A DNA stretch of 64,000 nt from an uncultured Pseudomonadota bacterium (GTDB lineage: Bacteria > Myxococcota_A > UBA796 > SXON01), in the NCBI GenBank assembly GCA_903875225.1, contig CAIQVJ010000089.1, positions 1 to 64,000 on the forward strand, in the 5' to 3' direction. The notes beneath the pieces were generated by a model. The model was given only the letters and a program-made list of their open reading frames with translations, did not search any database and was not told the DNA's origin. This document shows positions 1-64,000 of the stretch, piece after piece. The position numbers were made by a program, and so were the translations under genes. How positions within the stretch are numbered: position 1 is the first letter of the stretch; the number at the start of each line of letters is the position of its first letter.

Positions 1-267
1 CGCGCGTCCGGGTCGAGTCGACGAGCGAACGCAGCCCCGACCGCTTTCTATAGGAGAAGCCCACGGGGCCCCGGGCGCGCGTACTCGCGCGTCCGGATCG
101 AGTCGACGAGCGAACGCAGCCCCGACCGCCTTCTATAGGAGAAGTCCACGGGGCCCCGGGCGCGCGTACCCGCGCGTCCGGGTCGAGTCGACGAGCGAAC
201 GCAGCCCCGACCGCTTTCTATAGGAGAAGCCCACGGGGCCCCGGTCGCGCGTACCCGCGCGTCCGGG
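1..267. repeat. 85-bp tandem direct repeats, three copies plus a partial fourth
   Basis: Units start at 1, 86 and 171, and a 12-base remnant starts at 256. Copies differ at only a few positions and share the stretch CTATAGGAG. The window edge cuts the array, so the real copy number is unknown. Each junction can form a hairpin, with CCGGGCGCGCG pairing with CGCGCGTCCGG around a TACC or TACT loop (one G-U pair). The arm before the last remnant reads CCGGTCGCGCG and breaks one pair. A period of 85 is not a multiple of three, and no ORF is reported here, so this is non-coding. Bases 268-320 up to the first gene show nothing I recognise apart from its ribosome binding site. Confidence 0.93.
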
Positions 268-323
268 GTTAGCAGGCGCCCTCCCCCTCCTCCGCCCTTC
301 AGACCCTCGGAATTGGAGCCTTG

Positions 324-941
324 ATGAAAAAGTGGCTGCCCTACATCATCGCCGCGCTGCTCGGCCTCGGCGTGGCCGTCGCCATGTTCCTCCCGAACAC
401 CGACACCACGGCGCCAAAGGCGACCACCTCGGGCAAGTCGACGTTCGTGAAGAAGATCGACAAGGATGGCATGACCATGAAGACCGTGCCCGAAGGGGGG
501 GACCCCAACGCGCCCTCAGCGGCGGAGCGGGCGAGTGCAGACCGCGCTGCCGGCATCATGCCGCCTGAACCCGGCACGCTACGTCCCCAGAACGCCGGAG
601 AGCTGGCGCATGCCGAGCGCACCGCCCGGTCCTTCAACAAGCACTACATGGCGGTCGCCGTCTACTGGAACCGGCTCGGGCCGCTCGTGGGTGCCACCGA
701 CCCCGCGGTCGCGAAGGAGTGCACCGCCATGGACCTCTACCTGCGCGACCAGAGCAAGCTCGGGGATGACGACCTGAATGTGACCGACGTGCTCACGAAG
801 GAGCTGCAACTGGAGAAGAAGGTGCGCACGCTCGGCATCCAGGACGCCAACCTCACCGCGATCCTCGACTACATCAACAATTCGGCGAACACGACCCTGC
901 AGGGCGGCGACCCGACCACCATCCCCAAGCCCGGGAAGTAG
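324..941 (+). CDS. Membrane-anchored hypothetical protein
   Basis: A 205-residue protein with one N-terminal hydrophobic segment (residues 4-24, after MKKW) followed by a Thr/Lys-rich stretch and a soluble, probably helical domain. It looks like a signal anchor with the rest outside the cytoplasm; I recognise no family. The ORF track starts at TTG 321, but GGAG at 315-318 sits five bases before ATG 324 and only two before the TTG, so ATG is chosen. It lies two bases before the TPR gene, so the two are probably co-transcribed, and it is the first gene of the 0.3-5.8 kb run. Confidence 0.8.
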   Translation: MKKWLPYIIAALLGLGVAVAMFLPNTDTTAPKATTSGKSTFVKKIDKDGMTMKTVPEGGDPNAPSAAERASADRAAGIMPPEPGTLRPQNAGELAHAERTARSFNKHYMAVAVYWNRLGPLVGATDPAVAKECTAMDLYLRDQSKLGDDDLNVTDVLTKELQLEKKVRTLGIQDANLTAILDYINNSANTTLQGGDPTTIPKPGK

Positions 942-943
942 AC

Positions 944-2209
944 ATGTCCGAGTCGGGTCCGGGCGCGCGCGCCCTTCACGCAGCGCTCAACGCGCTGCAA
1001 CAGCAGAATCACGCGGTCGCCGCAGGTGCAGCCGCAGAAGCGCTCGATGCCTTCACCTCCCACGGCGACGCCACCGGCGCTGCCGCTGCGCATCAGGTGC
1101 TCGCGATGGTCGCAGCGGGGAGAGGCGATCTGGCCTCCGCGCTCGCCCATGTCGACGCCGCCATCCCGCTGCGTGAGCAGACCGGCGACAACGAAGGCCT
1201 CGCTTCCTTGTTCCAGGAGCGCTTCGAACTCTCGCTGCACACCGGGGACCTCGCCGGCGCGCGCCAGGCCCTGCTCAAGCAGAAGGCAGCGCACGAACGC
1301 ACGGGCGATCGTGAGGGCGTGGCCCACGCCAACCACCAGCTTGCGCAGATCCTGCTGCAGGAGGGCCAGATCGACGCAGCCGAGGCGCTGGCACAGGAGG
1401 CGATCTTCGCCATGGAGGGCCCGCAGGGTGCCCGGGCGCGATCCGCGCTCCACCTGCTGCTCGCCAACATCGAGGTGGCGCGGGGTGCTCCCGAGAAGGG
1501 CTTGCGGCACGGGAAGGAGGCGCTGGAGCTTGCCCGGCAGGCGCGGTTCCGTCCCGGGGAGATCGACGCGCTGCAGGAGTTGGGCACCTTGCACGCCGCG
1601 ATGGGCGAGCTCCAGGCCGCCCGGCGGGCGTTGGAGGAGGCGCTTGTGGGACGGGAGCTCCTCAAGGACCTGGAGGGGAGGGCACAGACGTTGAGGGAGC
1701 TCGCGACGCTGGAGTTCGCGGCGGGGGAGGTCGATGCCGGCTTCGAGCGGCTCGACTACGCCGTGCGCACGTTGCGGGAGGCGCACAACTTCATCGGAGA
1801 GGTCGCGATCCTGCAGCTCACGCAGGCGTTCGCGGACGAGCACGACCGGGAGGAGGTCGGGAACCAGGCCGGCCGCGACATGATCGCTGCCGCCGCGCTC
1901 ACCGAGGATCCCGAGGCGATCGGGGCGGCGCACTTCGCCCTGGCGACACGTCTGGCGGTGAGCGGAGATCTCGGCGGGGCGCGCAACAGCTTCTCGGCCG
2001 CGCACACCCTGCAGAACCAGGCCGGCAAGATCCACGAGGCAGCCGTGAGCCTCGGCATGCTGGGCCAGGTGGCGAGCGCCATGGGGGATCCCGCGGGCAT
2101 CGAGATGATGCGCGAGAGCCTCGCGGCGCTGGAGGGCATGGGCAGCGAGGCCGCCGATGCGCTCCGGCCGATCCTGGCGGAGCTGGAGAGCAGCGGGGAG
2201 GGGGGCTGA
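944..2209 (+). CDS. TPR repeat protein
   Basis: A 421-residue, Ala/Glu/Leu-rich helical protein with many degenerate 34-residue tetratricopeptide units, with small residues (A/G) and L/Y at the spacing expected for TPR helices. There is no signal peptide or membrane segment, so it is probably a cytoplasmic scaffold. Partners are unknown. Its TGA overlaps the ATG of the HAD hydrolase by one base, which suggests translational coupling. The long minus-strand ORF in the track (869-2377) is a codon-bias shadow of this gene. Confidence 0.85.
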   Translation: MSESGPGARALHAALNALQQQNHAVAAGAAAEALDAFTSHGDATGAAAAHQVLAMVAAGRGDLASALAHVDAAIPLREQTGDNEGLASLFQERFELSLHTGDLAGARQALLKQKAAHERTGDREGVAHANHQLAQILLQEGQIDAAEALAQEAIFAMEGPQGARARSALHLLLANIEVARGAPEKGLRHGKEALELARQARFRPGEIDALQELGTLHAAMGELQAARRALEEALVGRELLKDLEGRAQTLRELATLEFAAGEVDAGFERLDYAVRTLREAHNFIGEVAILQLTQAFADEHDREEVGNQAGRDMIAAAALTEDPEAIGAAHFALATRLAVSGDLGGARNSFSAAHTLQNQAGKIHEAAVSLGMLGQVASAMGDPAGIEMMRESLAALEGMGSEAADALRPILAELESSGEGG

Positions 2210-2943
2210 TGCGCGCGCGTGGCTATGCCCCGTTCGCGGCATCTCCAGAGAACGATGCCCTGCTCGACAGCATCGTCGCGCGGGCGGAGCCCGGCAGGGC
2301 CGCTGTGTTCGACCTGGACGGGTGCCTGTTCGACACCCGGCCACGCCAGGTGCGCATCTTCCGCGAGCTGGCGGCACAGCAGGGCTGGGCCCAGCTCTGC
2401 TCGGTGCGGGAGGAGCACTTCCTGGACTGGTCGCTCCGCACGACCATGCTCAACGCGGGCATCGCGCCCGACTGGGTCGAGGCCCACGAGCCGCTCGTCC
2501 GCGCGTGGTGGGAGAAGTGCTTCTTCAGCTCTCCCTACGTGATCTACGACCACGCGATGCCCGGCGCTCCCTCGCTGGTCCGCGCGGTGTGGGAGCGGGG
2601 CGCCCAGGTCGTCTACCTGACTGGGCGCGACATCGCGATGGTGCCCGGGACCGAGATCGCGCTGCGCGCATTCGGCTTTCCCTACAACGCCGTCCGCACC
2701 TCGCTGCTCATGAAGCCGAGGTTCGACATGGACGACACCGAGTTCAAGGAGGGCGCCCTGGAGTCGATCGCAGATCTGGGGCCCACCACGATCTACCTGG
2801 ACAACGAGCCGGCCAACCTGAACATCTACAAACGGCGGCACCCCAACGCCCACGTCGTGTTCGTGGAGACGGACCACAGCCCGCGCCCCGACGAGCCAGG
2901 GCCGACGATCCCGTGGCTACGCAGCTTCTGGAGGACGCGTTGA
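2209..2943 (+). CDS. HAD-superfamily hydrolase
   Basis: A 244-residue protein of the haloacid dehalogenase fold, whose members are mostly phosphatases using an aspartyl-phosphate intermediate. Motif I is FDLDGCLFDTR (about residues 35-45, both aspartates present), motif II is YLTGRD (about 139-144), and YLDNEPAN near 198-205 fits the acidic motif IV. The sequence between motifs I and II fits a helical cap. The substrate cannot be predicted. It overlaps the upstream TPR gene by one base, and its 3' end overlaps the hslO start, so it sits inside an operon. Confidence 0.87.
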   Translation: MRARGYAPFAASPENDALLDSIVARAEPGRAAVFDLDGCLFDTRPRQVRIFRELAAQQGWAQLCSVREEHFLDWSLRTTMLNAGIAPDWVEAHEPLVRAWWEKCFFSSPYVIYDHAMPGAPSLVRAVWERGAQVVYLTGRDIAMVPGTEIALRAFGFPYNAVRTSLLMKPRFDMDDTEFKEGALESIADLGPTTIYLDNEPANLNIYKRRHPNAHVVFVETDHSPRPDEPGPTIPWLRSFWRTR

Positions 2944-3833
2944 GCGAGGTCGGCGTCGTGGTCGAGCAGACCCCGGGGCGGTTCGCGGTCGCCCTCGCGC
3001 TGGGTGGTCGCGCGCGCGTGATGGTCGCGGTGGTGCACGAGCAGGCCGACGAGGTCCGCAGGCGCCACGACCTCGACCGCGCGGCTGCCGTGCTCGCCGC
3101 CGAGGGCCTCGTCGCCGCCGTGCTGCTCTCCGCGCACATCAAGGGCGAGGAGCGCATGACCGTGCAGGTCGCGAGTGACCTGCCCCCCTTCACGTTCTCC
3201 GCCGACGTCGACGCTGTTGGCACCCTTCGCGCCCGCTTCGTCCCCGCGCGTGGGATCATGCCGGTGAAGAAGTTCACCGGCATGTTGCTCGCGATGAAGT
3301 CGCTCGGCCAGCATGAGCTGTACCGGGGGGTCTCGCCCGTCACGGACGAGACCTTCGAGCAGGCGCTGGGTCGCTTCCTCAAGCAGAGCCAGCAGACGGA
3401 CGCACGCGTCCGGGTGCTGTGCCGCCTGGACAAGCGCGGACACGTCCGGTTCGCGGCGGGGATGCTCATCGAACGCATGCCGGGCATCTCGGCCGAGGAC
3501 TTCGCCGCTGCCTTCGACGAGACCATGCAGCCCGGCGTGGGGAATGCGGCCAAACAGGCGACCGACTTCGAGAAGCTGGTCACCGACTTCGCCATGGGGC
3601 AGCTCGCGGGCGCGTCCATCGAGCCGCTGGGGTTCCAGGACTTCGTGTTCCGGTGCTCCTGCACACGGGACCGCGTCGCCGCGATGCTGCGCACCCTCGG
3701 CCTCGAGGAGCTGGGCGCGATCAAGCAGGAGCAGGGCCAGGCCGAGATCACCTGCAACTTCTGCAACACCCGCTACGTCTTCGACGGGTCCGCGCTCGAC
3801 GGGCTCATGGTCGGGCTGGTTCCGGCCTCGTAG
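2940..3833 (+). CDS. hslO: Hsp33 redox-regulated chaperone
   Basis: A 297-residue Hsp33, a cytoplasmic holdase activated when oxidation releases zinc from four cysteines. The C-terminal zinc motif is complete, with CSC at residues 239-241 and CNFC at 272-275, and the N-terminal part has the family stretch around HIKGEERMTVQV. No ATG fits. TTG 2940 is chosen because GGAGG (2930-2934) lies five bases upstream and the TTG overlaps the HAD stop as TTGA. GTG 2913 is a weaker alternative adding nine residues. The length fits the family. Confidence 0.93.
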   Translation: MSEVGVVVEQTPGRFAVALALGGRARVMVAVVHEQADEVRRRHDLDRAAAVLAAEGLVAAVLLSAHIKGEERMTVQVASDLPPFTFSADVDAVGTLRARFVPARGIMPVKKFTGMLLAMKSLGQHELYRGVSPVTDETFEQALGRFLKQSQQTDARVRVLCRLDKRGHVRFAAGMLIERMPGISAEDFAAAFDETMQPGVGNAAKQATDFEKLVTDFAMGQLAGASIEPLGFQDFVFRCSCTRDRVAAMLRTLGLEELGAIKQEQGQAEITCNFCNTRYVFDGSALDGLMVGLVPAS

Positions 3834-4550
3834 GTGTCCGGGGTGAACGTCGTGCGGGTCGACACCGTCGAGTCCACGCAGACGCTGGCGAAAGATCTGG
3901 CCGCGGGCGGGGCGCCGCACGGGCTCGTCGTGCGCGCCGAGCGGCAGACCCGGGGCAGGGGACGCCTCTCCCGCTCCTGGGAGAGTGAGCCAGGCGAAGG
4001 GCTCCTCTTCTCCATCGTGCTCCGTCCCGGCGGCGCGCTGCGGGATGCCCCGTTGCTCACGCTCGGCGCTGCCGCCGGGCTGGCCGAGGCGCTCGACACG
4101 AAGGTGAAGTGGCCGAATGACCTGGTGGTAGGCGATCCGGGTGCAGGACCGCGCAAGCTCGGCGGGCTCCTCGGGGAGCTCGAGACAGACCCCGGCGAGG
4201 AGGGCCCTACGGTGCGCCATGTGGTGCTCGGAGTGGGGCTGAACGTGCTCCAGCGCAGCTTTCCTCCGCACCTGCCATTCGCCACCTCGTTGTGGCGGGA
4301 GCGCGCCGGGCCTCGGCGTGCGGAGCTGGACCGCGACGAGGTGTTCGAGTGCGCCGTGGCGGCGATCCTGCGGTGGCACGACCACCCCGAACGCCTTGGG
4401 CTGTGGCGACGTCGCGCGCACACGCTTGGGGAGCGCGTGACGCTGAACACCGGGCAGGGCGCCATCACCGGCGTCGCAACCGGCCTCGCCGACGACGGGG
4501 CCCTGCTGGTGGACGGCCGAGCCGTGTATGTGGGGGAGATCGCGGGTTAG
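3834..4550 (+). CDS. birA: Biotin-[acetyl-CoA-carboxylase] ligase
   Basis: A 238-residue biotin protein ligase, which makes biotinyl-AMP and transfers biotin to the lysine of biotin carrier proteins. It has the biotin/ATP-binding GRGR motif at residues 41-44 and KVKWPNDL near residue 85. It lacks the N-terminal DNA-binding domain of E. coli BirA, so it is a monofunctional class I enzyme and should not repress transcription. GTG 3834 directly follows the hslO stop. Likely clients encoded in or near this window are the carrier protein at 34489 and an AccB partner of AccA. Confidence 0.92.
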   Translation: MSGVNVVRVDTVESTQTLAKDLAAGGAPHGLVVRAERQTRGRGRLSRSWESEPGEGLLFSIVLRPGGALRDAPLLTLGAAAGLAEALDTKVKWPNDLVVGDPGAGPRKLGGLLGELETDPGEEGPTVRHVVLGVGLNVLQRSFPPHLPFATSLWRERAGPRRAELDRDEVFECAVAAILRWHDHPERLGLWRRRAHTLGERVTLNTGQGAITGVATGLADDGALLVDGRAVYVGEIAG

Positions 4551-4558
4551 TCCGGTGC

Positions 4559-5278
4559 ATGTCCGAAGCCATGTACGGCAGCCACGCCGACCTGTACGAC
4601 GCGATCTACGCAGAGAAAGACTACGTCGCCGAGGCGGCGCGCCTGCATGCGCTGCTCGCCGAGCGAGGGGTCGCAGACGGCGCACGCATCGCAGAGGTCG
4701 CGTGCGGCACCGGCAAGCACCTCGCGGAGCTGCGCCGCTGGTACCAGGTCTCCGGAACCGACCTGAGCCCGGAGATGTTGAAGATCGCACAGGGCCGGCT
4801 GCCCGGCGTCTCCATGACGTGTGCGGACATGCGCACCCCGCCTTCCGAGGGCGCGCTCGATGCGGTGCTCTGCCTTTTCTCCTCCATCGGCTACCTGCAT
4901 GGCGCAGCGGCGCTCGATGCTGGACTACGGGCCTTTGCGGCCGGGCTACGCCCGGGTGGCGTGGTGATCGTCGAGCCGTGGATCGACCCCGGATCGTTCC
5001 GCGAGGGGCACGTGTACTCCCAGCACGTGGACGGACCGGCGCTGAGCCTCACCCGTATGAGCGCCGGACGTCGCGAAGGTGATCTCTCGGTCATCGAGTT
5101 CCATTGGCTGGTCGGCCGCGAGGGGCAGGGCATCGAACACTTCGTGGAGACACACGCGCTCTGGCTGTGTGCCAGGGATGCGTTCGGCGCTGCTCTGGAC
5201 CGCGCCGGGTTCGACGCGGAGTACTTGGACGCGGGCCTCTCCGCGGGACGTGGGCTTTGGGTCGGGCGCCGCCGGTGA
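4559..5278 (+). CDS. Class I SAM-dependent methyltransferase
   Basis: A 239-residue methyltransferase. Motif I is IAEVACGTGKH (about residues 42-52), followed by the acidic post-motif GTDLSPEML and the CADMR segment that usually contacts the adenine. The N-terminus (MYGSHADLYDAIYAEKDY) resembles small-molecule methyltransferases of the UbiE/desosamine N-methylase type. The substrate is unknown. ATG 4559 follows the birA stop by eight bases. The longer ORF in the track (from 4292) runs through birA and is not the real start. Confidence 0.85.
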   Translation: MSEAMYGSHADLYDAIYAEKDYVAEAARLHALLAERGVADGARIAEVACGTGKHLAELRRWYQVSGTDLSPEMLKIAQGRLPGVSMTCADMRTPPSEGALDAVLCLFSSIGYLHGAAALDAGLRAFAAGLRPGGVVIVEPWIDPGSFREGHVYSQHVDGPALSLTRMSAGRREGDLSVIEFHWLVGREGQGIEHFVETHALWLCARDAFGAALDRAGFDAEYLDAGLSAGRGLWVGRRR

Positions 5279-5330
5279 GCTTCGATAGGATCGGCGCGTG
5301 GCGCCCCGTGCCCGTGGGTTAGGGGTCTGC

Positions 5331-5837
5331 ATGGATCCCAAGCGCTTCACGGCCGTGCTCGGCCAGTTTCTCTCCGGCGTCACCGTCATCACCGCGGTCC
5401 GGGTCGACGACACCGGGGTGCCCAGGTTGCACGGGATGACAGCGAGCGCGTTCATGTCGCTCTCCATCGACCCGCCGCTCGTCGTCGTGAGCGTGCAACG
5501 CAAGGCCCACATGCACGCGCACCTCGCGGCGGGCGGCCCGTTCGCGATCAGCGTGCTGGCGGCGGGGCAGGAGCTGACCTCCAACCACTATGCAGGGTGG
5601 CCGAAAGCCGGCTTTGAACCCATGATGCTTGCCGTCGGCCCCGAAGGGCCGTATCGTACGCCGGTGGTGGCGGAGGCCCTCGCGTGGCTCGACCTCGATC
5701 TGCACGCCGCGGTGGATGCGGGCGACCACACGCTCTTCATCGGGCGTGTGGTCGACCTGGATCGTGGCCCGGACCCGGATCGTGGGCCGCTGGCCTACTT
5801 TGCCGGGAAATACGGGGTCTTCACGAAGGCTGGCTAG
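5331..5837 (+). CDS. Flavin reductase domain (FMN-binding) protein
   Basis: A 168-residue protein of the flavin reductase-like, FMN-binding split-barrel family. The start FLSGVTVIT followed by GMTASAFMSLSIDPPLVVVSV is typical; such proteins reduce FMN or FAD for partner monooxygenases or bind flavin themselves. ATG 5331 gives the usual family N-terminus, while the track's GTG 5298 adds an unconserved extension. A short near-duplication near the C-terminus gives RGPDPDRGP. It is convergent with the acyl-CoA dehydrogenase, with one base between the stops. Confidence 0.83.
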   Translation: MDPKRFTAVLGQFLSGVTVITAVRVDDTGVPRLHGMTASAFMSLSIDPPLVVVSVQRKAHMHAHLAAGGPFAISVLAAGQELTSNHYAGWPKAGFEPMMLAVGPEGPYRTPVVAEALAWLDLDLHAAVDAGDHTLFIGRVVDLDRGPDPDRGPLAYFAGKYGVFTKAG

Positions 5838-5838
5838 C

Positions 5839-6993
5839 CTACTTCCCGCGGACCATGAGCTCACGGGAGATGATGAGCCGCTGGATCTGGGAGGTGCCTT
5901 CGTAGATCTGGAAGATCTTCGCGTCGCGCATGAGCTTCTCGACCGGGTACTCCTGGCTGTAGCCGTAGCCGCCGTACACCTGGACCGCGTTCGTCGTGAC
6001 CTTCATGGCGACGTCGCTGGCGAAGGCCTTCGCCATCGCGGCCTCCTTCGTGTTGCGCTGGCCGGAGTCCTTGAGCCACGCTGCGCGCCAGGTCATGAGC
6101 CGCGCGGCGTCGATCTCCATCGCCATCTCCGCGATCATGAAGCCGATCGCCTGGTGGTTCGCGATGGGCTGTCCGAAGGTCTTGCGCTCGCTCGCGTACT
6201 CGATCGAGTGCTCCATCGCGGCGCGCGCGACGCCCACGGCCGATGCTGCCACGCCCGGACGCGTGTAGTCGAACGCCGCCATCGCCAGCTTCCAGCCGTC
6301 GCCCACGACACCGACCACGTTCTCCTCGGGGACCTCCACGTTCTCGAAGGTGATGCCGCGCGTGTCCGAGCAGCGCTGGCCCATGTTGTACTCCTTGCGG
6401 CCCACGGAGACTCCGGGCCAGGAGCGCTCGACGATGAACCCCGTCATGCCGCCGCGGGCGAGCCGCGCCGGGTCGGTCAGAGCCACGACGAAGTACCAGT
6501 CTGCGACCCCCGCGTTGGTGATCCACATCTTGGTGCCGTTGAGGATCCACTTGTCGCCCTGCTTCACGGCGGTCGTCTTGAGGCCCTGGACATCGGAGCC
6601 CGCGTTCGGCTCGGTGACAGCGTAGGCGCAGAGGCTGAACTTCTCCGCGAACATCCCGAGGTACTTCTTCCTCAGCGACGGAGACCCGCCCAGGATCACG
6701 GGCTGCTGTGCGAGGCCGTTCGCCTCCACCGCAGTGCCGATGCCCGAGCATCCCCACGCCAGCTCTTCCGCGATGAGCATGCCGTCCACCGCGCCGATCC
6801 CGATGCCACCGTCCTCCTCGTGGATGTGCGTGTTCATCAGGCCCTGCTCGTTCGCCTTCTTGAGCACCTCCCAGGGGTACTCGCCCGTCTGGTCGTGGTG
6901 TGCGGACACCGGACGCATCTCGGTCCTGGCGAAGTCGTGGGCGAGGTCGCGGAGGGCCTCCTGCTCGTCGGTGAGGGCAAATGCGATGGCCAT
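5839..6993 (-). CDS. Acyl-CoA dehydrogenase, short-chain type
   Basis: A 384-residue FAD-dependent acyl-CoA dehydrogenase introducing the alpha-beta double bond into acyl-CoA. It shows the FAD-site stretch YAVTEPNAGSD, the ITNAG segment, and the C-terminal YEGTSQIQR motif, whose glutamate is the catalytic base in short-chain and butyryl-CoA dehydrogenases. ATG 6993 is preceded by AAGGAG six bases upstream; the longer track ORFs are read-through extensions. Electrons would go to electron-transfer flavoprotein, which is not encoded in this window. The crotonase and 3-hydroxyacyl-CoA dehydrogenase near 58 kb could be later steps of the same pathway. Confidence 0.94.
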   Translation of the reverse strand: MAIAFALTDEQEALRDLAHDFARTEMRPVSAHHDQTGEYPWEVLKKANEQGLMNTHIHEEDGGIGIGAVDGMLIAEELAWGCSGIGTAVEANGLAQQPVILGGSPSLRKKYLGMFAEKFSLCAYAVTEPNAGSDVQGLKTTAVKQGDKWILNGTKMWITNAGVADWYFVVALTDPARLARGGMTGFIVERSWPGVSVGRKEYNMGQRCSDTRGITFENVEVPEENVVGVVGDGWKLAMAAFDYTRPGVAASAVGVARAAMEHSIEYASERKTFGQPIANHQAIGFMIAEMAMEIDAARLMTWRAAWLKDSGQRNTKEAAMAKAFASDVAMKVTTNAVQVYGGYGYSQEYPVEKLMRDAKIFQIYEGTSQIQRLIISRELMVRGK

Positions 6994-7107
6994 TGGGGCT
7001 CCTTGATGGGGGTCTGAGGGGGCCGCTTTGTAACCCGGCCCGCCTTCCCCACCCCCCTCGTTTGACGGACCTTTGAATTCCGGTCCGGGGGTGCTTAGGC
7101 TCCGCGC

Positions 7108-7677
7108 ATGTCCTCCGATCCCTCCGTCCCCGCCGCCATCGACACCCTGCCGACGCCCAACCCCGACGCGCTGATGTTCCGCGTCCAGGAGACGTTGATC
7201 CCGGTCGGCACCTTCGAGTACCTCTCCGCGGCGCATGCCAGCGATGCGCCGCTGCCACGCCGGCTGTTCGATCTGTCGGGCGTCACGAGCGTGCTGGTCG
7301 CCCCGCGTTTCGTGACCGTCAACAAGGAGCCGATGATGCTCTGGCCGGAGCTGGTCCCGCAGATCAAGGCTGCCATCCGCGATTTCCTGGACTCCGGAGA
7401 CATGGCGGTGCCGGACGAGGACCTCGCTGTCGCCCACTACACCGATCCCGTGGAGCGCAGGATCGTGCGCCTCCTGGACGAGGTCATCCGCCCAGCCGTG
7501 GCAGAAGACGGCGGCGACATCATCTACCGCGGCCTGTTCGACGGCATCGTGCACGTGAAGCTCATCGGCTCCTGCTCCACCTGCCCCTCGAGCACCGCTA
7601 CGCTCGCCATGGGAGTGGAGCGCATGATGCTGGAGGAGATCCCCGAGGTGCGCGGGGTGCTGCAGGTGAGCGACTGA
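7108..7677 (+). CDS. NifU C-terminal domain (Nfu) iron-sulfur carrier protein
   Basis: A 189-residue Nfu-type protein. The N-terminal half matches the Nfu_N scaffold domain (PTPNPDALMF then SVLVAPRFVTVNK). The C-terminal half is the NifU-like thioredoxin-fold domain with the cluster-binding CSTC at residues 156-159 after the conserved AEDGGDI. Such proteins carry [4Fe-4S] clusters to apo-targets. The two-domain order is that of mitochondrial NFU1 rather than E. coli NfuA. It stands alone, divergent from the acyl-CoA dehydrogenase across 114 bases. Confidence 0.92.
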   Translation: MSSDPSVPAAIDTLPTPNPDALMFRVQETLIPVGTFEYLSAAHASDAPLPRRLFDLSGVTSVLVAPRFVTVNKEPMMLWPELVPQIKAAIRDFLDSGDMAVPDEDLAVAHYTDPVERRIVRLLDEVIRPAVAEDGGDIIYRGLFDGIVHVKLIGSCSTCPSSTATLAMGVERMMLEEIPEVRGVLQVSD

Positions 7678-7710
7678 GCGAGGCAGTAGGCGGGCTGGCC
7701 CGCCGTCCGC

Positions 7711-9009
7711 CTACATCGCCGGCGCCTTCGTCGGCTTCACGTCCGGGTCCATGCCGCCGAACACCTCGCCCCACTTGATGCGACCGGTGAGCTGCATGAG
7801 CGCGAACAGGGTCACGATGCCCAGCACCGTGATGGTCAGGCCGGTGAACCCATCGAAGAAGTGCGCGGTGCCGAACCCGACCTGGTAGAGCACCTGGGCG
7901 AGCCCGGCCTCCACAAAAGCGAACCGGGCGCCCACCACGAGGCGCAGGTAGCTCACCGTGAGCAGCACGCTCACGCAGCTTGCGATGCCGAACGCGATCT
8001 CGACCGGGAGCAGATCCGCGGTGTATGCGAACAGGAGGTTGAACGCAAAGAACGCGGAGGCGAGGAACAGGTAGTTCACCGGGTGGATCTCGTACTTGCG
8101 CAGGAGGCCGAGCACGTAGATCCACACGAAATAGAGCGCGAGCGGGATCGGGGCCGAGAACGAGAGCATCGAGGCGAGCTCACCGGGCTGGATGTGCGTC
8201 GGCATCGTCATCCCGATCGCCTGGCCGGTGACGAGCCGCGCGAACGTCCAGTCCAGCATCCACGCGTCGCCGACCTGGCTCTTGCTGGTAGGCGACAACG
8301 TCTGGGCAGGAAAGTCGATCGCAGTGAAGTCCGTGGACATGTGCAACTGGAAGTCCTCGACCTGCCCGACCTCTGCCGTCGGGACGTAGCGCCACTCGGT
8401 CATGCCCCGCGAGCGGTACTGGATGCCGAGCGTGACGATCTGTCCGGTGGTGAGGGGACCGGGGATGTTCACCGTGACCCGGCCGTGGTCGTTGGTGAGC
8501 GAGCGCGCGACGTCCTGCCCGTCGACGACGAACGTGAAGTCGTCGTAGATCCCCCCCGCGTCGGGGAACGCGAACCCGATCTGCAGGTGGGCGCCCTCCG
8601 GCACGTTCGTCTCGATCGGGAACTTCCAGGCGCCGTCGAACGCGACGCCGTACAGCGGAAACCACATCAGGCCCTTCCGGCGCTCATCGAGCTTCAGATC
8701 CGCCGTGATGCGCGTCTGGGTGGGCACGAGCGTGCTGGACCGGGTCTCCCAGGCCGGGGTGACCTTGCGGGTCACGTTGCCGGATGCGTCGGTGAACTGC
8801 TCCTCGCGGTTGATGAGCTCCTGCCAGACGAGCGCCGCGCTCGGCGCCTGCTGGGCCTGCGGGCTGCCCCACAGCTCCTGCACCCGGGAGGAGAGCGTTC
8901 CGTCCTGGTCGGACGTGCGGGCCGTGGTGACTCCGCCGAGGAGCATCCACGCCGTGAGGGCGAGCATGAAAACGCAGGCGATGCCGAAGATGCGCAGGAA
9001 CGGGGACAT
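7711..9009 (-). CDS. CreD-like inner membrane protein
   Basis: A 432-residue membrane protein with one hydrophobic segment at residues 5-25, a periplasmic beta-rich region of roughly 260 residues, and about five C-terminal membrane helices. The HPVNYLFLASAFFAFNLL stretch and the terminal TGRIKW resemble the C-terminal part of CreD (cell envelope integrity) proteins, which also end in a short TR-IDW motif. The resemblance is by pattern only, so the family call is moderate. ATG 9009 has AAGGAG upstream. It follows the VWA lipoprotein gene on the same strand, 119 bases downstream. Confidence 0.68.
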   Translation of the reverse strand: MSPFLRIFGIACVFMLALTAWMLLGGVTTARTSDQDGTLSSRVQELWGSPQAQQAPSAALVWQELINREEQFTDASGNVTRKVTPAWETRSSTLVPTQTRITADLKLDERRKGLMWFPLYGVAFDGAWKFPIETNVPEGAHLQIGFAFPDAGGIYDDFTFVVDGQDVARSLTNDHGRVTVNIPGPLTTGQIVTLGIQYRSRGMTEWRYVPTAEVGQVEDFQLHMSTDFTAIDFPAQTLSPTSKSQVGDAWMLDWTFARLVTGQAIGMTMPTHIQPGELASMLSFSAPIPLALYFVWIYVLGLLRKYEIHPVNYLFLASAFFAFNLLFAYTADLLPVEIAFGIASCVSVLLTVSYLRLVVGARFAFVEAGLAQVLYQVGFGTAHFFDGFTGLTITVLGIVTLFALMQLTGRIKWGEVFGGMDPDVKPTKAPAM

Positions 9010-9128
9010 TCGAGACTCCTTGTGTGGAGTCCAGACCATAGGTCGCACGCGTGGCGGGGATGTCGGCGGCGCGTGGCGACCTGGAGGCCCTGTTGTGCAA
9101 GCACGGTGCAGGGACGGCCTTTGGCCGC

Positions 9129-10550
9129 TCACAGCCCCGCGTTGTGCTCGAGCTTCTTGAAGAAGTCGAGCTCGCTGCGCAGATCGTCGTCATCCAGCGC
9201 GGCCGCCTCGGCGGTCAGGCGGGCGTCTGTCTCGGCGGCGTGCTCGGCCGCCCGACGCACGTTGTGCTCCTTGTAGGCCTGGCAGATCTCGATCGCGGTC
9301 AGGCCCTCGTTCACGAGCGCCGCCGCCTTGCGGGTGCCCGCCTGCGCGAACGCGTCCTCCTGGTAGCCGCCTGCTGCGTCGCCGAGATCCGCGCTGACCT
9401 CCTGCGTGCGCACGTCCCCATCCACGGTCTCGAACGAGAGGCTGCCCTCTGCCACCCGGAGGTCGCTCGGGTCGGCCCCGCCGGCCTGGAGCTGCAGCAC
9501 CGAGGCGCCGTGACCGGAGGAGAGGAACAGGGTGGAGACGTGCATCGAGACCACGGCCCCGGACCCGTCGCTGGAATTGCCCGCCCCCTGTACGTTGTAG
9601 GCGGCCTCCATCGGCGACCGGGTCTGAAGCTCCACGAACAGGTCGTAGGCCACCGGTGTGACGAGGAACCCGAACCCTTCGGTGAACACCTGCTCGACCT
9701 CGGTGTTGGTCGCCAGGTACTTCCAGTTCCCGCCGCGCAGGTCGCCGATGGAGTACGCGAGGCCGGAGCTGAATCCGTCGCCGATCCCGAACATCGTGAG
9801 CCCGATCCCCTCGTTGGCGCCGTCCTCGATGATCTGCCGGAAGGACCCGATGCTCGTCGCCCCGGTGTTGGGTTGTTCGTCGGTGAACAGCATGACGCGG
9901 GAGTTGCGGTTGCCCTCGGACATCTGCTGCATCTGCTGCGCCGTCACGTAGGCGAGGGTGAGCCCCGCCTCCATGTTGGTCGAGCCCGCGGAGCGCAGGC
10001 TGTCGATCGCGTCGTCGATCGCGCCCCGCTGCGAGCCCGAGACCGGGGGCAGGAGCACCGCCGTGTCGGAACCGTACACGACGATCGCGAGGGTGTCGTT
10101 ACCGGTGAGTTGGTCCGCCATCACCCGGAGGGCGCGCTGGATCGGCGCGATCTCCTCCGCCATCGAGCCCGAGACGTCGATCACGACCGTGAATTCACTG
10201 TCGGGCCGCACCCAGGTCTCCGGATCGATGTTGGAGTCGTAGCCCACCTGCACCAGCACCGAACTCTGTTCCGCCGCGTCGATCCAGCCTGTACCTGCGG
10301 CGAGATCCACGCATACGGTCTGCTCGCACGCATCGCCCTCGATCGGCATGTCGTGGTCGTTCAGGATGCCCTCGACGGTGATGTCGGCGGGGTCGGGAAC
10401 TTCGCCGCCCTGGACGGCGTCGCGGGCATTGTCGATGCCCTGCTGGCCGCCGGGGGCGAGCCCATAGTCCATGCTCCCGGACATCTTGGCGGACGAACAA
10501 CCGGACAGCGCGAGCGCGGAGAGGGCGAAGAGAGGGAAGCGAAGGGACAT
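9129..10550 (-). CDS. VWA-domain lipoprotein (YfbK-like)
   Basis: A 473-residue predicted lipoprotein with signal peptide ending LSGC (cysteine near residue 18). After about 120 residues comes a von Willebrand factor A domain with the metal-binding VIDVSGSM motif and the downstream SAGSTNMEAGL loop. The rest resembles the C-terminal extension of YfbK-type VWA proteins. It probably sits on the periplasmic face of a membrane and binds a protein partner through Mg2+. ATG 10550 has GGAG upstream. The track ORF extending to 11798 is an artefact. Confidence 0.88.
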   Translation of the reverse strand: MSLRFPLFALSALALSGCSSAKMSGSMDYGLAPGGQQGIDNARDAVQGGEVPDPADITVEGILNDHDMPIEGDACEQTVCVDLAAGTGWIDAAEQSSVLVQVGYDSNIDPETWVRPDSEFTVVIDVSGSMAEEIAPIQRALRVMADQLTGNDTLAIVVYGSDTAVLLPPVSGSQRGAIDDAIDSLRSAGSTNMEAGLTLAYVTAQQMQQMSEGNRNSRVMLFTDEQPNTGATSIGSFRQIIEDGANEGIGLTMFGIGDGFSSGLAYSIGDLRGGNWKYLATNTEVEQVFTEGFGFLVTPVAYDLFVELQTRSPMEAAYNVQGAGNSSDGSGAVVSMHVSTLFLSSGHGASVLQLQAGGADPSDLRVAEGSLSFETVDGDVRTQEVSADLGDAAGGYQEDAFAQAGTRKAAALVNEGLTAIEICQAYKEHNVRRAAEHAAETDARLTAEAAALDDDDLRSELDFFKKLEHNAGL

Positions 10551-10736
10551 CGGAGCTCCAGGGGGATGCCAACAGCAGAAAGCAAGGCCCGTGCCATGAG
10601 AGATACTCGGCGATTGAAGTGGATCCTCCGTGATCATCGAGGCCCCAGGCGCGACATCGGTGTCGGACGTCCGGCGTGCCGTGCCACCCGCCGAATTGTG
10701 GACGGCTGCGGCCCATGTGCGTGTTAGGAAGGGCAC

Positions 10737-11789
10737 ATGAAACCCACCCGTCGCAGTCTCCTCCAGCTCCTCGCCGCCTCCCTCGTGTTCGTCCCGTTCG
10801 ACGACGCGTTTGCCCTCGCTCCCACGATCGGCGGGAGCGGCACCGGCAGCGCCACGAAGCGCGGCTACATGACGTTCGTCATCAACGTTCACGAGTGGGG
10901 CCACGTGGACGGCAGCGCCGCCATCCTGGACAAGCTCTGCGCGCTGTACACGCGGAACGGCGTGAAGGGTGAATTCTACGTCACCGCTCCGATGGCCGAG
11001 CGCCTGTCCAACAAGTACCCGGACACGGTCACCTCCATGAAGCGCCATGGAATCAGCTACCACGTGCGCCCGCCGCACCCGCTCTACTCCGGGTTCGACA
11101 CCGAGCTCAAGGCGCTGTCGGGGGACGCCCTCACGGCCATGATCACCGACTACGAGACCTATGGGCAGAACCTCACCACCGGCGCGCTCGACAAGTCCCG
11201 GAGCGGGGGCTACAAGCGCGTGAAGGAGGTGTTCGGCAGGGCGCCCTGTGCTGTGAGCGCCCAGAACGACAACACCAAGATCCTCACCGCGGCGGCGGCG
11301 GTGTACAAGTCGATGGGCGCAAAGATGCTCGTCGCCTTCCACGAGGGAGAGAGCGACCCCGACAACCCGCTCGTGAACAAGTACAACCTGCTCGCGCGGC
11401 CCAGCCACCTGAAGATGACGCACTCGACGGGCGACGAATTCTGGTGGAACACCGTGGCCGCGGGCAAGGGCGGGGACCCGACCGACCATCTCAAGTCCCA
11501 GTTGGACGCGTGGCAGCACTCCAAGCTCCCGTACGCCGTGGCGATCGTGCACGAGAACAACTTCTACCGGTACGGCCCCGAGAGTTGGACCAGCATCTAC
11601 TACAAGGAGAAGGAAAAGACGAACGTCCAGCCGGCGCCGTACAACCTCGACGCCGAGGAGTGGGGCAAGGCGCGCGGGGACGACCAGCAGAAGTTGATCT
11701 GGGCCGCATACAAGCAGCTGGTGGAGTACTGCGCTGAGAACCTCAACGTCGTCACGTCCGAAGACATCGTGAAGCAGGCGTCCGGCTGA
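10737..11789 (+). CDS. Tat-exported protein, possibly polysaccharide-deacetylase-like
   Basis: A 350-residue protein. The N-terminus TRRSLLQLLAASLVFVP fits a twin-arginine signal cleaved near AFA. The next part (INVHEWGHVDGS, then GVKGEFYVTAPMAERL) has the layout of a NodB/polysaccharide deacetylase barrel start, but I cannot confirm the usual Asp-His-His metal triad, so function is open. Tat export suggests folding, perhaps with metal loading, before transport. ATG 10737 has an AGGAAGGG ribosome binding site. It is divergent from the VWA lipoprotein across 186 bases that show no other feature. Confidence 0.6.
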   Translation: MKPTRRSLLQLLAASLVFVPFDDAFALAPTIGGSGTGSATKRGYMTFVINVHEWGHVDGSAAILDKLCALYTRNGVKGEFYVTAPMAERLSNKYPDTVTSMKRHGISYHVRPPHPLYSGFDTELKALSGDALTAMITDYETYGQNLTTGALDKSRSGGYKRVKEVFGRAPCAVSAQNDNTKILTAAAAVYKSMGAKMLVAFHEGESDPDNPLVNKYNLLARPSHLKMTHSTGDEFWWNTVAAGKGGDPTDHLKSQLDAWQHSKLPYAVAIVHENNFYRYGPESWTSIYYKEKEKTNVQPAPYNLDAEEWGKARGDDQQKLIWAAYKQLVEYCAENLNVVTSEDIVKQASG

Positions 11790-11829
11790 TCCTGGCACTG
11801 ACGGGCGAGGGTTCGGCTATGCTCATCTG

Positions 11830-13161
11830 GTGACCCTGGTCCTGCTCCTCGCCTGTGTCCGCAGCCCCGGTGACTCCGGGGATGTGGTCACGCCCACCCC
11901 GCTCGACGGTCGCCTCCTGGTGAGCGACCTGCGCGGGAACCAGTGGTTCACGGCCGATCCGAACACCGGCGAGGTGGAGGATTCGTTCCTGCTCTCGACG
12001 CTCGAGCCCGAGGTCTGCACCGGGGAGGAGAACGAGCGCTACTGTCTCCTGTTCCAGTCGCGGGAACACATCGCGCTCGATGGCTCCGACGAGATCCTGT
12101 TCACCTACAGCGCGCTCGACGTCTCCGACGGCGACGACGACAGCAAGACCGACCTCATCGCGCGCGTCTATTCGGTCGACCGGGCCACCCACGAGCCGCG
12201 CTGGCACATCGACGCCCTCGACTTCTCGCACCTCACCAACGGCTCCGACTATTGCCCCTTCGACCCGGGCGACCCCTGCCACCCCTCCGAGGCGATGGAG
12301 ACCCGGGACTACTGGGCCTGCTCCCTGCACATGACGCACGACATGGTGGTGACCGCAGAGGACGAGAGCTCGGTCTCGATGTGGCTGGTCGACTCGAGGA
12401 ACAGCCGGATGCTCCACGTCACCAGCCCCCGCGACGGCACCTGTGCGGTCGTGGACACGGTGCTCGACGACCACGTCGAGGATTGGGACATCTACAACTC
12501 CAACAACAGCATGCAGCTCTGGCAGGACGGCGACGACGAGAACCTGCTCATGAGCGTGAAGAACAGCTTTCCCGACGACCAGACGGGGGAGAGCCAGTTC
12601 GGCGGGCCCGGCCGCGGCAAGATCATCCTCTGGCGCCGCAACACGGCCACCGGCAGCCCCTGGGCCCAGGTCTGGGAGTTCCCCCCCGTCTCCGAGACCG
12701 AGGAGAGCTTCCTCGACGATCCGCACGGCGTCGACACGATCGTCGACGATTCAGGCCACCGCTACGCCTTGTTCGCCCACTCGCTCGGCCACTCCGACGG
12801 GCCCGACTACGGAGAAGGCACCGGGGGCTCCATCGGGGTCGTGCGAATCGACGACGACGCCCCCGTGTACGTGTTCGACGTCCTGCTCCCCGGCGCCGAC
12901 GTGCTCCAATTCCCACGGGACGTCACGCCGCTGCCCGACGGCAGTTGGCTCTTCACCGACTCCGGCTGCCTCGGTGACGGCTGCGCGTACGAGACCGCCG
13001 ACTGGATCGTGCGCCTCCCCGAATTCCAGCCCTCCGAGGGTTTCAGCGGCGCGTGGCGTCCCGACCACGGACAGCAGCAGTTCGTGGAGGCCGAGGTGTT
13101 GCGCGGCCCGATGTTCCAGCCCGCCAACCTCCTGTTCAGCAGCGCCTACATCGGTGGCTGA
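11830..13161 (+). CDS. Lipoprotein with predicted propeller-like fold
   Basis: A 443-residue protein starting at GTG 11830 with a very short signal, MTLVLLLAC, whose lipobox cysteine is residue 9, followed by an Asp/Pro linker. The rest is Asp- and Trp-rich with repeated strand motifs (HDMVVTAEDESSVSMWLVD, DDPHGVDTIVDDSGHRYALF) resembling the NHL/arylsulfotransferase type of beta-propeller. No catalytic motif is recognised. It overlaps the next gene by eight bases and is the first of three linked genes for exported proteins. Confidence 0.72.
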   Translation: MTLVLLLACVRSPGDSGDVVTPTPLDGRLLVSDLRGNQWFTADPNTGEVEDSFLLSTLEPEVCTGEENERYCLLFQSREHIALDGSDEILFTYSALDVSDGDDDSKTDLIARVYSVDRATHEPRWHIDALDFSHLTNGSDYCPFDPGDPCHPSEAMETRDYWACSLHMTHDMVVTAEDESSVSMWLVDSRNSRMLHVTSPRDGTCAVVDTVLDDHVEDWDIYNSNNSMQLWQDGDDENLLMSVKNSFPDDQTGESQFGGPGRGKIILWRRNTATGSPWAQVWEFPPVSETEESFLDDPHGVDTIVDDSGHRYALFAHSLGHSDGPDYGEGTGGSIGVVRIDDDAPVYVFDVLLPGADVLQFPRDVTPLPDGSWLFTDSGCLGDGCAYETADWIVRLPEFQPSEGFSGAWRPDHGQQQFVEAEVLRGPMFQPANLLFSSAYIGG

Positions 13162-15337
13162 GCTCCTGCTGCTCTGGTTGGTCCCTCCTGCCGAGGCACA
13201 CTTTCCCCACCTGAGCGTGCTCGCGGCCGCCGCGGTGTCGGGCGTCCCGTACGCCCTCGTGCAGACGGACAGCGATGTTCAACCCCGCATCCTGCTCCGG
13301 CTCGACGGGGGTTTCTGGGAGCCGGACGCGTTGCCTGCGGGGCTCGGTGAGCCGGTGGGCATGGTCGCGCGGGAGGGGGAGCTGCTCATCCTGGATGACG
13401 CCGACGTGCTGTGGTCCCGCCCCCAGGACGGCGCCTGGGACAGCATCACGCTGGACGTGGGGACGCCGAGGGGGCTGGCGTCGTCCGGAGCGGCCGTGTG
13501 GGTGTGCGGGTCCGAGCAGGTGGTCTCGGTGACCGAGGACGGAGACGCCGAGCCGGTGGCGCTGGGCGGCGCCGCCCGGGTGACGGCCATGGGGGATCTG
13601 GTGGCGTGGGCCGATGGCGACGTGGTCACGATCGATGGGGACGGAGAGGCGCAGGCGCCCCATGGGGAGGTGACGTCGTTGACGACCGACGGAGCCACCG
13701 TGTGGGCAGGGCACGCGAACGGCGTGGATCGGCTGGACGCGGGGGCCTGGACGCCGTGCGGCGCACTGCCCGCGGACGACGTCACGGCGCCGTTCGCCCT
13801 GGAGGTGGACATGCTCTCGCCGGGGAACACGCTGGTCGCGGGCACCGGCCAGGACCTGTACCTGTCGACGGATGCCTGTGCTTCGTGGGCGCGCGTGCAG
13901 ACGGACGGCCCGGTGAGCTATGGCGAGGAGTCCCAGCCCAAGAACGCGTCGGACCGCTGGAGGGCCGTGACCGCCGCGGACGAAGGGATCCGCGCCTACG
14001 GCTGGTCCGGCGTGTGGAACATCGCCCCAGCGGCGGTGCCCGTGGCGACGCGTGAGGCGCTGCTCGGGATGACCACCGCGCACACGATCGCGCCGCTCTC
14101 GTCGGTCGGGAAGCACGGTCCCGCAGTACTGGTGGGCATGTACGGCGACGGCGACGCGCGGCTCGACGACGAGTGGGAATGGCTCGACTTCCCGGACGCG
14201 ACGATCCCGCAGTACTTCGTACGGTCGGCGGCCACGGATGGTGACGAGGCGTTGATCACCTTCGACAACGGCCTGCTCCACGTCGAGTCCGACACCGTCC
14301 GCTCCGTTTCGTCGGGCCTCGGCTGGCCCGCGAGCGTCGCGTACACCGGCACGCGCTGGTGGGTCGCGGACCGGGTGCCCGCCGAGGGCGCCGGCGCCTG
14401 GTCCACCGACGGTGTCACGTTCACCGCGTCCGACACCCTCACGACTGCGGCCGAGGGCGCCGAGCGGCTGAGCCTGCGCGCGGTGCCCCTGGCGTCGGGT
14501 CCGGCGCTGTTCGCGTTGCTCAAGCCGTCGGGGCTCCTCCTCTCCGACGATGACGGCGACACATGGGTCCGGGTCTCGGAGCTCACCGTGACCGACATCA
14601 CATGCGATCCCGACGGCATCCGGCTCATCGCCGCGACCTCCGACGGGCTCGCGACCAGCGACGATCGGGGTCGGACGTTCACGCTGCGTCTCGCCACTCC
14701 CGGGGTCACCGCCGTGAGCGCGGGCACCCACACGGTCTACGCGGGCGACCGTGCAGGCCAGGTGTGGCGCTCCATCGACTCCGGGCTGTTGTGGGCCGCG
14801 GACGGTCGCCCCCAACCCGGCGGGGTCTTCGCGCTCGCGACGCTCGACGACGAGGTGCTGCTCGCCACCGCGGGAGGCCTGCTCCGCGGGGACACCTACA
14901 CCCCCGTGGCGCTCCCGCAGCGCTACTCGCTCACCCCCGGGCTCGTCGGGTGCTCCAGCGCGAGCGGGGCCGAATGCGCGATCCAGGACCAGGGCGACTA
15001 CTGGATCCTCGCGGCGGGTGACACGCTGTCGTTCCGCTCCACGGGCGCGGTCCTCGCCATCGACGCCGACAGGGCCGCGTTCACGGTCGAGGTGGACGGT
15101 GTGGCCTCCGGCACCGTCGACCCCCGACACCCGATCGTCCTGCCAGACAGCGGCTGGCACCAGTTCGCGCTGCGGGCCGAGGGCGACTCCGACGTGCGCT
15201 TCATCGAGCTGCTGCCCGCCGTCCCGCACGCGTGCGGGTGCGCCTCCACCGGCGGGGTGAGCCCGGGGATCGGCTGGGTGCTCGGGTTGCTCTACGCCAC
15301 CCGGCTCCGGCGCCGGGTTAGCGCGGTGCGATGCTGA
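13154..15337 (+). CDS. Exported multi-repeat propeller protein with MYXO-CTERM-like tail
   Basis: A 727-residue protein. GTG 13154 gives a signal peptide (AELLLLWLVPPAEA) and overlaps the upstream stop by eight bases; the longer track ORF (from 12974) only reads through the neighbour. The body carries repeated short strands with SDDDGDTW and SDDRGRTF, resembling Asp-box/photosystem-stability-type BNR propeller repeats. The C-terminus is HACGCASTGG, then a hydrophobic stretch, then RLRRR, the layout of a MYXO-CTERM sorting signal. It is therefore probably processed and anchored at the cell surface. Confidence 0.8.
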   Translation: MAELLLLWLVPPAEAHFPHLSVLAAAAVSGVPYALVQTDSDVQPRILLRLDGGFWEPDALPAGLGEPVGMVAREGELLILDDADVLWSRPQDGAWDSITLDVGTPRGLASSGAAVWVCGSEQVVSVTEDGDAEPVALGGAARVTAMGDLVAWADGDVVTIDGDGEAQAPHGEVTSLTTDGATVWAGHANGVDRLDAGAWTPCGALPADDVTAPFALEVDMLSPGNTLVAGTGQDLYLSTDACASWARVQTDGPVSYGEESQPKNASDRWRAVTAADEGIRAYGWSGVWNIAPAAVPVATREALLGMTTAHTIAPLSSVGKHGPAVLVGMYGDGDARLDDEWEWLDFPDATIPQYFVRSAATDGDEALITFDNGLLHVESDTVRSVSSGLGWPASVAYTGTRWWVADRVPAEGAGAWSTDGVTFTASDTLTTAAEGAERLSLRAVPLASGPALFALLKPSGLLLSDDDGDTWVRVSELTVTDITCDPDGIRLIAATSDGLATSDDRGRTFTLRLATPGVTAVSAGTHTVYAGDRAGQVWRSIDSGLLWAADGRPQPGGVFALATLDDEVLLATAGGLLRGDTYTPVALPQRYSLTPGLVGCSSASGAECAIQDQGDYWILAAGDTLSFRSTGAVLAIDADRAAFTVEVDGVASGTVDPRHPIVLPDSGWHQFALRAEGDSDVRFIELLPAVPHACGCASTGGVSPGIGWVLGLLYATRLRRRVSAVRC

Positions 15338-16692
15338 TCGTCGTCACCCTCGCGCTCGCGGGCACCGACGCCCGCTTGATGCCGTTCGGCGCGGACGATC
15401 GGGGAACCGATGCGAACCGCCCGACGATCCTGTTCGCACATGGGGCGTGGTACCGCTACACGTGCGGCGATGGCGGGATCTCCGTGCAGACCTCCGGAGA
15501 CGGCATCGAATGGTCGGTGCCCTCCCTGGCGCTCGCGGGCGATGTGTGCGAGCCCTCGGTGCTGGCGCTGGGGAGCGGCGAGTACACCTGGCTGATGGCG
15601 TACTCCTACCCGGACGCCGACACGGGGAGCTGGATCGGGGTGGCGGGCTCCACCGACGGTCTCACCTTCACGACCATCCCCGACGACCACCCCACCTGCT
15701 ACGGGGCGTGCGGCGCGCCCACGCTGCTTCACGTGGGGCAGTACTTCATCCTCGATCACACCGAGCACACCGCGGACTTCGACGGGATGCGGGTGCACCA
15801 CTCGACCGACGGCGGGATGTCGTGGTCCTCGGGGCTCACGCACACCCTGCCCGATGGCGCCGACGATCCGGACATCATCTACACCCCGTCGACCTGGTAC
15901 CTCGTCTCGAAGGACCCGCGCTCGGACGTGGTGCACGTGTGGTCTGCGCCCGAGATCGAGGGCGACAAGACCGCGGTGGGCGTGATGACCGGGGTGGGCC
16001 AGCCCGCGTTCTACCGCTCCGAGGGCGGCTCGGGCCTCGGAGCGGAGCCCCGCACGCTCTGGGTGACGGACGGGGCCACGCGCGCACGGATGGCCATCGT
16101 CGACGCGGAGGACGGCGCGCCCGCGCCCGACGCCTCGTGCACCTTCGGCGAGGTGGCGGGAGCCACGCCCGCAGTCACCGACGGTCCGGTGAACGACGGC
16201 GCGCTCACCTGGGCCCTGCCCGGCCCGGACACGTGCGTCGTCCAGTTTCCGATGGCGGGAGCTGATTTTTCCTCCGTCACCGGCGTCCAGGCGAAGTGGG
16301 AGGGGGCGACGAGCGTGGAGGTGCTGTTGGACTCGGAGTCGCTCGGCGTGCTCGGCGAAACGGGGGAGCTCCCCGTGAGCGGGATCGGCGTGGTGGAGAC
16401 GGCGTCGATCCGGGTAACGACCAGGGTGCCTTCGACGTTTTCGCTCTACCTGCTCGCCCCCGTGGGGGAGGGGAGCTTTCCCGGCATCGATGGGCAGCCG
16501 GACTCCGACTCGGGCGCCGAGACCGGGGTTCAGGACGATCCGGGGACCGCGCGACGTTGCGGGTGTGCCGCGGGCTCGTCGGACCCGGATGGCGCCGTGA
16601 TGATCGGCACCCTCGGGCTGATCACGCTCTGTCGCCGGGGGCGCGGCGCATCGAGGCAGCGCCCGGACGGCGCCGACGGGTCGGCCGGGTGA
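15331..16692 (+). CDS. Exported sialidase/GH43-like propeller protein with MYXO-CTERM-like tail
   Basis: A 453-residue protein with a short signal (MLIVVTLALAG) and a five-bladed-propeller-like N-terminal half: repeated STDG/SGDG turns (VAGSTDGLTF, HHSTDGGMSW) similar to glycosidase or sialidase folds. A beta-sandwich-like domain and a DSDSGAETG linker follow. The tail RRCGCAAGSS, hydrophobic IGTLGLITL, RRGRGASR again has MYXO-CTERM layout, though it runs 15 residues beyond the arginines. It overlaps the upstream gene by seven bases, so the three genes 11830-16692 form one operon. No catalytic residues could be assigned. Confidence 0.75.
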   Translation: MLIVVTLALAGTDARLMPFGADDRGTDANRPTILFAHGAWYRYTCGDGGISVQTSGDGIEWSVPSLALAGDVCEPSVLALGSGEYTWLMAYSYPDADTGSWIGVAGSTDGLTFTTIPDDHPTCYGACGAPTLLHVGQYFILDHTEHTADFDGMRVHHSTDGGMSWSSGLTHTLPDGADDPDIIYTPSTWYLVSKDPRSDVVHVWSAPEIEGDKTAVGVMTGVGQPAFYRSEGGSGLGAEPRTLWVTDGATRARMAIVDAEDGAPAPDASCTFGEVAGATPAVTDGPVNDGALTWALPGPDTCVVQFPMAGADFSSVTGVQAKWEGATSVEVLLDSESLGVLGETGELPVSGIGVVETASIRVTTRVPSTFSLYLLAPVGEGSFPGIDGQPDSDSGAETGVQDDPGTARRCGCAAGSSDPDGAVMIGTLGLITLCRRGRGASRQRPDGADGSAG

Positions 16693-16760
16693 GGGCGCCC
16701 GAGGGCACCGCGGCTTAGGGGCGCCGAGCCCGCGATCCTGCGGCGATCGTTGGAGAGCAT

Positions 16761-17324
16761 GTGGACCCCGGCGCGATGGCACCCCGAACCCTCCTGTGGA
16801 ACATCGCAAAGGCGCTGGGCGTCGTGTTTCTCGCCGTGGTGCTCATCGGCGTGTTCTTCCGGGAGCCCATGGAGTCGGCGGCCTCGGTGTTCGTGACCCG
16901 GTTCGGGCTCGCCGGTGTGTTCATCGCCGCGTTGATGCTCGACGCGCTGCCCGGGTTGGGATCGCAGCCCATCGTGATCCTGGCCTGCGCGGGGGGGCTC
17001 CCCGGGTGGGCCGTCTGGTTGGCCGCGGGCATGGGCTCGTGGCTCTCGGGCTCGATGGGCTGGGCCGTGGGCCTCGGACTGGCGCGGTGGCCCTGGTTTC
17101 GCGGTTGGATCACGCGTGTGGGCCTGGAGGCGGGGCTGCTCAAGTACCAGCGTCGCGCGGTGTTCCTCGCAGCGCTGGCGCCGTTTCCGTACGGGCTGGT
17201 GACGATGGCTGCGGGTGCCGCAGGGATCCCCTGGCAGGAGGTCGGGCTCGGCGCCACGGGTCGGTTCGTCAAGGTGGGATTGAACGTGGCGATCGTCGCG
17301 ATGGGGTGGGGCGCCACGGCCTGA
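16761..17324 (+). CDS. DedA/VTT-like small integral membrane protein
   Basis: A 187-residue hydrophobic protein with about five membrane segments. The layout (first helix, a hydrophobic hairpin with LPGLGSQPIVI, then a C-terminal FLAALAPFPYGLVTMAAGAAG segment) resembles the VTT/SNARE-associated domain of DedA and YqaA proteins, which includes membrane lipid scramblases and transporters. The characteristic F-GR and small-residue hairpin motif is only partly visible. GTG 16761 is chosen because GGAG lies five bases before it; ATG 16776 lacks a good site. Confidence 0.62.
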   Translation: MDPGAMAPRTLLWNIAKALGVVFLAVVLIGVFFREPMESAASVFVTRFGLAGVFIAALMLDALPGLGSQPIVILACAGGLPGWAVWLAAGMGSWLSGSMGWAVGLGLARWPWFRGWITRVGLEAGLLKYQRRAVFLAALAPFPYGLVTMAAGAAGIPWQEVGLGATGRFVKVGLNVAIVAMGWGATA

Positions 17325-17336
17325 GGCCCGTCGTGG

Positions 17337-18203
17337 TCAGTTCTCCCAACGCATCGCGACAAAGGTATACGGGGGCCAGGTGTCGTGGAACCGCGACTCC
17401 ACCCAGGCCTGGCAGCCCAGCGCGACCGTCGGCACAGCGGGGCCGGCGGTGGGCTTCCAGAGCATCATCGCCCCCAGGCGGATGTTGCGATCCGCGGTGA
17501 GCGCGTTGGACGTCCAGTTCAACGCCGGTCCGACCCACAACTTGCGGCTGGTCGCGCTCTCTGCGTCGATGACGTCTGCGAACAGGTAGACCGTCCGCCG
17601 AATCACCCAACCGTGGGCGGGCGCATTGATCTGGTCTGTTGGATCCCAATACAGCGTAAGGTCGCGTCGATAGCCATAGAGGTCGTTCCGGACGACCGTG
17701 AGCTCTGCGATGCCGATGACCGGACCGGCCTTGAACTTGAGCCGCGTATCCGCGAACGCCTGGATCCCGCCTGCGCCCTCGCGGTCTCCGCTCGCGATGG
17801 CCTGACGCTTCCAGTCCCTGGTCGCGATGGTGTCGGCGTCCACGGGGAGGATCGCCGTGAACGCGCCGATGTACCACACGCCGTAGGCGCCGACCGAGAG
17901 GTCCCAGACGGCAACCGGAGAGAACCGCAGGACCGGCCCCGCGCGCACGAAGGCGGGCGTGAGCTCGGTGTGCACCACGCCCGAGATGAAATTGTCGGCG
18001 GTGAGGGCGTGCCCGATCCCCGCACCCGCGGCCTCACGGTAGAGCGGCAAGCGCCACTCGGGCTCGAAGATCGCCTGGACGCCCTCAGGAAAGGCGGCGC
18101 CCGCGAACTGCTCCATGTGGTGGAAGCCCGAGGACGGGGGGGTGTGAGCTGCGGGGGCATCCGCCGGCTGGCCGGCGAAGCAGAACGCGACCAGGAGCAA
18201 CAA
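17337..18203 (-). CDS. Exported hypothetical protein, likely outer-membrane barrel
   Basis: About 288 residues. The N-terminus LLLVAFCFAGQPADA is a plausible signal peptide, and alternating hydrophobic/aromatic strands (WDLSVGAYGVWYIGAF, AELTVVRNDLYGYRRDLTLYW) ending in VAMRWEN suggest an outer-membrane beta-barrel. I recognise no specific family. The start is uncertain: TTG 18203 just after the upstream stop is used, while GTG 18254 is the longer alternative overlapping the upstream gene. It ends a minus-strand set with the lipoprotein and START-like genes upstream. Confidence 0.68.
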   Translation of the reverse strand: MLLLVAFCFAGQPADAPAAHTPPSSGFHHMEQFAGAAFPEGVQAIFEPEWRLPLYREAAGAGIGHALTADNFISGVVHTELTPAFVRAGPVLRFSPVAVWDLSVGAYGVWYIGAFTAILPVDADTIATRDWKRQAIASGDREGAGGIQAFADTRLKFKAGPVIGIAELTVVRNDLYGYRRDLTLYWDPTDQINAPAHGWVIRRTVYLFADVIDAESATSRKLWVGPALNWTSNALTADRNIRLGAMMLWKPTAGPAVPTVALGCQAWVESRFHDTWPPYTFVAMRWEN

Positions 18204-18207
18204 GCGA

Positions 18208-19014
18208 TCAGAGCCCGAGGTCGGCGATGGCGGTGTCGGTGTCGGTGAAAACACCGTGGAGGCCGGAGATCAACTGGTCCTCCAGGAACTTCTCCGACAC
18301 CAGGCCGTCGATGGAGAGCACCATCTCGGTCCACAGCGCCTGGCTGCGGTGCACCGTGCCCTCCGGCGAGTCCATGAACACATCGAGCGTGTAGGACTGG
18401 ATCAGGCCGTTGCTGCCGGCGTCGTCCCAACCCTCCTCCTCGATCCAGCCGCGGCTGACGACAGCGTCCCTTTCGGTACCGTCCGAGTCCAGGAACGCGA
18501 CCCGCTGATAATCCTTGAAGTAGAAGTACGGGATCGTGACGTCGAACGCCGCGGTCTTGACCATGTCGTTCTCGGTCACCAGCCTGTCGCACGAGCCGTC
18601 CGCGAAACAGTCCTCGCCCTCGATGAACGTGCGATCGAACCTGGAGTAGTCGTTCGGGTTCACCACGGTCTGGTCGGGCAGCATGATGAAGTCGACGTGC
18701 TGCTGCAGGGTCGCCGTGCTCTGGGCGTCGGCGAGCCCGCCCATGGTGTCGGCCAGGGAGGTGCCGGACGGGGTCACGATGTCGACGACGCCGCTCGCCG
18801 GCATCGACGGGAGGATGTAGCCGTCGTCGATCGTGCTGCGGCTGTCCAGCCAGATCGCGAGGGAGCCCAGGTCGACGGACAGTTCGTCCGGGTTGTCCTG
18901 GTCGGCGAACATCTGCGGCGCCAGCGTGATCAGGTCCAGCGGGGCCGTCACGGAGTGGATACATCCGAGGAGTAATGGGGGGAACGCGAACACAAGTATG
19001 GAAGCACGCATCAT
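18208..19014 (-). CDS. Lipoprotein, hypothetical
   Basis: A 268-residue predicted lipoprotein with signal FAFPPLLLGC (cysteine about residue 18). It has acidic loops and beta-rich segments (AAFDVTIPYFYFKDYQRVAFLDSDGTE) but no domain I can name. The ATG pair at 19014/19011 overlaps the upstream TGA (ATGA), and GGGG precedes it, so it is translationally coupled to the START-like gene. The C-terminus reaches to within a few bases of the next gene. The three genes 17337-19583 probably work together in the envelope. Confidence 0.78.
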   Translation of the reverse strand: MMRASILVFAFPPLLLGCIHSVTAPLDLITLAPQMFADQDNPDELSVDLGSLAIWLDSRSTIDDGYILPSMPASGVVDIVTPSGTSLADTMGGLADAQSTATLQQHVDFIMLPDQTVVNPNDYSRFDRTFIEGEDCFADGSCDRLVTENDMVKTAAFDVTIPYFYFKDYQRVAFLDSDGTERDAVVSRGWIEEEGWDDAGSNGLIQSYTLDVFMDSPEGTVHRSQALWTEMVLSIDGLVSEKFLEDQLISGLHGVFTDTDTAIADLGL

Positions 19015-19583
19015 TTCCCCTCGGCCCGGTGGACCAATTCTTCGAGGTAGTCGCGAACGCCCTGGCCAGCCAACCAGGACTTGATGAACCCCGGGATCGC
19101 CGAACCGAAGTCCGTGTCCACCGCGTAGCTCAGGCGCAGCCACGCTGGGTTGTTGGGGCTCGGCGCCATCGCGTAGATGCCCCGGCTCCAGGAGAGATCG
19201 TTGGTCTGCGCGACATCGAGCTCGTGGGTGAGCACCCCGCGGGCCCGGTCGATCAGGTAGTGGTTGTGGTACATCACGGTCACGCCAAAATGCGTGACCT
19301 CCCACACGCCCCATTGCTCGGTGGGCGTGCTCGGACGGTAGTACTCGAAGGACTTGACCGAACTGTTCCCTTTCAACCTCGCGGGAAAGTCGAGCAGCGC
19401 CTGCCACAGCGCGTCTGTCGTGGTCTTCACGTCGGCGATGCCCTCCACGCTCACTGCGCCCGGGCGCGCCGACTGGCGGTCCAGGAGGATCACCTCGCCC
19501 GCGGCGAGCTTCGCCTCGCTCGCCGGATCGAGCGCGGTCACCCCGGCGAACGCGGGGCATAGAAGGGTCAGGGTGAGCAACAC
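19011..19583 (-). CDS. Exported START/SRPBCC-like lipid-binding protein
   Basis: A 190-residue protein starting at GTG 19583 with a short signal (LLTLTLLCPAFAG). The rest follows the helix-grip pattern of START/polyketide-cyclase domains: ISV-like strand VEGIADVKTTTDALWQALLDF, a central WEVTHFGVTVMYHNHYL strand pair and a long C-terminal helix. Such domains bind hydrophobic ligands. Periplasmic versions are less common, so a lipid or sterol shuttle to the coupled lipoprotein and barrel genes is an inference. Confidence 0.75.
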   Translation of the reverse strand: MLLTLTLLCPAFAGVTALDPASEAKLAAGEVILLDRQSARPGAVSVEGIADVKTTTDALWQALLDFPARLKGNSSVKSFEYYRPSTPTEQWGVWEVTHFGVTVMYHNHYLIDRARGVLTHELDVAQTNDLSWSRGIYAMAPSPNNPAWLRLSYAVDTDFGSAIPGFIKSWLAGQGVRDYLEELVHRAEGK

Positions 19584-19613
19584 AGCCCTACAGTAGCCTG
19601 CTGGCGGTGTGAA

Positions 19614-20738
19614 TCAGCGTGCTTTTCGACGAACGCCGGCACGCGCCTCTGCAGGCTCGGGCTCGGCCGGCACTGCGACAGGCGCGGCCACGGGCGCCGC
19701 GACCACGACGGGGAGCACGGGCCGGGCCACCGGCTTCGGGGCCGGCTTTGCCGCTACCACCGGCCGGGGTGCGGGCTTCGCGCTGGGCGGCTTGACCTTC
19801 ACGGCCGACAGGAGCCCGGCCATCGTGCCGAACGTGTTCGCGCCCGCCGAGTTGCTGCCGCGCTGCTCGCGCGGAGCCTCCGCCTGCTGATCCGCGGCCT
19901 GGCGGATGCCGAGGTTCACTCGCTGACGCGGGACGTCGACAGAGAGCACGCGGACGTTCACGACCTGGCCCTCCTCGAGCACGTCGCTCGCCTTGTTGAG
20001 CCGGGCCTTCCCGATGTTGGAGATGTGCACCAGCCCCTCCACGCCGTTCGGGAGCCGCACGAAGGCGCCGAACTCACGCAGGCCGATGACCGTGCCCTCG
20101 TACACCTCGCCCTCGGTGATCTCAGTGATGCGCTCGCCGCGGGAGGCCTTCGCCTCGTCCTCGGCGATGCCCTTGTGCGAGACGATCGCGTCCCGCCCGC
20201 GCACGTCGAGGATCTTGAACATCAGCGTCTGACCGACGTAGCTCGCCGGATCCGGGTCGATCGTACGATCGATCTGGCCCATCGGGCAGAACGCGCGCAC
20301 CCCGCCGGAGAGCTCCACGTCGAACCCGTGCTCGTTGTGCGCCACGACCTTGCCCTGCACGGCGATGCCGTGCTCCTTCGCCTCGTCGAGCAGCTCGCGG
20401 GTGGCCTCACCCGACACGGTGAGCGTGAGCTTGATCTCGCCGTCCTTGACGGCGAGCACGAAGACGTCGAGCACGTCGCCCAGGGCCACGGTGGACGGCA
20501 CGTCCATGCGCTCCATGGTGGCGTCGGCCTTGCCGCCGATGTCGAAGAACACCGTGGAGTCGTTCACGCGGGAGACCGTCGCGCGGATGCGCTGGCCTTT
20601 CTTGAAGCCGCCGGGGCGCTGCTTCGGCGCAAAATCGCTGAACAGCAGGTCCAGTTCGCCGCGCGAGAGGTCGGCGACGGCCTCGAGGTCTACGTCGATG
20701 GCGGGACGGACGACGGGAGAAGCGGGGGAGACGGGCAT
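19614..20738 (-). CDS. S1 RNA-binding domain protein (RpsA-like)
   Basis: A 374-residue protein with about three S1 domains between residues 40 and 290. The third is best preserved (VYEGTVIGLREFGAFVRLPNGVEGLVHISNI). It is shorter than ribosomal protein S1, which has four to six domains, and it ends in a Pro/Ala/Val/Lys-rich tail of about 60 residues. It probably binds mRNA or acts as an auxiliary S1 protein, and a full-length rpsA should exist elsewhere. ATG 20738 has GGAG six bases upstream. Its first residues (MPVSPASPVVRP) are unconserved. Confidence 0.85.
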   Translation of the reverse strand: MPVSPASPVVRPAIDVDLEAVADLSRGELDLLFSDFAPKQRPGGFKKGQRIRATVSRVNDSTVFFDIGGKADATMERMDVPSTVALGDVLDVFVLAVKDGEIKLTLTVSGEATRELLDEAKEHGIAVQGKVVAHNEHGFDVELSGGVRAFCPMGQIDRTIDPDPASYVGQTLMFKILDVRGRDAIVSHKGIAEDEAKASRGERITEITEGEVYEGTVIGLREFGAFVRLPNGVEGLVHISNIGKARLNKASDVLEEGQVVNVRVLSVDVPRQRVNLGIRQAADQQAEAPREQRGSNSAGANTFGTMAGLLSAVKVKPPSAKPAPRPVVAAKPAPKPVARPVLPVVVAAPVAAPVAVPAEPEPAEARAGVRRKAR

Positions 20739-20806
20739 GGATACTCCGAGCCCGGGCGTGTATCCGCGCGGGTGTCGCGAGGCGAGCGGGAGAGCGGGGG
20801 GGGCGC

Positions 20807-22144
20807 CTACCGGACCGCGTCGCCCGGCTTCGTGGCCGGGTCCGCACACGGGCACCCGGCCGACGACTGGCCAGGGCAGGACTGCGGTTCATCGGTGAAC
20901 ACCGGTGCAAACCCGCCGCCGGGAGTTCGAAAATTGGTGGTCTGTCCCTGGTAGAGGCGCGCTGCCAGGAGCTGGATCTCGCCCTCGTACACGTATGCGC
21001 GCAGGTCGAGCTTGAGGGGCACCTTCTCGCCGCCGATCTCGATCGTGCGCTCGCTGGGCCGCACCAGTTCCTGCGCCACATACGCACGCTCCGCCATCTC
21101 CGCCCAGGTGCGCGTGGTGAGCTTGTCCCCGCGGTACGCCGCGCGCCCGCCGTACCCGTTGAGCGGCTTGAAGAAGTACCGCTTGCGGTCGGCCCACAGC
21201 GCGTCCCGGGTCTCGGGGGTGACCATCACGGTGTGCGGCACGCCGCCGACGAGCGTGTCGACCACGTCGGGAGCGAGTCCCAGGGTTTGCAGGGTCGGGC
21301 GGTCCGAGAGCGGCACCAGGTGGCGCTTGTCCGCGTAGACCGCGTAGCCGTGCGGGTGCGGAGTCAGCACGACCGCGCCTCGCACATAGGCCTCCCGTAC
21401 CGACCGCACCGGGTCGCCCTCGAGGTAGAAGTCGGTCAACCGGTTGTACACGAGGTCGATGGTGCGGTCGCCGCACCGGAGCACCCCGTCGAACGTGAGG
21501 TCCTCCGGCGCGAGGATGAGCGCCTCCAGCCCGGCGCGCCGAAAGAGCTCCTGGAACAGCAGCATCTCGGGGTAGAGGTACTGCGAGGCAGGGGCCTCGT
21601 CGACGATCGCGATGGTTCGCAGGGGCTCGTCGCCGCGCTGCAGGCGCCATTCGTTCCGGAACATCGCGAGGAACGAGTCCGCCAGCCCGGCCACCGGCAA
21701 GCCGCCGGTCCCGAGCCGCATCATCGCCTCGCAGCACCCTGCCTGGGCGCGGGCGAGCACGGCGTTGAGCAGGGGCCCACCCGCATTCGTGTTGATCTCG
21801 ATCAGCTGGGGCCCGGCCTCTCCAAGGTGAAAATCGTACCCGTAGAACACCCCATGGGGTCCGAACTGCGCCCGGGCGATGGGCGGAGCGAGGGACAGGG
21901 CCGCCTCGACATAGGCCGGGGCGCGCACCGCGGTCTCGACCGCTCGGACGATCGCCCGGATGGCCCCGACATGCTCCCCCGCGACGAAGACCGGCACCGC
22001 GGAGAACAGATGAGGCTGTTTGATCAGGATCGAGGCGTACAACCCCTCGGTCGCAGGGGATCGCTCCAGCAGGCTCTGCAGGGCGACGGGATCGACCGAG
22101 ATGCAGGCGCATTCCCGGTTCAACCGCTCAGCGGGGGTTTCCAT
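20807..22144 (-). CDS. Circularly permuted ATP-grasp family protein
   Basis: A 445-residue protein with the acidic QLIEINTNAGG segment near residue 120 and a late lysine/glycine-rich stretch (YFFKPLNGYGGRAAYRG), the motif order of permuted ATP-grasp enzymes that form amide bonds from ATP, a carboxylate and an amine. The substrate is unknown. The C-terminus adds a Cys-rich tail with SCPGQSSAGCPC, which could bind a metal. It is divergent from queA across 68 bases and lies upstream of the S1 gene on the same strand. Confidence 0.66.
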   Translation of the reverse strand: METPAERLNRECACISVDPVALQSLLERSPATEGLYASILIKQPHLFSAVPVFVAGEHVGAIRAIVRAVETAVRAPAYVEAALSLAPPIARAQFGPHGVFYGYDFHLGEAGPQLIEINTNAGGPLLNAVLARAQAGCCEAMMRLGTGGLPVAGLADSFLAMFRNEWRLQRGDEPLRTIAIVDEAPASQYLYPEMLLFQELFRRAGLEALILAPEDLTFDGVLRCGDRTIDLVYNRLTDFYLEGDPVRSVREAYVRGAVVLTPHPHGYAVYADKRHLVPLSDRPTLQTLGLAPDVVDTLVGGVPHTVMVTPETRDALWADRKRYFFKPLNGYGGRAAYRGDKLTTRTWAEMAERAYVAQELVRPSERTIEIGGEKVPLKLDLRAYVYEGEIQLLAARLYQGQTTNFRTPGGGFAPVFTDEPQSCPGQSSAGCPCADPATKPGDAVR

Positions 22145-22212
22145 CGTGGGGGGGTATCACCGCCGCCCGCTCGGGCCCCGCCTGGTCCCGCTGGTGGGAT
22201 AGCGGCAGCACG

Positions 22213-23235
22213 ATGCGTGACGACCTCGGCGAACTGCTGGCCCCCTGGGACTTCGAGCTCCCGGAGACGCAGATCGCGAAAGAACCCGTTGCCGTGCGGG
22301 ACCAGAGCCAGTTGTACGTGCTCGGCGAGGAGCCCCGGACGTTCGTGGATGTCCGTTCGAAGCTCGTTCCCGGCGATCTCCTGATCCTCAACGACGTGAC
22401 CGTGTTCAAGGCGCGTCTACGTGCTTTTCGAGGCAGCGGGGGTGCGGTGGAGGTGATGATCACCAGCCCGGCGTCCAGGGGGCATGGCAGCTTCCACGCC
22501 TTCGTCCGACCCGGGCGGCGACTGCACGAGGGAGAGCGGCTCCGTTGCGGGGCGGGCGGGATCGAGCTTTTGACCCGGGAGCCCGATGGCACCTGGATCG
22601 TCCGTCCCGAACCCGACCTCGACACCCTGGCCGACACGGCGGGGGAGGTACCGCTCCCGCCCTACCTGGACCGCGCGCCCACGCCGGAGGACGTCCAGCG
22701 CTACCAGACGGTGTATGCGCGGCAAAGCGGCCTGCGTGCCTCCGCCGCACCCACCGCCGGCCTGCACTTCACCCCCGATCTGCTGGCCAGGATCGAGGCC
22801 GATGGCGTGGAGGTCCGGAAGGTGACGCTCGAGGTGGGCGCGGGGACCTTCCAACCGCTCGACGCTTCGGCCTGGGCGAGCGGCAAGCTGCACACCGAGC
22901 GGTACTCCGTGCTTGGCGCGACGTTCGATGCCGTGAAGGCCGCGAGAGGGCAGGGGCGACGGGTCGTGGCGGTAGGCACCACGACCCTGCGGGTGCTGGA
23001 GTCGATGAGCGGCCCCGGGACAGGCGCCACCGATCTTTTCATACGCCCCGGATACGCGTTCCGGTTCGTGGATGCGCTGATCACCAACTTCCACCTCCCC
23101 CGATCCAGCTTGTTGATGCTCGTCACGGCGTTCGGAGGGCTCGAGCCGGTGATGGCGGGGTACCGCGACGCGGTGGGCCGGGGCTTCCGGTTCTACAGCT
23201 ACGGCGACGCGATGTGGCTGGTTCGAAAGGACTGA
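22213..23235 (+). CDS. queA: S-adenosylmethionine:tRNA ribosyltransferase-isomerase
   Basis: A 340-residue QueA, which transfers the ribosyl part of SAM to preQ1 at position 34 of tRNAs to form epoxyqueuosine. Family hallmarks are visible: the N-terminal FELPETQIAKEP, DRAPTPEDVQRYQTVYA in the middle, and PTAGLHFTPDLL, VTLEVGAGTFQPL and TTTLRVLES after it. Length fits the family (about 340-360). No other queuosine gene lies in this window. A palindrome follows immediately, and a terminator-like hairpin lies about 60 bases beyond. Confidence 0.97.
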   Translation: MRDDLGELLAPWDFELPETQIAKEPVAVRDQSQLYVLGEEPRTFVDVRSKLVPGDLLILNDVTVFKARLRAFRGSGGAVEVMITSPASRGHGSFHAFVRPGRRLHEGERLRCGAGGIELLTREPDGTWIVRPEPDLDTLADTAGEVPLPPYLDRAPTPEDVQRYQTVYARQSGLRASAAPTAGLHFTPDLLARIEADGVEVRKVTLEVGAGTFQPLDASAWASGKLHTERYSVLGATFDAVKAARGQGRRVVAVGTTTLRVLESMSGPGTGATDLFIRPGYAFRFVDALITNFHLPRSSLLMLVTAFGGLEPVMAGYRDAVGRGFRFYSYGDAMWLVRKD

Positions 23236-23239
23236 TCAC

Positions 23240-23257
23240 GCCGGATCTTGATCCGGC
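23240..23257. other. Perfect palindrome after queA
   Basis: GCCGGATC and GATCCGGC are separated by two bases, five bases after the queA stop. It could form a small hairpin at the mRNA end or be a binding site. No T-tract follows directly. Confidence 0.45.
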
Positions 23258-23287
23258 TCGGTCCTCGGCCGCGACCAGCGGTGTGAA

Positions 23288-23331
23288 GCTCCCTCGGCGG
23301 GCTCCCGATGCCCGCCCGGAGCCCCATTTTT
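23288..23331 (+). terminator. Rho-independent terminator candidate after queA
   Basis: GGCGGGC (23296-23302) pairs perfectly with GCCCGCC (23310-23316) around a seven-base loop. An outer GCTCC/GGAGC pairing extends the stem past a bulge. A run of five T follows at 23327-23331. It lies between queA and the radical SAM gene, so it should separate them. Confidence 0.7.
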
Positions 23332-23399
23332 CGACTCCCGGGCATGTTTGGGTGGACGATCACCAACGCAACGACTAAACGCGCTCAAAAGAGGCTCGA

Positions 23400-24299
23400 A
23401 TGGCTGTCTCCGACATGGTTTCCTGGGTCATCGGGCGAGGGCCGGCGGCGCTGGCGCACCTGGACTACAACGTCACCGAGCACTGCAACCTCACGTGTGT
23501 CGGCTGTGACCATGACTCACCCGCCGCCCCGCCCCGAATGGTGGACGTGGAGACATTTCGCAAGGACCTGGTTGCCTTCAAGTCTGCCTCGCGCGTGCGT
23601 GAATTGCGGATCCTCGGCGGTGAGCCTCTGCTGCACAGTCGGCTCGTGGAGTTGCTCCAGATCGCCCGGTCGGTTGGCGTGGCGGACAAGATTGTCGTGT
23701 TCACCAACGGCGTGCTGTTGGGTCGAGCGCCGGACGGATTCTTCGACGCGGTGGATGCACTGTACATCAGCAAGTACCCGGGAGTCGTGGTGGGCCTGCC
23801 TCGCGCCGAGCTCGTGCGGAAGAGCCGAAAGCACAATTTCAAGCTGAGCATCCTGAACTGCGACACCTTCGTGGAGCGGCTCATCGACACGGAGATCACC
23901 GACAAGGCAAGGGTGGCGCGAATCTACCAGACCTGCACGATCGCCAAGAACTGCCACACCCTCCATGAGGGGCGATTCTACAAGTGCTCGGTCGCGCCCT
24001 TCTTTGCCCGGCGCCTCACGAAGTTGGGCCAGGCCGTCCCGCAGGACATCGCAACGGACAGCATCGCGATCCATGGAGATGGCGGCGATGCGGCCCGGGT
24101 GCAGGCGTACCTCAAGGACACCACGCCGCTCGCCGCATGCCGCTGGTGCCTCGGATCCACGGGGCAGGAGATGCCGAATTCCCAGGCGCGGCTGCGGCCG
24201 CTCCAGCGCCGCGGGGACGACATCAACCCGCCACGATTCCGGCGCGCCCGGCGATACGCAGCGCGCCTCACTGCCGGGGTGCGCCGCGCGTTGCGTTGA
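23400..24299 (+). CDS. Radical SAM protein
   Basis: A 299-residue radical SAM enzyme. The [4Fe-4S]/SAM motif is CNLTCVGC (about residues 27-34), with GGEPLLH near residue 74. A second cysteine set (CTIAKNCHTL, FYKCS, CRWC) suggests an auxiliary iron-sulfur cluster of SPASM-like type. The last 45 residues are very Arg-rich. The substrate is not predictable; I see no RiPP precursor in the adjacent 160 bases. It is convergent with an acyltransferase gene. A terminator upstream indicates its own promoter. Confidence 0.87.
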   Translation: MAVSDMVSWVIGRGPAALAHLDYNVTEHCNLTCVGCDHDSPAAPPRMVDVETFRKDLVAFKSASRVRELRILGGEPLLHSRLVELLQIARSVGVADKIVVFTNGVLLGRAPDGFFDAVDALYISKYPGVVVGLPRAELVRKSRKHNFKLSILNCDTFVERLIDTEITDKARVARIYQTCTIAKNCHTLHEGRFYKCSVAPFFARRLTKLGQAVPQDIATDSIAIHGDGGDAARVQAYLKDTTPLAACRWCLGSTGQEMPNSQARLRPLQRRGDDINPPRFRRARRYAARLTAGVRRALR

Positions 24300-24325
24300 C
24301 CCGCCGGACGGTTCGACGGGGGCGA

Positions 24326-25543
24326 TCACGCCCTGAGGAACGCGTCCGCTCGGGGGAGCCACGTTTGTGGGGCGCCCAGCACCGCTCCCCAACGCTTGTG
24401 CCAGTCCCGAACCATGAAGGGGCGCTCGAAAAGCAGGAACAGCACCGTGCAGATCGCAACCGTGTAGGGCACGACGACGCCCAGCCGGGCGAGTGCATCG
24501 AGCCAGGGGATCCCGGAGGGCGCGACCGAGACGAGGAGCAGGTCCAGCGGCTTCCGGACCACGGGGTGGTACAGGTAGATGGTGTAGCACATGCCGCCGA
24601 TCCCAACGATCGGCGGGCTTCGCACGCAGCGGGAGAGCAGCGGGCCACGGAACGCCGCCACCAGCGAGAGCGTGCAGGCTGCCACGCGGATGGGAATGTT
24701 TACGGACGGGTACAGTTGGAGCACCACCAGCATCCAGGCGCCCAGGGTCAGCCCATCCCACGCGATGCTCGCTCGTCTGGCGCCACCCCGCCATTCATCG
24801 TAGAGATCGAGCGATAGAAACCCAGCCATGAAGTACTGCAATTGTCCGGCGAGCGTGAGATCCACCCAGTGCGGGGGCTGGGTCATCTCCAGCACTGCAG
24901 AGGGCACGATGCAGAGCCCGAGGATCGCCAGGCGACGCAGTCCCCGCGCCGGGATCGCGAATATCCGAGAAAGGAAGGGCGCTATGAGGTAGAACTGGAT
25001 CTCTACCTCCAACGACCATGCCACGGGGTTGATCGTGCTCGGCACGCCGTACAGCAGGTTGTGCATGTACACGCCGCTGGCGAGGAGGTGGCCGGCTTCG
25101 TTCTGGCGGAGCGCCAGTGCACGCAGGGTGAACAACAGCAGCAAACAGATGAAGTAGGGGGGCTCGATCCGGAGGACGCGGCGCAGGAAGTAGGCTCCGA
25201 GCTTCGGCGCCGGCCTTCCATGCCGGTAGTGGTCCAGGAACGGCAAGCCGAGTACGAAGCCGCTGATCCCGAAGAAGAGCGAGACCCCGGCGCCGCCAGC
25301 GGCGATCAGGGTGCGCAGTGCCTCGTCAATGCCGGTGATGACCGGCAGTGCGCCTCCCCCGGCGGTCTCGGAGAACGGGTTCGCGTGCAACAGCACGACC
25401 GCCATGATGCAGAAGAACCGCAGCCCATCGATCTCGGGGACGAGCAGCCCAGAGCTCGTCACCCGTGCTTCGCCCCTGAGCGGGCAGGTGAGTACCCGCA
25501 CCATGCGAGCCGCCACACGGCGAGGCGAGATCGGACCGGCCAT
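24326..25543 (-). CDS. Acyltransferase 3 family membrane protein (OafA/YrhL type)
   Basis: A 405-residue membrane protein of the acyltransferase 3 family with about ten helices. It has the start LVPEIDGLRFFCIMAVVLLH (catalytic-site histidine) and the internal HNLLYGVPSTINPVAWSLEVEIQFYL, matching the family's WSLxxE motif. Such enzymes O-acylate polysaccharide, LPS or other surface glycans at the inner membrane. ATG 25543 has GGAGGG upstream. The neighbouring radical SAM gene is convergent, so a joint role in surface-glycan modification is only an inference. Confidence 0.93.
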   Translation of the reverse strand: MAGPISPRRVAARMVRVLTCPLRGEARVTSSGLLVPEIDGLRFFCIMAVVLLHANPFSETAGGGALPVITGIDEALRTLIAAGGAGVSLFFGISGFVLGLPFLDHYRHGRPAPKLGAYFLRRVLRIEPPYFICLLLLFTLRALALRQNEAGHLLASGVYMHNLLYGVPSTINPVAWSLEVEIQFYLIAPFLSRIFAIPARGLRRLAILGLCIVPSAVLEMTQPPHWVDLTLAGQLQYFMAGFLSLDLYDEWRGGARRASIAWDGLTLGAWMLVVLQLYPSVNIPIRVAACTLSLVAAFRGPLLSRCVRSPPIVGIGGMCYTIYLYHPVVRKPLDLLLVSVAPSGIPWLDALARLGVVVPYTVAICTVLFLLFERPFMVRDWHKRWGAVLGAPQTWLPRADAFLRA

Positions 25544-25714
25544 CAGGTACCCTCCGGTACGGCTTAATCGATTCCGGGTGCGAGTCCGAGCGGAATTCCC
25601 AGGCTCGAGGACCTTCGGGGCGGGCGCGTCCGGCTGGGTGCGCCAGGGCCCGATCGACCCGAGAGTGCGAGTGCCCACGGCGTCGCATATGATGAGCGTG
25701 AGGACCTTCCGACC

Positions 25715-26230
25715 GTGAGCGAGCCTTCCCGGAAACCCCTGGAGTTCGATGTCGGACTCCTCACCGGCACGAGAGAAATCGACGATCAGCATCGCCAGAT
25801 CTTCCGCTTCGCCGAGGTGCTGCTCACCTCGCTTCGGGGCTCCGCAGAGCCCGCGGTGGTCCAGGCGGCCATCGACCGCCTCCTCGAGTACACGGATGCC
25901 CACTTCTCCGCGGAGGAGGAGGAGATGAAGCGGCTGTCCTACCCGCGTCGGGCCCAGCATCACGACGCCCACGTGCTGTTCCGCCGCGAACTGGACATCC
26001 TGAGGAAGGACTTCACAGCGAGCAGGAACGCCAGAAGCGCGGGGATCCGTCTGGAGTTCCTGATCGTCGACTGGTTCGCGGGCCACATCCATCACCTGGA
26101 CCGGGACCTCGCGACCTTTCTCCAGGGACAGCGCGCGGGTTCAAGGATTCGCGACATCCCTCCGACCGGGGCGCCCGTGCGCCCGCTCACCGAGCGGGAT
26201 CCATCGAACCCCAAGGCGCGCCCGCACTGA
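25715..26230 (+). CDS. Bacteriohemerythrin
   Basis: A 171-residue hemerythrin with the non-haem di-iron O2-binding ligands in order: DDQHRQIF (first His and nearby Asp), HFSAEEEEM, a QHHDAH pair, and WFAGHIHHLDRD. The family layout H...HxxxE...HxxxH...HxxxxD is complete. It probably carries or senses O2, and the 35-residue C-terminal extension is unconserved. GTG 25715 starts just after a 171-base gap from the acyltransferase start, in which I see no other element. Confidence 0.93.
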   Translation: MSEPSRKPLEFDVGLLTGTREIDDQHRQIFRFAEVLLTSLRGSAEPAVVQAAIDRLLEYTDAHFSAEEEEMKRLSYPRRAQHHDAHVLFRRELDILRKDFTASRNARSAGIRLEFLIVDWFAGHIHHLDRDLATFLQGQRAGSRIRDIPPTGAPVRPLTERDPSNPKARPH

Positions 26231-26248
26231 CGGCGTCCCGCGCGCGGC

Positions 26249-27739
26249 TCAGTACAGGTACGCCTTGCCGGAAAAGGCCCCCCCGTCGTCGTTGTAGATC
26301 GCGCCGATCAGCAGGTCGTCTGTGCCGTCGCCGTCCACGTCGGAGCCCGAGGCGATCGCCCGCCCGAACGCGTCTGCCACCTGCTCGCCGTGAAGGATGG
26401 CGTCGACGCTCGCGAGCAGCGTGCTCCCGCCTGCCCAGGGCCCGAGGTCGACGTACACCGCACCCGCGTCCTGGGCGCCGCGATCACTGGCCGGTGCGCC
26501 GACTGCGAGATCGACGACGCCGTCGCCGTCCACGTCGCCAGTGGCCACGCCAAACGCTGCGAGGTCATCAGGGTGTTCGCCCCTCCACCGATCGGGTTCG
26601 TCCTGCAGCGAGCGGACGTCGTTCGGTGCGCCCGTGAGAGCACCGTGGTGCAGGTAGAGCGTGCCGTTGTCCACGCCGTCCGCCGAGATCATCAGGTCGG
26701 TGTACCCGTCGGCGTCGACGTCGCCCGGGGCGTGGATGGGGCTCCCGGCGTAGCTGTAGGCCGCTGGCCCCACGAGCGAGAGGTCGGCGTCGGTGATCGC
26801 GTGCGTGCCCTCCGGCACCGGGCCGTAGTAGACCACGACCTTCCCCGTCGAAGACCCGTTCTCGTCTGCGCCGCTGGCGCCGAGCGCGATGTCGTCGATG
26901 CCGTCCCCGTTCATGTCGCCGGGCAGCGCCACGGCGTTGCCGACTGCGTCTCCGCCACCAAACTCCCCGTGCATCAACGTCGTCGTCGTCGTGACCGGCA
27001 AGCCGAGGAACGTCGTCGCGACGGTCGAGAGCTGCACCTCCCCGGTCACCGGTCCGGGCACCAGGTACACCTTGCCGCCCCCGGCGCCGCCCGCGTCGCT
27101 GCCGCTCGCCCCGACGAGGTAGTCAGGCACTCCATCGCCAGTGAGATCACGCCCGCCGGTGAGCGCGACGCCCGCGTAGTCGCTGCCCATCTCGCCGATC
27201 AGGCTGCCGGAGGCGACGTCGGCGAACTGCACCTCGGGGCCCCACACGGCGCCGGGGAGGATCCAGACCCGCCCGGCGTTGCTCCCGTTGGTCCCGTCGC
27301 CGATCGCGCCGACCAGCACGTCCTGGCGACCATCTCCGTCTCCGTCGCCTCCTGCCGCGAGCCCGTACCCGGAGAAGTCGTAGTCCCCGAGCCCGGCCCA
27401 GCACACGTCGGCATCTGCGATGGTGCGGGCGGGCGAGGCCGCGGAGAGCCCGGCCCCCGACCACGCACACACATGGTTGCCGTAGTACGCCGCCACGACG
27501 ACGTCGGGGACGCCGTCGCCATCCACGTCGCCGGGGAGCGTGACGGCGTTCCCCGCGGCGTCGGATGGCCCACCCACGAAGGTGTAGACCGTGTCGTCGG
27601 GGGACCCCGTGTCGGTGTCGGTCCCGGTCTCGCTGGTGTCGAGCGAGTCATCGGGCGCGCCGGAGTCGTCCGCCCCCTTGCGGATGCACCCCGCTGCCAG
27701 CGCGAGGAGCAGCGCGACCGGGCAGCGGCCGACCGTCAC
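26249..27739 (-). CDS. FG-GAP/VCBS repeat lipoprotein
   Basis: A 496-residue lipoprotein starting at GTG 27739, with signal ALLLALAAGC (cysteine about residue 18), then a linker rich in Asp, Thr and Ser. The rest is a seven-bladed-type propeller of FG-GAP repeats, each with calcium-binding loops such as GDVDGDGVPD, GDGDGDGRQD, GDMNGDGIDD, GDVDGDGVVD and GSDVDGDGTDD. This resembles integrin-alpha-like adhesion propellers. It is the last gene of the five-gene operon and overlaps its predecessor as GTGA. Confidence 0.92.
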   Translation of the reverse strand: MTVGRCPVALLLALAAGCIRKGADDSGAPDDSLDTSETGTDTDTGSPDDTVYTFVGGPSDAAGNAVTLPGDVDGDGVPDVVVAAYYGNHVCAWSGAGLSAASPARTIADADVCWAGLGDYDFSGYGLAAGGDGDGDGRQDVLVGAIGDGTNGSNAGRVWILPGAVWGPEVQFADVASGSLIGEMGSDYAGVALTGGRDLTGDGVPDYLVGASGSDAGGAGGGKVYLVPGPVTGEVQLSTVATTFLGLPVTTTTTLMHGEFGGGDAVGNAVALPGDMNGDGIDDIALGASGADENGSSTGKVVVYYGPVPEGTHAITDADLSLVGPAAYSYAGSPIHAPGDVDADGYTDLMISADGVDNGTLYLHHGALTGAPNDVRSLQDEPDRWRGEHPDDLAAFGVATGDVDGDGVVDLAVGAPASDRGAQDAGAVYVDLGPWAGGSTLLASVDAILHGEQVADAFGRAIASGSDVDGDGTDDLLIGAIYNDDGGAFSGKAYLY

Positions 27740-28554
27740 GACTCCTCGGTGCGCTGGATCAGCTGCTCGACGACGTCGCGGTCCACCGCCCCGGGCTCGA
27801 TCACGAGGTACCGCCGGAGGTCACGCGCGGCCTCCTGCGGCCGGGCGAGGTGCAGCAGCAGGAGCGCGCGGTCACGGATCTCCGTCGGCTGCTCGCCGGC
27901 GATGAGCAGGATGCGATCCACGGCCGCGAGCGCCTGGACGTGATCATCCCTGTCGATCCAGAGGTTCTTGAGGTTCGTGAGCATCCGGGCGACGATCGGT
28001 CGGATCCCCACCGGCTGCAGGAACCGACGCGCGGCGTCAACAGCCTCCGGCGGCCCGCCAGGCAACCGGTCCATGAGGTCGCGCGCCTCGCGGACCTGGC
28101 CGCCGTGGAACGGGTCCACGTACACGCAGGCACCGGGCTTCACGATGCAGGCGAGAAAATGTCCGGGAAACCCGACCCCCTCCACCTGCACCCCGAGCCG
28201 ACGCCCGAGCAGGATCCACAGCACGCTCAACAGGATCGGGAGCCCGCTGCGGGTCTCGATGACCTCGTCCAGGTACGAAGCGCCGGGATTCGAGAACACG
28301 CCGGGGTGGCCGCGAAAGCCCAACCGACCCCCGAGGGCTGCGGCAAGCTGAGCCGCGAGACGGTCCGGCGGCGCAGACGGCGTGATGTCGTCCTGCACCT
28401 CCTCGGCGAGACGGTCCAGGGCGGCGGAGACCGCGCCGAAGTCGAGATCGGGCTTTCCGATCGCCGCGACGCCGAGCGTGAGCTCCTCGAGGTCCAGCAC
28501 CTCGTCCGGCGCGCGGGCTGCAAGGGCGAACCGGACGGCGCCCGAGAGCTTCAC
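27736..28554 (-). CDS. SirB1-like transglutaminase/TPR protein
   Basis: A 272-residue protein of the SirB1/transglut_core2 family. The core FSNPGASYLDEVIETRSGLPILLSVLW aligns with the family's N-P-SYLD...R-GIPI pattern. The later GVGFPGHFLACI carries the histidine of the transglutaminase-like triad, but the usual cysteine position in the core is not obvious. A TPR-like C-terminal helix set follows. GTG 28554 overlaps the upstream stop as GTGA. The enzymatic function of SirB1 proteins is not settled. Confidence 0.86.
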   Translation of the reverse strand: MKLSGAVRFALAARAPDEVLDLEELTLGVAAIGKPDLDFGAVSAALDRLAEEVQDDITPSAPPDRLAAQLAAALGGRLGFRGHPGVFSNPGASYLDEVIETRSGLPILLSVLWILLGRRLGVQVEGVGFPGHFLACIVKPGACVYVDPFHGGQVREARDLMDRLPGGPPEAVDAARRFLQPVGIRPIVARMLTNLKNLWIDRDDHVQALAAVDRILLIAGEQPTEIRDRALLLLHLARPQEAARDLRRYLVIEPGAVDRDVVEQLIQRTEES

Positions 28555-29762
28555 GACTGCGCCATCCGACCCGGCAGCGCCGGTGGGAAGGTGGCGAAGG
28601 AGCCGCGCCCCACCTCGATCGGCCTGGCCCCGAGATCCGTGAGGGACCGTACCCACACGCACGGCGGCGCGGAGAGGTCAGCCTGCCCACCACCCGCGGG
28701 GTAGCCGCACCATGTGACCCACTCACCGTCCGGGGAGACGAGCGGGTGGCTCTGCACGAACTGGTCGAAGAAGTGCAACCAGAAGAACAGGTCCCGCGTG
28801 GGCCAGAAGGTGCCGAGCACCGTCTCCGCGCCAGTGGCGAGGTCGATGTGGAGCACGGAGGTGCAGTTCGCGGGAGCATCCACCCGGAACGTGACCAGCG
28901 CCGTTCCTCCCGGCACCCACGTGAAGGCGAGCAGCTCACCCTCGTTGATCCGGCGGGGCGGGTCTGGGAGCAACGGGTCGAACACCTCGAGGCCGCTGTA
29001 GGGCGAGCCTTCACCCCCGGTCGCGAAGGTGAGCGCCGCGAGGTGCGTCGGGCCCGCGGCGAGGGCGACCAGGCCGGGGCGGTCGGCGATCTCGATCTCG
29101 TGCTCCCCATCCGGGGTGCAGCTCACGACGAGCGAGGTACGCACCTCGTCCTCGTCTGCGTTGGCCCGCACCGCCACGAGAGCGCGCCCGGCGACGAACA
29201 CCGGCGCACAGAAGCTGCCCGGCGCCCTGTGGTACAGGTGGTCCTCGTCGTCCCCCCGCGGGTCGCGGATCAGGAGCGAGCCACCCGGTTTGCCGCGCTC
29301 GCCGTGGTGGACCCACAAGCGGGAGCCGTCCGGTGTCCAGTTGAAGAACAGCGGTACGCCCTGTGCGACCTCCTTCACGGTCCCCAGCCGGCTCTCCTGG
29401 ATGAGCCCGAGCCGCAGGTCGTCGTCCACCTGGGTGAGCGCACAGAGAGCATCTCCCGCGGGGTGCCACTGCAGGTAGAGCGGTGCGGCGTCGGGCAGAT
29501 CGGCCCACTCCGTCTGGCGCACACCGTCGGCCGACATGGTCACCACGCGCGCGGGACCGGCTTCGTCGTCGCGGGTGAGCGTGGCGAACGCCGCGATCCA
29601 GGTGCCGTCCGGCGACCACGTGGGCCAGCTCCACGCCTCCTGCGGCGCAGGCACGAGCGTGAAGCTCGGAGGGGCGGTGAGCGGCGTGGTCGTCAGGCGA
29701 CCCTGCTCCCACCCCGACACCACGTGGAGCTGCCGATCGATGCCAACGTAGACCAGGTTCAT
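28551..29762 (-). CDS. WD40-like/TolB-type beta-propeller protein
   Basis: A 403-residue protein with repeated PDG turns typical of TolB/PD40-type propellers (WSPDGTWIAAFA, WHPAGDALCALT, WTPDGSRLWVHH, VSPDGEWVTW). No signal peptide is visible, so it appears cytoplasmic, and no peptidase domain is attached. It overlaps the upstream membrane-protein gene as ATGA and the SirB1-like gene as GTGA. The C-terminal YPAGGGQADLSAPPC is unconserved to my eye. Role within the operon unknown. Confidence 0.83.
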   Translation of the reverse strand: MNLVYVGIDRQLHVVSGWEQGRLTTTPLTAPPSFTLVPAPQEAWSWPTWSPDGTWIAAFATLTRDDEAGPARVVTMSADGVRQTEWADLPDAAPLYLQWHPAGDALCALTQVDDDLRLGLIQESRLGTVKEVAQGVPLFFNWTPDGSRLWVHHGERGKPGGSLLIRDPRGDDEDHLYHRAPGSFCAPVFVAGRALVAVRANADEDEVRTSLVVSCTPDGEHEIEIADRPGLVALAAGPTHLAALTFATGGEGSPYSGLEVFDPLLPDPPRRINEGELLAFTWVPGGTALVTFRVDAPANCTSVLHIDLATGAETVLGTFWPTRDLFFWLHFFDQFVQSHPLVSPDGEWVTWCGYPAGGGQADLSAPPCVWVRSLTDLGARPIEVGRGSFATFPPALPGRMAQS

Positions 29763-30175
29763 CCGAACGCCCGATAATAGAGCCACGAGACCACCAGCGC
29801 AGACACCACGGGGGTCACGAGCCCCGCACGCGGGGACGCATGGACGTCCGCCAGCCCCTTCGGCCGCTGCGCTCGCTCGCTGGCAAGCTCGGTCCGAAAG
29901 GCGTCGGGCAGTTGCTGCAGCCGCGCGAGCTCACGCATCGCGTGCACGGCCGTGTCGTTGTTGGTGCCGAACGCAGACAACGACGACAGCAGGCTCGCGA
30001 CGCACACCACCAGGTGCCCCGGAGGTGCGAGGCCCAGGACCACGCGCGTGACCACCGCGAGGACTGCCGGACAGGCGACCGTGAACAGCGCCACGCCCAC
30101 CCAGCGCAGCCGGGCGTGAAGGTGGAGTCGGCTCGTGAGGACCTGCGAGCCCTCGCTGACGGCGTGCGGGCTCAT
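29759..30175 (-). CDS. Small membrane protein
   Basis: A 138-residue protein with hydrophobic segments at about residues 25-45, 50-70 and 117-136, with a charged helical stretch between the second and third (RELARLQQLPDAFRTELASERAQRPKG). No family recognised. The ATG overlaps the tetR stop as ATGA and its own stop overlaps the propeller gene's ATG. It may anchor the propeller protein to the membrane, which is inference from gene order. Confidence 0.75.
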   Translation of the reverse strand: MSPHAVSEGSQVLTSRLHLHARLRWVGVALFTVACPAVLAVVTRVVLGLAPPGHLVVCVASLLSSLSAFGTNNDTAVHAMRELARLQQLPDAFRTELASERAQRPKGLADVHASPRAGLVTPVVSALVVSWLYYRAFG

Positions 30176-30780
30176 GGGCGCCCGGGCAGGAGCCCGAAGA
30201 GCAAGAGCCGGATGCCATCGCTGGTGAGGCGCTCGACGTCGGGCCGCGCGCCGACAGCGCTCTGCCCGGCGAGCCCGTCGATGATCGCCTTCAACATCTG
30301 GGCGACGGCCAGGGGGTCGTAGGTGGCGAAGTGGCCCTGGTCCATGCCCTGCTTGATCACCGCCGCGATGCGCTCCACAAAGCGCGTGTGGATGCCGTTC
30401 ACGCGCTTGCGGATGCTCTCGTCACGGATGGCCATCTCGCTCATCAACAGGAAGAACCGGGGAGGGGTCTTGAGTCCGGCGAAGTAGTCCAGGTACTTCT
30501 TTCCGAGATCGATGAGCTTGATCTCGGGGGGACGGGAGTCGCGATCGGCCTCCTCGAGGAAGCTCACCGTGATCGCGTGCTCCTCCTCCACGAGGGCGTC
30601 GAAGATGGAGCGCTTGGAGTCGAAGTAGAAGTACACCGCGCCCTTCGACAGGTGGGCGCGCTTGGCGACATCTTCCACCCGGGCCGCGAGGTACCCATGG
30701 TCGATGAAAACAGCGCGCGCCGCCCTGAGGATCTGGGCCCGACGCTCGGTTTCGGACTGGTGGCGTGTCACCCGCGTCAT
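30172..30780 (-). CDS. TetR/AcrR-family transcriptional regulator
   Basis: A 202-residue TetR-type repressor. The N-terminal helix-turn-helix is clear (RRAQILRAARAVFIDHGYLAARVEDVAKRAHLSKGAVYFYFDSK, about residues 13-56). The rest is an all-helical ligand-binding domain. It is the first gene of the five-gene operon 30780-26249 and would be expected to autoregulate it from the 137-base gap before gene 30918. I found no clear inverted repeat in that gap. Confidence 0.94.
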   Translation of the reverse strand: MTRVTRHQSETERRAQILRAARAVFIDHGYLAARVEDVAKRAHLSKGAVYFYFDSKRSIFDALVEEEHAITVSFLEEADRDSRPPEIKLIDLGKKYLDYFAGLKTPPRFFLLMSEMAIRDESIRKRVNGIHTRFVERIAAVIKQGMDQGHFATYDPLAVAQMLKAIIDGLAGQSAVGARPDVERLTSDGIRLLLFGLLPGRP

Positions 30781-30917
30781 CTATCTGGCCGGACCCGCCC
30801 GGGACAGGCTGCCGGGGGTTTGTCGGCCGGTCGGCGGCGGGGCCCATTCCGCGTTCGGGGCCCGAAAGGCCGCCATCCCTCGCCGGGATGAGCTAAGATC
30901 GGCGCAGCGGAGTTCCC

Positions 30918-31490
30918 ATGTCCCTGCTTCTCCTCGCGCTCGTAGCCTGCACCTCCAAGGAGGCCGACGACACCTCGCCCACCGCGGATGCCGACACGGA
31001 CACCGACACCGACGCCGACTCCGATGCGGACACCGACGCCGATACCGACACCGATGTCCCCGACACCGGCGCCATCGAGCTCCCCGCGAGCCCGCTCCCG
31101 ATCGACCTCACGCTCACCGGATCCGCCACCGGGACCGCGCACTTCGACCGGATCGTGTGCTCCTACCCGCCGAACCACCAGCTCCAGCTCACCTACTCCG
31201 ACTCCAACAATTCGTACACGTGGGCGATGCGCGCGTTCATCCGCGAGACGTTCACCGGCGACGGGACCTACTCGACGAACGTGCAGGTCCAGCTGCTCGA
31301 AGACTTCAGCGGTGGCCGGTACTATGCGGCGAGCTCGGCAGACGGCACCGCTGTGGCCGTGACCGTCGACGGGTTCGGCGCCAACGGGGCCTACGGGAGC
31401 ATCACCACCGCGCCGCTCACCGGGGACGCCGGGGACGTGACGCTGGCTCCGCAGCCGATCCCCTTCTGGTGCGACGCGATCGACTCATGA
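30918..31490 (+). CDS. Lipoprotein with Asp/Thr repeat linker
   Basis: A 190-residue predicted lipoprotein with the short signal MSLLLLALVAC (cysteine at residue 11) then TSKEADD. Residues 20-48 are a simple DADTD/DTDSD linker encoded by a near-repetitive tract. A beta-rich domain of about 130 residues follows, with no family I recognise. The linker probably spaces the domain from the membrane. The stop overlaps the ATG of the 40-residue protein (ATGA). Confidence 0.82.
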   Translation: MSLLLLALVACTSKEADDTSPTADADTDTDTDADSDADTDADTDTDVPDTGAIELPASPLPIDLTLTGSATGTAHFDRIVCSYPPNHQLQLTYSDSNNSYTWAMRAFIRETFTGDGTYSTNVQVQLLEDFSGGRYYAASSADGTAVAVTVDGFGANGAYGSITTAPLTGDAGDVTLAPQPIPFWCDAIDS

Positions 31491-31609
31491 CAGCGCCTCC
31501 GATGGTCATCGGCCCGAGCGAAATCGGCGCATTCATCCTTGCGAATGCCATAATCATCTTCTTCTGTGCGCCCCGGCTGTTCCTGGACATGAAGCGCTGG
31601 ATGAGCTGA
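31487..31609 (+). CDS. 40-residue membrane microprotein
   Basis: A short ORF missing from the track as an independent entry: 40 residues with one hydrophobic helix (IGAFILANAIIIFFCAPRLF) and a basic C-terminus (DMKRWMS). The ATG overlaps the lipoprotein stop as ATGA, the same coupling used throughout this chromosome, which argues for real translation. No family recognised. It could be a small subunit or regulator of the lipoprotein; alternatively the second ATG (31502) is used. Confidence 0.5.
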   Translation: MTAPPMVIGPSEIGAFILANAIIIFFCAPRLFLDMKRWMS

Positions 31610-31627
31610 CGACCAGGGGCGGGAGGC

Positions 31628-32920
31628 CTACCGAGTCCGACACAGGCGCTTGTCCCACCACGCGAGGCGCTCGCGGATGGTCTTCTCGTTGGCGATCTCG
31701 GCCGGCTCGTAGAAGCGGACGCTGACCAGGTCATCGGGGAGATACTGCGCATCGACGATGTGGTCCGGAAAATCGTGGGGGTACTGGTAGCCGGCGGCGT
31801 TGCCCTGCGCCTTGTGAAGGCCGGTCGGCGCGTTCCGGAGGTGGAGCGGAACAGGTAGCGCTCCGCTCCGCTCCACCTCGGCGATGGCAGAGTTGATCGC
31901 CTTGTACGAGGCGTTGCTCTTTGGAGCGGTGGCGAGGAAGGTGCAGGCCTGGGCGAGCAGGATCCGCGCCTCGGGCATGCCGATCTTCGAGACGCCCTCC
32001 ATCACGTCGATCGCCACGCCGATGGCGCGGGGCTCTGCGTTCCCGATGTCCTCGGAGGCGAAGATCACCATGCGCCGCGCGATGAACATCGGGTCCTCGC
32101 CGCCCGCGATCAGCCGCGCCATCCAGTACACCGAGGCGTGGGGATCGCTCCCCCGCATCGACTTGATGAAGGCGCTGACGACGTCGTAGTGGGCATCGCC
32201 GTCCCGGTCGTGCAGGATGCTCACGCCCAACGACGCCAGGGTCTCGCACCTCAGCTCGAAGTTGCAGGCGGGGCCGTCGGTGCGGTCCGCGAGGCGCTCG
32301 AGCACGCCCAGGGCCCGGCGCGCATCGCCGTCGGAGGCGCGGATGATCGCGTCCAGGAGGCCATCCTCGAGCGTCCACCGCCCCGCGAGCCCCGCCTCCG
32401 AGTCGAGCGCCCGAGTCAGGAGCGCCCGGAGCGCGGGGACGTCCAGGGCGCGGAGCGTGAGCACCTCCGCGCGGGATCGCAGCGCCGGGATCAAGTGAAA
32501 CGCGGGGTTTTCGGTCGTCGCGCCGAGCAGCACCACGCGGCCCGACTCCACGTGCGGCAGCAACGCATCCTGCTGGGCCTTGTTCCAGCGGTGGATCTCG
32601 TCCACGAAGAGCGCGAGCGGGCGCGGATCTGCGGCGTCCAGCAGCCCCGGGGGCCGGTCGAGGAGCGCCTTGAGCTCCTTCACCCCGTCGAGCACCGCGG
32701 AGAGCGCCTCCAGGCGGTACCCCACGTGCGCCACGAGCGCCCGGGCGAGCGTGGTCTTGCCGGTGCCGGGCGGCCCCCACAGGATCACCGATCGAAGCTG
32801 CGAGTTGTCCAGCGCCCTGCGCAGCGGCGTGCCGGGTCCGAACAGGTGCTCCTGCCCCACGACGCCGTCGAGCGTGCCCGGCCGCATGCGGTCCGCGAGG
32901 GGAGGCGTGATCGGTGCCAT
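31628..32920 (-). CDS. rarA: Replication-associated recombination ATPase RarA
   Basis: A 430-residue AAA+ ATPase of the RarA/MgsA/WRNIP1 family acting at stalled forks. Walker A is GPPGTGKTT (residues 49-57) and Walker B is LFVDEIHRW (near residue 105). The sensor segment ATTENPAFHL and the C-terminal tetramerisation region (YQYPHDFPDHIVDAQYLPDDL) follow. Length matches the family. It is divergent from the biotin carboxylase operon. Confidence 0.96.
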   Translation of the reverse strand: MAPITPPLADRMRPGTLDGVVGQEHLFGPGTPLRRALDNSQLRSVILWGPPGTGKTTLARALVAHVGYRLEALSAVLDGVKELKALLDRPPGLLDAADPRPLALFVDEIHRWNKAQQDALLPHVESGRVVLLGATTENPAFHLIPALRSRAEVLTLRALDVPALRALLTRALDSEAGLAGRWTLEDGLLDAIIRASDGDARRALGVLERLADRTDGPACNFELRCETLASLGVSILHDRDGDAHYDVVSAFIKSMRGSDPHASVYWMARLIAGGEDPMFIARRMVIFASEDIGNAEPRAIGVAIDVMEGVSKIGMPEARILLAQACTFLATAPKSNASYKAINSAIAEVERSGALPVPLHLRNAPTGLHKAQGNAAGYQYPHDFPDHIVDAQYLPDDLVSVRFYEPAEIANEKTIRERLAWWDKRLCRTR

Positions 32921-32977
32921 CGGCGCATCCTAAACGCGCCACGCAAGGCGCAGCTACCGCGCAGTGCACATTCGTCG

Positions 32978-33003
32978 CGCAATTCCCCGCGCTGCGAATT
33001 GCG
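32978..33003. promoter_or_regulatory. Inverted repeat between rarA and the carboxylase operon
   Basis: CGCAATTC (32978-32985) and GAATTGCG (32996-33003) are perfect 8-base arms with a 10-base spacer, 34 bases before the carboxylase ATG. In a GC-rich genome these AT-containing arms stand out. This is a candidate operator for a dimeric repressor; which one is unknown. Confidence 0.5.
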
Positions 33004-33037
33004 GATGCCGCCGGTGCGTGGTGCGCTACGTTGGGGC

Positions 33038-34492
33038 ATGACCTTGCTGATCGCAAATCGCGGGGAGATCGCCGTGCGGATCGCCCGCACCGCGCGCGAG
33101 ATGGGCATCCGCACAGTCGCAGTGCACTCGGACGTCGACAGCACGGCGATGCACGTGCTCGCGTGCGACGAGGCCGTGTGCATCGGCGGCCCCGCCCCCG
33201 CGCAGTCCTACCTGGACGGCGCCGCGATCCTCGCAGCCGCGCGGGCCACGGGCACGACGATGATCCACCCCGGGTACGGCTTCCTCTCCGAGAACGCAGA
33301 TTTTGCAGAGGCGGTGGAGACTGCCGGCCTGACCTGGGTGGGGCCCACTCCGGAGTCGATGCGCGCGCTCGGGGGAAAGCTCCCGGCCCGGGCTCACGCG
33401 GTGGCGCTGGGGATCCCGGTGCTGCCCGGCGCGACTCCGGATCCCGCCGGGGATCTCGATTCCCAGGTCGCCACGCTCCATGCGCTCGGGCTCCCGCTCC
33501 TGATCAAGGCTTCGGCCGGCGGTGGCGGACGGGGGATGCGACGCGTGAACGCACCGGGTGAGCTGGAGTCCAGCCTGCTCTCCGCGCGGGCCGAGGCGCT
33601 CGGCGCGTTCGGGGACTCGACGGTCTACGCCGAGCGCCTCGTGGCGAAGCCCCGCCACATCGAGGTCCAGGTGCTGGGGGACGGCTTGGGGGGCGTGCGG
33701 GTGTACGGCGAGCGCGACTGTTCCATCCAGCGGCGGCACCAGAAGCTGATCGAGGAGTCCCCGGCCATCGGCGATGCCCTCGCGGGGCTGCGCCCGACGT
33801 TGCACGAGTACGCCCGCTCGCTCGCCGCCAGCGTGCGGTACCGCAGCGCGGGCACCGTGGAGTTCCTGTGGGATGGCCAGCAGGTGTGGTTCCTCGAGGT
33901 GAACGCCCGGCTGCAGGTGGAGCACCCGGTCACCGAGCTGGTGTTCAGCGTCGACCTGGTGCGCGCCCAGCTGGAGATCGCGATGGGCGGGGGGCTCCCG
34001 GGGCACGCGGAGCCGCGCGGCCACGCGATCGAGTGCCGGATCGTCGCCGAAGACCCGGCGCGGGGCTACCTGCCCTCGCCGGGGACCCTGGGGCAGGTGA
34101 CCTGGCCGACCGGTCCGGGGGTGCGGGTAGACGCCGGCGTGCGCTCGGGGGATGTCGTGAGCCCCCACTACGACGCGCTGCTGGCCAAGATCATCGTGCA
34201 CGCCTCCACGCGCGAGGCGGCGCGGCAGCGGATGATCCGCGCGCTGGACGAGACCTTCGTCTCCGGAATCGCGACCACCGCCGAGCGCCTCGGCGACGTG
34301 CTCAGGAGCGAGGTGTGGACCGCGGGCGCTCACTCCACCTTGAGCCTCGACGGCATCCCACCGCGGCCGGAGCCCGACCCCGCCTGGGTGCTGGCTGCGA
34401 TGGCGTTCGCCGAGCCGGCCGGCAGGCAGGGAACGGGCGCGGGCGCCGGCGAGGTCGCGGGGCCATGGCAGACCATCGGGAGGTGGCCATGA
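33038..34492 (+). CDS. Biotin carboxylase subunit of an acyl-CoA carboxylase
   Basis: A 484-residue ATP-grasp biotin carboxylase that carboxylates biotin on a carrier protein. Features: N-terminal LLIANRGEIAVRIARTAREMGI, GYGFLSENADFAEA, the glycine-rich ASAGGGGRGMRRV, ERDCSIQRRHQKLIEESPA, and the catalytic EVNARLQVEHPVTE. ATG 33038 is chosen; the track ORF from 32138 runs back through rarA. It overlaps the carrier gene as ATGA. Together they equal the single alpha-chain of propionyl-, methylcrotonyl- or geranyl-CoA carboxylases, here split. Confidence 0.93.
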   Translation: MTLLIANRGEIAVRIARTAREMGIRTVAVHSDVDSTAMHVLACDEAVCIGGPAPAQSYLDGAAILAAARATGTTMIHPGYGFLSENADFAEAVETAGLTWVGPTPESMRALGGKLPARAHAVALGIPVLPGATPDPAGDLDSQVATLHALGLPLLIKASAGGGGRGMRRVNAPGELESSLLSARAEALGAFGDSTVYAERLVAKPRHIEVQVLGDGLGGVRVYGERDCSIQRRHQKLIEESPAIGDALAGLRPTLHEYARSLAASVRYRSAGTVEFLWDGQQVWFLEVNARLQVEHPVTELVFSVDLVRAQLEIAMGGGLPGHAEPRGHAIECRIVAEDPARGYLPSPGTLGQVTWPTGPGVRVDAGVRSGDVVSPHYDALLAKIIVHASTREAARQRMIRALDETFVSGIATTAERLGDVLRSEVWTAGAHSTLSLDGIPPRPEPDPAWVLAAMAFAEPAGRQGTGAGAGEVAGPWQTIGRWP

Positions 34493-34971
34493 AGGCGTGG
34501 ACGATCGCGGGCGCTGCCGACGAGCAGCGGGTGAACGCCGACGTCAAGCGCGTCGGGGACGAGGTGACCGTCACGATCGACGGGGTGGCGCGCACGTTCA
34601 CCGCCGTGCACGGTGGTCCGACGTGGCGGCTCACCGAGGCGGGCATACACCGACATGTGCTCGTCCAGGAGGCGGGCAGCGGCGCGGAGGTGGTGATCGA
34701 CGGCCGCAGGCGAGTGGTCACACCCGCTCGGCCGGGCGCCGCGAAGGTCGCGCCGATCGTGACTCCGCCGATGCCGGCGACGGTGTCGAGGCTGCTGGTG
34801 ATCGAGGGCGCCGTGGTGAGTGAGGGGGACGCGCTGGTGGCCGTGATGGCGATGAAGATGGAAGTGACCCTGCGCGCGCCGCGAGCGGGCGTGGCGCACG
34901 TGAAGGTCGCGGTGGGCGACAAGGTCATGCCCGGAGACGTGCTCGTTGACGTGATCCCGGAGGGCGGATGA
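34489..34971 (+). CDS. Biotin carboxyl carrier protein
   Basis: A 160-residue carrier with an N-terminal beta-rich region (residues 1-80), a short Pro/Ala hinge and a C-terminal biotinyl domain. The biotinylated lysine is K123 in AMKMEV. The N-terminal part resembles the BT-like domain that joins carrier to partner in acyl-CoA carboxylase alpha-chains rather than AccB. ATG 34489 is preceded by GGAGGTGG and overlaps the upstream TGA. BirA at 3834 should biotinylate it. Confidence 0.9.
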   Translation: MKAWTIAGAADEQRVNADVKRVGDEVTVTIDGVARTFTAVHGGPTWRLTEAGIHRHVLVQEAGSGAEVVIDGRRRVVTPARPGAAKVAPIVTPPMPATVSRLLVIEGAVVSEGDALVAVMAMKMEVTLRAPRAGVAHVKVAVGDKVMPGDVLVDVIPEGG

Positions 34972-35723
34972 CCTGGACTCGCGAAGGTGCTGTCGGCACG
35001 TTCACGCTCGACCGCCCTGCGGCCCGGAACGCGCTGGACCTGGCCACGATCGAGGCGCTCAGCGCCGCGCTGGACGCGAACGCAGCGGACCCGACGCTAC
35101 GCGTGGTGGTGATCACGGGGTCGGGGTCCAAGGCGTTCTGCGCGGGCGCCGATCTCGCGGGGCTGGCCGGCAACCCCGAGGGGCGCAGGCGCGCGGGCAG
35201 GCGCTACGCCGAGCTGCTCGCCCGGATCCTGGAGTTTCCGCGGCCCGTCGTCGCGCGGGTGAACGGCGCCTGCATGGCGGGTGGGTGGGGCCTGCTGCTG
35301 GCGTGTGATCTCGCGATCTGCACCGAGACCGCCACGTTCCAGCTCCCGGAGGTGAACGTGGGCATGTGGCCCATGATGGTCGGGGCGCTGCTGGTGCCGA
35401 TCGTGGGCCGACGCGTGGCGCTGGATCTTGCGATCACCGCCCGCAAGCTGGACGCCGCCGAGGCGCTGCGCCTCGGTTTGGTGAACCGTGTGGCGGCGGA
35501 CCTCGACGCTGGCACCGCGGAGCTGGTGGCGAGCCTCCAGAAGGTGAGCCCCAGTGCGCTGCGGCTCGGGCGCCGGGCCTGGGCGGAGGCCGCGGAGCAG
35601 CCCCTCGGCGCCGGGCTGACCCTGCTGGCCGAGCGGCTCGGTGACCTGATGGAGACCGAGGACGCCGCGGAGGGCTTCGTGGCGTTCCTGGAGAAGCGGC
35701 CTCCGGTCTGGAAGGATCGCTAG
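34968..35723 (+). CDS. Enoyl-CoA hydratase/isomerase family protein
   Basis: A 251-residue crotonase-fold protein. The oxyanion-hole stretch AFCAGADLAGLAG and the later GGWGLLLACDLAI and LPEVNVGMWP are present. The position of the first catalytic Glu of crotonase (GGGCEL in other members) is Gly here (GGWGL), while the second Glu is retained in LPEV. It is therefore an isomerase, a hydratase with altered chemistry, or a different crotonase-fold enzyme. The ATG overlaps the carrier's stop as ATGA. Confidence 0.88.
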   Translation: MTWTREGAVGTFTLDRPAARNALDLATIEALSAALDANAADPTLRVVVITGSGSKAFCAGADLAGLAGNPEGRRRAGRRYAELLARILEFPRPVVARVNGACMAGGWGLLLACDLAICTETATFQLPEVNVGMWPMMVGALLVPIVGRRVALDLAITARKLDAAEALRLGLVNRVAADLDAGTAELVASLQKVSPSALRLGRRAWAEAAEQPLGAGLTLLAERLGDLMETEDAAEGFVAFLEKRPPVWKDR

Positions 35724-35748
35724 CCTTGGACCCCCGGGACCGACGCTG

Positions 35749-36564
35749 ATGCACAACGTGCACGTCCACGGGCTCCTCCCGTGGGTCGACTGGCGGCGGC
35801 TGCTCGGCCCGGGCGAGTGGGTACACGACGGCCCGGGCGCGCACGCGCCGCTCCCCACCCACGCAGCTGCGGACCTCGACGCGCGGCTGCACAACGTCGC
35901 GATCGGCGGCTCGCCGCTGCGGGTGGACTGCGTCCCGCCCCTGCCACGCGCCGCCGTCCGGGCGGCCCGCACCACCGACGCCCGCCGCCGACGAGAGGCC
36001 ACCCCGGGGTTCACCCGCTCCGGCGTCCGTCTGGATGCGGAGGGCAAGGTGTCGCTCACCCCCGAAGCCCTGGCGTTGCAGCTTGGCGAGCGGGTGGCGG
36101 CGGGCGGCGCCGGGCTCACCGTCGTGGACGCCGGCTGCGGCGCGGGCGGCAACGCGATCGGCTTCGCCCGCGCGGGGTGCACGGTGACAGCCATCGAGAC
36201 CAGCGCCTCGCGCCTCGCGGACGCGCGCCACAACGCGCGGATCTACGGCGTGGACGACCGGATCCGGTTCGTGCACGGCGATGCCGCGGCGCTCGTCGCC
36301 GGACTCTCGGGCGACGTCCTGTTCCTGGATCCGCCATGGGGTACAGACTGGTCGCGGTCCGGGATGGGCATCGTCGATCTACCGCTTCTGGACATCATCG
36401 TAGCGAGTCGCGCGCGGTTCCGGCGGATCCTGCTCAAGCTCCCCCCCTCGTTTCGCGTACATGAGCTACCCGACGCCCGCCCGGAGGCGATCTTCGGCCT
36501 CGGGGCAGGGGACAACCGTCGGGTGAAGTTCCTGCTGGTGTCCATCCCCGGCTCGGCGCACTGA
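35749..36564 (+). CDS. TGS1-like class I methyltransferase
   Basis: A 271-residue protein. SAM motif I is VVDAGCGAGGNAIGFA (about residues 124-139) and the catalytic-type motif is FLDPPWGTDW (about 191-200). The DPPWG motif and preceding order resemble the trimethylguanosine synthase/RNA guanine-N2 methyltransferase family. The N-terminal 90 residues are unconserved. The target (RNA or otherwise) is unknown. It starts 25 bases after the crotonase-like gene, possibly the same transcript. Confidence 0.75.
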   Translation: MHNVHVHGLLPWVDWRRLLGPGEWVHDGPGAHAPLPTHAAADLDARLHNVAIGGSPLRVDCVPPLPRAAVRAARTTDARRRREATPGFTRSGVRLDAEGKVSLTPEALALQLGERVAAGGAGLTVVDAGCGAGGNAIGFARAGCTVTAIETSASRLADARHNARIYGVDDRIRFVHGDAAALVAGLSGDVLFLDPPWGTDWSRSGMGIVDLPLLDIIVASRARFRRILLKLPPSFRVHELPDARPEAIFGLGAGDNRRVKFLLVSIPGSAH

Positions 36565-36576
36565 GCGCTGCCCCAT

Positions 36577-36614
36577 GCCGACCCTGCGGTCGGCGGGCGG
36601 GCTCCGGAGGAGCC
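36577..36614. terminator. Two adjacent hairpins between convergent genes
   Basis: GCCGAC pairs with GTCGGC (36577-36594), and GGCTCC pairs with GGAGCC (36600-36614). They lie between the convergent methyltransferase and SRPBCC genes and could act as a bidirectional transcription stop, but no T-tract follows either. Confidence 0.35.
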
Positions 36615-36622
36615 GCCGACAA

Positions 36623-37063
36623 TCAGGCGGTCATGGCCTTGCGCACGTTGTCCACCATGGCCCGGAAGCCCTGGTCCAGGCGCTCGCGCATGCCCATCTG
36701 CTCCGCGAGCGCGCCGAGCACGCCGCCGGTGTCGAGGTCAGCATGCAGGGTCACCAGCGTGTTCGTCGATGGCTTCACAGTGCGCAGGCTCCAGTGCAGC
36801 TTGCCCTTCGTGTGCTTGCCGTCGATCCGCACGTGCACCCGCCGTCCGCCGTGGTCGTCGTCCACACGGTCGAACGCGTAGGACATCGTGCGGGTGCGGA
36901 GCGGTGTGGGCACGGTGACCTCCCAGGTGCCGTCGCCCGTGGGCTTCAGGCTGCCCCAGGCCCCGTTGAGGATGGCGTGGTGGTGAGCGGGGTCTGCCAG
37001 CCAGGCGAGCACGTCGTCGCGGCGCACGCCTTCGAGGAGGACATCGGTGGTGTAGACGGACAC
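36623..37063 (-). CDS. SRPBCC/START-like protein
   Basis: A 146-residue single-domain protein with helix-grip pattern: SVYTTDVLLEGVRRDDVLAWLADPAHHHAI at the N-terminus, central beta strands, and a C-terminal helix (GMRERLDQGFRAMVDNVRKAM). It has no signal peptide, so it is cytoplasmic. It probably binds a hydrophobic ligand. GTG 37063 gives the expected domain start; the track ORF from 37186 adds an unconserved, Arg/Ser-rich stretch. Confidence 0.75.
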   Translation of the reverse strand: MSVYTTDVLLEGVRRDDVLAWLADPAHHHAILNGAWGSLKPTGDGTWEVTVPTPLRTRTMSYAFDRVDDDHGGRRVHVRIDGKHTKGKLHWSLRTVKPSTNTLVTLHADLDTGGVLGALAEQMGMRERLDQGFRAMVDNVRKAMTA

Positions 37064-37104
37064 GGCCGAGGGGTAACGCGTTCGTGCTCGATTGCCCGGT
37101 CCGG

Positions 37105-37122
37105 CCGGCGCTTCTGCGCCGG
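37105..37122. other. Hairpin in the divergent gap
   Basis: CCGGCGC-TTCT-GCGCCGG is a perfect 7-base stem between the divergent SRPBCC gene and lipoprotein. It may be regulatory. No T-tract is present, so it is not called a terminator. Confidence 0.4.
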
Positions 37123-37211
37123 GTCGATGCGTGGCTCCTCCGCCACATGACCGATGAAACGCTGCGGACGGGTGAGCACCTACCATACACTACGTGACCG
37201 GAGGACTCGCC

Positions 37212-37925
37212 ATGCTCATCGCCCTCGCCCTCGCCGCCTGCACACCCCAGATGGACGACAACTCGCTCGAAGCGCCCACGCTCTCCGGAGACACCGGGGA
37301 CGGCGAGAGCGGGATCGAGGTGACCGGTGCGCTCACCGTGACCGCCGGCGCGGGAGACGGCGACTGGACCCTCGTGATCGAGCAGACGACCCTGCAGTAC
37401 CACTCCCCGAGCCACGCCGACCTGGGTTCGCTCTCGGGCCAGACCGTCACGCTCGCGACGCAGCCGGACTACTCCGGGCCTACGGGGATGACGATCCGCG
37501 ACGCTTCGGGCCCGCTCTTCGTGGAGAACCCCGGCACGTCGTGGGACGGCGGGGCCGGTGAGGACGGGTCAGCAGCGTTCGGACACGCGGTCTGGAAGCG
37601 CGGGGACGTGATCGGCAAGGGGGAGGTCACCCAACTGGTCGACGGGGTGGACGAGGAGGGCCAGAAGGTGAAGTTCACCGACGTGGTCGTCACATCGGAC
37701 GACGGCGAGTCCCGGCTGCTCCCTGGCGAGCCCACGAGCCTGACCATCGACGGCGACGCGTGGCGCTTCACGGTGCTGGCCGCCTACCTGGCGGTCAACG
37801 CAGCGAACTCGAAGTGCGGCGCGCCCGACATGCTCGCTGTCGAGCTGATCCGCACCGGGGACGACCCCGGGCCGGTGCTCACGCGCCCGGCGGGGCTGTA
37901 CGCGCCCGTGGGGATGTGCGGGTAG
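37212..37925 (+). CDS. Lipoprotein, hypothetical
   Basis: A 237-residue predicted lipoprotein with the short signal MLIALALAAC (cysteine residue 10) followed by a Thr/Asp/Ser linker and beta-rich segments. No family recognised. ATG 37212 is chosen because GGAGGA lies six bases upstream (37200-37205); the track's GTG 37194 would place that site inside the gene. It is convergent with trmL, seven bases apart. Confidence 0.78.
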   Translation: MLIALALAACTPQMDDNSLEAPTLSGDTGDGESGIEVTGALTVTAGAGDGDWTLVIEQTTLQYHSPSHADLGSLSGQTVTLATQPDYSGPTGMTIRDASGPLFVENPGTSWDGGAGEDGSAAFGHAVWKRGDVIGKGEVTQLVDGVDEEGQKVKFTDVVVTSDDGESRLLPGEPTSLTIDGDAWRFTVLAAYLAVNAANSKCGAPDMLAVELIRTGDDPGPVLTRPAGLYAPVGMCG

Positions 37926-37931
37926 GGTCCT

Positions 37932-38435
37932 TCAGCCCGCCGCGAAAATCTCCGGCTTGATCGCCTGGAGTGCGCCATAGGCGACGATGCTCGCCACGTT
38001 CGAGACGTTCAGGCTCCGCGTGTTCCCGATCATCGGGAGGCAGTAGGCCCCGTGGGCGTCGACCAGCGACTGCGGCAGACCGACCGACTCCCGACCGAAG
38101 ATGTACACGTCGTCCAGGGCGAACGGGATCGCCGTGTACGGCCTCTCCGCGAGCGAGCTGAACAGGTAGCACCGACGATCCTGCGCCCAGCGCCAGAAGG
38201 CGCCTCCGTCCACGTGCTCGACCACGTCGACCTGGTGCCAGTAGTCGAGCCCCGCGCGTCGGACGGCCTTCGCGTCCGTCTCGAACCCGAGCGGGTGGAC
38301 GAGGTGCAGGCGCGCCTGCAGCGCGAGGCAGAGCCGCCCGACGTTTCCGGTGTTCTGCGGGATCTCCGGCTCGTACATGACGATGTGGAACAGGGGATCC
38401 GGGTGCTGCACGTCGCCCTTCTCGGAGCGGCTCAC
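37932..38435 (-). CDS. trmL: tRNA (cytidine/uridine-34-2'-O)-methyltransferase
   Basis: A 167-residue SPOUT-family methyltransferase that 2'-O-methylates the wobble base of tRNA-Leu. It shows the start IVMYEPEIPQNTGNVGRLCLAL, the SAM-knot FGRESVGLP and SLNVSNVASIVAYGALQ near the C-terminus, which is the typical short TrmL layout. GTG 38435 overlaps the upstream CNB-domain gene as GTGA, so it is translationally coupled to regulatory-looking neighbours. Confidence 0.95.
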   Translation of the reverse strand: MSRSEKGDVQHPDPLFHIVMYEPEIPQNTGNVGRLCLALQARLHLVHPLGFETDAKAVRRAGLDYWHQVDVVEHVDGGAFWRWAQDRRCYLFSSLAERPYTAIPFALDDVYIFGRESVGLPQSLVDAHGAYCLPMIGNTRSLNVSNVASIVAYGALQAIKPEIFAAG

Positions 38436-38881
38436 TGCCCGAGCGTCTCGGCCAGCAGCACCCGGGTCATCTGCTTCACGTCCCGGGCAAGCTGGCGGGC
38501 GATGGCGTACTGGAACTTGTCCGCGAGCGGGGCGTTCGACTGGTAGAGGAGGTCGAACGAATCGCGCGGCAGCTCTGCGACCTTGCCCGGACCTCGCGCG
38601 ACGCAGGTCGCGGCCCTCCGTCCGCGATCGAGCAGCGCGACCAGGCCGAACATCGAGCCCGGCCCCAGGACCGCGAGCACCCTGTCCCCCTGGTCGGACT
38701 GGCGACTCACCTCCACGGCGCCCTCGATCACCACGAAGAGCCGGTCCGGACGCTCCTCCTCCAGGACGAGCACCTCGCCGCTGTACACGTGCCGCTCGAC
38801 CATGGCTCCCGCAAGCTGCTCGAGCTCACGCGCCGAGAAGTCGTCGAACAGCCAGTCGTTCTCAAGAAGCTGGTCGAGCAT
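38432..38881 (-). CDS. Cyclic nucleotide-binding domain protein
   Basis: A 149-residue single cNMP-binding domain (CAP-N beta-barrel) with SGEVLVLEEERPDRLFVVIEGAVEVSR and GSMFGLVALLDRGRRAATCVA, the phosphate-binding cassette region. The usual cassette arginine lies within RGRRAAT. No DNA-binding helix-turn-helix follows, so it is not a classic CRP-type regulator. It overlaps the upstream CNB gene by one base and trmL by four. Confidence 0.87.
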   Translation of the reverse strand: MLDQLLENDWLFDDFSARELEQLAGAMVERHVYSGEVLVLEEERPDRLFVVIEGAVEVSRQSDQGDRVLAVLGPGSMFGLVALLDRGRRAATCVARGPGKVAELPRDSFDLLYQSNAPLADKFQYAIARQLARDVKQMTRVLLAETLGQ

Positions 38882-39423
38882 CAGATCTCCTCGATCGGGA
38901 CGATGGAATTGGGCGGGAGCGTGGTGCCACCGAGCCAGCCGAAGGCCCGGCGGGCGGTGTGGCTGGACGTGGGCGCCGACGGGCTCACCACGAGCTCACA
39001 GGCGCGCAGGCGGAAGGACAGGTCGGAGATCAGGCCGGCGAGGAACACCCGGGCCGTGGCGGGGTGATCGCGGCGCAGCGCGAGAAAGTCGCCGTAGGTC
39101 ATCTCCACGGCCGCGCCGGCCGTGTGCCCGAAGACGTCGAACTCGGCCTGACCGGGCTCGATCAGCGGGATCGCGTTGGTCCAGCGCCCGGGCTGAAGCA
39201 CCCCGAGCGTGGCGGTGACCTCCGGCGTGGAGACCCGGAGCTCCACCTCGCCGCGGAGGATGAAGATCGCCCGCGCGGAGTGGGCTCCCTGCTTGCAGAT
39301 CTGCTCGCCCTCGGCGAAGGGGCGCGGGCGCAGCACGTCGAGCAGGGGTGCCAGCGCGGCGTCGTTCAGACCGCCACACAGTTTGGGGAAAAGGGTACGA
39401 AACCGCCCGGGGTCGATGGCCAT
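38881..39423 (-). CDS. Cyclic nucleotide-binding domain protein
   Basis: A 180-residue protein with one cNMP-binding barrel (residues about 15-130, FAEGEQICKQGAHSARAIFILRGEVELR) and a C-terminal tail. It has no helix-turn-helix. The ATG at 39423 is used; ATG 39456 is a longer option. Tandem with the next CNB gene (one-base overlap), so the two may act as a pair. It is divergent from the arylsulfotransferase gene across about 31 bases. Confidence 0.82.
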   Translation of the reverse strand: MAIDPGRFRTLFPKLCGGLNDAALAPLLDVLRPRPFAEGEQICKQGAHSARAIFILRGEVELRVSTPEVTATLGVLQPGRWTNAIPLIEPGQAEFDVFGHTAGAAVEMTYGDFLALRRDHPATARVFLAGLISDLSFRLRACELVVSPSAPTSSHTARRAFGWLGGTTLPPNSIVPIEEI

Positions 39424-39454
39424 GCGTTGGAGTATCCAGATAGCGGTCTCCCGC

Positions 39455-40825
39455 ATGCAAAAAAGAGCAGACCTTCCGCGACAGACCGGGTCCAGGGGCG
39501 CTCACGCGGCGTTCATCAGCCTGTGCACGCTCGGGGGCTGCATGCACCCGCTCCCCGAGGCGCTCCTCACCGCAGACCCGGACATGGTCACCCGCGTCGC
39601 CGTTCACCTCGAGAACGACGAGCCGATCACCGCCCACGCCGAGTACGGCGATGCCGGGGACCCCCAGGAATCCTGGTCCCACACCCCGGATCAGACCGGC
39701 AGCACCCTCGACTTCACGGTCTACCTGCACGCCGACGCCACCAGCGGGGTCCGCGTGGTCGGAACGGACGCCACCGGGCGCGCGGTCGCCGGCCCGACGC
39801 AGGAGTTCCAGGTGGACAGCCTGCCCAGCGCGATCCCCGACTTCGGGAGCACCATCGACGTCACCCTCGAAGGTCTGGGGCCGTACCTGCTCACGAGCGA
39901 GATGAGCGCAGACCCCGCCGAGACCGCCGTTACGGTCGTCACCCTCGACGGGCGGCCCGTCTGGTACTGGCAGCCGGGTGACGGCGTGATCCCCTCCGCG
40001 CGCTTCGACGCGGCCACGGGCAGCATCTACGGGGAGGTCTTCGATCTTCCGAACGCCGGCTTCGCCTATACGTTCTCGATCCCGATCGCGGGGGGAGAGG
40101 TCGTGAAGCACGAGCTCACCTGGGCGCACCACGATGCCCTGCTCCTCGATGACGGCGTGACGGCCACGCTCGTGAGCACGTTCGGCGAATACGACGGGCA
40201 GCAGATCGCGGGGGACTCTATCGTCGAGATCGACGCCGATGGGAACGAACGCACCGTCTGGGACGCGTTCGACCACCTCACGCCGGCCGAGAACCACGCC
40301 TGGAACATCACGCAGTTCCCGGACGGGCAGCCCGACTGGACGCACGCCAACGGCCTCGACTACGACCCGGGCGAAGGCGCCTACTACCTCTCGTTGTGGG
40401 GCCCCGAGCAGATCGTCAAGGTGGATCGTGCGACGGGGAATACCGTGTGGGTGATGGGCGGCCCCGAGAACGACTTCGATTTTGGTGACGACCCGGGCTT
40501 CGGCCCCCAGCACGCGCCCGACTACGAGGACGGGCACCTGCGGGTGTTCGACAACCGCAACGGCTCCGGCTCACGCGCCTGCGACTACGTGGTGGACGCG
40601 TCCGCGCGCACCGCCACGCTGGACTGGTCGTTCGCGCCCGCGGATCCGGAGTGGGCGCTGGTGCTCGGAGACGTGACCGAGCGGGCGGATGGCTCGCACC
40701 TCCTGGGCTGGGGGAGCGCCGGCAACATCTTCGTGACCTCACCCGACGACCAGCTCGTGGGGTTCCTGCAGATGGTGAAGGCGCTCGCCGTCGGGCAGGT
40801 CACCGAGCTTGGGAGCATGCCATGA
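39455..40825 (+). CDS. Arylsulfotransferase-like lipoprotein
   Basis: A 456-residue protein of the aryl-sulfate sulfotransferase (ASST) propeller family: HHDALLL, AENHAWNITQF, ANGLDYDPGEGAYYLSL and FGPQHAPDYEDGHLRVFDN match the family's order of conserved histidines and strands. These periplasmic enzymes move sulfate between phenols via a His intermediate. A weak signal ending CTLGGC suggests a lipoprotein. ATG 39455 is used. The stop overlaps the next gene as ATGA. Confidence 0.84.
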   Translation: MQKRADLPRQTGSRGAHAAFISLCTLGGCMHPLPEALLTADPDMVTRVAVHLENDEPITAHAEYGDAGDPQESWSHTPDQTGSTLDFTVYLHADATSGVRVVGTDATGRAVAGPTQEFQVDSLPSAIPDFGSTIDVTLEGLGPYLLTSEMSADPAETAVTVVTLDGRPVWYWQPGDGVIPSARFDAATGSIYGEVFDLPNAGFAYTFSIPIAGGEVVKHELTWAHHDALLLDDGVTATLVSTFGEYDGQQIAGDSIVEIDADGNERTVWDAFDHLTPAENHAWNITQFPDGQPDWTHANGLDYDPGEGAYYLSLWGPEQIVKVDRATGNTVWVMGGPENDFDFGDDPGFGPQHAPDYEDGHLRVFDNRNGSGSRACDYVVDASARTATLDWSFAPADPEWALVLGDVTERADGSHLLGWGSAGNIFVTSPDDQLVGFLQMVKALAVGQVTELGSMP

Positions 40826-43674
40826 AGCGATCGTGGATCATCGGAGGTCTGCTTTCCGGGGTCGGCGCGCTCGCGCTCGTCTCGGTCGACCCGGAGGCCC
40901 CTCCGGCCGGAAACCCGGTGTACAGCGAGGCGCTGGTCGTGCTGGATCGACTGCAGGACGCCGGCGAGCCCGTCGGGCGGATCCCGATGGAGTGGGCGGC
41001 CCCGACGATCGCGCGGGCAGGCCTGCGGGAGTGGGTGCAGACGCTGCCGCTCAAGGAAGACGTGAAGGTTCGGGTGCTCGCGAGCATCGATGCCCGGAAC
41101 CTGGTGGACGAGCTGATCCCCTTCGCGTTGTTCCTGAAGGAGGTCTACGGGCGCGCAGGCAGTGAGCCGATCAACGGCTTCGACGCGTGGGCACGGGTGA
41201 ACGTGACGCCCGGCCCCGGGCTCGAGCACGACAACTTCCGGTTCGAGGCTCCGGCCCCGGCGGCCTCGACCCCGACCGGGTTCCTCACCCCGGAGCGCAT
41301 CGCAGGCCTGGTCACGCTCTACGACGCAGCGTGGCTCTCCACCTCGCGTCCGGGCGACGACCTCGGCGAGCGCCTCCACTGCACCGCGGACGGCCCGGAC
41401 ATCCCGCCGGACCAGCTGGCCGCCCGGGTGGACGCCACGCGCCCCATCCTGCGCGGGCTCTTCGCCGAGGCCGCAGCGCAGATGGAGCCCGGCGACATCC
41501 GGACAGCCGCCGAGAAGATCACGACCGACGACGTTCGTCAGAGCGCGATCGCCGCGACCCTGCTGCAGTTCGTGGACGGGGAGGTGTGCAAGCACTATCG
41601 TGTGTTCGCCCGCCGCCTGGCCACCGAGCGCGCAGTCCGGAGCCTGCTGGACAGCGGGATCGACCACCCCGCCGATCCTGCCATGTGGACGTGGCTGCAC
41701 TACGAGGATCAGCGCCACCTGGCCGTGCAGATCATCGTGGACGGCCTGCAGGGTCGGCTCGTACGCGCGCTGGCGAACCCCACGGGCCTCGACCCCTACC
41801 TGGCCGGCCTGCTCGCGGCCGAGACCGCTGCGAAAGCCCTCCCGAAGCCGACGCCGTCTGCCGTTCGCGCCGCAGACGTGCACGAGGACTACCTCCCCGA
41901 CTTCGCGGTCCGCGGGGGGCACCCCACGCCGTACCTCGAGCACCTGCTCTCCACCGTCCAGCCCGGCATCGCCCTGCAGGGCATCTCGACCACGCCGACG
42001 ATCTCGGTGCGGAACCTCCCGATCGTCAAGACCGGCGCGCCGGTCGCGGGCGAGGGAGCAACCGGGATCCCCAACTTCCACTTCGTGGATCGGTCGACCG
42101 GGGAGGGGGGGCGGGCCTGGTACTTCTACGGCAACGACGCCGTGCAGCTCCCCGCGCTGGCGCGGGCCGCGGGGATGAAGACGCTGTTCGAGCGCCTGGA
42201 GCGCCTCGACACGATGAGCTGCGGGGCGCAGTACGACGAGCGGGCCGGGTACAGCTTCGACGCCTTCCTGAACCTCGCCATCGGGGAGCGGAAGCGCGAT
42301 TTTGGCGAGGCGATGTGCGCGGACGACCTGAACGTGCGTGCGCGGAACGAGGTGGAGCTCCGCGGGCTGCGGTCGGCGTTGCTGGAACGCGAAGCGGTGC
42401 TCTCCACCCCGCACCACGTCTGGGAGGTCTGGGACGCCTGGAACCAGCGCAACGAGCGGGTCCACGCGCACGCGTTGGCGGAGCGGATCGCCGCGCTCTC
42501 CGTCGAGGCGATGCCCGACCTGCTGCAATGGTACGACCCCTGGCCCGACCACTTCGCCCACGGCAAGGGCCCGCTCTCCGACGAGATCGTCAGCTCCACC
42601 GGGGAGCTTGCGCGCCTGGACCACTGGCTCGGCCTGGTCGACGCCGCCTACTCGACCGCGGGGGTGCGGGACCGCACGCTGTTCGGCATGGCCGGCGACC
42701 ACGGGCTCACCTCCGTGCACTGGTTCGTCCGGCCCGAGACCGAGGTGCTGGACGGCATGGGCAGGGACGGGATCCGGCTCAAGGTCACAAAGATCAGCTC
42801 CGACGAGGGGGAGGGGCCCCGGCTCACCGACCCGCTGCATCCCCCCTCGATGCGCGGCTGGGACGTGATCGTCGCATCCACGGCGGGCGGCAACTACATG
42901 ATGGACTGGTTTGTGGACCAGGGCGCCAACTGGAGCCGCCAACCCGTGCTCTCGGAGCTACGCGCGCTCAAGGTGCAATCCGGCCAGACCATCGACGTCG
43001 TCGACCAGATCGTGCGTCGCCTGGGTGCGAGCCTGGACTACCTCGTGGTGCGCGAGGGGCCCTGCGATCCCACGCAGGCCCACGTGTACCTCGAGGGGGA
43101 CCGGGACGGACGACGCGTCGTGGCCCACATCACGCGGGTTGGGGACAGGATCAGCTACGTCACGGACCCGGCGGCGGACCTGCTCGACGTGCGCACCCAC
43201 TCCCCGTGGGGGGCGATGCCCCAGTCCACCGAGGCCTGCACCGGGGTGAGCGCCTCGCCGAATCCGTCGGACTGGTGCGCCGAGTCCGAGTGGCGCTCGA
43301 AGAACTGGGCGACATCCAGGCCGGACGCCGTCGCCCAGCTAGCGCACCTCTACGACACCGACAGGGCCGGGACGGTGAACCTGTTCCCCAGGGACGGCAT
43401 CGGCTACAACACGGTCGTCCCCGGGCGCCACGCGGGCGAGAGCTACGCGGAGAAGGACGCGTTCGTCGGGGTGTGGGGCGCGCCGGTGGACGAAAACGCC
43501 GGGCAGGTGTCGGTCGCGGTGAACGGAGCGATGCCCGAGGCGATCTACGCGTGGATCACCGGGCAGGAGCCCGTCTCGGGCAAGGACGGCTGGGGGTATG
43601 AGCCGGTGCTGGACCAGGTCTTGAGGAAACAGGCGCCGCCTCAGAACCACGCGCAGGAGGAGTCCGAGAGGTAG
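40822..43674 (+). CDS. Alkaline phosphatase superfamily hydrolase (type I phosphodiesterase-like)
   Basis: A 950-residue exported protein: MKRSWIIGGLLSGVGALALVS signal, an N-terminal helical region of about 370 residues I do not recognise, then an alkaline-phosphatase-superfamily domain. Elements: TPYLEHLLSTV, putative nucleophile T393 in PTISVRN, GIPNFHFVDR, DPWPDHFAHGKG and the metal-binding GDHGLTS (D626). The first metal Asp is not evident. Substrate could be a sulfate or phosphate ester. It overlaps the ASST gene, suggesting joint action on sulfated or phosphorylated substrates. Confidence 0.8.
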   Translation: MKRSWIIGGLLSGVGALALVSVDPEAPPAGNPVYSEALVVLDRLQDAGEPVGRIPMEWAAPTIARAGLREWVQTLPLKEDVKVRVLASIDARNLVDELIPFALFLKEVYGRAGSEPINGFDAWARVNVTPGPGLEHDNFRFEAPAPAASTPTGFLTPERIAGLVTLYDAAWLSTSRPGDDLGERLHCTADGPDIPPDQLAARVDATRPILRGLFAEAAAQMEPGDIRTAAEKITTDDVRQSAIAATLLQFVDGEVCKHYRVFARRLATERAVRSLLDSGIDHPADPAMWTWLHYEDQRHLAVQIIVDGLQGRLVRALANPTGLDPYLAGLLAAETAAKALPKPTPSAVRAADVHEDYLPDFAVRGGHPTPYLEHLLSTVQPGIALQGISTTPTISVRNLPIVKTGAPVAGEGATGIPNFHFVDRSTGEGGRAWYFYGNDAVQLPALARAAGMKTLFERLERLDTMSCGAQYDERAGYSFDAFLNLAIGERKRDFGEAMCADDLNVRARNEVELRGLRSALLEREAVLSTPHHVWEVWDAWNQRNERVHAHALAERIAALSVEAMPDLLQWYDPWPDHFAHGKGPLSDEIVSSTGELARLDHWLGLVDAAYSTAGVRDRTLFGMAGDHGLTSVHWFVRPETEVLDGMGRDGIRLKVTKISSDEGEGPRLTDPLHPPSMRGWDVIVASTAGGNYMMDWFVDQGANWSRQPVLSELRALKVQSGQTIDVVDQIVRRLGASLDYLVVREGPCDPTQAHVYLEGDRDGRRVVAHITRVGDRISYVTDPAADLLDVRTHSPWGAMPQSTEACTGVSASPNPSDWCAESEWRSKNWATSRPDAVAQLAHLYDTDRAGTVNLFPRDGIGYNTVVPGRHAGESYAEKDAFVGVWGAPVDENAGQVSVAVNGAMPEAIYAWITGQEPVSGKDGWGYEPVLDQVLRKQAPPQNHAQEESER

Positions 43675-44306
43675 TTCGCGGCCCCGGACACCCAGTAGCC
43701 CGTCCCGAATTGTGCCCCCGACGCCTCGAAATGCCAGGTCGAGGTGCCGTCGGCTGCCTCGTCGATCGCATAGTCCTCGGAGTACGTCTCGTCGCCGTGG
43801 TACATCGGAGTGGGGCAGGTGGTCTGGTCGGTGTTGAGGTTCGCGGAGACCGTGAGGCCGAGGTCGCAGCCGGAGCAGTCGCCCTGCGTCGCGGTCATGT
43901 CCCACACGATCATGCAGTCCGCGCCACCGTGGCTCTTCCACGAGGTGTTGGCGTAGTAGTAGATCGCCTCCTGGCCGACCCAGGCGCTGCCCGACGTGTT
44001 GGTGTACTCGCCCCAGAAGTACTCGCGGGCGCCGTCCACGGTCTCGCCGCCCAGCGTCTCGCACGCATCGGAGTTGGGCACGATGGCTTCGCGCACGTCG
44101 AGGAGCAGGTCGGCATCGGCGTCCGAGTCCGTGTCGGCGTCGGTGTCGGAATCGGTGTCGGCATCCGAGTCGGCGTCGGAATCGGCGTCGGAGTCGGCGT
44201 CGGTGTCCGCGTCCCCATCCGGGCCGGTGCCCGAATCCTTGCCGCCGGTGCAGCCGATCGGGGCGAAGTACAAGGACGCGAGGGCAAGAAGGGGCAGGCA
44301 GCGCAT
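43641..44306 (-). CDS. Lipoprotein with Asp/Ser/Thr repeat linker
   Basis: A 221-residue predicted lipoprotein: signal LLALASLYFAPIGC, then TGGKDSG and a repetitive DADTDSD linker of about 40 residues, encoded by a near-repetitive tract. The C-terminal domain is Cys-rich (four to six Cys, e.g. CDLGLTVSANLNTDQTTC) and aromatic, probably disulfide-bonded. No family recognised. ATG 44306 has GGAG upstream. Its 3' end overlaps the AP-superfamily gene tail to tail by 34 bases. Confidence 0.82.
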   Translation of the reverse strand: MRCLPLLALASLYFAPIGCTGGKDSGTGPDGDADTDADSDADSDADSDADTDSDTDADTDSDADADLLLDVREAIVPNSDACETLGGETVDGAREYFWGEYTNTSGSAWVGQEAIYYYANTSWKSHGGADCMIVWDMTATQGDCSGCDLGLTVSANLNTDQTTCPTPMYHGDETYSEDYAIDEAADGTSTWHFEASGAQFGTGYWVSGAANYLSDSSCAWF

Positions 44307-44418
44307 GCGGACTCCGGGCAGCGGCAAAGGTAGCCCGATCGACGCGCGGAAGGCGACTCCGGGAGGCGCCTGGCGGCGACCGGGTGCGATCCCGGCGGAC
44401 TGAGGCTACATCTGACGG

Positions 44419-45447
44419 ATGCTCGCCCGAATGATCCCCCCGTTCCTCATCGGCCTCCTGGCGATCGGCGCGCTCGCGCCGGACGCGCTCGCCGGCGACC
44501 TCGACTACGGCTACACCCCCGCGCCAGGCCCCGGGGAGAACCCCGCCATCCTGATCACGCCCAACCGCCCCGTCGCGAGCCTGTACATCTCGATCGAGGC
44601 GGGCACGAAGAAGATCGAGACCACGAAGAAGAACCTGGCGGAGGGCGTGCAGATCCGCGTGGAGTGGCCGCGCGACACGAAGGTCACCCACGCCGAGGTG
44701 TTCCTGCGCGCGAACTACAGCGACGGCAGCGTGACCGAGAACACCGTCCCGATCGACTACTCGTTCAAGGGGCAGCTCTCGGTGGACCTCTCGCACGCGA
44801 GCGCCGACATCGCTGCAAAGACGCTCACCGTCAACGTCTCTGCGACCGTCACGTCGGCCGACCTCATCGCATACGGCGCCCACAAGGCGGAGCTGGATCG
44901 CTCGACGGTGCAGCTCTCCGCGGGGCCGGGCACGATCACGGTGCCCTTCGTGGGCGATCCCGCCGACGTGGTGATCCTCGACGTGACGCTCAAGAACGAC
45001 ACAGCCTACGCTGGCTTCACGTACTCGCCCTGGTTCCTCGACATCCCGCATGACGACGTGCTGTTCGCGAGTGACTCGGCCGACATCACCGCCGATCAGA
45101 CCTACAAGCTCCAGGCCACCCTCGAGCAGCTCAACGACGTCGTCGACAAGTACGGCGAGATGGTCCCTGTGAAGCTGTACATCGCCGGCTGCACCGACAC
45201 GGTCGGCGACTCCGGGCACAACAGCGATCTCTCCGGGCGGCGGGCGGACTCGATCGCCCGCTGGCTGCGCGCGAGCGGGTTCAAGTACCCGATCTACACG
45301 TACGGGTTCGGGGAGTCCCTGCTGGCGATCCCGACGGGCGACGGCGAGGACAACGCGGCGAACCGGCGCGCTCTCTACATGGTGGGCGCAAACCCACCAC
45401 CAGCCGGGTCCGGCATCCCTGCCGTCGGCTGGCGTGCGGTGAAGTAG
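44419..45447 (+). CDS. OmpA-domain outer membrane protein
   Basis: A 342-residue exported protein with signal ending DALAG, an N-terminal beta-rich domain, and a C-terminal OmpA/MotB peptidoglycan-binding domain (about residues 215-325: LFASDSADITADQTYKLQATLEQL, then GCTDTVGDSGHNSDLSGRRADSIARWL). The conserved Asp/Arg pair for diaminopimelate binding is present (D...LSGRRA). It likely links the outer membrane to peptidoglycan. The stop overlaps the next gene's GTG by one base. Confidence 0.9.
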   Translation: MLARMIPPFLIGLLAIGALAPDALAGDLDYGYTPAPGPGENPAILITPNRPVASLYISIEAGTKKIETTKKNLAEGVQIRVEWPRDTKVTHAEVFLRANYSDGSVTENTVPIDYSFKGQLSVDLSHASADIAAKTLTVNVSATVTSADLIAYGAHKAELDRSTVQLSAGPGTITVPFVGDPADVVILDVTLKNDTAYAGFTYSPWFLDIPHDDVLFASDSADITADQTYKLQATLEQLNDVVDKYGEMVPVKLYIAGCTDTVGDSGHNSDLSGRRADSIARWLRASGFKYPIYTYGFGESLLAIPTGDGEDNAANRRALYMVGANPPPAGSGIPAVGWRAVK

Positions 45448-46379
45448 TGGTCTGGCTCCTGTTGAGTGGCTGCCTCGAGAAGACGACGGGCGTGTTCATC
45501 CCGTTGAGCGCGGACTTCACCAACGGGCACGAGGAGGCGAGCACGGACCCCGGCACGGGCGACGGCGTGTGGCCGACCTTGAAGGACCCGAGGGTCCACA
45601 TCAAGGGCAGTGTCACCTCCGACGACAAGACTGCCCCGGTGCAGATCGACGTGAGCGTGGACGACCCGGACACCAGCAACAAGAGCGGGCAGATCCGCGT
45701 CGGGGCCCTGCACCTGGACAACGGCCCCGGGGAGTTCGAGTTCTACGCCCCGGTCGACGTCGTGCTGATCCACCTGCAGGCGTTCCAGGATCCGGTCGGC
45801 GACGGGCCGAGCGAGGATGACCCCTTCGCGCGCACCGACGTCACCATCGTGGATGCGAAGGACCCGGACGCTGCGCTGCTCGCGCTGCAGGTGGGTGCCC
45901 GTGGGGCGCCGGACGGGGGCGGGCAGGGAGACCCGAACCACCCCGGCACCGGGGACCCGAACCACCCCAGCGGGAGCGGCGATCCGAACAACCCGGGCGG
46001 AGACCCGAACGCGGGTGGAGGACAGGGCCCGCAGCCGTCGGGACCCCCCGGCGGGGAGGCAAGCGCCTTTCCTGGCGTCACGGACCTGATCACGCTGTCG
46101 GGCACGGTCTCCGGGCCAAGCTCGCCGATGGTCGTGGACTTCTTCAAGATCGACCCGGCAGGGCAGGGGGGGCGCACCCACCTGTTCAAGCTGGACACCG
46201 ACGGCGGGGCATGGAGCGCGAAGTTCCCGCGCGGGTTCGGGCAGATCCAGATCGAGGCCTTCGTGGACCCCCAGAAGGACGGCCCCACCCAGGGCGACCC
46301 GATGGTCTCGTGCCCCTGCAACCCGCTCACGATCGGGGAGGCCGACGTGACGGCCGTCGTGCTCGCGATTCCGGGCTAG
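45447..46379 (+). CDS. Lipoprotein with duplicated domain
   Basis: A 310-residue lipoprotein starting at GTG 45447 with a minimal signal, MVWLLLSGC (Cys at residue 9). Two similar domains flank a Gly/Asn/Pro/Asp-rich linker (GDPNHPGTGDPNHP). Each domain ends with a similar IQ/IH-L-AFQDP or IQIEAFVDP strand followed by a DGP-x-DP turn, indicating internal duplication. No family recognised. Coupled to the OmpA-domain gene, so likely an envelope partner. Confidence 0.8.
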   Translation: MVWLLLSGCLEKTTGVFIPLSADFTNGHEEASTDPGTGDGVWPTLKDPRVHIKGSVTSDDKTAPVQIDVSVDDPDTSNKSGQIRVGALHLDNGPGEFEFYAPVDVVLIHLQAFQDPVGDGPSEDDPFARTDVTIVDAKDPDAALLALQVGARGAPDGGGQGDPNHPGTGDPNHPSGSGDPNNPGGDPNAGGGQGPQPSGPPGGEASAFPGVTDLITLSGTVSGPSSPMVVDFFKIDPAGQGGRTHLFKLDTDGGAWSAKFPRGFGQIQIEAFVDPQKDGPTQGDPMVSCPCNPLTIGEADVTAVVLAIPG

Positions 46380-46441
46380 AACGCGCGGATCGGCAAGAGC
46401 CCGCGGGCAGCCAGCGGAATACACCGCGCGAAGGAGCCACC

Positions 46442-46792
46442 ATGAGCCACGCGATGACCTTCGGCGAAGAGCCTTCCTCCGATGACAAGCTGTGGGGCCT
46501 GATTGCGCACCTTTCCGCTTTCGTCGTGCCGTTCTTCGGAAGCCTCGTCATCTACCTCATCCACAAGGACAAGCCGTACATCGCCTACCATGCAGCGCAG
46601 TGCCTGGCGGCGCAGTTCGGGGTGTACGTGGCGGGTGCGATCATCTCGGTGATCGCGGCCGTGACCTGCGGGTTCGGCAGCGTGCTCTACCTTGCGCTGC
46701 TCCCGGCGCCGTTGCTGCCCCTGTACGGCGCCTGGTGCGCGTATTCCGGCGAGTGGAAGGGCTATCCGTTGATCGGGTCCGTGGGGAAGTAG
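46442..46792 (+). CDS. DUF4870-type small membrane protein
   Basis: A 116-residue membrane protein with DDKLWGLIAHLSAFV, IYLIHKDKPYIAYHAAQCL and three hydrophobic segments, matching the DUF4870 (Tic20-like) pattern. Function unknown. GAAGGAGCC upstream of ATG 46442. The track ORF from 46211 runs into the upstream gene. It stands between the duplicated-domain lipoprotein and the discoidin-like gene. Confidence 0.87.
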   Translation: MSHAMTFGEEPSSDDKLWGLIAHLSAFVVPFFGSLVIYLIHKDKPYIAYHAAQCLAAQFGVYVAGAIISVIAAVTCGFGSVLYLALLPAPLLPLYGAWCAYSGEWKGYPLIGSVGK

Positions 46793-46971
46793 CTCCGGGA
46801 TTCCGTCGTCCCAACTGTGACGCATCCTGACACGCCGGGCAAACCGGTAGAATCAGGCCTTTCTGCTGCTGCGCGGCCGGGCCGCGATGGAAGCTTTGCC
46901 GATGGTGGCGTGCTTCAGGCAGGCGACAGGCGTGCTATGACGGCGCGTCCGATTTTTCTGGAGTTGCCCTC

Positions 46972-47907
46972 ATGCTCAAGCGCGCCCTCTTCATGGTTCC
47001 GGTACTCGGCCTGTTCATCTCGCCCGTCGCGCTCGCCGGGGCCCGCCAGTCGGCCTTCAAGGTCGACTCCAACAAGGGCAAGAACTACTACAGCGGGACC
47101 TCGGCGATCGACAACAAGTTGGAGACCGCCTGGATGGTGCCCGGCGAGAGCGAGAACAAGGGCGAATGGGTCGAGATCGCGCTCCCACACAGCGACCTCG
47201 ACAAGCTGTCGATCATCGGGGGCAACGCCTCGAGTGAGAAGGCCTGGACCGACTACCCGCGGCTCAAGCAGATCCGCGTGGACGTGTGGTCCGAGGACGA
47301 CGACCAGAACGAGAAGCAGGTCGGCTCCACCACCCTCGATCTGGCCGACAAGCCCGGGTGGCAGACGCTCGACCTCCCCGACGCCAAGGCGGGTGACGGC
47401 ATGTTCGGCGGGCGACTGCGCATCACGGTGCTCGACGTCTACCCCGGAGAGGATTTTCCCAACCTCGCGGTCGCCGAGTTCAAGGCGGTGTTGAAGGAAT
47501 TCGACATGCCCACGAAGATCAGCGAGTCCGGCACACCCCTCGACGGCCACGACAGCTCGATGATGACCGACGCGAACGCGAAGACCTTCTTCGCGACCAC
47601 CGCGGAGGGCGCCGAGATCACGCTCGGGAACAGCGGGCTCGCAGAAGTCGGGTTCGTCTCCGCCGGGAAGGACTACGCCCGCCCGAAGAAGGTGGAGATC
47701 ACCTGCGGCACGGTCACCGCCACGACGGAGCTCGCGGACGACATCAAGGGCGGAACGGTCTGGGCCGAGGTTCCGGCGTTCAACGGCTACACCGGCGGGG
47801 CCTTCGGCGACCCGGTGGTCAAGATCCTCGAGGTGTACCCCGGGACCAACCCGCAGCTGGGCATCACCGAGCTCAAGGTCAAGGCGACGAACGCCGACAT
47901 CCTGTAG
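46972..47907 (+). CDS. Exported protein with two discoidin-like domains
   Basis: A 311-residue exported protein (signal ends SPVALAG) with two similar beta-sandwich domains (about 25-165 and 170-305). Each has the pattern of an N-terminal loop and a DVYPG / EVYPG motif near the end (ITVLDVYPGED, VKILEVYPGTN), resembling the NADase-type glycan-binding (discoidin-like) domain. Likely binds glycan on the envelope. 179 bases upstream hold no other gene. Confidence 0.77.
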   Translation: MLKRALFMVPVLGLFISPVALAGARQSAFKVDSNKGKNYYSGTSAIDNKLETAWMVPGESENKGEWVEIALPHSDLDKLSIIGGNASSEKAWTDYPRLKQIRVDVWSEDDDQNEKQVGSTTLDLADKPGWQTLDLPDAKAGDGMFGGRLRITVLDVYPGEDFPNLAVAEFKAVLKEFDMPTKISESGTPLDGHDSSMMTDANAKTFFATTAEGAEITLGNSGLAEVGFVSAGKDYARPKKVEITCGTVTATTELADDIKGGTVWAEVPAFNGYTGGAFGDPVVKILEVYPGTNPQLGITELKVKATNADIL

Positions 47908-47921
47908 GACTTCGCGCTCGG

Positions 47922-49058
47922 CTACGACCGACCCGTGCGGGACCGCAATGCGAGCGTGAGCGCCACGGTCGACACCCCCGCGCACGCATAGAACACGGCG
48001 GGAGTGCCCAGATCTTCGCGCACGGTGCCGGCGAACACAGCGCCCAGGAGCGCGCCGAACCCGTAGGTCGCCGTCGCCCACAGGCTCTGCGCCGAGGCTG
48101 TCACGCCGCTGCTGGCGCTGCGCCGGGTGATCTCCTCCACGCCGCCGATCCAGAACAAGGCGAAGGACACGCCGTGCAGCGTCTGCACTGCGACGAGCGC
48201 GCCGGGGTCCTGTAGCCGCGCGGTGAGCAACCAACGCGGGATCGCCGCTGCGGCAGCGATGATCAGCGCGTTCTGGGAGCCGATGCGGGCGAGGATCGGC
48301 CGACCGGCCGCCATGACGGCGATCTCGAGCGCCACGCCGGTGAACACCGCGTAGCTGGTGACCGTGGCGGGGAGCCCGAGCGCGTGCACGTGGATGGAGA
48401 AAAACGTGTCGTACACGTTGATCGTGAGCGCCTGGCAGGCGCCGAACCCGAGCAACGGCCAGAACCCGGGCTGGTCCGCGAGGGCCCGAAGCGCGGGGAG
48501 GACGGGCGCGGGCCGACCGCCGCCGCGGATCGGAAAGCCTACGGTCAGCAGCGTGCAGGCGGCAGTCAGGACGACCCCGACCGCCAACGGGTCGCCCCCG
48601 GCGGCCGCGACCCAACCCGAGACCTGTGCGGCGAGCAGGAAGCCCAGGGAGCCCCACGCCCTTGTCTTTCCATACTCGCGCGAGTCCCTGCCGGCCGTCT
48701 TCAGCGCCGCCACGGTGAACGCATCCACGAGCGGCCCGAGCGGGGTCCGTCCCACCGCGAGGAGCGCCAGCCCGGCGCCGGCCTGCCTGGCATCCTCGGC
48801 CTTCCAAAGCGCGACCGCTCCTGCCAGGGCCAGCAGGGCACCAAGTCGGACCAGGGCGCCCCCGATCTGGAGACGGTCAGCGAGCCAGCCCCACACGGGG
48901 GCAGAGAGCAGGCGTCCCGCCGGCAACAGGGCGAGGAGCAGGCCAAGCTGCGTGCCGGTGATCCCGAGCGCCTCGAGACGAGCCCCAAGCTGCGGCACCA
49001 ACCCACCGAGCGCAGCGAGCGAGAGCGCCCAGAATACGCGGAGGAACAGGATGCTCAT
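47922..49058 (-). CDS. MFS transporter (HcaT-like)
   Basis: A 378-residue transporter with about 12 membrane helices. The N-terminus and GTQLGLLLALLPAGRLLSAPVWGWLADR loop, and SREYGKTRAWGSLGFLLAAQVSGW, match the MFS_1-like/PPP (HcaT) family, which includes phenylpropionate permeases and sugar transporters. The substrate is not predictable. It is convergent with the discoidin-like gene, 14 bases apart. Confidence 0.9.
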   Translation of the reverse strand: MSILFLRVFWALSLAALGGLVPQLGARLEALGITGTQLGLLLALLPAGRLLSAPVWGWLADRLQIGGALVRLGALLALAGAVALWKAEDARQAGAGLALLAVGRTPLGPLVDAFTVAALKTAGRDSREYGKTRAWGSLGFLLAAQVSGWVAAAGGDPLAVGVVLTAACTLLTVGFPIRGGGRPAPVLPALRALADQPGFWPLLGFGACQALTINVYDTFFSIHVHALGLPATVTSYAVFTGVALEIAVMAAGRPILARIGSQNALIIAAAAAIPRWLLTARLQDPGALVAVQTLHGVSFALFWIGGVEEITRRSASSGVTASAQSLWATATYGFGALLGAVFAGTVREDLGTPAVFYACAGVSTVALTLALRSRTGRS

Positions 49059-49106
49059 GGGCGTGGAGGCGTCAGGACCGACCGGCGAGCGCTACCTCGG
49101 CGCCGG

Positions 49107-49829
49107 TCACGGTTGTCCGACAGCACCGGGTGCGGCCTGGTTCGTGGGGTTCGGCTGCCGGGGAGGCCTCGGGACAGGCGCGGTCCTGTTCTTCGGCCCA
49201 GCCTTCCCCGGCAGCGCCACGGCATCGGCGACCGGGGCCTGCAGTCGCAGCAGGGCGTACACGACGGTCTGGAGCGTCCCGTTGATGATGGGCACACCGC
49301 CGTCGGCGTCGGGAGACGTCGGGAACACCGCCCGCACCCACCGCCCCTGTCCGGATCCGGTCGAGACGAACACGACGTCCACGTCGAGCCCGGCCGCCGC
49401 GCCGACGAGACACGCGGTGTCCTCCCCACACGCGGTGAGCGAAGGCAGGACGTTGGCGGATTGCCCGCCGACGTCGGAGCGGTCCTGCACCCGGGTGAAC
49501 GGGAGCGTGGCGATCTCCGCGCGCAGCGCGGCGTCGACGGTCGCGTTTTCGGTAGGGTCTGCGGACGAGGGCGAGGGCAGCACGAGCACCCGCATCGGAG
49601 GCTGCTGGTCGAAGAGTGTCTGGTCGATGGGATCGATGCGCTGCACCTCCTCGAAGCGGATCGCGACGATGCCCTGGGGCGTACGCAGATCCAGTCCATC
49701 CGCCCGGGTCGCCGCGATCTGGGCGACGAGCACGCGGCCGCTCGAGAGCTCCACCCGGCGGTACTCCGAGGCCGACGCGAAGCGGGGGAGGATCAGAAGG
49801 GCGATGAACACGTAGACGAGGCGCTTCAT
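49107..49829 (-). CDS. Exported hypothetical protein
   Basis: A 240-residue protein with signal VYVFIALLILPRFASA, a small N-terminal domain (YRRVELSSGRVLVAQIAATRADGLDLRTPQGIVAI, like an Sm or OB barrel), and a C-terminal alpha/beta part (RVLVLPSPSS, FTRVQDRSDV, ACLVGAAAGLDVDVVFV) that resembles a fragment of GNNA/peptidoglycan-associated proteins. No firm family. It ends in a Pro/Asn-rich tail. Its start overlaps a possible 45-residue ORF. Confidence 0.7.
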   Translation of the reverse strand: MKRLVYVFIALLILPRFASASEYRRVELSSGRVLVAQIAATRADGLDLRTPQGIVAIRFEEVQRIDPIDQTLFDQQPPMRVLVLPSPSSADPTENATVDAALRAEIATLPFTRVQDRSDVGGQSANVLPSLTACGEDTACLVGAAAGLDVDVVFVSTGSGQGRWVRAVFPTSPDADGGVPIINGTLQTVVYALLRLQAPVADAVALPGKAGPKNRTAPVPRPPRQPNPTNQAAPGAVGQP

Positions 49830-49963
49830 GGTTCCACCGGGAGAACGGGGCAGGCTTCGCCGTCGGCGGCGAGCGCGAGCCCCAGTGGCAGGTCCCCGAC
49901 CCCTGCCGCGTCGGCGTTGGCGGTCCGATCCCGAGACCACGCGTAGGAGAGTGCGCCGAACAT
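49826..49963 (-). CDS. Possible 45-residue small protein
   Basis: A short ORF too small for the track: MFGALSYAWSRDRTANADAA then a Leu/Ala-rich stretch and EACPVLPVEP. Its TGA overlaps the ATG of gene 49107-49829 (ATGA), and third codon positions are strongly GC, as in real genes here. GGGGAA lies just before the start. No homology recognised; it could also be a leader. Confidence 0.38.
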   Translation of the reverse strand: MFGALSYAWSRDRTANADAAGVGDLPLGLALAADGEACPVLPVEP

Positions 49964-50077
49964 TTCCCCAGACGTAGCCCGGCACGGTTACCTGCGCCCA
50001 GAACCCGCCCGGGCGCACTGGCGCTTCTCCTTCCCGGGGTCGGCCAATCGACCCCAAGCCCCCAAACGGAGGCCCCC

Positions 50078-51199
50078 TTGCAACACGGCATCATCGTCGA
50101 ACTCACTCCGTTCCTGTCGAGCCCGGCAGCGGCACAGGCGGGACACTCCGCGCGGGCGTTCTCGGCGCGGCTCCCCAGGGTGCACGAGGCGCGGCAGTGG
50201 CTGCAGCAGAGCACCCGGACCTGGCCCCACCTCGACCCTGCGGGTGCCGTGGACGAAACCGCCCTGGCGGTGTTGCGGAGATGCAAGCGTGTGCGCGTGC
50301 TGGGGCAGCCCGGCGCGGTCGTCGCCATGAGAGCCGCGCTGACCGCCCTGGCGCCCCAGGCTGCGGTCACCTGGCAGATGGGCCCCGCCGAGGTGCCCGC
50401 GCAGGCCGGGGAGGCCCTCCTGTGCCTCGAGGGCCCGCTGTGGGTGGACGAGGCGGCGGAAGCCGCCGTGGCGGCCCGGGTTCGCGTGGTGATGGCGGGC
50501 GCTGGGGTGCACGCCGTGCCACCGCGTGGGGCCTGGATCTCCGACGCCACCTCAGCGGACGGGCGCTTCGTGTGGTTTGGTGCGGCGCTGGCGACCCTCC
50601 TGGCGTGGGCCGGGGTGGACGCCGCGGCGTGGGCGGAGGGCCTGGCCGCAGGGCAGGGGACCTCTGCCCGACCGGCGCTGTTCGAGAACCCGGGCTGGTC
50701 GATGGCCACCGCGTTGAGCCTCGTGCCCGACGCCACGCCCGTGCTGATCGCCACCGACCCCGCGCTCGAGGGCATCGTTCGCGCCCTCGCTCGCGCATGG
50801 GGTGCGCTCGTCCGCGGGGCCCCCGACCGCGGCCAGCTCACCGCTCGCGTCGGGCTGACCGTCCTCGACGGCATCGCCAGCGACATCGAGCTCTTCGAGG
50901 CCATCCACGGCGGACCGGCGGACCGGCTGCCGATCTTCTGGGGGCCGCCGACGGCGGAATCCGAGACCTTCCAGAGTTGGCTCACGAGGCACGGGCGTCC
51001 CTTTCTGTCAGTACGCGCGCAGGCGATCGATGCCCGGGAGGTGGCCGAATTGTGCGCCGTCGCCATCCACGCGGCCGTCGCCCTCGCTGTGTTGCGGCTC
51101 GTGGACCCGCTGGACGAGAAGGCCGTGCTCGCATGGCGCCACGCGGTCACGCTCGACGCCGAGCGGTTGGGCGTTGACGAAGCAAGCCCTTCCGCATAG
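50078..51199 (+). CDS. Divergent glucose-6-phosphate isomerase-like (SIS) protein
   Basis: A 373-residue protein resembling the second half of phosphoglucose isomerase. SADGRFVWFGAALATLLAWAGVD matches the GGRFS-type signature with changes, and VDPLDEKAVLAW matches the C-terminal DQxGVExxK signature, but the catalytic Lys position is Arg (AWR). It may be a very divergent isomerase or an inactive SIS-fold relative. TTG 50078 has GGAGG upstream. It precedes the yfgM-like gene by 26 bases. Confidence 0.62.
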   Translation: MQHGIIVELTPFLSSPAAAQAGHSARAFSARLPRVHEARQWLQQSTRTWPHLDPAGAVDETALAVLRRCKRVRVLGQPGAVVAMRAALTALAPQAAVTWQMGPAEVPAQAGEALLCLEGPLWVDEAAEAAVAARVRVVMAGAGVHAVPPRGAWISDATSADGRFVWFGAALATLLAWAGVDAAAWAEGLAAGQGTSARPALFENPGWSMATALSLVPDATPVLIATDPALEGIVRALARAWGALVRGAPDRGQLTARVGLTVLDGIASDIELFEAIHGGPADRLPIFWGPPTAESETFQSWLTRHGRPFLSVRAQAIDAREVAELCAVAIHAAVALAVLRLVDPLDEKAVLAWRHAVTLDAERLGVDEASPSA

Positions 51200-51225
51200 C
51201 CGCTGTACCGCATCGAGGTGCCGCT

Positions 51226-52068
51226 GTGTCTGACGAAACTCCGCAAGAATCCGACGTGATCGTGCGCCCGCCGCAGGACCCCGCAGGCGCGCCCCCCGCG
51301 GCGCCCGCCGAGGCGGCGCCCGAGGAGACCCCGGACTACCTGTTCCGCCTGCAGCTCGCGATGACCAGCTTCTTCGCGGCGAACAACCGTTATCTCGGCT
51401 GGATCGCAGCAACCGCACTGGGCGGCGTGCTGGTCTGGGGCCTGTGGGCGATGTGGCAGGAGCACAGCGCGGCCGACGCGTTCGGCGCGATCGCTGCGAT
51501 CGACTACAAGATGCCCAAGCCCGACCCCATGGCCCAGTACGGCCTGGCGCCCGCCGACGATCCCACCGACGCCGGCCGTAAGGCCGACCTGGAAGAGGGT
51601 GCTCGTCGCTTCGAAGCCGCGGCCCAGGAGAGCTCCGGCACCGCTGCGCTTTACGCCTACCTCAAGGCCGCGGAGGCCTGGGAGCGCGCTGGGAACGCCC
51701 CGTCGCGGCTCGCGGCGCTCAAGGCCGCTTATGCCCTCGGCGGCGGCAGCCTCCCGGCGTGGAGCATCGGGACCGCCTACGCATCGGCGCTGGCTGACTC
51801 GGGAAGCAAGGAAGAGGCAGTCGGGGTGTACCGTGAGCTTGCGGGCCGCACGCAGGGCTTCTACGCCCAGCAGACGCTGCTCGCGCTCGCGGGAGCCCAG
51901 ATCGACCTGGGCAAGAACGAGGACGCGAAGCAGACCATCAGCGAGTTCAAGACGCGCTTCCCCGCGGCTCCCCAGGATCGCGCCGCCGCACTGGAGGCCC
52001 GCGCGGGCGGTGTCCCGAGCGCGCCTGCCCAGACCGTTCCCACCTCTGCTTCTGGAAGCGCGGGTTGA
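51226..52068 (+). CDS. YfgM-like TPR membrane protein
   Basis: A 280-residue protein: Pro/Ala/Glu-rich cytoplasmic N-terminus (about 45 residues), one membrane helix (YLGWIAATALGGVLVWGLWAMW), and a periplasmic TPR region. This layout and the downstream bamB-like gene match the yfgM-bamB arrangement, in which YfgM links to periplasmic chaperones and the Bam complex. GTG 51226. The stop overlaps the next gene's TTG as TTGA. Confidence 0.82.
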   Translation: MSDETPQESDVIVRPPQDPAGAPPAAPAEAAPEETPDYLFRLQLAMTSFFAANNRYLGWIAATALGGVLVWGLWAMWQEHSAADAFGAIAAIDYKMPKPDPMAQYGLAPADDPTDAGRKADLEEGARRFEAAAQESSGTAALYAYLKAAEAWERAGNAPSRLAALKAAYALGGGSLPAWSIGTAYASALADSGSKEEAVGVYRELAGRTQGFYAQQTLLALAGAQIDLGKNEDAKQTISEFKTRFPAAPQDRAAALEARAGGVPSAPAQTVPTSASGSAG

Positions 52069-53267
52069 GCCGTCTCCTGTGCATCCTCGCCATGCTCAGC
52101 GTGGCGCCTGCGCTTGCGGCCGAGTCGCCCGCCGCGCCCGAGGCCTTCGACGCCCCGCCTGTGCTCCTGTGGGCGGTGGACCTGCCCGGGCTCCCGCAGT
52201 CCACCGCCACGCGCTCCGAGCCCGCCGAGCCCGTGGTCCTCGGGGATCGGATCTACGTCGGCTACAGCGGTCAGAGCGCGTTGCTCGTCCTGGGCCGCGA
52301 GGACGGTCGTCTCGTGGGTACGTTCCCGGCACGCGCGCCCGTGGCGAGCGCACCGATCGTCCATGACGGGCGCGTGTGGTTCAGCGACACCGCCGGCTAC
52401 ACCTTCTGCTACAAGCTCGACCAGCTTGGGACCGCCACGCCTACGCCCGCGTGGTCCCACTACTCGGGAGCGCCCATCGTCAGCGGGCCCACCGAGGCCG
52501 GCGACGCCTTGTTCATCGCGAACGTGGACGACACGGTCTACTCCCTCGATCAGTCCACCGGCGCGCTGCGCTGGCGCCATGCGCACCGGCTCGACGCCTC
52601 GCGCTCGGGCTCGCTCGAGCTTTTCGGGGCGGCTCCGCCCGTCATCGTCGGCGACACGGTGTGGGTGGGCTTCTCGGACGGGTTCATCGCAGGATTGAAG
52701 CGCGAAACGGGCGATGAGCTCACCAACATGCTGGTGGGCGAGGGGAGCTACCCCGACGTCATCGCCGCTCCGTACGTTTCCCGCAGCGGCGCGGTCACCA
52801 CGCTGGTCGCGGCCGGGTTCTCGGGGCCGCTCGTGAGCGTCGACCCGGACTCCCGCGTGGTGCGCTGGCGCCTCGACTCCGGCACGGGCTCCGAGATGCT
52901 CGAGCATGACGGGATGCTGTACATCGGCGGGTCCGACGGGAAGCTCCGCGCTGTGGTCATCCGGACCGGCGAGCTCAAGTGGACGTGGGACCCTGGGGTC
53001 GGCGGGACGGTCGGCACGCCGGTCTGGACCGACGCCGGCTTGCTCGTCGGCGCGGGCGAAGGCGCCGCGTACCTGGTGAGCATCGGCAACGGAAAGACGC
53101 TCTGGACCTTCGACCCCGGCGTGCTCATCACCGGGATCGCTGCACCGCCCGCCGTCGTGGGCCGCACGGCGTTCATCGTGACGAACGCCGGCAGGCTCTA
53201 CGCGTTGCGCGTGCCCGTGCAACGGAGCGAGCCGCAGGGTGTGCCGTGGGTCAGCCCCACGCGCTGA
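52065..53267 (+). CDS. BamB-like PQQ-repeat propeller protein
   Basis: A 400-residue exported PQQ-type eight-bladed propeller with signal LLCILAMLSVAPALAAES. Repeats such as GDRIYVGYSGQSALLVLGREDGRLVG, GDALFIANVDDTVYSLDQSTGALRWRH and GKTLWTFDPG show the PQQ pattern. Order after the YfgM-like gene points to BamB, part of the outer-membrane barrel assembly machinery, though it has no lipobox cysteine. der (engA), often next, is absent; the dif site follows. Confidence 0.8.
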   Translation: MSRLLCILAMLSVAPALAAESPAAPEAFDAPPVLLWAVDLPGLPQSTATRSEPAEPVVLGDRIYVGYSGQSALLVLGREDGRLVGTFPARAPVASAPIVHDGRVWFSDTAGYTFCYKLDQLGTATPTPAWSHYSGAPIVSGPTEAGDALFIANVDDTVYSLDQSTGALRWRHAHRLDASRSGSLELFGAAPPVIVGDTVWVGFSDGFIAGLKRETGDELTNMLVGEGSYPDVIAAPYVSRSGAVTTLVAAGFSGPLVSVDPDSRVVRWRLDSGTGSEMLEHDGMLYIGGSDGKLRAVVIRTGELKWTWDPGVGGTVGTPVWTDAGLLVGAGEGAAYLVSIGNGKTLWTFDPGVLITGIAAPPAVVGRTAFIVTNAGRLYALRVPVQRSEPQGVPWVSPTR

Positions 53268-53271
53268 GCCG

Positions 53272-53305
53272 TTCGCGGGCGACCACGGGATTCGCGGGCG
53301 ACCAC
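53272..53305. repeat. Two 15-base direct repeats next to dif
   Basis: TTCGCGGGCGACCAC occurs at 53272-53286 and 53291-53305, a 19-base period, 44 bases before the dif site in the convergent gap. It may be a local duplication or a protein-binding site. Confidence 0.6.
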
Positions 53306-53349
53306 CGGAACGGCATCCTGGATCGCAGAGCCTGGTCTCCCGTTCCATA

Positions 53350-53377
53350 ACTTCTGATAATGTATATTATGTCAAGT
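53350..53377. other. dif: dif site (XerC/XerD chromosome dimer resolution site)
   Basis: A 28-base site: left arm ACTTCTGATAA (53350-53360), central TGTATA (53361-53366), right arm TTATGTCAAGT (53367-53377). It matches E. coli dif at 21 of 28 positions, including 16 in a row (ATAATGTATATTATGT). XerC would bind the left arm and XerD the right. It lies in the 194-base gap between convergent bamB-like and nth genes and is an AT-rich island in GC-rich DNA. Outside it, CGTTCCAT and ATGGAACG extend the dyad to 46 bases (53341-53386). Confidence 0.88.
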
Positions 53378-53461
53378 AATGGAACGTATCGGAACCGGAT
53401 CAGGCTTCACGGCCGGCCCACGGTCCCTGGCGCTCCCCGCACCGGCTACGACAGGCCGCCG

Positions 53462-54133
53462 CTATGCGCTCGTCTCCACGCCGACCTTCGGACATGCCGC
53501 CGCGAGCCCGCAGGTCGAGCACCTCGGCTTCCGCGCCACGCAGTGGTATCGCCCGAACAGCACGGTGCGGTGTCCGAAGTCCGACCAGCCGGCCTTCGGC
53601 AACCAGGCCATGAGCAGCGCCTCGACCTTCTCGGGAGCCGTCTCGGTGTGCCAGCCCCAGCGGGCCGTGACCCGCAACACGTGCGTATCGACCGTCACGC
53701 CGCTCTGGATGCCGAACGCGGTGCCCAGCACGACGTTCGCGGTCTTGCGCGCCACACCGGGCAGCGTGACGAGGTCCTCCAGCCGGTCAGGCACCTGGCC
53801 GCCGAACCGTTCGACCAGCACCTCCGCGGTGCGTATGGCGTGCTTCGTCTTCTGCCGGAAGAACCCCGTCGGCCTGAGGACGGCCTCGACCTCCGCGGGA
53901 TCGGCCGCGGCCAGCGCCGGCGCATCCGGCCAGCGCCGGAACAGCTCGGGCGTGACCTTGTTCACCATCGCGTCGGTGGACTGGGCGGAGAGCTGGGTCG
54001 CGATCAGGAGCTCGAACGGCGTGTGGTAGACCAGTTCGCACGTCGGGTCGGGAACGGCGATCACGAGCGCCGCGAGGATGTCGGCGAGGTTCTTCGGTGG
54101 GTTTGGCGCGTGGAACTGACGGGCTCGGGGCAA
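53462..54133 (-). CDS. nth: Endonuclease III
   Basis: A 223-residue base-excision-repair glycosylase/AP lyase for oxidised pyrimidines. Catalytic residues are K130 (LPGVARKTANVV, helix-hairpin-helix) and D149 (VDTHV). The C-terminal cluster cysteines follow C-x6-C-x2-C-x5-C (CVARKPRCSTCGLAAAC). TTG 54133 is used because AGGAG lies five bases upstream and gives the family's length; the track's 311-residue ORF is over-extended. Confidence 0.95.
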   Translation of the reverse strand: MPRARQFHAPNPPKNLADILAALVIAVPDPTCELVYHTPFELLIATQLSAQSTDAMVNKVTPELFRRWPDAPALAAADPAEVEAVLRPTGFFRQKTKHAIRTAEVLVERFGGQVPDRLEDLVTLPGVARKTANVVLGTAFGIQSGVTVDTHVLRVTARWGWHTETAPEKVEALLMAWLPKAGWSDFGHRTVLFGRYHCVARKPRCSTCGLAAACPKVGVETSA

Positions 54134-54207
54134 TCCGACTCCTGGATGGTGGGAGAAATGCGACGCAGCTTCACCCGATCGCCGGTTCCGGGCTAATCTT
54201 CCGGTTG

Positions 54208-55395
54208 ATGACCGGAGCCCGCTGCTTGCCTGCCCTCCTGCTCCCCCTGAGCCTGCTGTTCCGCCTGTCCACCGCGTACGCGGCAGACGACACCCCTCCG
54301 CCGCCCGCCGCGACGGGCATCGGCACGTCTCCCACCGCGCCACCGAAGCATCCGGGCGGTGTCGTGCCGATCGCAACCGTCGCACAGATCCCGCCATGGC
54401 TGCGGGGAGACGTCGCGCTCAACTACTCCTATGATCGGCTCGGCGGGCATCTGAACGAGGCCGAGCTCATGGACCCCGGCGCCACGGAGAGCGCTGACGT
54501 GCAGGTCGGGCAGCGCACGCTGAACAGCCACGTGCTCTCCATCGATGCGATCTTCAGCGCGGGACCGGGCGTGGCCGTCACGCTCGGCCTGCCGATCCAC
54601 ATCGCGGACAGCATCGACTTCGGCACCTCCCAGACGATGGTGTACGACCCCACCACGGGTAGCGGTACCATGAACGGTACGGAAGCCGTGGACCTCGGAG
54701 TGCTCGCCACTGGCGGCGGTCTCGAGGGCGCGTGGATCGGCATCGCGGGGACCCCGTTCTCCGAGGCGTTCGCCAAGCGCAAGAACCGGGTGACCTGGCG
54801 CATCGGCGGTGCGCTGCGTACGCCGAACAAGAACAATTTCTACGTCGAGACCGATGGCAAGCGGGGCGCCGGCGACGGCGGCCTGGGCTTCCGCATCGAC
54901 AACGCGTTCTCCACCACGATTGGCGGCTCCCAGCCCTACATCACCGGCCGGTACCAGACCGACGGGAAGACCTCCATCGACGCCGTCGACGCCGACGGCA
55001 ACCCGGTCGTGACCGATCTGCAGGGCGCGAAGTCGGGCAACTTCCGCTTCGGCGCCGAGTTCCTCGCTGCACACAACGCGCAGCAGGACACCGACGTGCG
55101 CGTGGACCTGCACGCAGCCTTCGACTATGCAAGCTGGTCCACGGTCCCCAGCGGCTTGTACCTGCCCGGCGTCCTGAACGGCACCGCAGGCCTGCCGGTG
55201 CAGACCTCCGAGTCTGCAGACATCGGGGGCGGCCTCGGCTTTTCCTTCCAGCCGGTGCAATACCTGAGGATCGGCCTCTACGGCCAGGTCGAGTACCACC
55301 TGCCCCAGAAGATCGAGAGTCCCTACCCGATCTACACCGCGGGGGACACGATCCACAGCCTCGCGGGGGCAAACCTCACGATCCGCATCCGCTGA
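54208..55395 (+). CDS. Outer-membrane-type beta-barrel protein
   Basis: A 395-residue exported protein (signal LLLPLSLLFRLSTAYA) with a Pro/Thr-rich linker and many amphipathic strands (SHVLSIDAIFSAGPGVAVTLGLPI, NFRFGAEFLAAHN, DVRVDLHAAFDYASW), ending in NLTIRIR. This is the pattern of an outer-membrane barrel resembling OmpA-type beta-barrel or transporter domains seen in Myxococcota. Function unknown. ATG 54208; the track's ORF from 54097 starts earlier. Confidence 0.82.
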   Translation: MTGARCLPALLLPLSLLFRLSTAYAADDTPPPPAATGIGTSPTAPPKHPGGVVPIATVAQIPPWLRGDVALNYSYDRLGGHLNEAELMDPGATESADVQVGQRTLNSHVLSIDAIFSAGPGVAVTLGLPIHIADSIDFGTSQTMVYDPTTGSGTMNGTEAVDLGVLATGGGLEGAWIGIAGTPFSEAFAKRKNRVTWRIGGALRTPNKNNFYVETDGKRGAGDGGLGFRIDNAFSTTIGGSQPYITGRYQTDGKTSIDAVDADGNPVVTDLQGAKSGNFRFGAEFLAAHNAQQDTDVRVDLHAAFDYASWSTVPSGLYLPGVLNGTAGLPVQTSESADIGGGLGFSFQPVQYLRIGLYGQVEYHLPQKIESPYPIYTAGDTIHSLAGANLTIRIR

Positions 55396-55416
55396 GCGGG
55401 GGTGGGGCGAGTCCCC

Positions 55417-55794
55417 TCACCCGTCGAAGGCGTCGTCCACCCAGCGCACGGTCTCGTCCGTGGTGTCCACGAGCGCCACGAGAAAGGCCGCAGGCCCATC
55501 CCAGGCGGACTGCTGCAGCCACAGCCGCGCGGCCCGCCGCAGGCGCGTGCGCTTGGACGAAGTCACGGCTTCGTCGCTGAGCGGATCTTCGAGGTCGCGT
55601 GCCTTGACCTCCACGAAGCGGACTTCACCGCCACGCAGGGCGATCACGTCCAGCTCCCCTCCCCCGCCCGACCAGTTGCGCGCGAGGATCTCCCAGCCAT
55701 CAGCCGAGAGCAGGCCTTCCACCAGACGTTCCATCCGGGCACCCAGAACCAGCGACGCGCGACGCGCATCTGCGTCGCGCACCGGACCGGGCAT
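55417..55794 (-). CDS. YraN/UPF0102 endonuclease-like protein
   Basis: A 125-residue protein with the restriction-endonuclease-like pattern of YraN: RNWSGGGGELDVIALRGGEVRFVEVKAR (the G-GELDLI then V-FVEVK-R core, metal-binding D and E-x-K). The role is not settled. It follows rplS on the same strand, 21 bases downstream, an order seen in many bacteria. Confidence 0.92.
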   Translation of the reverse strand: MPGPVRDADARRASLVLGARMERLVEGLLSADGWEILARNWSGGGGELDVIALRGGEVRFVEVKARDLEDPLSDEAVTSSKRTRLRRAARLWLQQSAWDGPAAFLVALVDTTDETVRWVDDAFDG

Positions 55795-55815
55795 GAATGC
55801 CGCCGCGAACGCGGA

Positions 55816-56160
55816 TTAGTTCTGTGCGTCCTTGAGGCGCGCCGACTTGCCGGAGCGCTCCCGCAGGTAGTACAGCTTCGCGCGACGCACGGAGTGCTGA
55901 ACCTTGACCTCGACCTTGTCGACCGAGGGGCTGTGCAACGGGAAGACGCGCTCGACGCCGACGCCGAAGCTGTTCTTGCGCACGGTGAAGGTGGCGCGGG
56001 GGCCAGCGCCCTTGAGCGCGATGACCGTGCCCTCGAACACCTGGATGCGGGCCTTGTCGCCGTCCTTGATGCGGACGTGTACGCGCACTTCGTCGCCGAT
56101 GGCGAGCTTGGCGGCGGCCGGGTTCATGTTCTCGGATTCGATCTGGTCAATGAGATTCAT
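55816..56160 (-). CDS. rplS: 50S ribosomal protein L19
   Basis: A 114-residue ribosomal protein of the large subunit. It matches L19 throughout, including [51 protein letters not shown] and the [12 protein letters not shown]-terminus. The usual neighbours rpsP, rimM and trmD are absent; truB lies 46 bases upstream. Confidence 0.97.
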
Positions 56161-56206
56161 CGGTATTCTCGGAGGCGGCGCACGTTATCGAGCGGGGCTT
56201 GGCTTG

Positions 56207-57202
56207 TCAATGCCGACGACGTGCAGGCATCGGAGGTCGCGCGCCCTGCGCTCCCCCTTCCCAGTGGATCGGCTCGCTCACCGCCTTTCCGGCCGTCCCC
56301 ACGCCGAGCAGCTCATCGCCCGCGAGCAGCAGCCACGCCTTCGCGTCGGGCACCGGCGGAGGCGGCACCTGGCCGGTCGTCTGGAAGCGGCGGGCCTCCA
56401 GGGCCGAGAGCGTGATCGCCGGCAGGTGCTTGAGCGCCTCGCGGGGCGAGACCAGGTAGGGCTTGAGGCCCGCGAACACGTCCTCCCGCGGCTTCCACGG
56501 GATCCGCTCGGCCTGGCGGCCCGGGCGCAGCACCTCGTGCCACGCCGGGTTGTCCGCGACGATCTCCGAGAGCCGCGACATCGGCAGGGCCTGCTCGATC
56601 CGGAAAGGCCCGGAGCCATCGCGCCGAAGCTCCTCGAGGTGGCCGACCGTCCCGAGCGCCTCGGCGACCTCCTCGGCGATCACGCGCGCATAGGTGCCCC
56701 GGGAGCAGCGGATCAGCACGCGGATGCGCGGCAACTCGAACGACAGGAGGTCCATCGAGTCGATGCGGATCGGGCGCGGCTCGGCCACCACGTCCTGGCC
56801 CTTCCGGGCGTACTCGTAGAGCGGCTTGCCCTTGATCTTGACCGCCGAGTACCGGGGCGGGCGCTGGAGCCGGGTGCCCACGAAGCTGGCGAGCGCACGC
56901 TCGACCTCTGCACGGGTGATGTGCGGCACGGGCTTCTCGGCGATCACGGTGCCGGTGGGGTCCCCGGTGTCGGTGAGCCGCCCGAGTGCGATCACGGCGT
57001 CGTACACCTTCTCGTTCTCGTCGAGGAACTGGATGAGGCGTGTGGCGCCGCCGAGCGCGAGCGGGAGCACGCCTGTGGCGAACGGATCCAGCGTGCCGGT
57101 GTGTCCCACCTTCAGCAGGCCGGTGACCGCCCGTGCGACCGCCACCACGTCGTGCGACGTGATGCCGGGCGGCTTGTCCATGACCAGGAAGCCGTCGGTC
57201 AT
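56207..57202 (-). CDS. truB: tRNA pseudouridine(55) synthase
   Basis: A 331-residue pseudouridine synthase making psi55 in tRNA. It has the start FLVMDKPPGITSHDVV, the catalytic-Asp motif HTGTLDPFATGVLPLALG, and later GTYARVIAEEVAEALG. A C-terminal PUA-like region follows. The ATG overlaps the rbfA stop as ATGA. Confidence 0.97.
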   Translation of the reverse strand: MTDGFLVMDKPPGITSHDVVAVARAVTGLLKVGHTGTLDPFATGVLPLALGGATRLIQFLDENEKVYDAVIALGRLTDTGDPTGTVIAEKPVPHITRAEVERALASFVGTRLQRPPRYSAVKIKGKPLYEYARKGQDVVAEPRPIRIDSMDLLSFELPRIRVLIRCSRGTYARVIAEEVAEALGTVGHLEELRRDGSGPFRIEQALPMSRLSEIVADNPAWHEVLRPGRQAERIPWKPREDVFAGLKPYLVSPREALKHLPAITLSALEARRFQTTGQVPPPPVPDAKAWLLLAGDELLGVGTAGKAVSEPIHWEGGAQGARPPMPARRRH

Positions 57203-57612
57203 CCGCCTGCCCCATCGGTGTCCGGTGCAGACGCCGTGCCCTCGTCCGGGATCGGTTCCTGGGAGTCCGCGCCCTTCGGCAGGTTGCTGAGCACATCGTC
57301 CATGTGCATCGCGTACTCGAGGTTCCGATCGATCTCGAAGCGCAGCTCAGGAGAGTGGCGCGTACCGATCGCGCGGCCGACGGGGCCACGCAGGTGCCTG
57401 GCGACCTGCTTCAACCCCTCGTGGATCTGCTTGCGATCTCCCATGCCGCCCATCGGGAGGTAGGAGATGTGCGCGACCGAGAGGTCGTCGTTCATCTTGA
57501 CCTCGGTCACGCTGATCACGCCTACGCGCGGATCCTTGACGTCGGTGAGCAGGAGGCGTGTGACCTCCTGCTGGATGGCAGACGCGATGCGCGCTGCCCT
57601 TCGATTTGCCAT
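57199..57612 (-). CDS. rbfA: Ribosome-binding factor A
   Basis: A 137-residue 16S rRNA processing factor for 30S maturation. It has the KH-like domain: NRRAARIASAIQQEVTRLLLTDVKDPRVGVISVTEVKMNDDLSVAHIS and the C-terminal RHLRGPVGRAIGTRHSPELRFEID. The tail is Asp/Pro-rich. Overlaps truB; here the usual infB partner is missing upstream. Confidence 0.96.
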   Translation of the reverse strand: MANRRAARIASAIQQEVTRLLLTDVKDPRVGVISVTEVKMNDDLSVAHISYLPMGGMGDRKQIHEGLKQVARHLRGPVGRAIGTRHSPELRFEIDRNLEYAMHMDDVLSNLPKGADSQEPIPDEGTASAPDTDGAGG

Positions 57613-57672
57613 GTGAGCTGCCTGTGGGTTGTGGGCTCTATGAGCTGTGCAGGGCAGGCGCGAGGCCCGCCC

Positions 57673-58464
57673 TCACGCACCCCGAAATACCGCCGAACGC
57701 TTCTGAAGGAACGCTGACATACCTTCCTTCTGATCGGCCGTCGAAAAGCAGAGTGAAAACAGATCACGCTCGAGCAGCAGGCCTGCGCGCAGGTCTGCGT
57801 CCGTCGCGGCGTTCACCGCCTGCTTGCACAGCCGGACCGCGACAGGACCCATCGCGCCGATCTGCTCCGCCAGGGCGATCGCGGCGTCGAGCACGGGCTG
57901 GTCGGCCGGCACGATCCGCAACGCGAGGCCGAGGGTGACGGCCTCTTCGGCCTTCACGTTGCGCCCGGTGAAGCAGAGCTCCGCAGCCTTCATCGCGCCG
58001 ATCCGGCGGACCAGGCGCTGCGTGCCGCCAAAGCCGGGGATCACGCCGAGCTTGACCTCGGGCTGTCCGAACACCGCGTTGGGCGCGGCGAGCACGAGAT
58101 CACAAGCGAGCGTGAGCTCACACCCACCGCCGAGGGCGAACCCGTTCACGGCTGCGATGACGGGCATCGGCAGCGCGCTCAGCCTGTCGAACACCCGCTG
58201 GCCGCGTTCTGCGAACGTGCGGGCGCCATCGACGTCGAGCGTGGACATCGCCGCGATGTCGGCGCCGGCCACGAAGGCCTTGGGGCCTGCTCCGGTGACG
58301 ATGAGCGCGAGCGCGCCCTCGAGCAGCGCCGTATCGGCCAGGATGGCCTCGAGGCCCTCGAGGACGTCGGCGTTCAACGCGTTGAGCGCTGCCGGGCGGT
58401 TGATGGTGACGACGACGACTGCGCCGCGGCGCTCGGCGAGCACCGCGTTCGGATCGGCGCTCAT
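57673..58464 (-). CDS. Enoyl-CoA hydratase (crotonase)
   Basis: A 263-residue crotonase. Both catalytic glutamates are in place ([13 protein letters not shown] and [23 protein letters not shown]), and the oxyanion-hole [12 protein letters not shown] is present, unlike the crotonase at 34968. It hydrates trans-2-enoyl-CoA. ATG 58464 overlaps the dehydrogenase stop as ATGA, so the pair forms a beta-oxidation or butyrate/PHB-type module. Confidence 0.93.
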
Positions 58465-59321
58465 GCTTTCGCCGGGTAGTTGTAGAACCCGCGCCCCGTC
58501 TTGCGACCGAGCCAGCCGGCCTCCACGTACTTGCGCAGGAGCGGCGACGGGCGGTACTTCGAGTCGCCGAGCCCGCCGTGCAGCACCTCCATGATCGCGA
58601 GGCAGGTGTCGAGCCCGATGAAGTCCGCCAGCGTGAGCGGGCCCATGGGCACGTTGGTGCCGAGCTTCATGGCCACGTCGATGTCCTCGACCGATCCGAT
58701 GCCTTCGTACAGCGCCTGCGCTGCCTCGTTGATGTAGGGCATGAGCACCCGGTTCACGATGAAGCCGGGCATGTCGCGCGCGAGCACGGTGGTCTTGCCC
58801 ATCTTCTCCGCGCACGCCTTGACCGCGGCGTACGTCTCGTCCGAGGTCGCCATGCCGCGGATGAGCTCGACCAACTGCATGAGAGGCACCGGGTTCATGA
58901 AGTGCATGCCGACCACGTCCGCCGGGCGGTTCGTGGCGCTGGCGATCTTCGTGATGGAGATGCTCGAGGTGTTCGAGGCGAGGATGGCGCCCGGCTTCGC
59001 GATGCGCGAGAGATCGCCGAAGATGCGGAGCTTGAGCTCGAGGTTCTCGCTGGCGGCCTCGACGATGAGGTCGGCATCGGAGTGCGCGTCGAGCGCGGTG
59101 CTCCACTGGATGCGGCCTTCGATGGCCGCGACGGCCTCTGCCGTCATCGTGCCCTTCTTGACCAGACGGCCGAGGGAGCTCGACACCGTGGACTTCCCGC
59201 GCTGAATCGCGGCCTCGTTCACGTCCGTGCACGTGACGTCGAAGCCGGCAGCCGCTGCCGTCTGCGCGATGCCGTTACCCATCTGGCCAGCACCAACCAC
59301 ACCGATACGAGAGATGCTCAT
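58461..59321 (-). CDS. 3-hydroxybutyryl-CoA dehydrogenase
   Basis: A 286-residue NAD-dependent dehydrogenase. The Rossmann motif [14 protein letters not shown] starts at about residue 7, [10 protein letters not shown] and [17 protein letters not shown] (catalytic His) follow, then the C-terminal [15 protein letters not shown] and [14 protein letters not shown] 59321; the track's 307-residue ORF is over-extended. With the crotonase and the acyl-CoA dehydrogenase at 5839, it could complete short-chain acyl-CoA oxidation. Confidence 0.95.
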
Positions 59322-59423
59322 GAGGGACTCCAAGGGGGGGGCGCGCCTAACCGGATCACGTCCCCGGCGCCCGGCCCCACGCATGGGCCGTTTGGCGGCG
59401 GCCGCGGGTTCGGCCCGCGGGAG

Positions 59424-59822
59424 TCAGTCCCGGTTGTTCTGAGCGTACCAGGCCACCACTTCGGGATCCTGCTGGAAAAGCAGGGTGAGGATGCCGGGGA
59501 TCGTGGAGAACGTGTTGCACACGATCAACGTGCAGAGCTCCGCGATGGACGTGAGCTTCGGCGGCTTGATGCCCCGGGCGCCCGAAAGGATGCGGAACGC
59601 GCTGTACAGCTCCATGCACGCCACCGGGAACACGATGAACACCGGGCAGCAGAACACCAGGCCGATGCCAAACGTCCCGAGCGCGGCGATGCCGCCGTAC
59701 AGGGTCCAGAAGATCCCCCACCCGATGTTGGACAGGCCGCCGACGAGGTGCAACCACCCGATGGCCTTCACCTTGCCGGGCATCACCGTCAGATCCTTCG
59801 GCGGTGCCTCCAGTTCGTTCAC
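59424..59822 (-). CDS. Small membrane protein
   Basis: A 132-residue protein with about three hydrophobic segments (VKAIGWLHLVGGLSNIGWGIFW, GTFGIGLVFCCPVFIVFPVACM, ISAELCTLIVCNTFSTIPGILTLLF-like). No family recognised. GTG 59822 overlaps the 59819 gene's stop as GTGA. The long track ORF (to 60716) shadows mutM. Confidence 0.72.
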   Translation of the reverse strand: MNELEAPPKDLTVMPGKVKAIGWLHLVGGLSNIGWGIFWTLYGGIAALGTFGIGLVFCCPVFIVFPVACMELYSAFRILSGARGIKPPKLTSIAELCTLIVCNTFSTIPGILTLLFQQDPEVVAWYAQNNRD

Positions 59823-60010
59823 GCCGCCTTGCTCAGCTTCTTCGCGAGGCGCTTCTGGTTCAGGTGGTCGCCGATGACGAGCGTCCACAGGGCAGCGAGG
59901 CCCTGCCCGACGCCGGGCAGCAACAGGACGAAGCAGAACATGCAGCTGAAGCCGCCGAACACGACCAGGGGCATCAACACCATGTTGTACATCAGCGAGG
60001 TCGAATTCAT
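59819..60010 (-). CDS. Very small membrane protein
   Basis: A 63-residue protein with hydrophobic NMVLMPLVVFGGFSCMFCFVLLLPGVGQGL and a basic C-terminus (LNQKRLAKKLSKAA). It is coupled to the next membrane gene (GTGA). ATG 60010 is used rather than GTG 60016 because GGAG is eight bases before the ATG and only two before the GTG. Probably a partner of the 59424 protein. Confidence 0.65.
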   Translation of the reverse strand: MNSTSLMYNMVLMPLVVFGGFSCMFCFVLLLPGVGQGLAALWTLVIGDHLNQKRLAKKLSKAA

Positions 60011-60078
60011 GGTCACTTCTCCAGCGGCACACGCTTAACTTGGCTCCCCGCCGCCGACAAGGCGAGGTAAGCAGCCGC

Positions 60079-60891
60079 ATGCCCGAGCTTCCCGAGGTCG
60101 AGTTCTGCCGCCGCGCGGTGCTGTGCTGGACGGCGGGGCGCCGCATCGCAGGGGTCCAGGTGCTGGACCCGAGGGTGGTCCGCGACAGTCGGACCGACCG
60201 CCCCTCCGCGGGCAGCCCTGCCGCGCTGGAACGGCTCGACCGGATCGCCCGGAGCGCACCGCTCGGCCTCGACCGCCACGGAAAAAGGCTGCTCTGGCGC
60301 TTCGAGGCGGGCAGCATCCTCTTGCACCTCGGCATGACCGGACGGTGGACGCGGGGGCCCTCGCCGTTTCCGAAGGTGCGCCTCCTGCTGGACGACGGTG
60401 CGGCCATCACCTTCCACGATCCGCGACTGCTCGGTGGGATCGTTCCGTTTTCCAGCCACGCCGAGGGCCAGCAGGCGCTCTCGCTCGGCCTCGGACCGGA
60501 CGCTCTCCGGGACCCGCTGCCTGCTCTGCCCGGGAGGCGCCCCATAAAGGTGGTGCTCATGGACCAGTCCGTGGTGGCGGGACTGGGCAACGTCCAGGCG
60601 ATGGAGGCGCTCTGGCGCGCAGGGCTGCACCCGCTCCAGCCCGCCGGGGGGCTCGGCCCTGTCGAGCATCGGCGCCTGGCGGACGCTGTGCAGGAGCAGC
60701 TCGCAGCCACCTTCACCCTGCTGGGCGACGGCCACGAGGTGGCGTACGTGGAGGAGCCGGGCGCTTCGAACCCGTTCCCGCTCTACCAGCGCGAGGGGGA
60801 GCCCTGCCCGCGCTGCTCCACGCCCATCGCGACGTTCCGGCAGGCCGGGCGAGGCACCTGGTGGTGTCCGGGCTGCCAGGGGACGCGATAG
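60079..60891 (+). CDS. mutM: Formamidopyrimidine-DNA glycosylase
   Basis: A 270-residue bifunctional glycosylase/AP lyase removing 8-oxoguanine. The mature N-terminus PELPEVE carries the catalytic Pro and Glu. Lesion-side residues GLGNVQAMEALW are present, and the C-terminal zinc finger is CPRCSTPIATFRQAGRGTWWCPGC. Length is typical. ATG 60079; the track's longer start adds 13 unconserved residues. Divergent from the small membrane genes by 68 bases. Confidence 0.96.
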   Translation: MPELPEVEFCRRAVLCWTAGRRIAGVQVLDPRVVRDSRTDRPSAGSPAALERLDRIARSAPLGLDRHGKRLLWRFEAGSILLHLGMTGRWTRGPSPFPKVRLLLDDGAAITFHDPRLLGGIVPFSSHAEGQQALSLGLGPDALRDPLPALPGRRPIKVVLMDQSVVAGLGNVQAMEALWRAGLHPLQPAGGLGPVEHRRLADAVQEQLAATFTLLGDGHEVAYVEEPGASNPFPLYQREGEPCPRCSTPIATFRQAGRGTWWCPGCQGTR

Positions 60892-60900
60892 TCCCCGCAC

Positions 60901-61821
60901 GTGACCGAACCCTCCGAGTTGGCCGCCCTGATCGCAGACACCCTCGCGGTCTTCGAGTCGCTCCGTCGACAGGGCGTGGACGTACTCCCCGTGGGCGCGC
61001 TCGCCGGGCTGGGAGCCGCGCCCCCCGAGAGCGCACGCAGCCCTGAAGCCGGGGCCCCGCCCCCGCGCCCGCAGCTGCTCCACGTTCCGGCCCCGGCCCC
61101 GGCCCAGGTTTCCGCCCCCGTCCACGTTTCCTCCCCCGTCCACGTTCCCGCCCCGGCCCGCTTCCAGGACCCCTCCCCGGTCCGCGCGCCCTCCCCGCCC
61201 GTCCAGGCCGCGCCCCCTCCCGCGCCTGTCCCAGCCAGCGCCGACGGAGCCGCGGGCCTGTTCGGCTCGAAGTGGTCACGCGTGGCGGAGAGCCCGGATG
61301 TCGCCATCGCAGCCCTCCGCCGGGAGATCAGCGCGTGCACGGCGTGTGGTCGCTGCGAGACCCGCAGACAGGCGCTGCCGGGCGAGGGCCCCGCCCGCCC
61401 GCTGCTCATGATCGTGACCGATCCACCCGACGCGGAGGCGGACGCCTCGGGTCAGGTGCTCCATGGAGACGCCGCGACCATGCTGGAACGCATGCTGCTG
61501 AACGTGGTTCGCGTGGACCGGCGCGAGGTGCAGATCCTGCCCGTGGTCCGCTGCGCGGGGCCGGGCCCGCTGCAGGCCTCGGAGGTCGCGGCGTGTCGTC
61601 CATACCTCGATCGTCAGGTCACGCTCGCCCGGCCGCGTGCGGTGCTGGTGCTCGGGGAGCAGGCCCGGATCGCGCTCGGGCTCGAACGACACGGTGCCTG
61701 GGGCGAGGTGAACGGTGTGCCCGCGCTCTCCACGTTCCATCCAAGGTGGCTCCTGGCCAACCCGGGCGACAAGAAGGCGACCCTCGGCCACCTGCAGGAG
61801 CTGGCCCGCCGCGTGGGCTGA
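60901..61821 (+). CDS. Family 4-like uracil-DNA glycosylase with altered motif
   Basis: A 306-residue protein: helical N-terminus, a Pro/Ala/Val-rich linker of about 65 residues with PVHV repeats, then a UDG fold. Iron-sulfur-type cysteines (CTACGRC) and the motif-B STFHPRWLLANP (H280) match family 4. The catalytic GEaPG motif is replaced by TDPPD (from T173). It may be inactive or act on another substrate. GTG 60901, nine bases after mutM. Confidence 0.8.
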   Translation: MTEPSELAALIADTLAVFESLRRQGVDVLPVGALAGLGAAPPESARSPEAGAPPPRPQLLHVPAPAPAQVSAPVHVSSPVHVPAPARFQDPSPVRAPSPPVQAAPPPAPVPASADGAAGLFGSKWSRVAESPDVAIAALRREISACTACGRCETRRQALPGEGPARPLLMIVTDPPDAEADASGQVLHGDAATMLERMLLNVVRVDRREVQILPVVRCAGPGPLQASEVAACRPYLDRQVTLARPRAVLVLGEQARIALGLERHGAWGEVNGVPALSTFHPRWLLANPGDKKATLGHLQELARRVG

Positions 61822-61827
61822 TACCGC

Positions 61828-62520
61828 CTACGGCAGGATCCAGGCTCCACACCCGGTACACCGGTGCGCTTCCTTGCCGGACTCCGTGTCCAGCCAGACC
61901 TGCGGCGGCACGAACGTGGAGCACGCGCTGCACGTCTTTTCCACCACGTTCACGAGCGCGCGCTTCTTCTTGCGGCGCTGGTCGAAGTACTGGGGCTTGA
62001 GCTCGGGGTGGAGCTCCTCCCAGGCGGCCTCCCGGCGCGGGAGGATCTCTCCGAGCTCCTTTCGCAACGGAGCGTCCCGCGCGGCCAGCGCCGCCTTTCC
62101 CGCGGCGAGGTCGTCCAGGGCCTTCTTGCGCGCTCGTTCAGCGCTCTTCACCGCCTCGCCCGCGGCTTCGAGTGCGTCGAGGAGCTCGATCCCGGCGGTC
62201 TCCAACGTGTCGATCCGGGCGATCACGTTGGCCAACTGGCGTTCGGCGGCGGCGTAGTCCGGCGCGGTGCCCGTGTTGATCATCTCCCGCGTGGCGGCCC
62301 GTTTTTCGGTGTAGCTGTCCAGCTCCCGAGCGTTCACCCGCTCCGCGGTCTTCGCCGCGGCCAACGCCGCCTGTGCAGTGGCGAGCCCCGCGTCTGCGGC
62401 CGCAAGCGAGGCCTCTGCCGCCTTGATCACCCGGTTGAGCCCTTCGTGCTCCGCCTTGAGCGCATCGATGCGCACGTCACACTGCCAGACGTTGGAGATC
62501 GCGACGATATCAGGGTGCAT
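61828..62520 (-). CDS. Coiled-coil zinc-ribbon protein (DUF164/CdsZ-like)
   Basis: A 230-residue protein with a long coiled coil (about residues 15-165, Ala/Glu/Leu-rich) and a C-terminal zinc ribbon: CSACSTFVPPQ then HRCTGCGAWIL. This is the C4-type zinc-ribbon (DUF164) family, which can bind nucleic acid or secretion components. Role unknown here. Convergent with the UDG-like gene, six bases apart; aroA lies upstream. Confidence 0.9.
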   Translation of the reverse strand: MHPDIVAISNVWQCDVRIDALKAEHEGLNRVIKAAEASLAAADAGLATAQAALAAAKTAERVNARELDSYTEKRAATREMINTGTAPDYAAAERQLANVIARIDTLETAGIELLDALEAAGEAVKSAERARKKALDDLAAGKAALAARDAPLRKELGEILPRREAAWEELHPELKPQYFDQRRKKKRALVNVVEKTCSACSTFVPPQVWLDTESGKEAHRCTGCGAWILP

Positions 62521-62526
62521 CCCGCC

Positions 62527-63834
62527 TCATAGCGCGATCCGCGAGCGTGGCGAGAGTCGTTTCAGCGTAGCGAGGAAGCCGGGGTAGCTGGTGTTCACGC
62601 ACTCGACCTCGCGCACCTGCATGCCGCAGGCGAGCCCGGCGATCGCAAAGGCCATGGCGATCCGGTGGTCGCCCTGGCTGTGCAGCTCCGCTGCCCGGGG
62701 GCCCCGCCCTCCGCGCCCGAAGATGCGCATGCCGTCCGACGTCGCGTCGGCCTCCACGCCCATGGCCCGCAGGCCGTCGACGACGACCGCGATCCGGTCG
62801 GACTCCTTCACGCGCAGCTCCGCAGCGTCGCGGATCACGGTCTCGCCCTCGGCGAACGCAGCCGCGACCGCCAGCACCGGGATCTCGTCGATGAGCCGCG
62901 GGATGAGCGCTCCGCTGATCAGCGTGCCACGGAGTCGCCCGCCTGCGTGCACGGTCACCGCTCCGGCGGGCTCCCCGCCGCTCCCCTCGCCCGGGTCCAG
63001 CCGCACGTCGGCCCCCATCGCGACCAGGGCGTCGAGGCAGCCGGTGCGCGTGGGGTTCAAGCCCACCCCCTCGACCGTCACGGATCGACCGAGCACCGCG
63101 GCGGCGACGAGCCAGAACGCGGCGCTCGAGATGTCACCCGGAACGGCGACGTCCACAGGCTCCAGCGGGCGTGCGGTGACCGTCGACGTCGTCCCCCTCA
63201 CCTCCAGTTGCGCCCCCATGCGCCCGAGCATGCGCTCGGTGTGGTCGCGCGACGGTGTGGGCTCCGTGTACCGGGTGGTGCCTTCTGCGCGCAACCCGGC
63301 CAGCAGCACGGCAGACTTGACCTGTGCGCTGGCGACCGTGGACGTCCAGTCGATCCCCCGCAGCGCCCCTGCCCCGATCGTCAGCGGCAGCGTCGCCCGC
63401 TCGCCCGTCACGAAGGTCGCGCCCATCGCGGTGAGCGGGGCGATCACCCGGGCCATGGGCCGCCGGGAGAGCGAGGCATCGCCGTGCAGCGTGGCCGACC
63501 GGCCCAACCCGGACAGCGCGCCGAGCAGCAGGCGTGCGGTCGTTCCCGAGTTCCCGCAGTCGATCTCGAGAGCGTGGCTCGTTCGCTCGCCCCCGCCCAG
63601 CGCCCACCCCTGCCCTGTCTGCTCGACGCTCGCGCCGAGCTGACGGCACGCCTGCAGGGTGCGCATCACGTCCTCGGCCTCGAGCAGCCCGCTGACCTGT
63701 GCGCGCCCGCCCGACTCGAGCACCGCCAACGTGTTGAACAGCAGCGCGCGGTGCGAGATGGACTTGTCGCCGGGCACGGAAATCCGGAGCGGCTCCGAAA
63801 CGGCCTCCGCGGGGGCGACGAGCCAGTCGCTCAC
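62527..63834 (-). CDS. aroA: 3-phosphoshikimate 1-carboxyvinyltransferase (EPSP synthase)
   Basis: A 435-residue EPSP synthase of the shikimate pathway, joining PEP and shikimate-3-phosphate. Signature stretches: VPGDKSISHRALLF, CGNSGTTARLLLG, and LRVKESDRIAVVVDGLRAMG. The G-SGT region is preserved. GTG 63834 overlaps the accA stop as GTGA, so it is translated with accA; unusual partners for one operon, but both are primary metabolism. Confidence 0.97.
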   Translation of the reverse strand: MSDWLVAPAEAVSEPLRISVPGDKSISHRALLFNTLAVLESGGRAQVSGLLEAEDVMRTLQACRQLGASVEQTGQGWALGGGERTSHALEIDCGNSGTTARLLLGALSGLGRSATLHGDASLSRRPMARVIAPLTAMGATFVTGERATLPLTIGAGALRGIDWTSTVASAQVKSAVLLAGLRAEGTTRYTEPTPSRDHTERMLGRMGAQLEVRGTTSTVTARPLEPVDVAVPGDISSAAFWLVAAAVLGRSVTVEGVGLNPTRTGCLDALVAMGADVRLDPGEGSGGEPAGAVTVHAGGRLRGTLISGALIPRLIDEIPVLAVAAAFAEGETVIRDAAELRVKESDRIAVVVDGLRAMGVEADATSDGMRIFGRGGRGPRAAELHSQGDHRIAMAFAIAGLACGMQVREVECVNTSYPGFLATLKRLSPRSRIAL

Positions 63835-64000
63835 GGCGTGATCTCGAACGCTCCCAGGGCGCGGAACCGCTCGTACCTGTGCGCCTTCAGTGCCTCTGGC
63901 GAGAGCGCCGAGAGCTCACCGAGGTGCTGCTCCACGGCATCGCCCAGCCGCGTCACGGCGTCTGCCGTCGCCCGGTGCGCGCCCGCCACGGGCTCGGGCA
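63831..64000 (-). CDS. accA: Acetyl-CoA carboxylase carboxyltransferase alpha subunit, 3' end (cut by window edge)
   Basis: Only the last 56 codons are in the window. The reading frame reads EPVAGAHRATADAV, then LSALSPEALKAHRYERFRALGAF, which matches the conserved AccA C-terminus. The gene continues beyond 64000, so the product is partial here. Its TGA overlaps the aroA GTG (GTGA). It should serve fatty-acid synthesis, with AccB/AccC/AccD elsewhere. Confidence 0.86.
   Translation of the reverse strand, partial: PEPVAGAHRATADAVTRLGDAVEQHLGELSALSPEALKAHRYERFRALGAFEITP

Follow-up and report, generated by a model that had tools for sequence, protein, structure and literature searches.

A five-gene TetR-family operon with an uncharacterised membrane protein and a hydrolase-less propeller, apparently assembled in steps within one bacterial lineage

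We analysed a 64,000-nucleotide stretch of contig CAIQVJ010000089.1 (assembly GCA_903875225.1, hereafter the window) from an uncultured bacterium of the GTDB lineage Myxococcota_A, in which five genes run along the minus strand from 26249 to 30780. In gene order they encode a TetR-family regulator (30172-30780), a 138-residue membrane protein without a Pfam family (MEM, 29759-30175), a beta-propeller of the PD40/DPP-IV type (PROP, 28551-29762), a SirB1-like protein (27736-28554) and a secreted FG-GAP lipoprotein (26249-27739). Neighbouring genes share exactly 4 bases at all four junctions, which read ATGA, ATGA, GTGA and GTGA from the TetR gene to the FG-GAP gene. A preliminary description of this DNA had proposed a fully overlapping five-gene operon, and both the arrangement and the protein families that it named were borne out by the open reading frames and by Pfam.

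Overlaps of 4 bases are frequent in this DNA: they join 11 of the 41 same-strand neighbour pairs of the window, and 50 of 243 such pairs in relatives. With independent pairs, a stretch of this size would be expected to hold about 0.2 runs of four, so such a run does not settle the matter by itself. The main sequence evidence for an operon is the conservation of these junctions within the genus, where the 16 junctions of four other genomes comprise 13 exact 4-base overlaps, two 1-base overlaps and one 4-base gap. Among relatives in the family, 20 carry MEM and PROP on one contig, and in every one of them the two genes overlap by exactly 4 bases. The overlaps suggest that the five genes are co-transcribed and translationally coupled. 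The further proposal that the five proteins are made in fixed ratio went beyond the evidence, since overlap by itself does not imply such a ratio. A promoter and terminator scan found neither at the start or the end of the operon, and no sigma-70-like promoter upstream of the TetR gene. A bacteriohemerythrin gene (25715-26230) converges on the operon end across an 18-base gap in which no terminator-like site was detected.

To follow the gene set across relatives, we looked for PROP in 58 related genomes and re-annotated its surroundings with a codon-usage gene caller and tblastn; MEM, PROP and TetR were each also searched in 286 genomes of the phylum. The complete set of five is confined to the window's genus, where five of five genomes have it (the window and G001-G004). 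The preliminary description would have been refuted by a neighbourhood lost even from close relatives, which is not what the genus shows. The flanks of the set vary even within the genus: G001-G003 have an OmpR-type response regulator upstream, and G004 and the window have the lipoprotein gene at 30918 with MgsA; in G003 the response regulator gene itself overlaps the TetR gene by 4 bases. The SirB1-like gene directly follows PROP in the window's genus (g1) and in three other genera of the family (g4, g5 and g6) and is absent from that position in g2 and g3, and the FG-GAP gene adjoins the set only in g1. TetR, MEM and PROP are contiguous in every family genome but one (in G019 they are divided by a contig end), and the same trio is found in members of three other families (f4, f5 and f6). 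MEM was detected in 29 genomes, always at the TetR/PROP locus. PROP extends through the order, with a divergent form in one other family of the class (f7) and one weak partial match outside the class, and TetR orthologues occur in other classes of the phylum. The f7 propeller is longer, has neither TetR nor MEM with it and precedes a glutamine-amidotransferase-like gene; it is too distant to inform function. A plasmid-borne mobile unit was rejected, as tblastn found no match in plasmids. Two public metagenome-assembled records that contain close relatives of this locus (L061 and L067) bear the titles Bifidobacterium breve and Klebsiella pneumoniae; their locus genes match the Myxococcota-type group instead, which suggests that the records are mislabelled.

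These distributions show a stepwise growth in which MEM and PROP were placed behind TetR in one order, the SirB1-like gene was added in part of a family and the FG-GAP gene in a genus, the last two being recent additions. The idea of five genes forming one old functional set was not supported by this comparison; the order-wide core is TetR-MEM-PROP. The same pattern could also have arisen by ordinary operon drift, with the three core genes sharing a promoter for historical reasons, the SirB1-like and FG-GAP genes as passengers and the five proteins not acting together. The separate and recent phyletic ranges of the two downstream genes speak for drift, as does the general abundance of 4-base overlaps in the genome; the retention of core order and tight overlaps across four families despite changing flanks, and the fact that MEM is never found away from the locus, speak against it. 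Losses within the core bear on the same question. MEM is missing in f3, where TetR and PROP remain (several f3 genomes have coiled-coil genes directly after TetR), and PROP is missing in f2, where TetR and MEM remain (G022 and G031); these independent losses weaken the case for an obligate MEM-PROP complex. Six genomes (G024, G025, G038, G043, G045 and G049) carry MEM-PROP without a detectable TetR orthologue, so control by TetR is not obligatory either. Such losses point to loose rather than obligate cooperation, and drift therefore stays a serious rival that we regard as quite plausible, if short of probable.

The TetR regulator probably starts at the GTG at 30771 rather than at the ATG at 30780, because the conserved N-terminus of its relatives reads [M/V]T[R/K]H; the overlap with MEM is the same with either start. 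The protein has both domains of a TetR-family repressor above cut-off, TetR_N (PF00440, E = 2e-16) and TetR_C_6 (PF13977, E = 2e-11). It is the most conserved member of the operon: orthologues share 90-94% identity within the genus, about 73% within the family and 47-68% within the order, and the identities at these three levels are 92, 73 and 62% for TetR, 74, 46 and 36% for PROP, and 58, 38 and 33% for MEM. The nearest solved relatives in a profile search were the structures of YfiR, MbdR and FadR, and all 25 TetR members match the FadR and FasR models below cut-off. The profile similarity to this group is full-length or nearly so; the controlled genes differ, however, and the scores fall far below the NCBIfam equivalog cut-offs (61.4 of 200 bits for FadR and 50.6 of 330 bits for FasR). 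No palindrome was shared upstream of 42 TetR genes, the best motif occurring in 11 genomes against 7-10 in shuffled sequences. The regulator appears to be older than MEM and PROP, because in orthologues from other classes neither gene adjoins it in 14 of 15 fetched loci (the 14 being those in which the gene could be located).

This apparent age difference underlies another reading, in which TetR is under the control of a membrane sensor made up of MEM and PROP, which might for instance tether it to the membrane and would have made an old stand-alone regulator responsive to a signal. It would accord with the direct, overlapping attachment of both genes behind a TetR that elsewhere in the phylum lacks them, and with the strong conservation of TetR. 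Against it, TetR cannot be the sole partner of a MEM-PROP pair that occurs in six genomes where no TetR orthologue was detected, and TetR in turn persists without MEM or PROP; we consider such a sensor unlikely. Likewise rather improbable in our judgement is the broader proposition that MEM and PROP constitute a new, lineage-specific membrane signalling scaffold appended to an ancient phylum-wide TetR, controlling it or controlled by it.

MEM was modelled by AlphaFold2 with a pLDDT of 96.5 as three long helices (residues 8-46, 54-85 and 115-137), and a fold search of the PDB gave no match at E <= 0.001. Its invariant residues are W25, G27, F69-G70, D74, E96 and E100. Positive charge is concentrated in the N-terminus and the loop at 79-116, from which the positive-inside rule predicts an inner-membrane protein with its N-terminus inside.

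PROP (403 residues) consists entirely of a propeller. PD40 is matched by PROP itself (E = 5e-6) and by 30 of 33 homologues, and a WSPDG-like blade motif recurs every 43-57 residues or so, giving about eight repeats as counted by motif spacing. The AlphaFold2 model (pLDDT 91.8, pTM 0.91) is all beta, with the N- and C-terminal strands closing the fold; invariant residues include W46, P47, Q111, W142, F184 and F331-F332-x-Q334 ... H339. The best Foldseek matches were the propellers of S9 peptidases, TolB, eIF2A and sortilin, with modest TM-scores (for the TolB and DPP-IV/prolyl-oligopeptidase types, E around 1e-8 and TM-scores of 0.3-0.57), and a profile match to TolB (E = 1.7e-9) covered the propeller part only. 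PROP thus has PD40 repeats and a blade type in common with TolB and with DPP-IV/prolyl-oligopeptidase-type propellers, but differs from TolB and the S9 peptidases in having no hydrolase domain, TolB N-terminal domain or signal peptide. An S9 peptidase was rejected because no alpha/beta-hydrolase domain follows the propeller, and the TolB of a Tol-Pal system because PROP starts directly with a strand and none of the examined neighbours could be recognised as a tol or pal gene. As it has no signal peptide, PROP is probably cytoplasmic. The G001 and G003 homologues (L069:6109-7542 and L071:6847-8310) are about 75-85 residues longer, with an insert around residues 200-230.

The SirB1-like protein has the two-domain architecture of Escherichia coli SirB1, Transglut_core2 (PF13369, E = 1.3e-39) followed by TPR_9 (PF13371, E = 3.5e-17), both far above cut-off. 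Its earlier description as transglutaminase-like holds for the fold, but in all ten aligned orthologues the segment RxGLPILLSVLW lacks the nucleophile Cys of the Cys-His-Asp triad; the His of the triad is kept in nine (Arg in G008) and the Asp in all ten. A catalytic transglutaminase or cysteine protease was accordingly rejected. The NCBIfam SirB1 model is matched at only 62 of 391 bits, far below its equivalog cut-off, and the neighbourhood also differs from that of SirB1. SirB1-type domains have been listed among candidate interactors of plastid CLP (PMC8889267). The last gene encodes a typical FG-GAP (integrin alpha-type) surface lipoprotein, with a signal ending in ALAAGC that holds the lipobox Cys, an Asp/Thr-rich linker, seven repeats (Pfam E = 6e-39) and six Ca2+ loops of the D-x-[DN]-x-[DG]-G type, counted by motif. 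Its place in the operon is genus-specific. In other respects nothing sets it apart from the large family to which it belongs, which has about 29 matches in its own genome, itself included, a point in favour of drift. A similar linker style, with long Asp/Thr/Ser-Asp repeats after the signal, recurs in two lipoprotein-like open reading frames of the window (30918-31490 and 43641-44273).

The reading that we favour, tentatively and at slightly less than an even chance, is a genuine operon grown in layers on an old TetR, with a membrane-docked propeller scaffold at its core and an adaptor and a surface lipoprotein added later. In this layered operon, TetR would sense a small, conserved, possibly acyl-type metabolite and control its own operon. 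MEM, placed in the inner membrane so that its charged loop faces the cytoplasm, would dock the cytoplasmic and catalytically empty PROP, and the propeller, held at the membrane in this way, could act as a scaffold for a client protein. The SirB1-like protein, with a transglutaminase fold lacking the nucleophile and a TPR domain, may be a further adaptor, and the FG-GAP lipoprotein may be exported to the surface as a product in its own right, regulated together with the others. Homeostasis or remodelling of the cell envelope would be the likeliest role. A known anti-phage defence system was rejected, as none of the five proteins has a match in PADLOC-DB. The combination was unfamiliar to the preliminary description, and our literature search likewise turned up nothing on TetR, MEM, PROP, SirB1-like and FG-GAP proteins together. 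The locus is moderately novel, joining in a lineage-specific operon a hydrolase-less propeller and a membrane protein family that is uncharacterised, and we see in it a modest lead, not a surprise. Its core, TetR-MEM-PROP, can be tested; the MEM family was never met apart from its partners in any genome searched; and the stepwise growth is clear, with steps that can be placed at the order, part of a family and the genus. A propeller docked at the membrane, if confirmed, would represent a cytoplasmic scaffold of a new kind at the inner membrane; otherwise the locus is still a good example of lineage-specific operon assembly.

Genes beyond the core were also compared across the order. TetR is often preceded by a B12-radical-SAM gene (about 530 residues), and three genes that often come after PROP encode an OmpA-like protein, an aldehyde dehydrogenase and a coiled-coil protein that has a Cys/His cluster. 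The coiled-coil protein is amphipathic, and its usual presence, with that of the dehydrogenase, beside what would be an acyl-responsive TetR could point to a module for lipid or aldehyde stress. Both genes adjoin TetR or PROP across the order even where MEM and PROP are missing, which together with the FadR/FasR-like character of TetR favours such a module; the dehydrogenase gene, however, is often on the opposite strand or hundreds of bases away, and TetR does not reach the equivalog cut-offs. The coiled-coil, OmpA-like and dehydrogenase genes, where found, are on another contig in four of the five genomes of the genus (in G000 the coiled-coil and dehydrogenase genes are on a different contig from the operon), and we consider a stress module very unlikely. 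The C-terminal domain of the coiled-coil protein depends on the family: it is mostly a Cys/His cluster (CKVxGCxxxxRSKGFCSxHYQQWRRG), has a Cys-less form in f4 and is replaced in two f3 genomes (L102 and L144) by a helix-hairpin-helix-like end (GLPGIGPSMAxRI).
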